Source: a virus
DNA: 39,324 bases
IMG/VR virus record: IMGVR_UViG_3300044655_001447
Coordinates: 1-39,324 of that record
Strand: one strand, 5' to 3'
Notes under the pieces: generated by a model
Databases searched by the model: none
What the model saw: the letters and a program-made list of their open reading frames with translations, nothing else
What the model was told of the DNA's origin: nothing
Position numbers and translations under genes: made by a program
Shown here: positions 1-39,324 of the stretch, one piece after another
How positions within the stretch are numbered: position 1 is the stretch's first letter
Layout of the letters: the number at the start of each line of letters is the position of its first letter

Positions 1-1
1 C

Positions 2-1477
2 GAAGTTCGTTACTATATAAAAACAGAAAAGGGCGTTAAACAAGAACTGAGAGATTATTTCTCGTTCATGATTCCCGGTGCTGAGTATATGCCATTGTTT
101 AAACGGCGTATATGGGATGGTAAGATACGATTATTTGATATTCTGTCTTCCACTCTACCAAGAGGTCTGAAATCTTACCTGAGTAAGTTTTGTAAAGACC
201 GCCAATACACTTTAAATATTAAAGAGAGTAGGAATCCGCTATGCATAACGGAGGAGAAACTTCTGGACTTTTACGACACACTGAAAGTTTCAGTCAAGAA
301 ACAGCGGGTCAAAATGCACCCCCACCAAAGTCAAGCAATTCTGCACGCTATCAACGCTCACCGGTGTGTAATAATATCTCCGACAGGTTCTGGAAAAAGT
401 TTAATAATCTACGTCTTGCTCCGCTATCTACTCTCCGTAATAAAATCAGACAGAAAGATTTTAGTTTTAGTTCCAACTGTGGGGCTGGTTACACAGATGG
501 AAACCGACTTCTTTGATTACTCAAAGGCAGATCCTTCTTGGTTATCAAGAAAATATATTCATAAAATTAGTGCTGGACTTGAAAAGGATACTAACAAACA
601 AGTAATTGTTTCTACTTGGCAATCTATCTACAAGTTACCCCGAGAATGGTTTGATCAGTTCGATGCTATCTTCTTTGATGAGTGTCACCAAGCCAAAGCA
701 GAATCAATTAACCTAATTGGTCAGAAGTTGACTAAAGCATGGTTTCGTATTGGTACTACTGGCACATTAGATCAAACGCAGGCACATCGTTTAAGCATAG
801 AAGGCATTCTAGGACCTGCTGTACAATTTATTCAGACAAAGAGCCTTATGAACAAGGGATTGCTTGCTACTCTTGCTGTTGACTGTATTGTACTCAAGTA
901 TACAGATCAAGAGAAGCAGGATATGAAGAAACAAAAATATCCTGATGAAATCAAGACTATAATAAGTAATAGTAGGAGGAATGAATTTGTCAAAGAACTC
1001 GCAATTCATACCAAAGGCAACACCCTCATCCTCTTCAACTATGTCGAAGGACACGGGAAACCTCTCCACGCTCTCATTGAGGCAGCAGGAACGGATAAGA
1101 AAGTATATCTTATTCACGGAAAAACAGAAGGTGAAGCAAGAGAATCAATTCGCCGTATCGTGGATACACAAACTAATGCCATATTGGTTGCGAGTTACGG
1201 TACTACTAGTACTGGCATTAACATTGTCAACATTGATAATATTATCCTTGCCTCTCCTACGAAATCTGTAATTCGTTTACTACAAAGTATTGGCAGAGGT
1301 TTAAGGACATCTGCTAAAAAGAAAACTTTGAAAGTTTATGATATTGTCGATGACCTTTGTTACATGTCATACAAGAACCATGTTTATAGGCATTTTGAAG
1401 AACGAATCAAAATTTATAAAAAAGAAAAGTTTGATTACAAGATAATGTCGATGCCACTACCTACCGATGATAAATAA
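2..1477 (+). CDS. uvsW: UvsW-type DNA/RNA helicase, 5' end cut by window
   Basis: This is a superfamily 2 helicase of the phage T4 UvsW type, which unwinds R-loops and branched DNA and helps switch replication from origin- to recombination-dependent mode. The frame is open from base 2, and the residues before the first ATG at 68 (ending ELRDYFSF) match the UvsW N-terminal domain, so the real start lies left of the window. Counting from the ATG at 68, Walker A PTGSGKS is at about residues 105-111. Further on come the DExH-type motif FFDECHQ and the motif VI-like QSIGRGLR. It is followed 15 nt later by an Sm-like gene with a strong ribosome site. In T4, uvsW is also on the opposite strand just beyond the capsid genes, so the synteny agrees. 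The family assignment is firm. Confidence 0.93.
   Translation, partial: EVRYYIKTEKGVKQELRDYFSFMIPGAEYMPLFKRRIWDGKIRLFDILSSTLPRGLKSYLSKFCKDRQYTLNIKESRNPLCITEEKLLDFYDTLKVSVKKQRVKMHPHQSQAILHAINAHRCVIISPTGSGKSLIIYVLLRYLLSVIKSDRKILVLVPTVGLVTQMETDFFDYSKADPSWLSRKYIHKISAGLEKDTNKQVIVSTWQSIYKLPREWFDQFDAIFFDECHQAKAESINLIGQKLTKAWFRIGTTGTLDQTQAHRLSIEGILGPAVQFIQTKSLMNKGLLATLAVDCIVLKYTDQEKQDMKKQKYPDEIKTIISNSRRNEFVKELAIHTKGNTLILFNYVEGHGKPLHALIEAAGTDKKVYLIHGKTEGEARESIRRIVDTQTNAILVASYGTTSTGINIVNIDNIILASPTKSVIRLLQSIGRGLRTSAKKKTLKVYDIVDDLCYMSYKNHVYRHFEERIKIYKKEKFDYKIMSMPLPTDDK
1469..1476 (+). promoter_or_regulatory. possible late promoter GATAAATA
   Basis: A GATAAATA octamer overlaps the end of uvsW and lies 16 nt before the start codon at 1493. 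It fits the T4 late-promoter pattern but overlaps coding sequence, so it could be chance. Confidence 0.35.
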
Positions 1478-1492
1478 ATTAGGAGGGTTACT

Positions 1493-2161
1493 ATGACTGA
1501 TGAAGTACAGGAAACTCCCTTTGGTGGTATTGTTAGAGTTGTTAAACTTATCAATGGTGACGAACTAATTGGATTGGTTCGTGATGCTCAATTAGATAAA
1601 ATTTTAATATCATTTCCAGCCAAAATTGACTGTGCAATGTCAAGAGATCAAAGTGGTGATCTCATTGAATATTTTAAATTAACTAATTACGCATCCAATT
1701 TACAACTATCAGAAATTTCAATTAATCGAACTTCTGTATTATATACAGGAGTTCCTACTGAAGATCTTTCTAAGATGTATGACGTATTTTTTCATACAAT
1801 GCAAGTAGATCCAAAATCTGTAATGAACAATACTAATGAAGATTTAGTAGTGGGACCAGAAGCTGGACTTATGATGTTAAATGAACTTTTTAATAATGAA
1901 GATTTTGTAAATTTTGTAAACGATATGATTGACAGTTTTGAGGGGTCAGAGGTCATTCTTGACGATGAATTAGAAGAAATAGAAGAATCTGAGCAGCAGG
2001 AACCCTCTGTAGAGGATCTATTGGTTGAGGAGGCTCCGAAGCCACCTAAACCCGTAAAACGCCGCACAATGAATCCTGAAACTAAAAAGCTACCATTTAA
2101 TCCAGAGAGCAGTCCTAATTCTGCTGAAAGCTGGTCTGATAATCCAGAAGATTATATTTAA
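1493..2161 (+). CDS. Sm-like (LSm-fold) phage protein with acidic tail
   Basis: Residues 14-95 (VVKLINGDELIGLV, then FPAKIDCAM and a later LYTGVPT segment) look like the phage Sm-like family, whose members carry a conserved K(L)xxGxE(L/I)xG strand at the N-terminus. A second, shorter member is encoded at 34918-35229. The C-terminal third is strongly acidic (DDELEEIEESEQQE) and ends in a Pro/Lys-rich tail. An AGGAGG ribosome site precedes the start, 15 nt after uvsW. Its stop codon shares bases with the stop of the converging gene at 2158. Sm folds often bind RNA or form rings, but the role of the phage members is unknown and no RNA-binding residues can be assigned here. Confidence 0.7.
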   Translation: MTDEVQETPFGGIVRVVKLINGDELIGLVRDAQLDKILISFPAKIDCAMSRDQSGDLIEYFKLTNYASNLQLSEISINRTSVLYTGVPTEDLSKMYDVFFHTMQVDPKSVMNNTNEDLVVGPEAGLMMLNELFNNEDFVNFVNDMIDSFEGSEVILDDELEEIEESEQQEPSVEDLLVEEAPKPPKPVKRRTMNPETKKLPFNPESSPNSAESWSDNPEDYI

Positions 2162-2682
2162 GCAGTATTTTTAAGATTTTCTGGGGCATCTGGGTAAATC
2201 TCATAATATGAAAATTTAAAAGTGCAGGATGCTTTTTGTATTACTGCATCAGAAGTATCTGATTGAAATACAATACCAGTAAGTTTACTTGGGACGATAT
2301 ACCGAAATGTTACTGTAGTAACAACACAATTTGATATAGGGCTTACTATTGATAATACTGCCTGATGATGCCATTGTTGATACGGCAAATTGTTTGTATT
2401 ATCATTTTGAATGTTTGCTACATTGCGCATCCAAGAGTATAAACTTTTCCAATTGTTTAATTCAGAATCAACAATAAATTCGACATTTAAGGTTTCATAA
2501 TTGAACTGCATAGTTGGTACTGGAATTGTTGTACCAAATGTTGTTGGTTGATTTACATCAGGAACAGTACATCCAGGAAGATTTGCTTTTTGACAATTTA
2601 ATTCAAATTGTTTTGTTCCACGACCAAATATTAATGTGAAGTAACTATTGTATAGTGGATTTATATTTGAAATGCAGCTCAT
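2158..2682 (-). CDS. tail-tube-fold virion protein downstream of capsid gene
   Basis: A 174-residue protein that looks like a member of the gp19/gp54 tube family. It has an N-terminal segment YFTLIFGRGTKQFELNCQKA, a long middle strand (NYETLNVEFIVD), a WKSLYSWMRN helix and a C-terminal beta segment (KASCTFKFSYYEIYP) in the order seen in tube proteins. It occupies the place after gp23 where T4 has vertex gene 24, but does not resemble gp24. It has its own late promoter abutting the start codon and is separated from gp23 by a terminator. It may be a tube, collar or baseplate-tube subunit. The fold is an inference from pattern only. Confidence 0.6.
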   Translation of the reverse strand: MSCISNINPLYNSYFTLIFGRGTKQFELNCQKANLPGCTVPDVNQPTTFGTTIPVPTMQFNYETLNVEFIVDSELNNWKSLYSWMRNVANIQNDNTNNLPYQQWHHQAVLSIVSPISNCVVTTVTFRYIVPSKLTGIVFQSDTSDAVIQKASCTFKFSYYEIYPDAPENLKNTA

Positions 2683-2687
2683 AGAAA

Positions 2688-2695
2688 TATTTATC
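2688..2695 (-). promoter_or_regulatory. late promoter, 5 nt from start codon
   Basis: GATAAATA on the minus strand, then TTTCT, then the ATG at 2682. With T4 spacing (octamer at about -13 to -6) transcription would begin at the A of the start codon. Confidence 0.75.
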
Positions 2696-2704
2696 TAATA
2701 ACAA

Positions 2705-2732
2705 AAGCCCTCCTCATTTCTGAGGAGGGCTT
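2705..2732 (-). terminator. strong hairpin terminator after gp23
   Basis: A 12-bp perfect stem (AAGCCCTCCTCA with its complement) has a 4-nt loop. Read on the minus strand it is followed by TTTTGTT. It lies 30 nt past the gp23 stop and directly before the late promoter of the next gene, so it insulates the capsid transcript. Confidence 0.85.
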
Positions 2733-2762
2733 CGAAGTGTTACTTAAATTTTGACCTATTAC

Positions 2763-4166
2763 TTAGATCGTGTTACCGTGTAGATGTGTTACACGAGTTA
2801 GACGATAGTATTGGTTAAGACCAGTGGTCAATGCGTCTGCATCAGGTACAGCACCATTGAGAACAAAGGGATTAGCAACTACGCCGTAACGAGTCTTGAA
2901 CGCGATACGTGGTTGGAAAGTAGCAGGATCAACAGCACGAACCATTTGGAGCGGAACGTATGGGCAGTAGAACAGACCTGCATCATATGGTGATTCTCCC
3001 TTATAGCCTGTGCAGAAGAAATTAAATCCTGTTGGGCTATATGGATCGATATAAACGCGAATCTTACCACTCAAGAGACCAGCAAAATTGCTTTGAGTAT
3101 CGTCAACATTCATCTGTGGAGCAATACCAGGTGATAGGCTCATGAAACCAGACATTGCAAGTGCTGCAGCGGTATCGCTGTCGCAGATGATGAAGTTACC
3201 CTTGCCACGGCGGGTTTCCTTGGCGATTGCATTGCACTCGCGCTCGATTTGGAAACTGAGACCACGGAAGCGTTCTGCTGACCAACGACCATCAGAATCT
3301 TGATCAAGATCGTATGTACCAGGAGTGACGAGATCGGTTTGTTGAGAACCATTCTTAGCAACATAATAGATGGTCTTGACGAGCTCACGGTTGATTTCAG
3401 CAAGAATTTCTGTGCTGAGAAGATTTGCGAGTTCGGCTTCGGCATCTAGACCGTGAACAGCCTTCAAGTCTTGTGCAAGTTCAACAGTGTAATTACTGCT
3501 TAGTGCACGAGTCTTGGCTTGTACTGCAACGCGGTCAATGCTGAAGGCCATTTGATTCCAGCTAGCATATGGAGCAGTCTTGCCAATACCTTCACCATTC
3601 GCAGTAAGAATACCACGAAGATTTTGGAGGGCTACAAAATTTGTTGCTGCGCATGAACCAGGGAAGAATCCACCATTGTTGGCCGATAGACCCTTAGCTG
3701 CAACATAAGATGCATCAAGTGTCCAACCACAACCACCGAAGGATGCTTGTGGCTCTTGGAACATGGCTTCTGCATATGTACCGGTATAAGTACCAGCAAC
3801 ACCAGCAGGTTGATAATTTGCACGCATGGCAAAGATCAAACCTGTTGGAGCGGTCATTGGCTGAACGCCGCAGATGTCGTAGGCCATTAGATTCGGCATA
3901 GAACGACGAATGAGCGAGATTAGTACGGGATCATAACCTGCAACGCCACCAGAGTTGGTGAACGATGAAGGCATACCGAGATTGGCACCAGATGCCATAT
4001 CTTCGGTTAGATGCTGAGAACGAAGAGATTGCTCTTGATTCTCTAAAAGAACGGCGGTTACCTTGCGGCGGTAATCGTCTTTGATTGGAGCGAGTGCACC
4101 GTGACTAAGTACGGGCTCCCACTTCTCGGTTAGAATGTCATACGGGGTGTTTTCTTGAAAATTCAT
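2763..4166 (-). CDS. 23: major capsid protein gp23
   Basis: This is the HK97-fold major head protein of T4-like phages. Diagnostic segments are near the N-terminus (VLLENQEQSLR, then TNSGGVAGYDPVLISLIRRSMPNL, residues about 40-95) and the C-terminal FKTRYGVVANPF. It is 467 residues, shorter than T4 gp23 (521). A candidate gp21 maturation site of the (L/I)xE type is LTE at residues 53-55, close to the known T4 position around residue 65; an earlier ILTE at 11-14 is less likely. A late promoter and an AGGAG ribosome site precede the gene and a strong terminator follows. No gp24 paralogue is seen downstream. Confidence 0.97.
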   Translation of the reverse strand: MNFQENTPYDILTEKWEPVLSHGALAPIKDDYRRKVTAVLLENQEQSLRSQHLTEDMASGANLGMPSSFTNSGGVAGYDPVLISLIRRSMPNLMAYDICGVQPMTAPTGLIFAMRANYQPAGVAGTYTGTYAEAMFQEPQASFGGCGWTLDASYVAAKGLSANNGGFFPGSCAATNFVALQNLRGILTANGEGIGKTAPYASWNQMAFSIDRVAVQAKTRALSSNYTVELAQDLKAVHGLDAEAELANLLSTEILAEINRELVKTIYYVAKNGSQQTDLVTPGTYDLDQDSDGRWSAERFRGLSFQIERECNAIAKETRRGKGNFIICDSDTAAALAMSGFMSLSPGIAPQMNVDDTQSNFAGLLSGKIRVYIDPYSPTGFNFFCTGYKGESPYDAGLFYCPYVPLQMVRAVDPATFQPRIAFKTRYGVVANPFVLNGAVPDADALTTGLNQYYRLTRVTHLHGNTI

Positions 4167-4197
4167 GGTAAGTTATTAATCTCCTATTGATTAAAAT

Positions 4198-4205
4198 TAT
4201 TTAGT
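4198..4205 (-). promoter_or_regulatory. late promoter of gp23
   Basis: ACTAAATA on the minus strand, followed by a leader of about 25 nt with an AGGAG ribosome site before the ATG at 4166. Unlike several other late genes here, the capsid gene keeps a proper leader. Confidence 0.75.
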
Positions 4206-4217
4206 AAAAGTAAAAGT

Positions 4218-5228
4218 TTAGACTCTTTTATTGAGTCGTCCGATAGCACCAACATATCCCTCTACGAGGGTTGTTGGTGTATTTTTGACGGGGGAAAAGG
4301 TTTGTTCAGGTTCGGCATTACGAGCGACTGGACGACCTTTGGTTAGATAGTTTTCACGAATAGCAACAAGCTTTTCGCGGTATTCGTCTGGATTGCTGAA
4401 ATTAACGCTTTCCATTAGATTTTGTAGTTTAGCAACTTGTGTGTCTGCGAGATCACGTGTTTCGGCAACAAAGATACCAGCACACTCAGTGAGTGAAACT
4501 TCTTTACGAAGATTCATGTTGTATTGGAATGATTCATTGAGCTTGGTTTCTAGTTCACGGTTTTGAGCATAAAGTTCATCAAGAACATTATACTTTTCTG
4601 CTGGAACATCGATGTAATGATTCTCGAAGAGATTCTTGAGACCACCGATGAAGTTTTCTGCAATTTGTGTCTTAACACCTTGCTCAACTGCAACAGCATT
4701 CTCGGTCATCCACTCTTCGACAACAAAGTCAAGATAATCATCAACCTTCTCTACAAGTGATTCAGTTACATTATCAAGATATGTCTTGACATTACCATCA
4801 ACATTTTGAACGATGTTGGCAACAGTTTTCTCGACACGATCAGATACAGCAGCTTCAAAGATTGCTTCTAGTTGTGATACCAATGATGCGTCAACATCTT
4901 CACCTAAAAGAGAAACAAGAGCATTGCGGAAATCCTGTTTGGTTTCCTCGGTGGTCTCAACCACATCGTCATCCTCTTCTTCTGTATCTTCGTCCGTCTC
5001 ATCTTCATCTTCTGATGAAGAAGCCATAGCAGTTGGAGCTGCCATTCCAGCACCAACTGGAACTTGGGCTTGAGCCATGGCTGCACCACCAAAATCAATT
5101 GGTTGTGAAATGACTGAACCCTTACCAGTTCCATCAAAATCTGATTGACCGTTGGACATCGGGTACCCACCTAGACCCATGGCTTCGGCTGCTGCTTCTG
5201 AAATAGTTTTCTTGCTTTTTTGTTTCAT
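4218..5228 (-). CDS. 22: prohead core scaffolding protein gp22
   Basis: The position between the protease region and gp23 and the composition identify the T4 gp22-type internal scaffold, which shapes the prohead and is degraded by gp21. The N-terminal 80 residues are low complexity. A very acidic stretch (EDEDETDEDTEEEDDD) lies near residue 75. From about residue 120 onward the protein is helical and coiled-coil-like with repeated Asp/Glu/Val/Leu patterns, including a long EWMTENAVAVEQGVK-type segment also typical of gp22. Candidate gp21 sites include ISE near residue 11 and LTE in VSLTECAG. It has its own late promoter. Confidence 0.9.
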   Translation of the reverse strand: MKQKSKKTISEAAAEAMGLGGYPMSNGQSDFDGTGKGSVISQPIDFGGAAMAQAQVPVGAGMAAPTAMASSSEDEDETDEDTEEEDDDVVETTEETKQDFRNALVSLLGEDVDASLVSQLEAIFEAAVSDRVEKTVANIVQNVDGNVKTYLDNVTESLVEKVDDYLDFVVEEWMTENAVAVEQGVKTQIAENFIGGLKNLFENHYIDVPAEKYNVLDELYAQNRELETKLNESFQYNMNLRKEVSLTECAGIFVAETRDLADTQVAKLQNLMESVNFSNPDEYREKLVAIRENYLTKGRPVARNAEPEQTFSPVKNTPTTLVEGYVGAIGRLNKRV

Positions 5229-5251
5229 AATAAAAGAATCCTTGTGTTAAT

Positions 5252-5259
5252 TATTTAGT
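5252..5259 (-). promoter_or_regulatory. late promoter of gp22
   Basis: ACTAAATA on the minus strand, 23 nt before the ATG at 5228, with an AAGGA ribosome site in between. It lies in the short gap after the unknown gene at 5271. Confidence 0.7.
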
Positions 5260-5270
5260 AGTTTTTAAAA

Positions 5271-5996
5271 TTACGGAGTTATACCGTATGCTTTTTCTTG
5301 TGCTTCTAACTGTCTTTGTGATACTGCACGTCTTCTTGCATCTAATGGGTCCTCGGGTTTAAATGCTGCACGCTTTGAGCCAACTAGTGGTACCCATGGA
5401 CTTCCAGCTCCCTGTGCTGCCAAATTTTGAGCATTTTGACCTATCTTACCAATATTTGCATCAAACCAACTTGATCCAGATATATCTGCAGCCTGACCTA
5501 AAAGTGAGTCTATTGCTCCTGGAACTTTATTTAAAACTGGAATTTTTTTAAGCACACCACCTCCAATAGATGATGCTTTATTTCCTAACAATTTTCCCAT
5601 CCAATCTAAACTGCTTCCAAGAGCATACGCCCCAACCGCACTATATTTACCAAGGTCATCTTTTTCTGTAGCCCCAAATAAAACTTTATCCATATCTAAA
5701 TCACCGTCATCACTTGCACCTTCACTTTTTCCACCACGACCTCCACCTACACCATACGGTAATTTAATTTTAGAAGGATCTTTCATAGTATCAAGAGCAT
5801 GACGATCAACAGGAATAACATCTTTAGTTGGAGTTTTTGGTAATTTGGGTGCTTTTGTTTTCTTATATGCATCAACGGCTATACTTGGACCTTCTCCAAA
5901 TTCTCTTAAGAATTCTTCATGCAAATCACCCGTTGAATGTTTATTAAACGATTCAATTAAATAAGTTCGAGCAAGATGGGAAATATCTTTATTCAT
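5271..5996 (-). CDS. unknown prohead-cluster protein
   Basis: A 241-residue protein I do not recognise. Its start overlaps the gp21 stop as ATGA, so it is probably translated with the protease gene. The N-terminus is helical (HLARTYLIESFNKH) and contains LIE, a possible gp21 cleavage motif. Residues 55-95 are Pro/Lys- and Gly-rich, and residues 115-200 are hydrophobic with Gly/Ala/Ser-rich turns (KLLGNKASSIGGGVLKKIPV). T4 has no gene here between 21 and 22. Location suggests an inner-capsid or prohead-core protein, but nothing in the sequence proves a function. Confidence 0.75.
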   Translation of the reverse strand: MNKDISHLARTYLIESFNKHSTGDLHEEFLREFGEGPSIAVDAYKKTKAPKLPKTPTKDVIPVDRHALDTMKDPSKIKLPYGVGGGRGGKSEGASDDGDLDMDKVLFGATEKDDLGKYSAVGAYALGSSLDWMGKLLGNKASSIGGGVLKKIPVLNKVPGAIDSLLGQAADISGSSWFDANIGKIGQNAQNLAAQGAGSPWVPLVGSKRAAFKPEDPLDARRRAVSQRQLEAQEKAYGITP

Positions 5997-6640
5997 TTAA
6001 GTTTATTAAAATATTCTTCAAATACTTTGACAATATTTTTGTTTAGATTTCGGCTTGACGAACCAGTAATAAGTTTTCTTGCTGCATCGATTTGACGCTC
6101 TTGCCACGATCCTTCGACAAGCATCCATTCACGTCCTTCCATGATTCCATTTACGAAAGCATGTGGAGCAGATGGATCTGCAACAATATCAACAGCAGCA
6201 AGCATAAAGTCTTCTTGTACTTCTTGATATCCATTTTTGGACTTTAAAGAACCCATACCACGAGTAGATACACCTAATTGTGCACCCTCATCAATAAGAT
6301 TCTTTACAATCTTTCCCATTGGAGTATCTAAAATTTTTGCTTTACCACAGATAGAATTACCATCTTCATGGAGTTCTTTGATAATATGTGATACTCTATC
6401 CAAGTTTACGGTAGGTCCAGTTGGGTGATTTAGTTCACCGAGAGCACGACCTTTATTTACATATTCGGTAATATAACGGTTGGTCTCCTTGGCAAGGGTT
6501 CCTTGTGGGTATACACGACCATTGCGGTTCTTTACACCAGATTGCATAAAAATACCTTCAATGAAGTAATGTTTATCTCCATTGCCAGCATTCTCTTTGA
6601 TATACTTTATATCTTCAGTTAATTCGGTAATCAGCTTCAT
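5993..6640 (-). CDS. 21: prohead maturation protease gp21
   Basis: This is the serine protease that cleaves scaffold and capsid proteins after (L/I)xE during head maturation. The herpesvirus-assemblin-like catalytic pair is visible as His72 in GELNHP and Ser125 in LGVSTRGMG. The N-terminal GIFMQSGVKNRNGRVYP segment is typical of the family. At 215 residues it matches T4 gp21 (about 212). The start is fixed by ATGA overlap with the 54-residue gene upstream, and the stop overlaps the next gene the same way. Confidence 0.95.
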   Translation of the reverse strand: MKLITELTEDIKYIKENAGNGDKHYFIEGIFMQSGVKNRNGRVYPQGTLAKETNRYITEYVNKGRALGELNHPTGPTVNLDRVSHIIKELHEDGNSICGKAKILDTPMGKIVKNLIDEGAQLGVSTRGMGSLKSKNGYQEVQEDFMLAAVDIVADPSAPHAFVNGIMEGREWMLVEGSWQERQIDAARKLITGSSSRNLNKNIVKVFEEYFNKLK

Positions 6641-6801
6641 TTAGGTTCTTTCTTTCCAAGAAAATCTTTAGCAATGACTTTATATTGTTCTTGTAGTCGG
6701 GTTCCAACTTTGCCATAGAGGACTTTAGTGGCTTGTTCTTTGAATGCAACAGCATTTTCTTCTACTACGGTCTTGAGCATTTGACGGATATTGTTTTTCA
6801 T
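6637..6801 (-). CDS. small prohead core protein, gp67-like (54 aa)
   Basis: A 54-residue protein beginning MKNNIRQMLKTVVEEN and ending in a Lys-rich tail. It is linked by ATGA overlaps to the gene before it (6798) and to gp21 after it (6640), so it is clearly a coding gene despite its size. In T4 the same interval between 20 and 21 holds the small prohead-core genes 67 and 68. A short helical protein with the pattern AFKEQATKVLYGKVGTRLQE followed by a basic end fits that group. The exact equivalence to 67 is inferred from position. Confidence 0.75.
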   Translation of the reverse strand: MKNNIRQMLKTVVEENAVAFKEQATKVLYGKVGTRLQEQYKVIAKDFLGKKEPK

Positions 6802-7208
6802 AATAAATTTCTTACCTTCTGTGAAAATGTTAAATGTTGCTTAAATGTCGTACCATCAGTAAATAATTCGGAAACCATACGTTCTCTATTTTTAACATTC
6901 AATGATTCAAATAAATTTTTAATATGTATTATATCTGAATCAGTAATATTTATATTTGAACCACTTTGAAACTTATAATTTCCGGGTTTAAAGTTAGTTA
7001 CAAAGTCTACAAATTCATTTAACGTAGAATTTTCTGGAGTAACCGACTCTCTGTATAACAATGATTTTGATACTAGTAATTCAGTTTCTTTAATAGTTTC
7101 GTTCAATTTGGTGGACAAAACTTTAATTATACTTTGCTTAAAGCTTTCATCATTTTTAAAAATGATGTTCTCTATTCCTGATTTTAATAATAATTTAGTA
7201 TTATTCAT
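6798..7208 (-). CDS. probable prohead core protein (gp67/gp68 position)
   Basis: A 136-residue, mostly helical protein with a KNDESFKQSIIKVLSTKLNE segment at residues 18-37. That pattern recurs in T4-like prohead-core proteins lying between portal and protease. T4 gp68 is 141 residues and sits at this position. It starts 6 nt after the portal stop and ends with an ATGA overlap into the 54-residue gene. It is not recognisable by catalytic motif, so the assignment rests on place, length and style. Confidence 0.65.
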   Translation of the reverse strand: MNNTKLLLKSGIENIIFKNDESFKQSIIKVLSTKLNETIKETELLVSKSLLYRESVTPENSTLNEFVDFVTNFKPGNYKFQSGSNINITDSDIIHIKNLFESLNVKNRERMVSELFTDGTTFKQHLTFSQKVRNLL

Positions 7209-7214
7209 GGAATC

Positions 7215-8777
7215 TTACTGCTGTCCACCTTCTTGGGCTGCTTGTTGTGCTGCCATTGCTGCCTGTTCCTGTGCAATTCTTTGTCTGTCAACAACCATTT
7301 GTTTTTCCATAACTTTGAGTTGTTCAGGTAGTTGTTTAAGAATATCAGTCTTAACAAACTCAGTTGAGAAGTATTTACCAATGTAAGGTTCAACAAACGA
7401 AAGCATCTTAAGACGTTCGGATAGAATTTCGGATTCTTTGAGATCCCAGAAATAATTATCCGTGTTGAATACAAATTTAATATCGGTTTTTAAAACATCC
7501 CAATCTTCTTGAGTCATTACACCTTTTAGAAGCAATTGAACTCTTAATGTATCCATGAACAAACGAGAAAACTGATATCGAATACGATCAACAAATTTAT
7601 AGAATTTAATTTCTTCTCTGGTAATTTCGGTAGAACGACCCATATTGAAACCAGTTGATTCAGCAGATAAACGACTAATTGGAACATTTAAACATGCAAA
7701 CAATTTCTTTTTAAAGTATTCAATGTCTTCAATTTGTGAAGTTGATTGTGCACCAGGAATAGTTGTGATTTCAGTTCCACGTGAACCTTCTCTACGTGGA
7801 AGCCAGTAATCTTCAAGTACTGACATCATCTTTCGTTCATCTCTTACTTCACCAGTATCTTGGTTGTAAGTAAGTTTTGTGCGGAATCTGCTCATCATGT
7901 CCCGCATATATTGTTCGGCTTTGGCTTTTGGTAGTTGACCAACGTCTACATAAAAGATTTTACGTTCTGGAGCACGAGCAATACGATATACCAACATCGC
8001 ATCTTCCATTTGACGCAACATGTTTAGTGGTCTGATGGCTTTATGCAAATATCCTAAAATACGTTTTGTATTAAGATCAACCAATCCAGATGGAACATAT
8101 ACAATGCTATCAAGAGATAAATGAAGTCCTTGTGGACCAGTCATTACTGGTGACTCTTTATCATTATTCGTATAAACATAATACTCTTCAACTTCTTTAA
8201 TTAATTGAATTGGTGTATTTGTCTGCTGAACATACTTATCCATTTCCTTTTTAAACTTACGAACCTTTTTAATCTTTAATGGATCGACTGCAACAATACT
8301 TTGGATACCCTGACCAGGAAGATCCTTATCAATTACAATGTTATAAAATAACTTTGAATCTACGTACCATCTGCGAAAGATCTCGTATGATTTATGGTTA
8401 AAATCTAAGAGGTGAATTACAGTATCAAACTCTTTATATATTTTTGTTTTAATATTATCAGAAATTGGGCATTTTGATAAATCTAATTTAACAGGTGTGT
8501 GATCCGTACCGGGAACAATTGCTGCATTTACAATCTCATCTACAGCAGCATCAATTTCTGGATATATTGAAATATTTCGGTATTGAATTATAGACTGTGT
8601 TTCATCACGCATTGTGGCTGCGTAATCAAGAGCAGTACCAAAGAAACCTCCAGCCTCAACAGTTACAGTTCCATCAAATACTTCTGGAACTGCAAACGAT
8701 GCCATTGCATCATTTTTTTGATCTTCCTTGGTAGTTTTCTTTTTTCCAAACTGAAATCCAAATATATCAATTTCCAT
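7215..8777 (-). CDS. 20: portal vertex protein gp20
   Basis: This is the dodecameric portal through which DNA is packaged and to which the neck attaches. Strong T4 gp20 segments are YRNISIYPEIDAAVDEIVNA near residue 67, PLNMLRQMEDAMLVYRIARA in the middle, and DVGQLPKAKAEQYM with the KLTYNQDTGEVRDER stretch following. At 520 residues it matches T4 (524). The C-terminus is Gln/Ala-rich (AQEQAAMAAQQAAQEGG), likely the crown or barrel tip facing the head interior. It has an AAGGTGA ribosome site and follows the tail tube genes. Confidence 0.97.
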   Translation of the reverse strand: MEIDIFGFQFGKKKTTKEDQKNDAMASFAVPEVFDGTVTVEAGGFFGTALDYAATMRDETQSIIQYRNISIYPEIDAAVDEIVNAAIVPGTDHTPVKLDLSKCPISDNIKTKIYKEFDTVIHLLDFNHKSYEIFRRWYVDSKLFYNIVIDKDLPGQGIQSIVAVDPLKIKKVRKFKKEMDKYVQQTNTPIQLIKEVEEYYVYTNNDKESPVMTGPQGLHLSLDSIVYVPSGLVDLNTKRILGYLHKAIRPLNMLRQMEDAMLVYRIARAPERKIFYVDVGQLPKAKAEQYMRDMMSRFRTKLTYNQDTGEVRDERKMMSVLEDYWLPRREGSRGTEITTIPGAQSTSQIEDIEYFKKKLFACLNVPISRLSAESTGFNMGRSTEITREEIKFYKFVDRIRYQFSRLFMDTLRVQLLLKGVMTQEDWDVLKTDIKFVFNTDNYFWDLKESEILSERLKMLSFVEPYIGKYFSTEFVKTDILKQLPEQLKVMEKQMVVDRQRIAQEQAAMAAQQAAQEGGQQ

Positions 8778-8785
8778 AATTCACC

Positions 8786-9328
8786 TTATGTTCTCCTTGT
8801 CACATTTTTGATTTCCATATAATCAAAAACAATCATTACAGTATAACTATTTAACACGTTGGGAGAACCCATATTCATTTGAACTGGTTGAATACCAGCA
8901 GGCCAGCAGCCATGTAAAATATATTCTTTGAGTGGTTGATCGTTGCCATTTAAATCTAAGTGCTGTATTCTCCAATTATCCGCTTTATATTCTCTTGATA
9001 CTGAACCAGTTCCTACTCCGGGGGTAGCAGATTTATTGTTATCATGATCATTAATTAAATTTTGCCATCTATTTAATTTACCCCATAAATTATTATTTCC
9101 AACATCATCCCATATCGTGATATTCCATGTTCCATAATCTCTTTCACCAGGATAATGAAATTTTCTACCAAAATAATCATAACTTAAAGTTTTACTAGTA
9201 ACTCTAGGGAGGGTGGCAGCACGTATATGAAAATCTGTAAATTTACCACCTGTTGGAAACGAACCTTCTATTCTAAATCTATTAGAACGGGTTCCACCAA
9301 AAAAGGTATTTTTAAAATCGTTTAGCAT
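8786..9328 (-). CDS. 19: tail tube protein gp19, copy 2
   Basis: A 180-residue tail tube subunit. It shares FFGGTRSNRFRIEG with the FLGGTRANRFVVEP segment of the neighbouring copy, the WNITIWDD / WNVTIYDD middle strand and the C-terminal FDYMEIKN / FDYIKIQD. T4 gp19 is 163 residues. The two tandem genes have the same length but have diverged strongly, so one may form the tube and the other a specialised ring or minor tube part. A weak late-promoter-like ATTAAATA lies 3 nt before the start, and no ribosome site is visible. Confidence 0.9.
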   Translation of the reverse strand: MLNDFKNTFFGGTRSNRFRIEGSFPTGGKFTDFHIRAATLPRVTSKTLSYDYFGRKFHYPGERDYGTWNITIWDDVGNNNLWGKLNRWQNLINDHDNNKSATPGVGTGSVSREYKADNWRIQHLDLNGNDQPLKEYILHGCWPAGIQPVQMNMGSPNVLNSYTVMIVFDYMEIKNVTRRT

Positions 9329-9331
9329 TGT

Positions 9332-9339
9332 TATTTAAT
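9332..9339 (-). promoter_or_regulatory. weak late promoter-like octamer
   Basis: ATTAAATA on the minus strand, 3 nt before the ATG at 9328 and in the short gap after the other tube gene. It could be chance in AT-rich sequence. Confidence 0.3.
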
Positions 9340-9340
9340 C

Positions 9341-9883
9341 TTAACTATTGTAATCATCTTGAATTTTGATATAATCAAATGTAAGAGTTGTACTAAAACC
9401 AACAAATCCTGGCTCTGCCATATTCAAACTTATTTCATCTACTACAGATGGCCAACATTTGTATAATGTTATTGTTTTTAAAATTTCACCATTAGCATCT
9501 AATTGTTTCATTCTCCAAGTAGTTTGTAATTTTTTATATGAAAAATCATTATCTTTTACTTTATGGGTATAGTGACCATCCATAAATTCTGCCCATTGGT
9601 GTAAACCCTTCCATATACTATTGGTGTTATTATCATCGTAAATGGTAACATTCCATGGTGCATACATTCTATCACCTGCAAAATTTATTAATCTTCCACG
9701 ATATGGAACACTAATAGTATTCATAGTTGATGCAGGTAACGATGCAGAAATCATTTTAAATGAAGAATCTTCTGCAGGAACATTAATACTTACAGGCCAA
9801 ATGGGTTCAACAACAAATCTATTGGCACGAGTGCCGCCTAAAAAACCTTCTTTAAAAGTTGTTATTGAATTATTGTTTGCCAT
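9341..9883 (-). CDS. 19: tail tube protein gp19, copy 1
   Basis: First of the two tandem 180-residue tube genes, with FKEGFLGGTRANRFVVEP at residues 10-27, RGRLINFAGDRMYAPWNVTIYDD in the middle and TLTFDYIKIQDD at the end. Its start codon overlaps the sheath gene stop (TAATG), so it is translationally coupled to gp18, which suggests it is the main tube subunit that must match sheath supply. It polymerises inside the contractile sheath from the gp48/gp54 cap of the baseplate. Confidence 0.92.
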   Translation of the reverse strand: MANNNSITTFKEGFLGGTRANRFVVEPIWPVSINVPAEDSSFKMISASLPASTMNTISVPYRGRLINFAGDRMYAPWNVTIYDDNNTNSIWKGLHQWAEFMDGHYTHKVKDNDFSYKKLQTTWRMKQLDANGEILKTITLYKCWPSVVDEISLNMAEPGFVGFSTTLTFDYIKIQDDYNS

Positions 9884-11181
9884 TATTGTGTTAGGTTAAT
9901 ATCAATTACAAAACTGTCAATACTTAGAATTGGTTTGATTACAACCATCATATTTAAAGAACCAGAATTATCAACATTATTCGAACTATCGCAAATAATT
10001 TGTGTTTGAGTTGTATCAATAAATGATAGATATGGATCAATTGCACTTTCAATTTCCGAAGTAACTTGTGCTCTGGTGGTAGAATTATTAATTTCAAAAA
10101 GATACTTCAAACCAATTACATCTAAATCTTTTCTTAAGGCTGAACGCAAACGAGATGGTCCAACTCGATTATCACTTGTAAGCAATCCGCTCGAAGTTGC
10201 ACCAACAATATCTGAACCAAGGAACTTTGGATTATAATTAACAAAGAAATTTACTTTATTATTTCTTAATGTGGTTTTTAGTGAATCATTCCAATCTATT
10301 GATGTTGAGACATTTCCATTAAGGATTGTTGATCTGTCTAAACCGGCAACTGAAAGATATAATTCATTTCTGTTTTTTGCTCTTGCAAAGAATCCAGCAA
10401 CATCTGTAGAAGTTGGAAGTTTATATGTTATTTGAGTATTTGACTGCAATGTAGAGGTATCTAAATTTGAAATGTCCTTAACACCGTAGACATTAAATAT
10501 TCGGTTGGCAACTGTTGTTCCTGTTACAAGAGAAGCACTACCAAACAATGAAGCATAATTTGCCATCGTGTAACCGCTACCAGTTATACCACTAGAATCT
10601 GGAATAGAAGGAAAGATTCCTGTTGTATATGGTTGGTCAATCAACCAGGTGCATAGTGCTGTATTAGCTTCTTGACCAACAATAACATCTAGATAATTTT
10701 CTGTAGTTGCAATATAGTTGTCAAAACCTACCGGATCACCAACAAGAACTAATGTACCACCATATGCAAGATAATTAATTGCATGAAGAAAATCAGTTCC
10801 AGCAGGTCTTGGTACAAGTTGAACTTTTGTATCTATTGTTCCACCAGTTTGGAAAAAACCAAATGTACCACCAGCTGAAGGATCTGAAATTAAACAGGAA
10901 GTAATACCGGACAACTGGTTTAAATCACCAACAAGTTCTTGTGGTGTCGTATATACAATGTAGGTAGCTGATGTTGTTCCCTTTGGGGTGGTATATAAGT
11001 TTGCTCTAGCATATACCAACCAACCAAATAAACCACCAGGATTATTACCGGCTGCACCGTTAATACCATTAAAAGTGATTCCGGCAAAGGTTGAACCTAA
11101 CTTCATACCACCTAATAGATCAAGAGTGGTACTTTCAGTAGAATATTGGCTGGCGTTAATAAAGGAGCTAAGTGATGGCAT
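9883..11181 (-). CDS. 18: tail sheath protein gp18
   Basis: This is the contractile sheath subunit. At 432 residues it is much shorter than T4 gp18 (659), so it probably keeps the core domains and lacks some surface insertions. The C-terminal domain is clear: DNRVGPSRLRSALRKDLDVI, then an ATRAQV-like stretch and a beta-rich terminus ending FVIDINLTQ. It has a late promoter and an AAGGA ribosome site in a short leader, between terminase and tube genes as in T4. Confidence 0.93.
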   Translation of the reverse strand: MPSLSSFINASQYSTESTTLDLLGGMKLGSTFAGITFNGINGAAGNNPGGLFGWLVYARANLYTTPKGTTSATYIVYTTPQELVGDLNQLSGITSCLISDPSAGGTFGFFQTGGTIDTKVQLVPRPAGTDFLHAINYLAYGGTLVLVGDPVGFDNYIATTENYLDVIVGQEANTALCTWLIDQPYTTGIFPSIPDSSGITGSGYTMANYASLFGSASLVTGTTVANRIFNVYGVKDISNLDTSTLQSNTQITYKLPTSTDVAGFFARAKNRNELYLSVAGLDRSTILNGNVSTSIDWNDSLKTTLRNNKVNFFVNYNPKFLGSDIVGATSSGLLTSDNRVGPSRLRSALRKDLDVIGLKYLFEINNSTTRAQVTSEIESAIDPYLSFIDTTQTQIICDSSNNVDNSGSLNMMVVIKPILSIDSFVIDINLTQ

Positions 11182-11204
11182 TTATTTTCCTTATGATGTC
11201 AAAA

Positions 11205-11212
11205 TATTTAGC
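11205..11212 (-). promoter_or_regulatory. late promoter of sheath gene
   Basis: GCTAAATA on the minus strand, with 23 nt containing AAGGA before the ATG at 11181. It lies just before the stop codon of gp17, in the gap between the two genes. Confidence 0.65.
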
Positions 11213-11215
11213 ATT

Positions 11216-12871
11216 TTAACTAGGATACCAAATCACTCCATCCTGGACATATTCGCCCTCATCATCTTCTGAATGGTTGGAAGGCATGAATAAAACATTA
11301 TCATCTTCAGGTTTTTTGGCATCTTCATAACTAAATTGAGCTTGTTCGATTAAATCGGCAAAATATTCTTGTCTAGTTAGCCATGCAAAAAACACCAAAC
11401 TCATCACCAAATCGTCATGCTGACCGTCTTCTGCCTTATATGTATTGGATTTGGAAATAAATGACATCAATTCTACGATAATACGCTCATCGTTTAAGAT
11501 GATCTTATTTTCTTCAATTAACCGTTTAAGGATGGCACAACCAATTTTTTTAGTTTGTGCGGTAGTTCTTATACCCATTTCATTTTTACCCACACCACCA
11601 AAACCCTGAGACAATATTTGTCCTTTACGACCCATTACTTTTGTCATCAATACATTTTCATATTCAAGATCGGTGTGTAAAATATTAGAAACTTGACCAC
11701 CCAAGTCATTTGTTTCAATCAAAACATATGCATTATTATATGCTTTTGCTGAATTAAATATAACTGTTGGAAAATTAAATGGACTAATAGTATTATTTCT
11801 ATATGTGGAAACCACTTTATATGGGGTACTAGTTCCATCGATTACCGTAAACGCAGAATAGTCAGACCCCTGTCCACGGGATACATCGGCTTGTAAAAAA
11901 TAAATTTTATCAGGTTGTGGAATTTCATAGACTCTATGACCTTCTACATTTTCAGAAATCGGTTCTTCGGGAGCAAGAACATTTAACTTTGTTGATGAAA
12001 TCAAAGTATTCGAAGATCCTAAGAAACTACAACCATACTCTTGATTAAACTGTTCTTGGCTGGTATTGGCAATCTGTTCTTCTGCCCATTCAGCATTTCG
12101 TCTAGGACCACCTGGAGTTATTGGAACCTGGGTCCAATCAACTTCAACTGGTACAAATCTATTTTTGGATTTGTGTCCCATAGGTCTATTAGCATCAACC
12201 CATAATTTGTGAAAATGGTTCATACCATTGGGGGTTGAAACAATGATAAGTTTGGTAGTCAAACCTGCCGAAATGGTTGGGTATGTTGAAGAATAGAATT
12301 CTTCAGCAATATGTGAAGGTAAGAAGGCGTACTCATCTAACAACAATAGGTTATAAGAGCCACCACGGATCGCTGAAGACGAAGTTGCGTCACATACCAC
12401 TCTAGATCCGTTTTCCAATTTAAAACTCGTCTTGTTCCATTCTACTACTCCTTGTTGCAAGAAATGTGGTAGGTTTTCATATGCTAATTGAAGTTTAGCA
12501 AACAATTCATCCTTTGCTGTCTTTAACTTATTGGCAAGAATAGCAACATTTACGCTTTGGTTAAAAGTAACATAATGGCAAATATATCCAATAACCGAAG
12601 TAGACTTTCCAGACTGCCGAGGCCATTTTGAGATAACAAAACGATTTTGGTGAATCTGTTTTACAAATTCTTCCTGGTAATCATACAATTTGAAAGGCAT
12701 GATACCTTTATCAAGAGTTTTAACTTTTACATATTTACTACAAAAATATACAGGATCATTAGCACACTTGACATATTCTTCCAGTTGCTCTTTAGTATAC
12801 TGAATATCAATGCCGGGTGGCTTTAGTTTTGGGTTATTTCTATAACCTTGATTACCGTTGTTTAGACTCAT
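11216..12871 (-). CDS. 17: terminase large subunit gp17
   Basis: This is the packaging ATPase and headful nuclease. Walker A is SKWPRQSGKS (residues 81-90, Lys89) and Walker B is LLLLDE (175-180). The RNase H-like nuclease centre shows Asp329 in QADVSRGQ, Glu386 in LIETND, and Asp486/Asp487 in GQHDDLVM, matching the T4 acidic triad. Length is 551 residues (T4 610). It overlaps the gp16 gene by 20 nt. Confidence 0.97.
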   Translation of the reverse strand: MSLNNGNQGYRNNPKLKPPGIDIQYTKEQLEEYVKCANDPVYFCSKYVKVKTLDKGIMPFKLYDYQEEFVKQIHQNRFVISKWPRQSGKSTSVIGYICHYVTFNQSVNVAILANKLKTAKDELFAKLQLAYENLPHFLQQGVVEWNKTSFKLENGSRVVCDATSSSAIRGGSYNLLLLDEYAFLPSHIAEEFYSSTYPTISAGLTTKLIIVSTPNGMNHFHKLWVDANRPMGHKSKNRFVPVEVDWTQVPITPGGPRRNAEWAEEQIANTSQEQFNQEYGCSFLGSSNTLISSTKLNVLAPEEPISENVEGHRVYEIPQPDKIYFLQADVSRGQGSDYSAFTVIDGTSTPYKVVSTYRNNTISPFNFPTVIFNSAKAYNNAYVLIETNDLGGQVSNILHTDLEYENVLMTKVMGRKGQILSQGFGGVGKNEMGIRTTAQTKKIGCAILKRLIEENKIILNDERIIVELMSFISKSNTYKAEDGQHDDLVMSLVFFAWLTRQEYFADLIEQAQFSYEDAKKPEDDNVLFMPSNHSEDDEGEYVQDGVIWYPS

Positions 12872-13298
12872 TATTCACAACCTCTGCTTCGATTACTTTA
12901 TCGGTGCTTCTATCTTTATTTAAGAGGTTCTGAAGATCCTTGGTCGATCCAACAAAAACTGAATTATTTGTTTGTGAAATTTTAGTATTAGATGCGGTAG
13001 TATCTTTGGCTTTCTTATGAACATCTAAAACATTATTATTAAGATCTGCCATAGTTTTTAATAGAATGGCAACCACTTCAAATGCTCTTGGGCTATCAGA
13101 TTCGGTAGCAACTTTCAATGCACTTTCTAATGCTATATTTCCATTGCCCAATAAATCTTTTAAATTTGATTGAACAAACTCATAATCTTTTTGAAAATTA
13201 TTATTGTCAAACGTACCACCAGATGCTGCCTTTGGTTCTGCAATTATTGCAGTATCAGGAACATCAAACAACTTAACTAAATTTTTATTAATTTTCAT
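12852..13298 (-). CDS. 16: terminase small subunit gp16
   Basis: A 148-residue homologue of T4 gp16, which forms rings that stimulate gp17 and recognise the concatemer. The central DDP-type helices are visible: SNLKDLLGNGNIALESALKVA followed by SDSPRAFEVVAILLKTMADLN, then a Lys-rich linker. It overlaps the terminase large-subunit start, as in T4, and starts 2 nt after the gp15 stop. It has a disordered, Asn/Lys-rich C-terminus. Confidence 0.92.
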   Translation of the reverse strand: MKINKNLVKLFDVPDTAIIAEPKAASGGTFDNNNFQKDYEFVQSNLKDLLGNGNIALESALKVATESDSPRAFEVVAILLKTMADLNNNVLDVHKKAKDTTASNTKISQTNNSVFVGSTKDLQNLLNKDRSTDKVIEAEVVNNESKQR

Positions 13299-13300
13299 AT

Positions 13301-13963
13301 TTAATCTTCAAAAACTACACCACTGTTGGCTGTAGTAACCGCCGTTGCCGTCTTTATTTCACCAAAGATCCAAGATTTTGCTACAAATTGAAATGATGCA
13401 ATATTTAATCTTCTACTACTTAGATCACCTTCATATTTTTCAGTTAAACTATTTGTTACCATAACAATTGGTATTTGAACATCTTGTTGTGTTTCATTCA
13501 TATTCATTGTTATAATATGTTCTGGAACAAAATAGGGCATAATTTGTTCTACAATTTGTAACATATCATCTGTGTGTCTGGTGTAAACAAACAAATTAAA
13601 TGATACATTTACTGGAATCTTAGATCCAATTTGAGTTCCAGAAGATTGACATGATCCATTAACATTTGTTAAATTCAAAATTGGGGCAATACGATTTAAC
13701 CGGCGAGTAGGATCCGGAACAATGGTATTAATAATATAACTTATAATTGGTAATTGAGTTTCAATACGAGTTCCATCAGTTATAGAAGATGGTTGTAATA
13801 AACGCTGAATAAACTTTTCTTGAGGCGAATAGTGAATGGGAACACGAATATTAAAACTGGTAGATGTGTCTGGTTCAATACGAGCAACTTCAATCTTACT
13901 AAACAGCGAACCAAAACCAACTACAAGTTTTCTTAAATTTTCGTTGTAATAGTGTCCAAACAT
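13301..13963 (-). CDS. 15: tail terminator / sheath stabiliser gp15
   Basis: It begins MFGHYYNENLRKL, like T4 gp15 (MFGYFYNSSFRR), and keeps the RVPIHYSPQEKFIQR, NLFVYTRHTDDMLQIVEQIMPYF and LSSRRLNIASFQF blocks of the family. gp15 caps the finished tail tube and sheath and docks to the gp13/gp14 neck. Length is 220 residues (T4 272). An AAGGA ribosome site precedes the ATG. Confidence 0.95.
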   Translation of the reverse strand: MFGHYYNENLRKLVVGFGSLFSKIEVARIEPDTSTSFNIRVPIHYSPQEKFIQRLLQPSSITDGTRIETQLPIISYIINTIVPDPTRRLNRIAPILNLTNVNGSCQSSGTQIGSKIPVNVSFNLFVYTRHTDDMLQIVEQIMPYFVPEHIITMNMNETQQDVQIPIVMVTNSLTEKYEGDLSSRRLNIASFQFVAKSWIFGEIKTATAVTTANSGVVFED

Positions 13964-13971
13964 ATTAATCC

Positions 13972-14646
13972 TTATGGGTTACCCGGTTCATCACAATCTG
14001 AAAATGGATCATTAGGATCAAATCCATAACAATTGCCTTCAGTCTGTAGTACATCATTAATACCAAAGGTGGTACCAAGAATATTATTTAGTGGAATTAC
14101 CAACGATCCCGATAGTCCTTTAGTTGATGTATAGGGATTGTTAATGGTATTATTATTGGTATCAATTTTCTCATAACTGTAAGTAAAGAGTTCTGCAGTT
14201 ATTTGATATGAATATAATTTTCCTAATGGATACAGAGGATTTTCATGTTCAACAAAATTAATTTCAAACAATGATTTAGATAATGGCAGATAGATAAGAT
14301 CACCTTCGCGGGGTCTAATGATAGTAGAATCAATATCTGTGACTTCTTGTTTAAATCTTTTACGGGCAAAAACTAAGGTAATCTTATCTTTAATCTCTAA
14401 TCCAAATTGAGTAATGACATCTGTACCATCAAAGCTCTTATATGATTGAATAAACATCTCTAACGTGTAAGCTTTTTTAAATGATGATGATGGATCCTCA
14501 CCAAAAATTTTATCTATTTGAAAATATTGACGTGGAACATATACCAAATCTTGTCCAATTCCTTGAATTAATTCAACAGTAATATCTTCGATCAGAGTTT
14601 GTTCTGGTCCGTATTTGGTACTATTGATATAAGGATTAATAGCCAT
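13972..14646 (-). CDS. 14: neck protein gp14
   Basis: A neck protein that with gp13 joins the portal to the tail. Residues 1-60 (MAINPYINSTKYGPEQTLIEDI) and the AYTLEMFIQSYKSFDGTDVI segment are typical. The ATG at 14646 is chosen; an in-frame TTG 9 nt earlier would overlap the gp13 stop and is unlikely. The ATG follows the gp13 stop by one base, so translation is coupled. At 224 residues it is slightly shorter than T4 gp14 (256). Confidence 0.92.
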   Translation of the reverse strand: MAINPYINSTKYGPEQTLIEDITVELIQGIGQDLVYVPRQYFQIDKIFGEDPSSSFKKAYTLEMFIQSYKSFDGTDVITQFGLEIKDKITLVFARKRFKQEVTDIDSTIIRPREGDLIYLPLSKSLFEINFVEHENPLYPLGKLYSYQITAELFTYSYEKIDTNNNTINNPYTSTKGLSGSLVIPLNNILGTTFGINDVLQTEGNCYGFDPNDPFSDCDEPGNP

Positions 14647-14647
14647 A

Positions 14648-15478
14648 TTAACCAATCATTGGATCTACAGGTAGTTCCTGTGTTTTTAACAACATTGCTT
14701 CAATTGTATCTAGTTCGCGTACAGCATCTTGCATTATGGCTGGAGCATTGAGTTGTGCTCCACCTGGAAGAGGCATACCAGTATACTTCATCAGATTCTG
14801 TGCCCATTGTTTTTTCAACAATGCAGCGTAATGTCTTTGGAAAATACGATCACTCCATATTTTTGGATAATAATCTGGATTTACTTGTACGTATGCTTCT
14901 ACCATAACATATGAATTTGTTCTAACCTTATCCCATTCATTTTCTAAAAACAAACGATCAGTAGTTTTGGTATACGTAAATGAAGAAGGGTAATTAAATA
15001 CATCATTTATCATAGAAATATATGTCATTGCTTCCATATATAAACCCATAGGACCCTGGGAATAACCACTCTGATTAAAATATAAACCAAAGAAGTCAAA
15101 TAAAGTCATTTGATATCTTAGATCAAACATATAATCACCAACAACAGATCCTGGACTATATACCTTCGAAATAGTTCTAATATCTGCAGCGGCTGGCCAA
15201 AATGATGTTACTCCTGTAGTGGAAGACGTAACGGCTTGAGCACCAATACTATAACCAAAGGTGCTAACATCAAAATATTTGTTTGCTATAATATTAGCGG
15301 TAATTGGTACGACAAACTGTGCACGCTCATTAAAATCAAAATGACGTTCATGCATATATTCTAATGATTCATCTAAACGATCTTCAGCTTGCTCAGAATC
15401 AATATTAATTTGAATTACTGGAGCACCGAGTCGTCTATAGGTAAAATCAATGAATTCTTGTCGAGTTGTAATTGCCAT
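14648..15478 (-). CDS. 13: neck protein gp13
   Basis: A head-completion/neck protein binding the portal and gp14. The N-terminus ITTRQEFIDFTYRRLGAPVI and the DESLEYMHERHFDF segment are diagnostic of gp13. Length is 276 residues (T4 309). It is the first gene of the long 13-to-23 block and has a late promoter whose octamer ends 5 nt before the ATG, with no room for a ribosome site. Confidence 0.94.
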   Translation of the reverse strand: MAITTRQEFIDFTYRRLGAPVIQINIDSEQAEDRLDESLEYMHERHFDFNERAQFVVPITANIIANKYFDVSTFGYSIGAQAVTSSTTGVTSFWPAAADIRTISKVYSPGSVVGDYMFDLRYQMTLFDFFGLYFNQSGYSQGPMGLYMEAMTYISMINDVFNYPSSFTYTKTTDRLFLENEWDKVRTNSYVMVEAYVQVNPDYYPKIWSDRIFQRHYAALLKKQWAQNLMKYTGMPLPGGAQLNAPAIMQDAVRELDTIEAMLLKTQELPVDPMIG

Positions 15479-15483
15479 AGAAA

Positions 15484-15491
15484 TATTTATG
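15484..15491 (-). promoter_or_regulatory. late promoter of neck-to-portal block, 5 nt from ATG
   Basis: CATAAATA on the minus strand, then TTTCT, then the ATG at 15478. It has the same spacer bases as the promoter at 2688-2695. It overlaps the end of the preceding gene. Confidence 0.72.
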
Positions 15492-15939
15492 AATTCTCAA
15501 CAATTTTATTTATTTTATCTATTAAATTTTCTTTTTCTTCACTTGAGCCTATCGTTACCTGAATAAATTGTAATTCGTTTGGATCTATGGCTTCGATCAT
15601 TTCTTTTCGTAATTTGACTTCTATCGGTTTAAAGTTTGGATCATAATCACTAAATCCAGGCATTTTCATTGGGCAATTCAAAACAGGATAATCTAATTTT
15701 GAATAATCATCCGAACTTTGAATTAACCATGTATGTGGTTTATCTCCACAACCACATCCACCACAGTAACTCTTGGTTGGGTCAACTGAACTAGTCTTTA
15801 AAAAGACACATGGTGTGTTTATACTGCTTCCACCAAAACAAGATAGAACTCTAAGTTGTTTTGTTTGAATATCGGTTTTTTTGTTGCCAAGTCCTCTAGA
15901 TGCTAGAGAAGCAGCAAACATCATCATTTTTTGAAACAT
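15487..15939 (-). CDS. cysteine-motif protein (CxxCGC...CP), unknown
   Basis: A 150-residue protein starting MFQKMMMFAASLASRG. The ATG at 15939 lies 4 nt past the upstream stop and is preferred to an in-frame start at 15996, which would overlap that gene. It carries Cys34 and Cys44, then CGGCGC (59-64) and CP at 89-90 followed by MK, a spacing that could bind zinc. The same CxxCGC ... CP(L/M)K pattern is found in the protein at 30133-30807. It sits between wedge and neck genes, so a structural or assembly role is possible. It has no known T4 counterpart. Confidence 0.7.
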   Translation of the reverse strand: MFQKMMMFAASLASRGLGNKKTDIQTKQLRVLSCFGGSSINTPCVFLKTSSVDPTKSYCGGCGCGDKPHTWLIQSSDDYSKLDYPVLNCPMKMPGFSDYDPNFKPIEVKLRKEMIEAIDPNELQFIQVTIGSSEEKENLIDKINKIVENS

Positions 15940-15943
15940 AATC

Positions 15944-16579
15944 TTATAAAGTTGTATAATTAACAGCCATACCAGCAGGAACAACATATGAAGCAATAAA
16001 TGGTTTAAACTTTTCTATATCTAAAAGCAAAGAACTAGTTACTTTAATATCTATATTGGTAAAATTAGATGTGGTAACTACAACATCACTTATTGAAAAT
16101 CCAAGTAGTGAACATATCAAATATTTGATTGCAGGTGGTGTACCTTTAATATCAAAATAATTTGAATCTGATTTAATTAAAAATCTTCTTATATTTGGAA
16201 GTATTGAACGCAAATGAGATTGAGAAAAATCAGCATTTGGAAAATAAAAATCTGCAACTGCTTCTAAAAATAGTGAATTCATAAACAATGGAACTCTAAT
16301 ATTTTCCCAATTTAATTGAGCACCATATCCATATTCCTGACTTAATAACCATCTTAAATAATTTTTAATTATTGGAACAATAGCAACATTATTTGGATCG
16401 GATTCATATGCTTTAAGAATCCACTGTGGAAATAAAGAGTCTACTGTAAGATTATCACCCAACCATTTAGAATTATTTCGGTTATAAAAATCACTCCCAT
16501 AAAGACTACTGGCTCTTGCAGTAGTAATTGCGTTTTTTACCTCATAAGAAACAGGTTGTTCTTTAAGAAAAAAGATCAT
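15944..16579 (-). CDS. baseplate wedge protein, P2 gpI-like
   Basis: A 211-residue protein following gp6. The start at 16579 is fixed by ATGA overlap with the gp6 stop; the in-frame ATG at 16612 is less likely. The segment NIRRFLIKSDSNYFDIKGTP with the following AIKYLICSLLG (about residues 128-158) is like the R..I....KGT..A...LL.. core of the phage tail protein I family, the partner of gpJ in simple contractile tails. Gene order gp25, gp6, this gene mirrors P2 W-J-I. The family call is an inference from pattern and order. Confidence 0.62.
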   Translation of the reverse strand: MIFFLKEQPVSYEVKNAITTARASSLYGSDFYNRNNSKWLGDNLTVDSLFPQWILKAYESDPNNVAIVPIIKNYLRWLLSQEYGYGAQLNWENIRVPLFMNSLFLEAVADFYFPNADFSQSHLRSILPNIRRFLIKSDSNYFDIKGTPPAIKYLICSLLGFSISDVVVTTSNFTNIDIKVTSSLLLDIEKFKPFIASYVVPAGMAVNYTTL

Positions 16580-17655
16580 AATTGATACACCAAATTTATA
16601 CCAGCTACACATCTAGCATTTAAATATGCTAGTAATAGTGTTTGATTAGTAGAAGAAAGACCATTTACATAAATTTGAACTGTTCCTGGAATACAGCAAT
16701 GGTTTGCTACAGTTATAAGTGAAGAATCTGATGTGCCAGAAATCCCCGAACCTAAAATAGCATTAATATAATCATTAATTGTTACACATCTATCTTGTCC
16801 AGTTGCTTTAAATAAAAGCCTACATCTAGCTTCTGTAACAGAAATTTGACTATACCCACCAGAAGGAATTGCATTTGTTACAAACGTAACATCAGATCTT
16901 GCAGTTATAGCAGCATTATTGCCAGATGTTCCGTTTGATGTAATTGCTTTAATTAATACTGAATTTGAAGTTTGTATTTCTTGAGCAGATACAAAATTAT
17001 TTGTAACAATAAATCCCTTGGGACCATTGATTACTGTAAATGTTTTATTATTTCCAACCATCCCTGTAGAACTTTTATCTACTCGAGTCCATTCTGAGTA
17101 TGTAGCAGAACCATTTGCATTTTCATAAAAAGAAATTGTATCTGGATCAACTGTATATGGGAGTTCACACGATTGTGTGGCATAATCATAATTCGTATAA
17201 GACACAACTTCTGATCCAGAATATAATTTTAAGGATTTACTTACACCAGAATTTACTGTACCTATATTGAAAAAGAAAGTATCGGCTCCGGTTGTTGTTT
17301 TTGCTTTAAATGTAGTATATGGATATAACGTTGCACCAGCAGCAGTTACAGTTCTGGTACATGTAGCACTTTGTGATGGAGCGATGAGTACTGAATTGTT
17401 AGCAGCAATACCTAAAATACTTGGTAATAAAGTTGTCGTGGTAGCAAATGAATTTACATAACCATATTGAGCATATATTCCGTTATATGCAGTAACTGTA
17501 GAAAGAATATTTAATATTAAATTTGCCGTACTAGCATTATTTGCAAAATCAATATCCTTTAATTCTGATTGATTATTAAAAAATGATGTAAGTGATGATT
17601 TAATTTCACTAAAATCTAAAGAGGCAACATTGAGGTTTTTTAGTTGGTATGTCAT
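16576..17655 (-). CDS. 6: baseplate wedge protein gp6 (short form)
   Basis: The N-terminus SLDFSEIKSSLTSFFNNQSE and IDFANNASTANLILNILSTV match the T4 gp6 / baseplate J family, which builds the wedge ring around the hub. The C-terminal part carries the J-like DYINAILG and the VQIYVNGLS segments. At 359 residues it is far shorter than T4 gp6 (660) and closer to the minimal P2 J (about 300). Its start overlaps the gp25 stop by one base, and its stop overlaps the next gene. Confidence 0.85.
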   Translation of the reverse strand: MTYQLKNLNVASLDFSEIKSSLTSFFNNQSELKDIDFANNASTANLILNILSTVTAYNGIYAQYGYVNSFATTTTLLPSILGIAANNSVLIAPSQSATCTRTVTAAGATLYPYTTFKAKTTTGADTFFFNIGTVNSGVSKSLKLYSGSEVVSYTNYDYATQSCELPYTVDPDTISFYENANGSATYSEWTRVDKSSTGMVGNNKTFTVINGPKGFIVTNNFVSAQEIQTSNSVLIKAITSNGTSGNNAAITARSDVTFVTNAIPSGGYSQISVTEARCRLLFKATGQDRCVTINDYINAILGSGISGTSDSSLITVANHCCIPGTVQIYVNGLSSTNQTLLLAYLNARCVAGINLVYQL

Positions 17656-18035
17656 TATAGTTCGACTTCAATAAATGTAGAGGTGTTTGATTGTTTTACG
17701 ATGCCATCAGAAGTTGAAAAGTAAATTAAAAATTGAAATACTGTATCTGATGCATATTGTACATTTACTTTAACATCGGTTAAAGATGGTATAGCAGAAT
17801 TAATATATGCTGCCATATTAGTTTCTAAAAGCCCAATATTTGACTGTCCATCAAAAATATAACTAAAATAATCAGAGCCAAGATTGATATCAGATACCAA
17901 TTCTCCTTTTTGAGTTTTGCACACATTTTCAATATATTGTGAATATGCATTAAACCCACTAACTAGACCTATGTCTTTTTTAGTAGATGAAGAATTTATC
18001 TTTTCAAATAATATTGAAAAATCTTTGATAGCCAT
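17655..18035 (-). CDS. 25: baseplate wedge protein gp25
   Basis: A 126-residue gp25/lysozyme-like-fold wedge protein that seeds sheath assembly at the baseplate. The SDINLGSDYFSYIFD segment corresponds to the conserved xxxGSxxxxxLFE region, and the C-terminal VQFLIYFSTSD strand is present in FQFLIYFSTSD form. I choose the ATG at 18035, which abuts a perfect late promoter; an upstream in-frame ATG at 18068 would place the promoter inside the gene and overlap the preceding hub gene by 20 nt. T4 gp25 is 132 residues. Confidence 0.87.
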   Translation of the reverse strand: MAIKDFSILFEKINSSSTKKDIGLVSGFNAYSQYIENVCKTQKGELVSDINLGSDYFSYIFDGQSNIGLLETNMAAYINSAIPSLTDVKVNVQYASDTVFQFLIYFSTSDGIVKQSNTSTFIEVEL

Positions 18036-18040
18036 TAGAA

Positions 18041-18048
18041 TATTTATA
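18041..18048 (-). promoter_or_regulatory. consensus late promoter TATAAATA, 5 nt from ATG
   Basis: A perfect T4 late octamer on the minus strand, then TTCTA, then the ATG at 18035 of gp25. It lies in the 13-nt gap after the hub gene. Predicted transcription starts at the start codon. Confidence 0.82.
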
Positions 18049-18849
18049 TCATGGGTAAATTGGGACATTCATTGTTATCCCGGTGTAATCGCCAGCAATT
18101 GTCGTTAAAGCTAATGCAGATTCGTGTGTCCCAGAACTGGTAACTACATGTTTAATTCCCGTAATATAATAAACAGTATTTAATACAGCATTTTTTGATG
18201 CATATGGATATCCACTGATACCATTAGAATTTAAACGAATTGTCTGCCCAACTTTTAAATTAAAATCACCAGGAATAGTTACATCTACTTTTCTTCCATA
18301 CTGCAATGCATCTGTAAATTCTGCTCGTTTTACTGGTGTTTCAACAGGAGTATTCCAGAAAGATGCTACATTTAATCGAAGTTTGATATACGCTTCATAC
18401 TTAGGTCCTATATCTGGGCAAGTACAACTATATGGTGCAGAAGGCGTTCCCCAAAGACAACCCAACCATTTGTCACCCAATCCTTCTGTACTATTAATTT
18501 TATCGCATTCTTCATTAGATGTATCAAAATATATATCTACAGGTATTGATGAATTTAACCTATTCAGTACCGGTGGACATCCAGTTGGACCTTCCCACAA
18601 TGATATACCACCGGAACTTCCAGAAACACCTTCAGACTCTTCTACTGGTGCTTTATAGAATCCAATTGCTTCTGCAATCTCTTTAACTCCAGGAAAACTT
18701 TGAAAACATTCTTCTATAGATCCAGGAGTACTTGTAACGCCTCTAGTAATAGACGAATTGGCACATTCATAAGAATCACGACTTATAACTGGATAAAATG
18801 ATTCTTGCCCTTGATTAGTACCGTATGTGTATATTTGTTTTGATGACAT
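18049..18849 (-). CDS. baseplate hub protein with gpD/gp27-like C-terminal domain
   Basis: A 266-residue protein. Residues 185-255 (DFNLKVGQTIRLN, then YYITGIKHVV and SALALTTIAG) show the pattern of the last beta-domain of hub proteins of the gp27/VgrG/late-control-D type: a PG/VG turn, a Y(L/I)(I/V)T strand and a xxxH strand. The N-terminal half is Cys-containing with a Gly/Ser tract (GVSGSSGG) and does not match anything I know. It follows the larger hub gene by 14 nt with an AGGA ribosome site. Together the two may form the hub that T4 makes from one gp27 chain. Confidence 0.6.
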   Translation of the reverse strand: MSSKQIYTYGTNQGQESFYPVISRDSYECANSSITRGVTSTPGSIEECFQSFPGVKEIAEAIGFYKAPVEESEGVSGSSGGISLWEGPTGCPPVLNRLNSSIPVDIYFDTSNEECDKINSTEGLGDKWLGCLWGTPSAPYSCTCPDIGPKYEAYIKLRLNVASFWNTPVETPVKRAEFTDALQYGRKVDVTIPGDFNLKVGQTIRLNSNGISGYPYASKNAVLNTVYYITGIKHVVTSSGTHESALALTTIAGDYTGITMNVPIYP

Positions 18850-18863
18850 CGAATATCCTAATT

Positions 18864-20846
18864 TTAACAGAGTCCATCCAAGACATTTTCAATCCAAAAA
18901 TAAGTTACTCTTGTTTTTGCATCAATTTGTTCAATACAAACTCTAGCAATATGATTTATATTACCACCACTAACACCGATAGCAGAACTTGTATTTGCAC
19001 CAATTGGTCTGAATTTAAATGAAGCTGATGTTGGACTAACCCATCCAGGTGGTAAATACGCCCCAGACAAACCTCTTTCATTTAAATTGATTGCCCAAGT
19101 ATCATCTTGGGTGGGACTAGATTTTGTGCTAGGATCTAAACACCATTTTTCTAATTGATGACTATAGGTTGTACACCCAGATATGCCATTTCCACTAGAC
19201 GCACCAGATGCACCAGAACTACCACACGTTCCACAAGTTACACCTTCATGTCCCGGTTCAAATAATATTTTATTCCATTTATATCTGTAAAATTTAGCAG
19301 AACCTGGTAAGGTTGGATCTGGGGCACATGTTACTCCATAATAAGTATTATCTGGTTCATATCGTTGAAGAGCCGCAAAGAAACAATTTTCTTGTTTTCC
19401 CATACAGCACAATGAATACATTACAAAGTTCTGTGCTTCAATTTCTCTAATTTTTTCTAGTCTACCAGCCGCGGCAGATGCTCCAGACGCTCCACCAGAA
19501 AATATATCATATCTAATATCCATTACCTTTTGTAACTTTGTGTCTACACCAGAAACAATGTTAGCGGGATCTGCGTCTATACTATCAGGATAATCCGGAT
19601 GAATAGGAGTAACATCAAACATATTTTTCCACATATCTGGACTATCCAGGAACGGCATAAATCCATCCAGACCCATTAAACTTAATGATTTATAATTGCT
19701 TTCAACACCATATTGATTATAGATGGTATTAGTAATAGATTTAGCATTACTGGGAACTTGTCCATCATAATATCCCCATGAGTTTTCTGGAATTAGTTGA
19801 TCGCCACCTTGTGGTGCGTCTGTTCCTCGCCCAGACACAGTTACAACATCAATATTATATTTTTGTCCATCATCTTGAAATTGAAAGGTAAGATTTTTTA
19901 ATGCTGTATTTTGTGTAGTATTCGCTGCATCAACTTTTGCTGTTTCTTGTTCTTCTTCACTTAAACCATCAGGAATAGTAATTTCAGGAAGACTATCTAA
20001 GTATTTTGGTGTTTTTCTAATATAGTAATAGTTTTTAGAAATCCATTGATATGCTGGATTAGACGCAAAGAAATAAGCTTTTCTATATTGTTTTTTATCA
20101 GACAATTTTTGAATAACTGCATCACCTTTGAATATACCAACATTTCTTACATCAGCATCCATAGATGCATATGATGCATCAGCTTCAATGTTTCGTTTAA
20201 ATGATTTAAAATTAACATCACCAGCCATACCAGTCCAAAATATAAAATTAGGTTCACCGAATTCATCAACAGCACCGGTTGAAAGATAATTAAATAACTC
20301 AATTGCATTATCTGGAATAGTTTCTTCACCAGAATTATATGGAGACAATGGTTTATATAAAAAATAATTTGAGGCAGAATCATTCCAACCAGACCCAGGT
20401 ATTACTCCAAACGTAAATCTTAATTGTTCTACTAGTTCATTTACATGAAACACTTTAGGTTTCTTAAACTGTAAAAGTGCATTTAATGAATTTGTAGAAA
20501 AATATTTATAATAATGATTTGTAAAATTGATAGCAACTATTGTATCATCACTATCTGATCCTGCATTATTAACATAAGAAACGCTAGTAACATCACAATC
20601 CCATTTTTTACCATCAAAAAATTCAATAATAACTTTATCAATTTTGTTGTTGCTAACATAACTAACAATATCTTTTAAATCTGTAACAACTACCGTTCCA
20701 CGTGGTAAAACTTCTGTTATGTTTTCAACAATTTCTATTCTTTCAAACCGACATTCTGTATTTTGTTTGTTTATTTCTAAACCACCAACAAAAACTGATT
20801 TAATAGTAGAATATGCTGGATTAAACTGTGATTGTGTATTTGGCAT
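18864..20846 (-). CDS. large baseplate central hub protein (gp27-like N-terminus)
   Basis: A 660-residue protein. The first 150 residues (FERIEIVENITEVLPRGTVV, VTDLKDIVSY, IIEFFDGKKW) look like the N-terminal hub domain of the T4 gp27 family. A long central region follows. Two short collagen-like Gly-Ala-Ser tracts occur: SGGASGASAAAG near residue 460 and GTCGSSGASGASSG near residue 550, the latter flanked by paired Cys. It is larger than T4 gp27 (391). The insertions could carry cell-wall or surface functions, but no catalytic motif is visible. It lies between gp53- and gp25-type wedge genes. Confidence 0.6.
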   Translation of the reverse strand: MPNTQSQFNPAYSTIKSVFVGGLEINKQNTECRFERIEIVENITEVLPRGTVVVTDLKDIVSYVSNNKIDKVIIEFFDGKKWDCDVTSVSYVNNAGSDSDDTIVAINFTNHYYKYFSTNSLNALLQFKKPKVFHVNELVEQLRFTFGVIPGSGWNDSASNYFLYKPLSPYNSGEETIPDNAIELFNYLSTGAVDEFGEPNFIFWTGMAGDVNFKSFKRNIEADASYASMDADVRNVGIFKGDAVIQKLSDKKQYRKAYFFASNPAYQWISKNYYYIRKTPKYLDSLPEITIPDGLSEEEQETAKVDAANTTQNTALKNLTFQFQDDGQKYNIDVVTVSGRGTDAPQGGDQLIPENSWGYYDGQVPSNAKSITNTIYNQYGVESNYKSLSLMGLDGFMPFLDSPDMWKNMFDVTPIHPDYPDSIDADPANIVSGVDTKLQKVMDIRYDIFSGGASGASAAAGRLEKIREIEAQNFVMYSLCCMGKQENCFFAALQRYEPDNTYYGVTCAPDPTLPGSAKFYRYKWNKILFEPGHEGVTCGTCGSSGASGASSGNGISGCTTYSHQLEKWCLDPSTKSSPTQDDTWAINLNERGLSGAYLPPGWVSPTSASFKFRPIGANTSSAIGVSGGNINHIARVCIEQIDAKTRVTYFWIENVLDGLC

Positions 20847-20852
20847 AAGATA

Positions 20853-21710
20853 TCAATTATACTTAGTAGTAACAAATGAAGATTGAATTAAACCAAGTTG
20901 TTTTGGTACGTATGCTTGAATATTCTTAGAAGCAATTGTAATTTCTTGTTGTGCAGTATATGTTGTATATGCAGTAACACCATTTAGTGGAGTTGATTGT
21001 GGTAGAATAGTATCTAATGTTGGTGCTGTATTAAAATCTCTAGTATTTTTATATATTGTTTTTCCATCAGTAGAATTAACTTGTTTAATAACTTTATTGT
21101 TTGATGTTTGTAAACTTCTCATAAATCTAAAAAAAGGTTCCCCATAACTTCCATCCGATTTTAAAGGAATTACTGTAAGAGGTGCAGCAGTAAGTGTAGA
21201 TAAAAAATTATTTCCTCCTTTTACTATACTTACTGTAGTCGTTAGATCATAAAACGATGAATCAACTATTACCGCCATAGGTCCATTCATATCATAATAA
21301 CCCGTAGATGCAAAGGAGTAGGGTGGGGCTAAATTATCTGATAAATAAGGAAATATTAAACTACCGATAGGTGCGGCGGTAAATCCATTGGCTGCAGGAA
21401 GAAAATATGCTTGACTAGTTAAAACAAAACACTGATTATTTTTATTATCATTTGTAAAAATATTAACATTACTCTCAACTAATGTAAATGGATTAATTAC
21501 ATTATTTGCAGCAACAATTGCCCAGAAACTATCTGGATCTTGATATGTAGTAGCAGCAGCCTCTAATAGAGTAGTTTTACTATCTATTGATATATTACTC
21601 TCTTGTATTGGAGCATTTTCTACATCAAGATATGTAAAAAAATCAGAGATACTAAATGTACCAATTGTAGTTTCAAACGAAGTTTTTGGTAAATTTTCAA
21701 AGAATTTCAT
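20853..21710 (-). CDS. 53: baseplate wedge protein gp53-like
   Basis: The segment LLEAAATTYQDPDSFWAIVAANN-VINPF (about residues 48-75) has the pattern of gp53 and LysM-like wedge proteins (A...YG....YW.I...N...NP). gp53 links neighbouring wedges in the T4 baseplate. At 285 residues it is longer than T4 gp53 (196). The C-terminal part is unlike T4. Its start overlaps the gp48-like stop as ATGA, and the hub gene follows after 6 nt, so the three are co-translated. Confidence 0.65.
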   Translation of the reverse strand: MKFFENLPKTSFETTIGTFSISDFFTYLDVENAPIQESNISIDSKTTLLEAAATTYQDPDSFWAIVAANNVINPFTLVESNVNIFTNDNKNNQCFVLTSQAYFLPAANGFTAAPIGSLIFPYLSDNLAPPYSFASTGYYDMNGPMAVIVDSSFYDLTTTVSIVKGGNNFLSTLTAAPLTVIPLKSDGSYGEPFFRFMRSLQTSNNKVIKQVNSTDGKTIYKNTRDFNTAPTLDTILPQSTPLNGVTAYTTYTAQQEITIASKNIQAYVPKQLGLIQSSFVTTKYN

Positions 21711-22528
21711 GCGGATGGACCAAAATAATAATTTGAGATTTCTGATTTAGACCAAACAGAATTTGCTTCTGGGACATATGTACCAGTTTCAAATTCACTA
21801 AAAAGCAACCCTAATAAAGTAATAGATGATGCGCCATTTGGTAGATATCTGATAACCGGATCAATTTCATCATTCTTTTGAACCTTGACAGTTTCTAAAA
21901 CACAAACTAAAGGTTCTCCCATCCAGTTTGCTGTTAAGTTTTGTTCACCACCTAATGCAACACCATTACCTTTGGATATTTTTAATGCCCATAGATTTTG
22001 AGGGTATGACCGTTCGGGTAAACCGGTGGCTACGGCTGGATAAGATGATTTTCTAAAAGTTCCAATAATTTCTTCAATTTGAATACTTTCTGCAGCATTT
22101 TTTGGAACAAAAACATATTGAAAAAAGTATTTTTTACGTCCTTCAGATACCATTGTTGCTTCAGCAATATTGCTGAAACGTCTATAAGTAGAGGTTGCAA
22201 ACATTCTTTCCCAATAAAAGGTTGCTGGTTGTATATTTCTTTTTAATAGATTGATTGCCCCTTTCATTCCTCCACCGCTGTTCGCTAGCCCAGATCTATT
22301 GATCATAGGTCCAACTGGATTGTTATTGCTTTCACCGTATTCGTGAGCAACTTGATATCCAGGTTCTTTTGGCATAGGTAATGAAATTTGGGCAAATGCT
22401 CTGTTTATAACCCCTGCTCTGGTACGTTCATTATTTTTTAATGAATAATTAGCAGCATAAAAATTCAACCAAAGAGGTTGTTCTGCTTGAGCCAAGCCAT
22501 ATGGATATCTAAAGTTATATTGTGCCAT
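21707..22528 (-). CDS. 48: baseplate tail tube cap gp48-like
   Basis: The central block GRKKYFFQYVFVPKNAAESIQIEEIIGTFRK (about residues 131-161) is the signature of gp48/gp54-type tube cap proteins (RxFxFxWxxxPxxxxEsxxIxxIIxxF). T4 gp48 sits on gp54 and starts tube polymerisation. Length is 273 residues (T4 gp48 364). It is first in its operon, with a late promoter 7 nt before the ATG that is divergent from the gp4 promoter. Confidence 0.78.
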   Translation of the reverse strand: MAQYNFRYPYGLAQAEQPLWLNFYAANYSLKNNERTRAGVINRAFAQISLPMPKEPGYQVAHEYGESNNNPVGPMINRSGLANSGGGMKGAINLLKRNIQPATFYWERMFATSTYRRFSNIAEATMVSEGRKKYFFQYVFVPKNAAESIQIEEIIGTFRKSSYPAVATGLPERSYPQNLWALKISKGNGVALGGEQNLTANWMGEPLVCVLETVKVQKNDEIDPVIRYLPNGASSITLLGLLFSEFETGTYVPEANSVWSKSEISNYYFGPSA

Positions 22529-22535
22529 GTAATAA

Positions 22536-22543
22536 TATTTAGA
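22536..22543 (-). promoter_or_regulatory. late promoter of baseplate operon
   Basis: TCTAAATA on the minus strand, 7 nt before the ATG at 22528. It is back-to-back with the plus-strand late promoter at 22551-22558. Confidence 0.68.
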
Positions 22544-22550
22544 TAATTTA

Positions 22551-22558
22551 ACTAAATA
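22551..22558 (+). promoter_or_regulatory. late promoter of gp4 operon, 5 nt from ATG
   Basis: ACTAAATA, then TTATA, then the ATG at 22564. The octamers of the two divergent promoters are only 7 bp apart, so two polymerases could hardly bind at once. Confidence 0.72.
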
Positions 22559-22563
22559 TTATA

Positions 22564-23001
22564 ATGGCGTACAGAACAATTTTTAATCCTAAAAATCCAA
22601 GAAAATACGCAGGAGATGTATCCAAAATTGTCTGTAGATCTATGTGGGAAAGAAATGTATGTGTATTCTGTGATGAACACTCAAGTATATTAAAATGGTC
22701 ATCTGAAGAAATTGCCATTCCATATATGAGTCCTATTGATAAAAAGATGCACAATTACTATCCAGATTTTTTAATACAGTTTCAGAACACAAATGGTTTA
22801 CAAAATTGGATGGTTGAAGTAAAACCCAAAAAACAAACCATGATAAAGGAAAATGCTTCTAAAAAAGAGAAGTTTACTTGGATCGTAAATAATTGTAAAT
22901 GGAACGCAGCTAAGTCGTATTGTGATAAGAATAATATGGTTTTTAAAATAATAACAGAAAAAGAACTTTTTTCAAATGGCAATACCACCAAATCAAACTA
23001 A
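22564..23001 (+). CDS. 4: head completion nuclease gp4
   Basis: A 145-residue homologue of T4 gp4 (gp50), which finishes filled heads, probably by trimming or protecting DNA ends. The family line SMWERNVCVFCDEHSSILKW then SSEEIAIPYMSP and YYPDFLIQF, MVEVKPKKQ is complete. PDF and EVK give a PD-(D/E)xK nuclease core (YYPDF with VEVKP). The start abuts a late promoter with no ribosome site. Its 3' end overlaps the following gene by 26 nt. Confidence 0.93.
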   Translation: MAYRTIFNPKNPRKYAGDVSKIVCRSMWERNVCVFCDEHSSILKWSSEEIAIPYMSPIDKKMHNYYPDFLIQFQNTNGLQNWMVEVKPKKQTMIKENASKKEKFTWIVNNCKWNAAKSYCDKNNMVFKIITEKELFSNGNTTKSN

Positions 23002-23563
23002 TTCAATCACAGCAATCAAAGACTTTTTTGATAGACACAAAGGACTACAGAGACCTAATAGATTTTCTATGTCCTTTAATGGACTGCCACCAGCATTAAG
23101 TGGATTAGTACCAGCCAATGACTTTCAACCAATCGGAGTAATGATTGGTGCAAGAGCTATTGATTCTGTAGCAGACAATCTTGCAGGATATGGTTTGGGT
23201 AGAAGCGTTCCTAGATCTCAAAAATTTCCTCAAGGAATTATGTTAACTTTTGCTGTAACCAATGATCATTTTATTACAGATTTTTATGATACATGGTTTA
23301 ATTTAATTTACTCGGGAGGAAGACAAAGAGGTACATACAAAACACCTTTTCAACTTTCATACTATGATGATATAATTGCAAAAACACAAATGAAAATTAA
23401 TATACTTGATCCTAACGGTAATATTAATAGAATATATACATTTTTTGAAATATATCCTATTGAATGTTTACCAATTGAATTGAGTATGATGAAGACTAAT
23501 GATTATATGACATATCAAGTGTTGATGATGTTCAGAGATTTCACTTTTAAACCAGGTACATAA
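22976..23563 (+). CDS. 54: baseplate tube initiator, gp54/gp19 fold
   Basis: A 195-residue tube-fold protein: RPNRFSMSFNGLPPAL near residue 25, MLTFAVTNDHFITDFYDTWF in the middle and MKINILDPNGNINRIYTFFE then YPIECLPIELSMM at the end, the order seen in gp19-type strands. Together with the gp48-like protein at 21707 it is the best candidate for gp54, which nucleates the tube on the hub, although T4 gp54 is longer (320). It overlaps gp4 and is followed directly by the gp26-like chaperone gene. Confidence 0.65.
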   Translation: MAIPPNQTNSITAIKDFFDRHKGLQRPNRFSMSFNGLPPALSGLVPANDFQPIGVMIGARAIDSVADNLAGYGLGRSVPRSQKFPQGIMLTFAVTNDHFITDFYDTWFNLIYSGGRQRGTYKTPFQLSYYDDIIAKTQMKINILDPNGNINRIYTFFEIYPIECLPIELSMMKTNDYMTYQVLMMFRDFTFKPGT

Positions 23564-23564
23564 T

Positions 23565-24227
23565 ATGGATATACTTAATTCGTTGGAAAGTCTTTTACCA
23601 AAATATCAGACTACTCTTCCTTTCTCGAAACAAACTGTTTCGTTTGTTCCATTCAGAGTAAAGGATGCAAAAAATATCTCTATTATCTTACAAGAAGAAA
23701 ATAGAAAATTGGCATTAACTAGTTTAGTTGATATTTTAAAAACTAATGTTAAAGATATTAATGTTTTAGAATTGTGTATGGCAGATGCTGAATTTCTTTT
23801 TTTACAAATAAGATCAAAGAGTGTAGATGAACAATTAAATTTGATTCATAATAAAGAACGAATTCAAGTTTCTATTTCTGAGATATATGGAAAAAATAGT
23901 ATATCATCGCAAACTATAGAGTTAACTAATAATGTTAATTTAGTATTAGAAACACCAACGATAAAAGATTTATTAAAATTAAATACACTGAATAAAGAAG
24001 ATGTAATTCAAGCATGTATTAAAAAAGTTATATTTAATGGTGAGATCTTTCATGTTAGTAAATATGTTACAGAAGAAATTAAATTAATTTTAGATAATTT
24101 ACCTATGACCGTTCTTCCTAAATTTGAAGAATTTTTAAAGACCCAGCCTGATTTGTTTTTAATTATCAAAACGGAAGATGGTGATAAGGAGGTAAATGGA
24201 TTTTTAACTTTTTTTACTTATCGGTAA
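23565..24227 (+). CDS. 26: gp26-like baseplate hub assembly chaperone
   Basis: A 220-residue member of the T4 gp26 baseplate family. The N-terminal FVPFRVKDAKNISIILQEEN and the NVLELCMADAEFLFLQIRSKS block are characteristic. gp26 is needed for hub assembly in T4; the family also resembles tail assembly chaperones such as P2 E and lambda G. The zero-frame end (GFLTFFTYR) carries a T-TTT-TTT slip site, and a -1 frame opens downstream without its own start codon, so a longer product of about 284 residues is predicted. It starts one base after the upstream stop. Confidence 0.85.
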   Translation: MDILNSLESLLPKYQTTLPFSKQTVSFVPFRVKDAKNISIILQEENRKLALTSLVDILKTNVKDINVLELCMADAEFLFLQIRSKSVDEQLNLIHNKERIQVSISEIYGKNSISSQTIELTNNVNLVLETPTIKDLLKLNTLNKEDVIQACIKKVIFNGEIFHVSKYVTEEIKLILDNLPMTVLPKFEEFLKTQPDLFLIIKTEDGDKEVNGFLTFFTYR

Positions 24228-24418
24228 AGTTTTTTGATTTAAAAGATTACTATGTTACTAACTTTACCCTGATAAATAATTTTAATTGGAATCTGTTTGA
24301 TTTAGAAAATATGGTATGGTGGGAACGCGAAGTTTATGTTAAATTGTTAGTAGATTATCAAGATCAAAAGAACCAAGAAAATATGTCACACACACCAAAC
24401 ATGCAAGGATTTAATTAA
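24188..24418 (+). CDS. frameshift extension ORF, gp51/E'/T-like
   Basis: The -1 frame relative to gp26 is open from 24188 to the TAA at 24416-24418. It encodes, after the slip site, 67 residues that include NNFNWNLFDLENMVWWEREV and YVKLLVDYQDQ. The pattern (short hydrophobic helix, acidic turn, W/E-rich amphipathic helix) is like the downstream partners of tail assembly chaperones. The first ATG comes only in LENM, leaving too short a product. The natural reading is a gp26 C-terminal extension made by -1 frameshifting. The stop overlaps the ATG of the next gene. Confidence 0.7.
   Translation, partial: GGKWIFNFFYLSVKFFDLKDYYVTNFTLINNFNWNLFDLENMVWWEREVYVKLLVDYQDQKNQENMSHTPNMQGFN
24209..24215 (+). 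promoter_or_regulatory. -1 frameshift slippery heptamer T TTT TTT
   Basis: Seven Ts stand in register with gp26 codons as ACT TTT TTT ACT, so both tRNAs re-pair perfectly after slipping back one base. This is a canonical X XXY YYZ site. Confidence 0.72.
24223..24268 (+). promoter_or_regulatory. frameshift-stimulating stem
   Basis: GGTAAAGTT (24223-24231) pairs perfectly over 9 bp with AACTTTACC (24260-24268), leaving a 28-nt loop. The stem begins 7 nt after the slip site, within the usual 5-9 nt spacer. The large loop could fold further or form a pseudoknot. Confidence 0.62.
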
Positions 24419-24888
24419 TGGTAGACGATAATAATATATCATTGGATGTAACCGCAGAACAACAGCTATTTGCCCCATCTATTAAACCTTCAGATATTCG
24501 ATCAGCGCAACTTGATAGTAGTATTCCCGAAGATATGGATTTACCTGAAAGTGTTGTGTTTAAAACAATTGTTGATCCACCGTTACTGGATTCAATCGTT
24601 TATCAAGCAACTAAAGTAGATGTATCTGAAAAAACAAGTGCAGAAGTCGCTGACGTTGGAATAAAATTACAAGTTAAATTTGATCCAGAAGCATCCTATA
24701 AAAAATTAGAAGAAAATGTAGATGGTATAAGAGATAGTGTAACAAGTTTGGCAGATAATGCACAGAATAAATGGATACCAAATCCAAGTCCAGCTTCAAA
24801 GTTTGAAGAACGACCAACACTAGAACAAACTAATTTAGTATTTGATGCCAGAGCAGAACGTTTTGCTCAATATCCAACATGGGCATAA
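24418..24888 (+). CDS. unknown 156-aa protein after hub chaperone
   Basis: Not recognised. It is acidic, with an Asp/Ser-rich N-terminal part (IRSAQLDSSIPEDMDLPES) and a predicted helix near residues 98-120 (YKKLEENVDGIRDSVTSLAD), then a Pro/Asn-rich stretch and a short C-terminal helix. The start codon overlaps the stop of the frameshift extension. In lambda and P2 the gene after the chaperone pair encodes the tape measure, but this protein is far too short for that role. It ends at a bidirectional terminator. Confidence 0.7.
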   Translation: MVDDNNISLDVTAEQQLFAPSIKPSDIRSAQLDSSIPEDMDLPESVVFKTIVDPPLLDSIVYQATKVDVSEKTSAEVADVGIKLQVKFDPEASYKKLEENVDGIRDSVTSLADNAQNKWIPNPSPASKFEERPTLEQTNLVFDARAERFAQYPTWA

Positions 24889-24913
24889 AAAAAGCCCCTT
24901 GCGGGGCTTTTTT
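24887..24913. terminator. bidirectional intrinsic terminator
   Basis: A GCCCC/GGGGC stem with a 4-nt TTGC loop is flanked by A and T runs on both sides, so it gives a U-tract in either direction. It separates the converging gene at 24418 (+) and gp32 (-) and touches both stop codons. Confidence 0.92.
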
Positions 24914-25770
24914 CAATCATTCTCCATTTCGGAGAAGTACTTTAGAGGATCCTTTTCCTCAATGTCTTCACGGATTACATTATCCGTGACATCATCTTCA
25001 ATACTCTTTGAGTCGGTAAACTGAGCACGAATATCGTCTCCAGTTGCCTTCTTGAGTCTAGCCTTGAGTTCATCATAACTCTTGAACTGACTCTTGTCAG
25101 TAAACTCCTTGAGAGCATACTGCTTCTTCCAAAGTTCTTCTAACTTCTTATCATCTCCACCAAGAAGAGGAGTAGGAGTAGCAAACTCAGAACGATCATA
25201 ATTCACGTATCCACCAACATTGCGAATCTTGATCTTAAAGTCTGCACCAGTCCAAAAGTTGAATGGATCGATTGCAGTCTCATCCTTAAATTCTGGATGA
25301 GCAAGTGCTTGGATCTTTTGGAAAATCTTGGTACCATACTGATAAAGAAAAACCTTTCCCTTATTCTCGGGATTTGCAGGATCTTCAACAACAAGAATGT
25401 TAGAGATGTAAGTCAACTTACGCTTACGATTACGTGCAATATTCTTGTCATCCTCAATTCCACTATTCCAGAGTTCCGTGTTTGCTTCACAAACAGGGCA
25501 CTTCTCTCCAAGAGTAGTTGGGCAGTTTTCAAACAACCAACCACCCTTGCCCTTGAAGGCATGACTGTAAACTGAAACAAAAGGAGTATCTTCTCCTGCA
25601 ATCTCAGGAAGGAATCGAATTACTGCATAACCGTTTCCAGCCTTGTCAATACCTGGCTTCCAAATACGGTCATCCTTGTAACTCTCCTTTGACGTGAGCT
25701 TATCCATGCGCTCGGTTAGTGATGCGACTGAGTTCTTACTCTTCTTCTTGAAATCTGAAAAATTTGCCAT
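24913..25770 (-). CDS. 32: single-stranded DNA-binding protein gp32
   Basis: The T4 gp32-type ssDNA-binding protein of the replisome. The OB core carries a zinc site seen as His70 in YSHAF, Cys83 in ENCP and CPVC (Cys91, Cys94), the same His/Cys/Cys/Cys order as T4. The N-terminal basic region (FKKKSKNSVASL) corresponds to the cooperativity domain, and the C-terminus is acidic (DDVTDNVIREDIEEKD), the protein-docking tail. Length is 285 residues (T4 301). A promoter and a leader hairpin precede it. Confidence 0.97.
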   Translation of the reverse strand: MANFSDFKKKSKNSVASLTERMDKLTSKESYKDDRIWKPGIDKAGNGYAVIRFLPEIAGEDTPFVSVYSHAFKGKGGWLFENCPTTLGEKCPVCEANTELWNSGIEDDKNIARNRKRKLTYISNILVVEDPANPENKGKVFLYQYGTKIFQKIQALAHPEFKDETAIDPFNFWTGADFKIKIRNVGGYVNYDRSEFATPTPLLGGDDKKLEELWKKQYALKEFTDKSQFKSYDELKARLKKATGDDIRAQFTDSKSIEDDVTDNVIREDIEEKDPLKYFSEMEND

Positions 25771-25786
25771 ATGTGTCTTTCTTTCC

Positions 25787-25803
25787 CCAAGGATCTACCT
25801 TGG
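25787..25803 (-). promoter_or_regulatory. hairpin in gp32 leader
   Basis: CCAAGG-TAGAT-CCTTGG in the mRNA leader forms a 6-bp stem with a 5-nt loop, 17 nt before the ATG. T4 gp32 represses its own translation through a leader pseudoknot, so this could be an equivalent site. No pseudoknot partner is obvious. Confidence 0.45.
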
Positions 25804-25820
25804 CCTAACAGTTCTCTATC

Positions 25821-25848
25821 ACTATACACTCTGATTTAGATTAGTCAA
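25821..25848 (-). promoter_or_regulatory. early-type promoter of gp32
   Basis: Minus strand: TTGACT, 16-bp spacer, TATAGT, with AGAGTG immediately before the -10 hexamer. The same arrangement recurs at 28752-28779. Confidence 0.72.
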
Positions 25849-26074
25849 TCGGTAACTTCTTAGATTTAGACTTTTTCATCAAATGTAAACTTTGAGCTTC
25901 TTGTTGAATTTTTTCAATAATTGGCTTGGTTAAAAGTTTACCAGAAGCACTTGGATCTAAACCCATTTCTTCTGTAATTTCTAAAACACAATCCATAAAA
26001 GTCATATTGGTCGATTTGACTCTTGATATTACCTTATTTGAAAATTGTTCTTTTGCAGAGTCATCTATATACAT
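25841..26074 (-). CDS. 33: late transcription co-activator gp33
   Basis: A 77-residue gp33-type protein. In T4, gp33 binds the RNA polymerase flap and the sliding clamp to activate late promoters with sigma gp55. The conserved segment FMDCVLEITEEMGLDPSASGK followed by LLTKPIIEKIQQEAQ (residues 26-60) is typical of the shorter gp33 of marine T4-like phages. The C-terminus is Lys/Ser-rich. It lies just upstream of gp32; in T4 gene 59 sits between the two. A TATAAT 6 nt before the start codon may make its message leaderless. Confidence 0.82.
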   Translation of the reverse strand: MYIDDSAKEQFSNKVISRVKSTNMTFMDCVLEITEEMGLDPSASGKLLTKPIIEKIQQEAQSLHLMKKSKSKKLPID

Positions 26075-26080
26075 AATGTT

Positions 26081-26109
26081 ATTATATCATGGATTTATAT
26101 TAAATCCAA
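26081..26109 (-). promoter_or_regulatory. possible gp33 promoter
   Basis: TATAAT ends 6 nt before the gp33 ATG, with TTGGAT 17 nt further upstream as a weak -35. It overlaps an inverted repeat. Confidence 0.45.
26091..26107. repeat. inverted repeat in divergent promoter region
   Basis: GGATTTA-TAT-TAAATCC, 7-bp arms with a 3-nt centre, lies between the gp33 promoter and the late promoters of the fibre operon. It could be an operator or simply AT-rich symmetry. Confidence 0.45.
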
Positions 26110-26121
26110 TAAATATAAGAG

Positions 26122-26129
26122 TATAAATA
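26122..26129 (+). promoter_or_regulatory. late promoter of fibre-like operon
   Basis: A consensus TATAAATA lies 29 nt before the ATG at 26159, with an AAGGA ribosome site near the start. A second octamer AATAAATA is at 26108-26115. Confidence 0.75.
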
Positions 26130-26158
26130 TTGAAGACCAAGGAACACAAGGATAAATT

Positions 26159-27145
26159 ATGTCATTATCACCATATTTTGGAGAAACGTATGTTGTTATC
26201 GAAACAAGTGGAGTAACCTTTGCTGTTTCGGCTGATCCTGTATTAGTCAGCGGTATAACTAATTACACCCAAATTTATAAAATGGCATATGGTCCTACTG
26301 GATCACTTACAGTAGTAGATACTGCTACTCCACTTCCTGTCAGCGTAGCTGGTGGTATGACTGCTAATATTTCCGGATTCTGTGGAACAATCAATATTCA
26401 GGGTGTTGGATCAGGAACTCCAGTTCCAGTATCTGGTACTGTTAATGTTATGGGTCTTACTGCATCACCTGTATACGTACAGACCACAACTGGTTGCAGA
26501 GTAGAAGTTACTGGTGGACGATATTTAAATAAACTTACAGACAATGTTTCTGTATTTGGTCCAAGTGGAAATACTTGGATTTATTCTAATATGGTCAATG
26601 CCAGTGGTGTTGCTATCGGAACTACTTCAAATCCAATGCAAGTAAGTTTTAGCGGTGTTACAATCACTGCAAATATTGCATCAACAATTGGTGTAACCAA
26701 TGACTCTCCTGGTAATGGATTACGCATTCAAGGAATGACTGGTGGACTTAGTGTTGCAGTAACAGTGGGAAATACAGTTGGTATTAATGATACAGCTATT
26801 CTTGCTGGTATGACCAATGTATATGGTCAACTTCTTACACTCAATGCTCAAATCTTGAGTATTGCTGGTAGTGTTCCGTCTAGTATTAAATCTAGTAGAA
26901 CAGCTCCAACTGCCGTTGTATCACAAATGGATCCAACTGGGTTTACATGCTCATATGGTATAAATCTTAAAGCTGCAGCAACTAATACAAATTTAGTTTA
27001 TTTTGCAGGTAATACTGGAGTATCTTCAACAACATCATACGGATTAGATCCAGGTGAAGAAATATTTGTTAAAGTAAATAATACTAATAAAATTTGGACT
27101 GTTACCGGAAGTGGTACACAAGCACTATTTTATAATGCATCGTGA
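26159..27145 (+). CDS. putative virion or fibre protein
   Basis: A 328-residue beta-rich protein dominated by Gly, Thr, Ser and Val. It has imperfect repeats of a (T/P)PxPVS-x-NI/V-G unit (PLPVSVAGGMTANISG, PVPVSGTVNVMG). The C-terminal segment LDPGEEIFVKVNNTNKIWTV with a final LFYNAS is like the terminal beta-domain found on phage virion and fibre proteins. No coiled coil or membrane segment is seen. It starts a two-gene late operon with the 427-residue gene downstream, 7 nt away. Likely a head or tail decoration or receptor-contact protein, by style only. Confidence 0.6.
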   Translation: MSLSPYFGETYVVIETSGVTFAVSADPVLVSGITNYTQIYKMAYGPTGSLTVVDTATPLPVSVAGGMTANISGFCGTINIQGVGSGTPVPVSGTVNVMGLTASPVYVQTTTGCRVEVTGGRYLNKLTDNVSVFGPSGNTWIYSNMVNASGVAIGTTSNPMQVSFSGVTITANIASTIGVTNDSPGNGLRIQGMTGGLSVAVTVGNTVGINDTAILAGMTNVYGQLLTLNAQILSIAGSVPSSIKSSRTAPTAVVSQMDPTGFTCSYGINLKAAATNTNLVYFAGNTGVSSTTSYGLDPGEEIFVKVNNTNKIWTVTGSGTQALFYNAS

Positions 27146-27152
27146 ATAAAAA

Positions 27153-28436
27153 ATGGCAGAAACAGAATCAGCATATACATTAAATAAAGTTAGAACTTTA
27201 AAAAATTATGGTTTGTACGTTACTGGATTAACCGTAGACCCTATTTTTACAAAAGGAATTTTAAATTCCAAACCAAATATTTTAATAAGTGGTTCCACAT
27301 GTACAATTGATTATTCGCATGTATATGATGTGTCTGATTCATTATATTTAAAAAGAACTTTTGGTGGATTTTCTGGTGCAGGAGAAACATTCTCTATATC
27401 AGCATCACAATATTTTGATGAATATAACAATGTTACTACAACGTTAAGTGGAACTTGTAGGTTATCAACTACTATTAATGATAATCATATTATTATTGCT
27501 ACTATTGTTTCCGGTCTTACTGCAACAACTGATTACAATTATTATGGAAAAGATAATTTTGTAGACACCCCACAATATACTTTTACATCTACTGGTGGAA
27601 CTATTGGATATTTTTTAGTAAACTCTCTTCCAAATCTTTCTAAAACAACATTCAATAGTATGGGTATTCTTGGATCAGCATATGGTTTTGAAGAATACAT
27701 TGAAATATCGGGTGGTACATTAAACAACGCTGAACGTATTCTAATCAGTGGAACTATACAACTAAAAGACTCTACTGAACTATTATATTTTGCATCAGGT
27801 GGAACTTTTCAAGATTTTTCAACTACTAATACTTCAGTTGATTTATATATGCGTGGATACCCATCCTTGTTGACTTATCCACAACAGTCTAATGTAACTG
27901 GAATTTATACAATATCTAACGCTTTAACTAAAGATTTAATAAATTGTTATGAAAACCAAACTTTAAACCAATCGCAATTAAGAACTTCAAAGATAGCAGT
28001 TGGATACTTATCTAGTTTTGTAAACTGCAAATCGTGTTATGATTTAATATATGGAAGTGGTATATCAACTCCATTTAGTATAATATCTCCATCATTTAAT
28101 AATTTAATTTATATTACAATAAGTTCACCAACATCAACTACAAATATTGCTGCATTAAATATAAATGTTACAATGTCAGTATCATCAGTAACATTAACAC
28201 AACCAAGTGGTAATACAACTTTAAAAATTGATTTAAGTCATCCGTCTATATTAGGATATTCATTAGAAACATATATTGATGCCGCTAGAGAAATTCCATT
28301 GGGATCTGCTTATAAAAGTTATGGTGTTCCTGGATATAATGGCGCATATGCCATCATAGATTCATATAGTACATCAACACCAATATATTGTGTAATGAGT
28401 GGACTGTCTACAATATACTTTAGTATAAAAACATAA
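27153..28436 (+). CDS. putative virion protein, unknown
   Basis: A 427-residue Ser/Thr/Asn/Tyr-rich protein I do not recognise. Composition and periodic short beta-strands (STGGTIGYFLVNSL, GTIQLKDSTELLYFASGG) suggest a structural protein. Near the C-terminus there is a hydrophobic, Tyr-rich part ending STIYFSIKT. It is co-transcribed with the fibre-like gene before it and ends at a weak hairpin. No enzymatic motif is visible. Confidence 0.6.
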   Translation: MAETESAYTLNKVRTLKNYGLYVTGLTVDPIFTKGILNSKPNILISGSTCTIDYSHVYDVSDSLYLKRTFGGFSGAGETFSISASQYFDEYNNVTTTLSGTCRLSTTINDNHIIIATIVSGLTATTDYNYYGKDNFVDTPQYTFTSTGGTIGYFLVNSLPNLSKTTFNSMGILGSAYGFEEYIEISGGTLNNAERILISGTIQLKDSTELLYFASGGTFQDFSTTNTSVDLYMRGYPSLLTYPQQSNVTGIYTISNALTKDLINCYENQTLNQSQLRTSKIAVGYLSSFVNCKSCYDLIYGSGISTPFSIISPSFNNLIYITISSPTSTTNIAALNINVTMSVSSVTLTQPSGNTTLKIDLSHPSILGYSLETYIDAAREIPLGSAYKSYGVPGYNGAYAIIDSYSTSTPIYCVMSGLSTIYFSIKT

Positions 28437-28458
28437 GACCCCCATTACTGGAGGTCTT
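28435..28458. terminator. weak hairpin after virion operon
   Basis: AAGACC and GGTCTT flank an imperfect GC inner stem at the end of the 427-aa gene. No U-tract follows on the plus strand, so termination may be poor or factor-dependent. Confidence 0.4.
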
Positions 28459-28483
28459 GTGTCTAACAAAAAGTTTACAAATT

Positions 28484-28720
28484 TTACCGACTACGTGAGC
28501 GAACAACTCGGTAGTGTGCACGACCCTTAACGGTCTCACGAACTACAGTATACTTGAGATCCATACGATCAAAAGCCTCACGAAGGTTGCTCATAGTTGC
28601 GCGCATATTTGCAACCTTAAAACGCTTACGGGCTTCACATGCATTCAGCGGAGTACCATTTCGCATATAATCAAACACTCTCTGAATCTTAGTCGGACGG
28701 TCAACAGTAGTAATATCCAT
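28484..28720 (-). CDS. small winged-helix/HTH protein
   Basis: A 78-residue basic protein with a helix-turn-helix arrangement: TKIQRVFDYMRNGTPLNACEARKRFKVANMRATMSNLR (residues 10-47), then a beta-wing-like TVVRETVKGRAHYRVV. It resembles the small phage HTH domains of the HTH_39 type. It probably binds DNA as an early regulator; its target is unknown. It has its own early-type promoter and a GAAAGGA ribosome site. Confidence 0.72.
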   Translation of the reverse strand: MDITTVDRPTKIQRVFDYMRNGTPLNACEARKRFKVANMRATMSNLREAFDRMDLKYTVVRETVKGRAHYRVVRSRSR

Positions 28721-28751
28721 AGAACTTTCCTTTCTTATAAGAAGTTGCTAT

Positions 28752-28779
28752 ACTATACACTCTATATTTGACCTGTCAA
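28752..28779 (-). promoter_or_regulatory. early-type promoter of HTH gene
   Basis: Minus strand: TTGACA, 16-bp spacer, TATAGT, with AGAGTG just before the -10, as at gp32. Confidence 0.78.
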
Positions 28780-28787
28780 GTGATTAT

Positions 28788-28795
28788 TATAAATA
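28788..28795 (+). promoter_or_regulatory. late promoter of HExxH gene
   Basis: A consensus TATAAATA lies 21 nt before the ATG at 28817, with a GAGGAGG ribosome site in the leader. It is divergent from the early promoter 8 bp away. Confidence 0.75.
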
Positions 28796-28816
28796 ATACT
28801 GACTGAGGAGGACTTT

Positions 28817-29416
28817 ATGGAACAGATGAGTCATCAGTTTATAAAATTTGTACGTCAGCATCTTGCCCAATATGGTATGAAACTTATTATTGGACGCGGT
28901 AAATGTGTCAATGTAGATGGGTTTCGCTGTTCTGGGTGCTTTGATGAGTCTGGAAAGGCTATTCGTATTGCCAGACACTGTAATCAATTTTTACATGTTC
29001 TCGTTCATGAATATTGTCATTTTTTACAATACATTAATAACAGTAAAGTATATGAAAAGTCATATAAAGCCTCAAATATTGTAGATGGATGGCTAAAAGG
29101 TAAAAATTATGCTGCTAAAGATGTTAAAAGAGCATTTTTTATTGTTCGCTCTATGGAAAGAGACTGTGAAAAACGAGCCGTTCGATTAATTAATGAATTT
29201 AAATTAAAAATTGATACAAAAATGTATTCCAAACGGGCTCACGTATACATCTATAGTCATTTCATGATGGAAAAATCACGAAAATTCTATTCTTTTAAAC
29301 AAGATCCATATTATAGCAAATGCGTTCTACGCATCATGCCGTCTAACATGGCTGTTCTGAGTCATGTGTCTATTCCAACAAAGGTCTATTCTGTTTTAGA
29401 ATCTTTGATGAAATGA
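28817..29416 (+). CDS. putative zinc metallopeptidase (HExxH)
   Basis: A 199-residue protein with HEYCH at residues 64-68 in the context FLHVLVHEYCHFLQY, a classic zinc-binding HExxH in a hydrophobic helix. Glu118 in RDCEKRAVRLI is a plausible third ligand, giving a gluzincin- or SprT-like layout. Several other Cys (30, 38, 41, 55, 67) lie around it. The C-terminal half is basic and tyrosine-rich. The family is not clear. It has a late promoter and a strong ribosome site, so it may act during assembly or lysis. Its end overlaps the converging gene by 31 nt. Confidence 0.7.
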   Translation: MEQMSHQFIKFVRQHLAQYGMKLIIGRGKCVNVDGFRCSGCFDESGKAIRIARHCNQFLHVLVHEYCHFLQYINNSKVYEKSYKASNIVDGWLKGKNYAAKDVKRAFFIVRSMERDCEKRAVRLINEFKLKIDTKMYSKRAHVYIYSHFMMEKSRKFYSFKQDPYYSKCVLRIMPSNMAVLSHVSIPTKVYSVLESLMK

Positions 29417-29751
29417 CTTTGAGCATATTTGGCAACAAACTTGGTAAATGGTTGTTCACCGTAGGGCCAACGATCAATTGGATCCATAAATCCATGTTGA
29501 ATTAGATCATCAATATGCTCATCCATCATGGATAGAGTTACATCATCTACATTCCATTTGAGCTCACCATCGTAATCGATTGATGGTTCTTCTGCTGCAT
29601 TATGTTCTGCAACTGCAAGATCAGATATCTTTGCAAGATTACCAAGAATTTCTAATGATTTAGCACATTGATAAAAAAGATCCTTGTTGATAGGATCTTC
29701 TTCTTTGCGTGCTAGTTTTCGGACTTCGTAAACTAGTTCTGAAATTTTCAT
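29386..29751 (-). CDS. unknown acidic 121-aa protein
   Basis: Not recognised. The N-terminal half is helical (ISELVYEVRKLARKEEDPIN), the middle is acidic (ELKWNVDDVTLSMMDEHIDD), and the end contains RWPYGEQPFTKFVAKYA. An AGGAG ribosome site precedes the ATG. It closes a minus-strand set with the two genes upstream. Its last 31 nt lie opposite the 3' end of the HExxH gene. Confidence 0.65.
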   Translation of the reverse strand: MKISELVYEVRKLARKEEDPINKDLFYQCAKSLEILGNLAKISDLAVAEHNAAEEPSIDYDGELKWNVDDVTLSMMDEHIDDLIQHGFMDPIDRWPYGEQPFTKFVAKYAQSHFIKDSKTE

Positions 29752-29759
29752 ATTAACTC

Positions 29760-30122
29760 CTATGACAAGGTTAGTAAGTATTTGGTTTGTTGTACCAAAC
29801 CAAGCATCTCATCCCTTATATTTAACAAGGCAGTTTGATCTCCACCAAGTTCTTTTGGTACTTCTTCAGTCAAATAATCTTCAAATGAACTCAATACCTG
29901 CATAGCAGTTGTTTTATATGGTCCGTTTAAAGTCAACTCATTAATATCTCTTAATTCATCCTTACCAAGCGTTCCCATATAAGTCTCGGCAAAAGAGTCT
30001 AATAGAGCATCAATGCCTGTGTAGGCAGCTCCTAGTGCTATGTGTGCGGAATATGACTTAGTTCCCCAGTGGTGAAGGCGTAATTCATTTTGAAAATTTA
30101 AGATTGTTTTAATACATGACAT
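29760..30122 (-). CDS. DUF5856-like helical (Dps-like?) protein
   Basis: A 120-residue all-helical protein. The N-terminal NFQNELRLHHWGTKSYSAHI, then ALGAAYTGIDALLDSFAETY, is the pattern of a phage family (DUF5856) with HW in the first helix and a D..(A/V)ET motif in the second, reminiscent of Dps/ferritin-like bundles. Whether it binds metal cannot be told. It starts 10 nt after the Cys-motif gene. Confidence 0.68.
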   Translation of the reverse strand: MSCIKTILNFQNELRLHHWGTKSYSAHIALGAAYTGIDALLDSFAETYMGTLGKDELRDINELTLNGPYKTTAMQVLSSFEDYLTEEVPKELGGDQTALLNIRDEMLGLVQQTKYLLTLS

Positions 30123-30132
30123 AGTATACTAT

Positions 30133-30807
30133 TTATTCTTTCTGCTCTGTATTGATTTCTTCATCAGATTCTTTTTTCTTAAAAAGATCACCAACGGATT
30201 GAATAATTCCTTTCACTGAATCTAATGCATCAGCAGCATTAAATCCTTCACCAACCTCTTTAGGGAATTTCTTTAAAGGACATTCAAGGTCTGGCATCCA
30301 TAATTTATGTGAAAGGGCTGCTCTTGGATTCTTTGCACTACAACCACAGCTAGAACACCAACCAATAGATTCTGAATCTGGTTTAAAGTTATTTCGTCTT
30401 GGACAAGACATACACAAAGCTTTTCTTTTTTCAAAAACCTCTTCAGATACTTTACCAGTTAATAATTGTGATCCTTCAATTTTTGAATATTGTGCAGCCT
30501 TAGATAAAAAACTTTGATCAACATTATTCTGTACAGGTACAGCCGTATAAAGATTTGTTTGTGGTATTAAACTTTGCATATCTTTTATTACATTAGATTT
30601 AATATTTTGTTGTACAGTTTCAACCAATGGAGTTCGTACATCACATTTAGAACAATCACTTGCTAATACATGCTTGGATTTTAAAGTACAGTATGGTGCA
30701 CACTTTCCATCATTTTCTACAACCCACTGGGTACAATTAATTCTATGAAATGCTTTAGATTTATTTGTTTCACAATAAACAATTTGTTTTAAAGAAATAT
30801 TTTGCAT
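30133..30807 (-). CDS. cysteine-rich zinc-binding-like protein
   Basis: A 224-residue protein with three Cys groups: Cys12/Cys25 with CAPYC (36-40), CSKC (52-55), and a C-terminal set CMSC (132-135), CSSCGC (151-156) and ECPLKKF (175-181). The last set has the CxxCGC...CPLKK form also seen at 15487-15939. The end is a Lys/Glu-rich tail. Likely a small zinc-stabilised protein; partner and function are unknown. It begins 3 nt after the giant Cys-rich virion gene, so the two are co-expressed. Confidence 0.68.
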   Translation of the reverse strand: MQNISLKQIVYCETNKSKAFHRINCTQWVVENDGKCAPYCTLKSKHVLASDCSKCDVRTPLVETVQQNIKSNVIKDMQSLIPQTNLYTAVPVQNNVDQSFLSKAAQYSKIEGSQLLTGKVSEEVFEKRKALCMSCPRRNNFKPDSESIGWCSSCGCSAKNPRAALSHKLWMPDLECPLKKFPKEVGEGFNAADALDSVKGIIQSVGDLFKKKESDEEINTEQKE

Positions 30808-30810
30808 AAG

Positions 30811-33800
30811 TTAGTATGGACCTTGTGCTTTTATTATAATATGATTTCTACCATATGTCAACCCACTTCTTGCTGTATTTGGTTCATATGTCGTATCCCA
30901 TGGGCACAATTCTTCATCTCTGTTTATTTGATCAAATACATCATCAAACATTATATTATATTTTTCAAATCTAATATGATAATTTGGATCTAGATCACTG
31001 ACAGCTTTCAGTCTATCTATTGTAGTAGATAGTGAATTAATTGGTACATTTGCTTGCACACAATCGCCTACTGACCATGCTACATCGCATCCGTTAGCAG
31101 TTGTGCTTCCTGTGATTCCATCTTTGGCACCACATCCCCATTCAAATTTTCCCATAATATCGGGTGGAATTTTATAACCATCTACTGAACGTTGGTGGCA
31201 TAAATATTTTTTCCAATTAATCATCATATTTCTAGGAAAACCAAATCCAATACCACTTCCCGCACCTCCACAAAATTGACATGATCCATCTTCATTAAAA
31301 CATCCAGTTGGTGGATCTGGGGCAGGACATGAACATCTTGCAGCACATCCTAAATTGCCGAGACCAGTATACGCATCCACTTGTCCAAATGCCGTAAAAT
31401 AAAATCTTTCAGAGTCCAATCCAAATCTATGTGGTATAGTGTTATTATCTAAACAAGTAGGTTCATATACTCCCTGTGGAATTTCTGGAAAACAAGTATA
31501 ATTAAAATCTGCAGCACCATATCCATTTATTCTTGATAGATTTGTATTACACCCATAACTTGGAAACAAAAATGGTCCAATATTTGCTGCATTGGGATTA
31601 TCTTTATTACAAGGACATATTGCAAATCCACCTTCTCCTGCACAAAAACCACCATTAAATACATCACTACATGGAGGAAAAGATCCATCCCTACATGGTT
31701 GTCCTGGTTCTGGTATTTCTGGGTCTGGTTCTTCAGTAGTATTGGATGCACCACATGGACAATGTATGATACAATTACCTACTTTAGCTATCGATGGCCA
31801 TTTATCTACATATATTCTTGCATTTTGAAAAATATCTCTGGGTTTAGAAAATTCATTACCACATATATTTCCAGAAATACATCTATATTCTTCATATTGA
31901 TGAACATGTGTACCAAATACCTCACTTCCATCTTCATACTTAAAGTTTAATTCATTTTCTATGGCAGATGATGATTGAGATATAGGCATATAAGAACTTC
32001 TATATCTCAATATACCAACATAACCTTTATGTCCAGCAGCACGTGGAATATCAGCAATCGCATCATCAAATCGTGCTCCGTGTTCTTTAAATATTGCATA
32101 TACACTGTCTGGTGGATCAATCATTTTAATATCACCAGCAGGAATATATAAATTAGGAGAACATCCTGCACCCAATAAAGTCCAACATTGCGTTATACAT
32201 GTTTGTATCGGTTCACTGGGCCAAGTACCGTATTTGGGAAATTCAATAGGACAGTCGGTTGGACATGCAACACCCGACCCATTGACAATCATCAATTGTC
32301 CACCCTTTGGATTTATATTAGTAAGGGGGTGAGTGCGTGAGCCAAATTTTTCTGCACAATTTGTAAATGCTTGATCATTTGGTCCAGAACAATTAGAACA
32401 TCCGGTTTCATCAGTTTCAAGTATTGCTCGAATAATAATTGGACCACGTTCAGAAAAAGATACACGTCCTCCAACATTATCAGAATTTGGTCCATCTATA
32501 TTAGATTCCCAACAAGAAGCAAATGGTGATTCTTCAAACTCACCAAATATAACATGATCATCACAAGCATCTTCAATACTTACAGTTTTACCATCTTCAT
32601 TAATTGTAATTCCGGATGGACAATCACAACCAAGACTAGAAAACTGAACTTCTTCTACTTTTTGTTTTAAACTAATTCTAAATTTAGTTTCTTGTGGAGT
32701 ACCTGCATTAAAAATCTTTACTCTATTACATACTGTCACGTCCCAATCTCTAAAAACTCTCCACACTTTTCCAGGAGCAATATCACTATGATCTAAAGTA
32801 AATAATACTCTTAATGCACTAGTTGGTGTTTGATGAATCCATATACCATCTGCTTCTCTTCCGTTAGACCATTGATATCCAGCAAGTTCTAATGCACCAA
32901 TTTCATCAGGTGCTTCATAATCCATACCAAAACACCATTCACCAAACCCTAAACCCTGTGCGCCTGCATCTGGGCTACAAAAAGGATTTTTTCCACCTTC
33001 CTCTACTCCAAAATCATATTGAGTTGGAACAATTACATTTAAACTTACTTTTTTACTTGATAAACCTAATGTATATCCTTGTGGGCCACATGCTCCACAT
33101 GCTCCACAAAATCCAGATGGTGCACATGTATAACCTGTTCCATCACAACCACAAATAGTTGTACCAGTTAATCCGGCTGGACCTTCATATAAATCCCATT
33201 CAGGTGTGGTGTATCTATTGAAAGGATTCATCCAACCAAAGAAATGCATATTAGCTGTACTTCCATCGAAGGGCAGACTTCCTACAAAATTAGGATTTGA
33301 ATTGGAATATGCTTTACAACCTTCTGGAACGTCTTCCCATCCAAATGGAGTTCCATTGTCTGGATCTAATTGAGTACATATTTGATCAGGATCTAAAAAA
33401 GTACCACTGCAACAAGCATCAACATCTTGACCAAATGTACCAGAACATTTAGTTTGCACTAAGGGGCATTGTCTTATCCAGGGAGTGTCAGAATATGACT
33501 CTGGGTCTGCAAGAGCTTCTTCAACTTGTTGTTTGGTAAATTTAGATCCCTCAAAAACTGCATTACCAGACCAACATGCTGCAGAATTTTGATCTATATC
33601 CATATTTTTTTTAAATCTATATGGCCAGGGTCCACGAGGCATACGAGCAAAATCACGTGCGCATATAGCTGGAATTCCATCATCATTAAATGTATCAAAA
33701 AATACTTCACAATTTGATAATTCTCTCCAAGGATAATTTTCATTTACATTAAATGAATGACAAGCATCTGGATGTGGTCTTACATTTCTAGCAGGACCAG

Positions 33801-34512
33801 TACGTTTAATATCAATAACTGTTGAATATGTATTTCCTTGACTATTATATTTTTCTATTTTTAATTCAAATGTAAAATTAAAAAAGTGATTATCATTATA
33901 ATATGTTGGTTGACAACATGCATCCAAACCAGTATATCCAGATGTGCCACAACACCCAACAGAACCACAACAACCACAAGAACCACTCAATCCAGATGGA
34001 CCACAACATCCAGTAGGTCCTGCTGGTCCTGGACCAGATGTACCAGAACAACCTGGAGTTCCAGAAAAAAGATCAACATTTGTCATATTGATTCCATTGA
34101 ACCAACATGGAGAAATATCACCATAGAATGCAGCATCACCCCATCCATATGATGGTATATCTAATAAATTGGAAGGAGTTCTAAAAGAACTTGTAAGACC
34201 TGCAAGGGGATCTTCTGGATCTATTATTTTTATTCGAGCAACATCTGGTTGTCTACCTATTTCACAACAACTCTGTGAGTCTTGTCCCCATGGAGGACAA
34301 TCGTCACAATTAATTAAATTTAAACCAGTCATTGGGTGACCAACACTTGGTAACTCTGTAGTAATAGTACCGGTAGATGCCCAATTTGGTTGAGTTGGTT
34401 GTTCTAATATGCCTTCATTTGCAAAAGGATCTTGTGGATCATATGTATTTCGATACCAATGATCTCTATCGCACCAACTACATTTATTACAACAGCACGC
34501 TTTTTTTGGCAT
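30811..34512 (-). CDS. giant cysteine-rich protein with collagen-like tract
   Basis: A 1233-residue protein, the largest in the window, with about 75 Cys by my count (near 6%). Residues 151-197 are an almost perfect Gly-X-Y repeat in which X and Y are often Cys (GCC, GSC, GCC). A second short Gly-X-Y tract is near residues 465-480 (GFCGACGACGPQGYT). The rest is beta-rich, Pro/Gly/Asn-rich and dotted with CxxC and CC pairs. It begins MPKKACCCNKCSWC. It has a late promoter and an AAGGG ribosome site, so it is likely virion-associated. No homologue is recognised. Confidence 0.75.
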   Translation of the reverse strand: MPKKACCCNKCSWCDRDHWYRNTYDPQDPFANEGILEQPTQPNWASTGTITTELPSVGHPMTGLNLINCDDCPPWGQDSQSCCEIGRQPDVARIKIIDPEDPLAGLTSSFRTPSNLLDIPSYGWGDAAFYGDISPCWFNGINMTNVDLFSGTPGCSGTSGPGPAGPTGCCGPSGLSGSCGCCGSVGCCGTSGYTGLDACCQPTYYNDNHFFNFTFELKIEKYNSQGNTYSTVIDIKRTGPARNVRPHPDACHSFNVNENYPWRELSNCEVFFDTFNDDGIPAICARDFARMPRGPWPYRFKKNMDIDQNSAACWSGNAVFEGSKFTKQQVEEALADPESYSDTPWIRQCPLVQTKCSGTFGQDVDACCSGTFLDPDQICTQLDPDNGTPFGWEDVPEGCKAYSNSNPNFVGSLPFDGSTANMHFFGWMNPFNRYTTPEWDLYEGPAGLTGTTICGCDGTGYTCAPSGFCGACGACGPQGYTLGLSSKKVSLNVIVPTQYDFGVEEGGKNPFCSPDAGAQGLGFGEWCFGMDYEAPDEIGALELAGYQWSNGREADGIWIHQTPTSALRVLFTLDHSDIAPGKVWRVFRDWDVTVCNRVKIFNAGTPQETKFRISLKQKVEEVQFSSLGCDCPSGITINEDGKTVSIEDACDDHVIFGEFEESPFASCWESNIDGPNSDNVGGRVSFSERGPIIIRAILETDETGCSNCSGPNDQAFTNCAEKFGSRTHPLTNINPKGGQLMIVNGSGVACPTDCPIEFPKYGTWPSEPIQTCITQCWTLLGAGCSPNLYIPAGDIKMIDPPDSVYAIFKEHGARFDDAIADIPRAAGHKGYVGILRYRSSYMPISQSSSAIENELNFKYEDGSEVFGTHVHQYEEYRCISGNICGNEFSKPRDIFQNARIYVDKWPSIAKVGNCIIHCPCGASNTTEEPDPEIPEPGQPCRDGSFPPCSDVFNGGFCAGEGGFAICPCNKDNPNAANIGPFLFPSYGCNTNLSRINGYGAADFNYTCFPEIPQGVYEPTCLDNNTIPHRFGLDSERFYFTAFGQVDAYTGLGNLGCAARCSCPAPDPPTGCFNEDGSCQFCGGAGSGIGFGFPRNMMINWKKYLCHQRSVDGYKIPPDIMGKFEWGCGAKDGITGSTTANGCDVAWSVGDCVQANVPINSLSTTIDRLKAVSDLDPNYHIRFEKYNIMFDDVFDQINRDEELCPWDTTYEPNTARSGLTYGRNHIIIKAQGPY
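33922..34062 (-). repeat. collagen-like Gly-X-Y coding tract
   Basis: This encodes residues 151-197 of the giant protein: sixteen consecutive triplets starting with Gly, one of them shortened by a residue, several containing Cys-Cys. DNA on the plus strand is a matching CCA/ACC-rich repeat. Confidence 0.78.
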
Positions 34513-34536
34513 AGATAATCACCCTTACGAACTTAA

Positions 34537-34544
34537 TATTTATA
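34537..34544 (-). promoter_or_regulatory. late promoter of giant gene
   Basis: A consensus TATAAATA on the minus strand, 24 nt before the ATG at 34512, with AAGGG in the leader. It overlaps the end of the deaminase-like gene. Confidence 0.75.
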
Positions 34545-34914
34545 GAATATGTACACCCTCATCATCGGTGTAGTATATTTTATGAAAAGCTTCGTTGCAC
34601 CACTTGGCACACACTGGACAGGGCTTAGAATTTCTATAGTTACCAAATCTATTAAAACGAAAATTAAGAAGAGTTAATTTTTCTCCTCTTAACGATTTTG
34701 GAATTTTTCGGTAGGCATCGAGTTCTGAGTGCATATCAGAACCACGGTATCCCAAACGAAAAGTATCGGGGTGGGTCTTAAATACATTCTGACCCACCGC
34801 GATAATTTTCCGCTTATAGATTACTAATGAGATATGCTTCTTTTGTCTCTCCATTGCCATCGAAAGTGGCTTGGCAATAGGAACAAAATTTTCAATCACA
34901 TGATCTATATTCAT
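34540..34914 (-). CDS. cytidine/dCMP deaminase-fold protein
   Basis: A 124-residue protein with HSE (His62, Glu64) in DMHSELDAY and PCPVC (Cys99, Cys102), the H(A/S)E...PCxxC zinc motif of the deaminase superfamily. It is shorter than T4 dCMP deaminase (193) and lacks its known insertions, so the substrate could be a free nucleotide, tRNA or DNA. It shares an operon with the Sm-like gene (3-nt gap) under an early-type promoter. Confidence 0.75.
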   Translation of the reverse strand: MNIDHVIENFVPIAKPLSMAMERQKKHISLVIYKRKIIAVGQNVFKTHPDTFRLGYRGSDMHSELDAYRKIPKSLRGEKLTLLNFRFNRFGNYRNSKPCPVCAKWCNEAFHKIYYTDDEGVHIL

Positions 34915-34917
34915 AAT

Positions 34918-35229
34918 TTACACAGATAACTTTAGCTGGGAGAGTGGATCCACTCCCTTAGCAGAAGTAATAATTCCCTTATTGAGACTACTATCATACT
35001 GAGCCTTGAGTTCATCAAGTGGCTCAACCGTAAAGGCAATAAATGCATTAGGAATTGTTACACCCTTTGCAGCCTTGCTATACATCATCCAAGGCATAAG
35101 ACCAATTTGACCTTGTTGCATAGGTACAAGAATTGCAGGATCCTTTAAAGTCCACGATGTTTCATTTTCAGTAAACCGTGATAAAATCTCTTCGCCAGAA
35201 TTAAGTCTAAATATTTTTACATTACTCAT
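34918..35229 (-). CDS. second Sm-like phage protein
   Basis: A 103-residue protein. VKIFRLNSGEEILSRF matches the N-terminal strand of the phage Sm-like family, then a WTLKDPAILVPMQQG strand and LMPWMMYSKAA. It is a compact relative of the 222-residue protein at 1493. A structure of an Sm-like protein of cyanophage type has been reported, but function is unknown. It has a promoter (TTGCTA-16-TATAAT) and an AAAGGA ribosome site. It precedes the deaminase-like gene. Confidence 0.8.
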   Translation of the reverse strand: MSNVKIFRLNSGEEILSRFTENETSWTLKDPAILVPMQQGQIGLMPWMMYSKAAKGVTIPNAFIAFTVEPLDELKAQYDSSLNKGIITSAKGVDPLSQLKLSV

Positions 35230-35252
35230 AGTGGGTTCCTTTGTATAATATA

Positions 35253-35280
35253 ATTATATCACTCTTATTACTAATAGCAA
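35253..35280 (-). promoter_or_regulatory. early-type promoter of Sm-like/deaminase pair
   Basis: Minus strand: TTGCTA, 16-bp spacer, TATAAT, with AGAGTG one base before the -10. Confidence 0.62.
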
Positions 35281-35291
35281 GCAACAATAAT

Positions 35292-35888
35292 ATGAAAACA
35301 TTTAAACAATATTTGGCAGAAGAAAATCAAAATGTACAATGCGATATTAATGGAATATGCAAGGTTATTAAAGAATATGAGTCTGCAGGAAATGAAGAAA
35401 AAATTCTAGGTGTATATAAAGATAGTAAAAATTTAGATACCATTGGTCACGGACATCTAGTTACACAACAATCAGAAGAAATTTTTAAAGAAGTTTTTCC
35501 AGAAGAACACAAAAAAGATCCAAATTTTGGATCTAGTGTTTTGCGTAAAGGTGGAAGAATGACACCTGAACAGGCTGATAGATTGTTAGCACGAGATGTT
35601 ACTAAAAGACTTCCGCAAGTAAAAAAACTTGTTCCAAAGTTTGAAACATATTCTCCTGAATTGCAGTCTCAACTTGCATCAGAACAATTTAGAGGAATGT
35701 TAGGTAAATCACCAACGGCATTGAAACATTTGAATTCTGGCAACTTTGCTGAAGCAGGTAAAGAATTTTTAAATGCATCTGATTACAGGAAGTCTGTAAA
35801 AGAAAAAACTGGTATTGCTGCAAGAATGAAAGCATTATCAGATGCTATGGTGTCTGAACCAACTCGTCAGAAGAAACCTGCGAAGTAA
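35292..35888 (+). CDS. T4-type lysozyme (GH24) with capsid-targeting-like leader
   Basis: A 198-residue GH24 muramidase. GVYKDS and LDTIGHGHL (Asp44, Thr50) match the D20-T26 pair of T4 lysozyme. The general acid is one of the Glu residues 28-36 because this region has a short insertion. The start at 35292 is preferred; an in-frame TTG at 35241 is rejected. The first ten residues MKTFKQYLAE resemble the T4 internal-protein capsid-targeting leader MKTYQEFIAE, including a gp21-type (L/I)xE site. It could therefore be a head-packaged, injected lysozyme rather than a lysis enzyme. Its 3' end overlaps the converging gene. Confidence 0.8.
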   Translation: MKTFKQYLAEENQNVQCDINGICKVIKEYESAGNEEKILGVYKDSKNLDTIGHGHLVTQQSEEIFKEVFPEEHKKDPNFGSSVLRKGGRMTPEQADRLLARDVTKRLPQVKKLVPKFETYSPELQSQLASEQFRGMLGKSPTALKHLNSGNFAEAGKEFLNASDYRKSVKEKTGIAARMKALSDAMVSEPTRQKKPAK

Positions 35889-36357
35889 ACCACTCAGGTG
35901 CATTACCAAGTTTCCACTTAGCAAACCTGGCTTTCTCTCCAAGATAATACGCTCGATATGCGGCTACACCATCAGCGTTCTTATATTGTTCTGGCATTGC
36001 TTGTGCAAAGTCAGTACAAATAGTATTAGGAAGATTACTTGGTGCATTTTTAGTAAACCAATGTGACATACTAGTAGACTTATGGATTTTACCATAACGG
36101 CTAGTATATTCATTAGTTAATTCATATGTATGATTGGCTAACCAATAATAATTGGACTTAGATGCTCTTGCCCAAATAGTACATGGATGATTGTGAAAAC
36201 ATGGTTTATATAATTCTGGTTTGTTGCCTTGCACTATATCTAAAGAATGAACTGTTGAAAGCATCTGACATCCTTCAAGAATCATTTTACAGACATGAGA
36301 ATCACAAAGCATTTGAGCAGCAACATACGGATCTTTATCTAAAACAAAAATATTCAT
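35845..36357 (-). CDS. conserved phage protein (MNIF-LD-DP family)
   Basis: A 170-residue protein of a widespread phage family: it begins MNIFVLDKDPYVAAQMLCDS, followed by HVCKMILEGCQMLS, then CFHNHPCTIWARASKSNYYW and YRAYYLGEKARFAKWK. The order is typical and the family is well conserved, but I know no proven function. The conserved His/Cys/Asp positions could suggest an enzyme. It overlaps guaC by 4 nt and is translationally coupled to it. Its end overlaps the lysozyme gene by 44 nt. Confidence 0.8.
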   Translation of the reverse strand: MNIFVLDKDPYVAAQMLCDSHVCKMILEGCQMLSTVHSLDIVQGNKPELYKPCFHNHPCTIWARASKSNYYWLANHTYELTNEYTSRYGKIHKSTSMSHWFTKNAPSNLPNTICTDFAQAMPEQYKNADGVAAYRAYYLGEKARFAKWKLGNAPEWFTSQVSSDELVQTP

Positions 36358-37388
36358 ATTTCATTCTCTTCAAAAATGTTATTGATTGTACGATTAACCT
36401 TTACCAATGTACCATTGGAGTATAGAGAAGGCAAATCAAAAGCACCAACATAAGAACAAGCCGAGCGCAAACCACCAAGAATTTCTTGTATCGTATTGTA
36501 TACAGGTCCACGGTAAGGAACCTCCACTGTGCGTCCCTCTGACGCACGATATGTGGATAGACCACCATTGTATTTGTCATTTGCAGTTTTGCTGCTCATT
36601 CCATAATGCAACATTGTGAGCTGTCCATGCTCTTTATGACGAATTTCACCACCACACTCATCGTGCCCCGCAAACATTCCACCAACCATAACAAATGCTG
36701 CACCGGCAACGAATGCTTTTGCAATATCTCCGGAGTGAACTACTCCACCATCAGCAACGATCCCAATATCTAATGCTGCTGCGGTTTCCGCACACTCTAC
36801 GACTGCGGACAACTGGGGGTATCCCACTCCCGCTATTCTCCGTGTCAAGCACATTGACCCGGCTCCGATTCCCACCTTCACGAGGTCTGCACCCGATTCC
36901 GCTAATGCCGACACTCCGTCTGGTGTCACTACATTCCCTGCTACAATTATCGACGTTGGACATTTCTCTCTTACCTTTCTAACAAAAGAATGAAACTCTT
37001 TCATATAACCATTTGCTACATCTAAGCAAATAAACGTTGGGTCATTTGTGGATGGTGTATCGAGCCACAATTTACTTTGTGCATCTAGTCCTAGACTAAG
37101 TGCAACATTATGTTCCTTATCGGCATATTGCTTCACAAAGGAATCATAATAATCAAAACCTTTTTTAAGACAAGTTACCATGCTATACTTGGAAAGAGCA
37201 AGTGCCATCTCATGTGTACCAATGGTAGACATGTTAGCAGCCATGACGGGCGTACCTTTCCAAACTCGACCACATTTAAAAGTTGTTGAAACTTCTAAAC
37301 TTACATCGTTTCGAGATTTTACATCAGAAAGTTGTGGAACAATCAGAACATCAGAATAATCGAGTTTTGGTTCGTAATTGATAGTCAT
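36354..37388 (-). CDS. guaC: GMP reductase
   Basis: An IMPDH/GMPR-family TIM barrel of 344 residues. The active-site loop GIGAGSMCLTRRIAGVGYPQ (Cys180) and the following ADGGVVHSGDIAKAFVAGA phosphate-site region match GMP reductase, and there is no CBS domain, as in GuaC. It converts GMP to IMP with NADPH and would move guanine nucleotides toward adenine. Bases 36781-36840 are 36/60 G+C by hand count, above the flanks, so the gene may be acquired. A promoter precedes it almost without a leader. Confidence 0.9.
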   Translation of the reverse strand: MTINYEPKLDYSDVLIVPQLSDVKSRNDVSLEVSTTFKCGRVWKGTPVMAANMSTIGTHEMALALSKYSMVTCLKKGFDYYDSFVKQYADKEHNVALSLGLDAQSKLWLDTPSTNDPTFICLDVANGYMKEFHSFVRKVREKCPTSIIVAGNVVTPDGVSALAESGADLVKVGIGAGSMCLTRRIAGVGYPQLSAVVECAETAAALDIGIVADGGVVHSGDIAKAFVAGAAFVMVGGMFAGHDECGGEIRHKEHGQLTMLHYGMSSKTANDKYNGGLSTYRASEGRTVEVPYRGPVYNTIQEILGGLRSACSYVGAFDLPSLYSNGTLVKVNRTINNIFEENEI

Positions 37389-37395
37389 CTGCGTT

Positions 37396-37423
37396 AGTAT
37401 ATCACCAACACAATATATGTCAA
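37396..37423 (-). promoter_or_regulatory. early-type promoter of guaC
   Basis: Minus strand: TTGACA, 16-bp spacer, TATACT, ending 7 nt before the ATG at 37388. It fills the gap between the 59-aa gene and guaC exactly. Confidence 0.75.
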
Positions 37424-37603
37424 TTATTTATTTGAGTCTTCTATACGAAGTACTGCATCTCGAAGACTTAACATCTTTTGTGCTAACTCTTTAGACGTAA
37501 GTTTTTCTTTTAAATATTTTTCGTAACTAGAAATGATAATCTTTGACTCACGAAAGAGTATTGCATACAGATGGTCAACTCGTTTTTGCTCTTCGGTGGA
37601 CAT
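37424..37603 (-). CDS. small unknown protein (59 aa)
   Basis: A 59-residue helical protein starting MSTEEQKRVDHLYAILFR and ending VLRIEDSNK. It has a coiled-coil-like heptad pattern with many Lys and Glu. A late promoter octamer AATAAATA lies 8 nt upstream. Not recognised; it is accepted as a gene because it fills the interval neatly and has a promoter. Confidence 0.55.
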   Translation of the reverse strand: MSTEEQKRVDHLYAILFRESKIIISSYEKYLKEKLTSKELAQKMLSLRDAVLRIEDSNK

Positions 37604-37611
37604 GATATTAT

Positions 37612-37619
37612 TATTTATT
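37612..37619 (-). promoter_or_regulatory. late promoter of 59-aa gene
   Basis: AATAAATA on the minus strand, 8 nt before the ATG at 37603. It overlaps the stop of the WYL_2-like gene. Confidence 0.5.
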
Positions 37620-38187
37620 GTAATCCAGTTGTGTCATCACGAATAAATTTAATAACCGAAGACATATAAAAGGATTTCCAACCTTGAGCATTCAAATCCC
37701 ATACAACTACACGATCACCTTTTTGTGGAGAAAAGAAATTTTGTCTTGTATTTGATTGAGATGTAGGAATACTATTTTGTTCCAATGTACATGTTAAACG
37801 TCTAGATGCACCATTTGATTTTTTATTAAAATACACAGTACAAACACCTGTTAAATTTTCCATTATAACTTCTTGTGTAGAAATGTGATCTGTTTTGTAT
37901 GAAGTATCTTTGGTAATAACAGTAACATCCATGATATAATCTGTCATTGGATCATAAACATTGACATTTTGATTAATTTTGTTTTGTGTAAGATAATTTT
38001 CATATGAACCATATGTACGTGTAATAAATTGCTTATAAGCAAGATCATCATTTTCTAGTGACGCATATGTTTCTTTTTGTAGATCTGAACCCCGATATAA
38101 AGTCTGTAATTTACTAGAACTAATACTAGAACTTAAAAGTTGATTAAGAATCTGCTCATTAAAACTTAATTCTTTATCTTCTGCCAT
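37615..38187 (-). CDS. WYL_2-like protein
   Basis: A 190-residue protein. The C-terminal third (SRRLTCTLEQNSIP and GDRVVVWDLNAQGWKSFYMS followed by SVIKF) has the GDxVxVWDxxxxGWxSF pattern of the phage WYL_2 family, a small beta-barrel related to Sm/SH3 folds. The N-terminal part is Ser/Gln-rich with YGSYENYLTQNKIN. It starts in TAATG overlap with the 80-aa gene. Function is unknown, possibly nucleic-acid binding. Confidence 0.68.
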   Translation of the reverse strand: MAEDKELSFNEQILNQLLSSSISSSKLQTLYRGSDLQKETYASLENDDLAYKQFITRTYGSYENYLTQNKINQNVNVYDPMTDYIMDVTVITKDTSYKTDHISTQEVIMENLTGVCTVYFNKKSNGASRRLTCTLEQNSIPTSQSNTRQNFFSPQKGDRVVVWDLNAQGWKSFYMSSVIKFIRDDTTGLQ

Positions 38188-38429
38188 TAGAACTCCAGTA
38201 TGTAATTTTGATTATCGCTAACCACATTTTTTACTTTTAATTTTGTAGTTTGTATGTATTCCATAACTGCCTGCATATAAGGAGGAGGAATCAGTACAAA
38301 AATTTGAGCAAAGGGTTCCTTCTTCTTGACAGCAATTTTACAGATTAACTCAGATAAAGTCTTTGGACCATTGTCTTCCATGGTCAGAGTATAGAAAGTT
38401 TTAAGCAATTTGCTTTTTTCAAGAATCAT
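38187..38429 (-). CDS. unknown 80-aa protein
   Basis: Not recognised. It has a mixed alpha/beta pattern with FAQIFVLIPPPYMQAVMEYIQ in the second half. The late promoter at 38435-38442 ends 5 nt before the ATG. Coupled to the WYL_2-like gene by TAATG. Confidence 0.62.
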   Translation of the reverse strand: MILEKSKLLKTFYTLTMEDNGPKTLSELICKIAVKKKEPFAQIFVLIPPPYMQAVMEYIQTTKLKVKNVVSDNQNYILEF

Positions 38430-38434
38430 ATTAT

Positions 38435-38442
38435 TATTTATT
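38435..38442 (-). promoter_or_regulatory. late promoter, 5 nt from ATG
   Basis: AATAAATA, then ATAAT, then the ATG at 38429. Two-gene unit. Confidence 0.6.
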
Positions 38443-38460
38443 TGACTCTTAAAGTTCAGT

Positions 38461-38598
38461 TGATATACTTACAGAAACTTTAAGTTGTTAGAGGGACTAA
38501 GTTCTCTAGAGAACTATAAAGTAAACTATAAAAGAATATATAAAAGAATATCTTAAGTAACTTTAAAGTACTAGTACTATAGAGTCTCTTAGAGTATA
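38461..38598. repeat. palindrome- and repeat-dense intergenic stretch
   Basis: This gap holds a perfect 16-bp palindrome (AGTTCTCTAGAGAACT, 38501-38516), ACTTTAAAGT (38560-38569) overlapping AGTACTAGTACT (38567-38578), an odd palindrome CTCTTAGAG near 38585-38593, and a tandem 12-mer TATAAAAGAATA. No gene is seen. It may be an operator cluster, an origin-like or a recombination site. Confidence 0.65.
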
Positions 38599-38808
38599 TT
38601 AACTAAATCTAGAATTTGTTGGTATAAAATTATTCAAGAGTTGATCTCGAATATTTGGAGCCTGTCTCATGTTATCTGGAACCTGAGTAGGACTCATATG
38701 AATATTACTGTCTTCTTGAATCATTAAGAGTGGACTTGGACGATTTTTGTGCTGATTATGGACAGCACGAATAGTATCTTCTAAACTAAGAGGTTTATTA
38801 TTTCTCAT
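38599..38808 (-). CDS. small unknown protein (69 aa)
   Basis: A 69-residue Asn/Gln/Pro-rich, probably disordered protein (MRNNKPLSLEDTIRAVHNQH; DNMRQAPNIRDQLLNNFIPT). The late-type octamer 5 nt before the ATG supports it as a real gene. Not recognised. Confidence 0.5.
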   Translation of the reverse strand: MRNNKPLSLEDTIRAVHNQHKNRPSPLLMIQEDSNIHMSPTQVPDNMRQAPNIRDQLLNNFIPTNSRFS

Positions 38809-38813
38809 ACATC

Positions 38814-38821
38814 TATTTATT
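38814..38821 (-). promoter_or_regulatory. late promoter, 5 nt from ATG
   Basis: AATAAATA, then GATGT, then the ATG at 38808. Divergent from the promoter at 38847. Confidence 0.55.
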
Positions 38822-38846
38822 CGTTTTTTTCGGGTTTGTTTGGTTT

Positions 38847-38854
38847 TATAAATA
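38847..38854 (+). promoter_or_regulatory. consensus late promoter TATAAATA, 5 nt from ATG
   Basis: TATAAATA, then ATTTT, then the ATG at 38860. It has the same spacing as the gp25 promoter. Confidence 0.75.
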
Positions 38855-38859
38855 ATTTT

Positions 38860-39324
38860 ATGGCATACTCATTTTTCCCGAACGACTTTCACAATCTTCC
38901 AAATTTACAGGACAATGCAACTATGAATTACCTAACACAACATTACAAAAATTTATCGGAACAACTTCAAACAAAAGTTAATCATCTACACCAATTACTT
39001 GAAAAAGCAAAAGAAACTGAAGATGTAATTATTGATGATGCAGAAAGAGATGAAGGAGAATATCATCCTACGCTTCAAGGCCGTCTTGCAAAAGGAAAAG
39101 GTAAGAAACGTGGAAGACAAGTCGATGTTGAACCTGGTAGAGCTATTGTCGGAGTATCCAAAGAAACTGAAATTACTCATGCACATGAACTTGCAGATGA
39201 TGATGCAGACAAAAATAACATTTATAGAACTGGAAGACCGCTTAAGGTCTACAAGAGCGAGATGAGAAGAGTAGTTGAAGAATCCAAACCAAAGGGAATG
39301 AAACTTTCAATTATAGATCGTGTC
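38860..39324 (+). CDS. unknown protein, 3' end beyond window
   Basis: Open to the window edge (155 codons). It begins MAYSFFPNDFHNLPNLQDNA, followed by a helical stretch (LSEQLQTKVNHLHQLLEKAK), then an acidic/basic alternating part with KGKGKKRGRQVDVEPG and a Lys/Arg-rich end. Likely a late structural or DNA-associated protein judging by the promoter, but not recognised. A shorter in-frame or shadow reading in other frames was not used. Confidence 0.7.
   Translation, partial: MAYSFFPNDFHNLPNLQDNATMNYLTQHYKNLSEQLQTKVNHLHQLLEKAKETEDVIIDDAERDEGEYHPTLQGRLAKGKGKKRGRQVDVEPGRAIVGVSKETEITHAHELADDDADKNNIYRTGRPLKVYKSEMRRVVEESKPKGMKLSIIDRV

Follow-up and report, generated by a model that had tools for sequence, protein, structure and literature searches.

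Organization of the gp26 locus

The DNA analysed here, called the window below, is the whole stretch of 39,324 nucleotides that makes up positions 1 to 39,324 of the IMG/VR virus record IMGVR_UViG_3300044655_001447. Directly behind a tail-tube-like gene it carries a gp26-like gene, whose 3' end is overlapped by a second, -1 reading frame. The features of this region are as follows.

22976-23563, + strand: tail-tube-like gene directly 5' of gp26 (phrog_45 tail tube, 7.6e-14)
23565-24227, + strand: gp26-like gene, short product of 220 aa, putative TAC-N equivalent (PF12322, the T4 bacteriophage base plate protein family, E=1.6e-21; phrog_150, 5.3e-21; AlphaFold2 model, pLDDT 90.2)
24186-24193, + strand: internal Shine-Dalgarno sequence AAGGAGGT, proposed frameshift stimulator, 15 nt 5' of the heptamer
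24209-24215, + strand: slippery heptamer T_TTT_TTT in the gp26 frame
24216-24222, + strand: 7-nt spacer between heptamer and stem
24223-24231, + strand: 5' arm of the stem, GGTAAAGTT, which includes the gp26 stop codon
24260-24268, + strand: 3' arm of the stem, AACTTTACC
24209-24418, + strand: -1 frame, predicted gp51 or TAC C-terminal domain (phrog_634; alignment A3, 38 sequences)

The heptamer is read in the gp26 frame as T (24209), TTT (24210-24212) and TTT (24213-24215), and its end precedes the final base of gp26 by 12 nt; the zero-frame stop is TAA at 24225-24227. The two arms of the stem pair at 9 of 9 positions around a loop of 28 nt. The -1 frame is free of stops from 24188 to TAA at 24416-24418, which leaves 69 open codons from the heptamer onward, and this stop shares its final A (24418) with the ATG that follows. 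A product fused across the heptamer would have a calculated length of 284 aa. An earlier note on this DNA had given the gp26 end, the heptamer, the spacer, the stem, the extent of the -1 frame and its overlap with the ATG, all of them exactly; the 5' Shine-Dalgarno element is additional to what it described.

The reading frame that starts at this ATG (24418-24888, 156 aa) produced a weak match only, to phrog_7361 (0.045). Within 24418-24912 it is followed by a probable intrinsic terminator, recognised by eye as GCCCCTTGCGGGGC with a run of T, and a gene on the opposite strand faces it. No tape measure gene was recognised among the scanned reading frames of the window, including those beside the gp26/gp51 locus; in HTVC008M and Cr30 a tape measure is annotated 3' of the locus. 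A further reading frame, at 30811-34512, encodes a tail-fibre-like protein of 1233 aa with a Gly/Cys-rich collagen-like stretch (phrog_5073, 2.4e-7).

Conservation of the slippery heptamer

Since the 42 open reading frames of at least 120 aa in the window contain 30 in-frame heptamers of the T6H or A6N kind, that of gp26 included, the heptamer alone was rejected as evidence. The gp26 heptamer is the only one of the 30 that lies within 30 nt of the end of its reading frame. All 13 close relatives carry it. A collection of 98 loci, assembled mainly through gp26 homology, has it in frame without exception; the collection consists of 14 close loci, the 80 best of 425 at greater distance, four named phages and the window, less one locus (L014) in which gp26 is cut off. 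Its spelling in these loci is T_TTT_TT followed by C (55), T (42) or A (1), and its end precedes the final base of the gp26 stop by 3 to 27 nt. The -1 frame continues into the gp51 domain in all 98, the contig end cutting it off in four (L036, L043, L064 and L097).

The heptamer was likewise present in 160 of 160 loci found through the -1 domain (the 80 best of 600 in one scan, the 80 best of 155 in another), each with at least 119 open gp26-frame codons 5' of it. This set overlaps the previous one, contigs already counted being included, and 89 of its loci are at most 95% identical (ungapped) to any earlier locus. The search patterns of the A5 scan are clear of the heptamer; one of the two used in the A6 scan starts with FFYL, over the heptamer, and the 80 loci of the latter are therefore not fully independent of it.

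From 106 heptamer-bearing loci we picked 73 representatives at most 80% identical to one another, leaving aside those that lack the heptamer (T4, 44RR and three records of Ackermannviridae type). Here the site reads T_TTT_TT with C (43), T (29) or A (1) at its end, and is preceded by S (41), D (15), N (8), H (3), T (2), R (2), G (1) or A (1). The T_TTT spelling occurs in just 1 of 57 other Phe-Phe pairs of the same genes, a figure that speaks of codon choice and not of presence, because the set was chosen among heptamer-bearing loci. Alignment of related phages, which the earlier note had proposed as a check, thus found the heptamer throughout these sets with the -1 frame open behind it. Because it is conserved in this way, a heptamer at the end of gp26 goes beyond chance, and we regard its conservation across relatives as decisive.

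The -1 frame as a protein-coding sequence

When read from 24212, the -1 frame of the window matches phrog_634, the baseplate hub assembly catalyst (gp51), with E=1.9e-14. Differences between pairs of representatives, which are not independent of each other, number 8864, 5611 and 16446 at its codon positions 1, 2 and 3. Such third-position-rich change indicates that the -1 frame evolves as protein. In 6 of the 73 representatives, and in 8 of the 160 loci, the -1 stop on the 5' side directly adjoins the heptamer, and the -1 frame must therefore be entered there at the heptamer or later.

Shine-Dalgarno element and downstream stem

The sequence AAGGAGGT, a perfect Shine-Dalgarno in the window, is shared by 71 of the 80 window-type loci, where it stands no more than 30 nt ahead of the heptamer (the window-type set comprises 80 loci and the window, none skipped for length, and yields 29 representatives). 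Codon usage in these representatives departs at this place from that of the remaining gene: over the last 11 codons the AAG:AAA ratio for lysine is 26:2, compared with 92:528 outside them (p=1.4e-18), and the GAG:GAA ratio for glutamate is 30:27, compared with 60:374 (p=2.7e-10). In the wider set, pairing with the anti-Shine-Dalgarno sequence is strongest where it ends 6-7 nt ahead of the heptamer, with a mean of -6.1 kcal/mol (background -0.02), and a glutamate before glycine at the Shine-Dalgarno position is spelled GAG:GAA 37:9 vs 8:30 elsewhere (p=5.7e-8). In the window, the element ends 117 nt before the first usable -1 start (24311), far beyond the usual distance between a Shine-Dalgarno sequence and its start codon, and for this reason it is not plausibly there for initiation of the -1 frame. 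An ATG at 24196, which opens a mini-ORF, was also considered as the purpose of the element; by eye, this ATG is missing from two loci (L007 and L008). The codon bias makes it likely that the Shine-Dalgarno element stimulates frameshifting.

The segment 24216-24275 folds with -10.3 kcal/mol (z -2.34), 4 of 200 shuffled sequences being equally good, and a 50-nt window at the locus gave a z of -1.59 only. The nine pairs of the stem are all kept in 26 of the 29 window-type representatives and eight of them in the other 3, with the 5' arm at the same distance from the heptamer in all 29. In one locus (L282) two pairs are replaced by others through changes on both sides. A nearer 3' arm is the predicted partner of this 5' arm in six of the 29. 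Comparison of all types gave, for the 50 nt 3' of the heptamer, a mean z of -1.73 (n=72, one of the 73 representatives being too short) vs -0.41 in 219 control windows, and windows further downstream averaged -0.43; 35 of the 72 loci fall short of z -1.5, so the stem is not universal. In the clade of the window, pairing and double changes together indicate a downstream structure kept with covariation. No report of a Shine-Dalgarno element or stem at this site was found among the literature matches listed, which is no proof of absence.

Named phages, T4 and 44RR

Twelve further named records were inspected, and the heptamer is present in eight of them: pf16, Melnitz, Cr30, Yut3, Vibrio D481, LPCS28, Atu_ph07 and Aeh1. 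Six of them, pf16 and Melnitz being left out, were scanned for phrog_634, and their -1 reading frames matched it in Vibrio D481 (1.1e-21), Cr30 (3.6e-20), Aeh1 (2e-14) and LPCS28 (6.1e-11) and weakly in Yut3 (0.05); in the jumbo phage Atu_ph07 the -1 frame behind the heptamer (L109:2642-2875) matches no PHROG family. In Aeh1 (L110:3199-3378) and LPCS28 (L107:2660-2836) the gp51 domain is unannotated; it follows T_TTT_TTC and is encoded in the -1 frame relative to gp26.

The four records without the heptamer are Vibrio D504, Vibrio 207E48.1, SKML-39 and 44RR. Vibrio 207E48.1 and SKML-39 belong to Ackermannviridae, and Vibrio D504 is unclassified in its record. In these three the gp26 stop overlaps a -1-frame ATG as TAATG. 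Their -1 frames gave phrog_634 values of 0.1 (Vibrio D504), 0.016 (Vibrio 207E48.1) and 4.4e-4 (SKML-39), on which basis homology to gp51 is likely for SKML-39 only. A weaker slip on CTT TTY or ATT TTC may occur in the Ackermannviridae-type loci (L105, L106 and L108).

T4 presents another arrangement. Its genes 26 and 51 are divergent neighbours whose products both match PF12322 (8.8e-64 and 3.9e-52) and are thus paralogues, and the end of gp51 matches phrog_634 (1.2e-23). T4 gp51 is collinear with the computed fusions across the frameshift junction; past the junction its identity to six of them is low (6-13 of 48-49 residues). No heptamer is present at the end of T4 gene 26; T4 itself carries a short gene together with an in-frame long one. 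Among 17 records, two copies of PF12322 were counted only in T4 and 44RR and one in the other 15, of which the six viral contigs are possibly incomplete and in which a very divergent copy could be missed. In a tree of 34 rows the T4-type 26 and 51 groups join (93/87, under the star threshold of that tree), apart from the frameshifting and Ackermannviridae genes; the tree has very long branches and is midpoint-rooted, without an outgroup. One sequence (L121) was dropped from an alignment because of stops; its T4-type gp51 homologue (L121:2001-2746) is unreadable in one frame, owing to an indel or a sequencing error.

Fold of gp26

The AlphaFold2 model of gp26, made with 63 sequences, has a pTM of 0.87. 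With it, Foldseek returned nothing at E<=0.001, the HK97 chaperone appearing at E 1.3. VIA-align 2 placed the HK97 tail assembly chaperone gp13 (2ob9_A) second of 994 chains, with Z 7.3 over 86 residues at 4.3 Å, behind the uncharacterised 3fgx_A (Z 7.8) and ahead of 5ir0_A (Z 4.9) and the next chain (3.0). A profile search of solved structures with alignment A1 found no chaperone, its sole hit being a ribosome hibernation factor (E 0.16). Because a Z under 8 can reflect a common arrangement, the resemblance of the predicted gp26 fold to the HK97 tail assembly chaperone is moderate. The gene architecture and the paralogy of T4 gp26 and gp51 point to short and long products that share an N-terminal domain, as do TAC-N and TAC-NC. 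Leiman 2010 (PMC3004832) counts T4 gp26 and gp51 among the hub assembly chaperones, describes gp51 as not in the particle and cites genetic work that places gp26 in the hub.

Entry into the -1 frame

It might be argued that gp51 is a separate small protein with its own start, either an internal ATG or a site of termination-reinitiation helped by the Shine-Dalgarno element, and that no fusion is made. Indeed, a first -1-frame ATG stands 9-33 nt past the first base of the heptamer in 38 of the 73 representatives (at 15 nt in 23 of them), so that a separate short gp51 is also possible there; a short CDS is annotated at the -1 frame in four named records; and Shine-Dalgarno sequences before gene ends may, according to Atkins 2016, aid restarts at close starts. 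The earlier note had named an independent start, or loss of the heptamer with both reading frames kept, as observations that would speak against frameshifting. Both occur in the three Ackermannviridae-type records with their TAATG start, and neither was seen in the examined close relatives. The window itself fits such initiation poorly. As the earlier note had maintained, it offers no usable -1 start: the first ATG, GTG or TTG, at 24311, lies 84 nt past the end of gp26 and 102 nt past the start of the heptamer, about halfway through the conserved gp51 domain, the first half of which would be lost, and the Shine-Dalgarno element is too far from it, as described above. In 21 of the 73 representatives the first 45 nt counted from the start of the heptamer contain no ATG, GTG or TTG. 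Moreover, a separate gp51 leaves unexplained both the heptamer and the in-frame fusion of T4, and we consider it quite improbable.

The long form might also arise by slippage of RNA polymerase on the T run, which would give mRNAs of altered length. The run comprises 7 T in the window, and T7 and T8 are found in 15 and 14 of the 73 representatives; 44, however, have just T6, compared with the runs of 9 cited for bacterial slippage (Atkins 2016). Transcriptional slippage alone would not select a Shine-Dalgarno element on the 5' side and a stem on the 3' side, and we hold this explanation to be very improbable. That the -1 frame was left behind by the decay of an in-frame fusion, or arose from an assembly error, is scarcely credible, given that many separate contigs, as well as isolated phages, share this frame relation and that substitution is rich in third positions. 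Ribosomal -1 frameshifting, which the earlier note had put forward, is supported by the conserved heptamer and open frame, by the stem kept with two double changes in the clade of the window and by the missing start in the window and in the 21 representatives.

Discussion

The analysis of the locus suggests that -1 frameshifting at 24209-24215 very probably yields a long gp26-gp51 chaperone, the gp26 gene thus giving rise to two proteins. Most ribosomes would stop at 24225-24227 and release the short form of 220 aa. A minority would pause, with the 5' AAGGAGGT paired to 16S rRNA and the stem ahead, slip back by one base on T_TTT_TTT, bypass the stop and complete the form of 284 aa with the gp51 domain. 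If the two products act as do lambda G and GT, many short and few long copies would coat the tape measure protein, and the C-terminal domain would recruit tube or hub subunits. The same two products would be made in T4 and 44RR from paralogous genes, 26 for the short form and 51, in frame, for the long one, a duplication there appearing to replace the frameshift.

In phage P2, a -1 shift near the end of the short chaperone gene E adds a C-terminal domain (E+E'). The relation of lambda G to GT (Atkins 2016) is of this kind too, and the arrangement proposed here agrees with it. The genes 26 and 51 of T4 encode the same two domains as the window (PF12322 in both products, phrog_634 in gp51); they are divergent, separate genes and have no heptamer, whereas the window has one gene with it. 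Escherichia coli dnaX (Atkins 2016) has the Shine-Dalgarno sequence, the slippery heptamer and the stem in the same order as found here. Its heptamer, however, is A_AAA_AAG and its shift leads to a shorter product, in contrast to T_TTT_TTT and the longer product predicted for the window; the spacing of the Shine-Dalgarno element also sets the two apart: the window has 15 nt, and in the wider set the peak falls at about 6-9 nt. Atkins 2016 mentions a 5' Shine-Dalgarno sequence for dnaX and for an estimated 56% of IS elements.

The link of gp26 and gp51 to tail chaperones, drawn in the earlier note, gains from the PF12322 paralogy, the collinearity of gp51 and the moderate likeness to the HK97 fold; as a proposal it is not new. 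The chaperone genes of T4-like phages had been identified by Vladimirov, Gautam and Davidson 2022 (as related in PMC12846349 and PMC10274946), which limits novelty here. T4-like TAC-N genes are described as carrying poly-T slippery sequences (PMC12846349), and some T4-like phages as having one short and one longer fusion gene in place of frameshifting (PMC10274946); in Atkins 2016, G-T frameshifting is called widely conserved in long-tailed phages 'except T4'. The principle of frameshifting in T4-like chaperones is therefore already published, and the window is a well-supported new example of a mechanism widespread among the relatives of T4.

The simplest reading of the sequences would place frameshifting first and a single duplication later, in the line of T4 and 44RR, a direction that rests on parsimony because the tree is long-branched and midpoint-rooted. 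We lean slightly towards a broader proposal, in which a dnaX-like cassette of three parts (Shine-Dalgarno element, T_TTT_TTY and stem) predates the split of the T4 lineage, relatives of T4 and 44RR left recoding through one duplication into genes 26 and 51, and Ackermannviridae switched to a TAATG restart. If this were true, one machine family would hold three natural solutions to one stoichiometry problem, and frameshift, duplication and restart could be compared in nature as means of setting the ratio of the two chaperone forms.

The proposed frameshift also bears on annotation, which it would correct for a group of marine phages that is abundant. According to Sullivan 2010, gp51 of cyanophages has only about 20% of the length that other gp51 proteins show, and its shortness could be explained if the remainder were supplied by gp26 via the frameshift. 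Of Aeh1 and LPCS28, the same source reported gp51 as missing in Aeh1 alone, in which the domain has now been located by its phrog_634 match.
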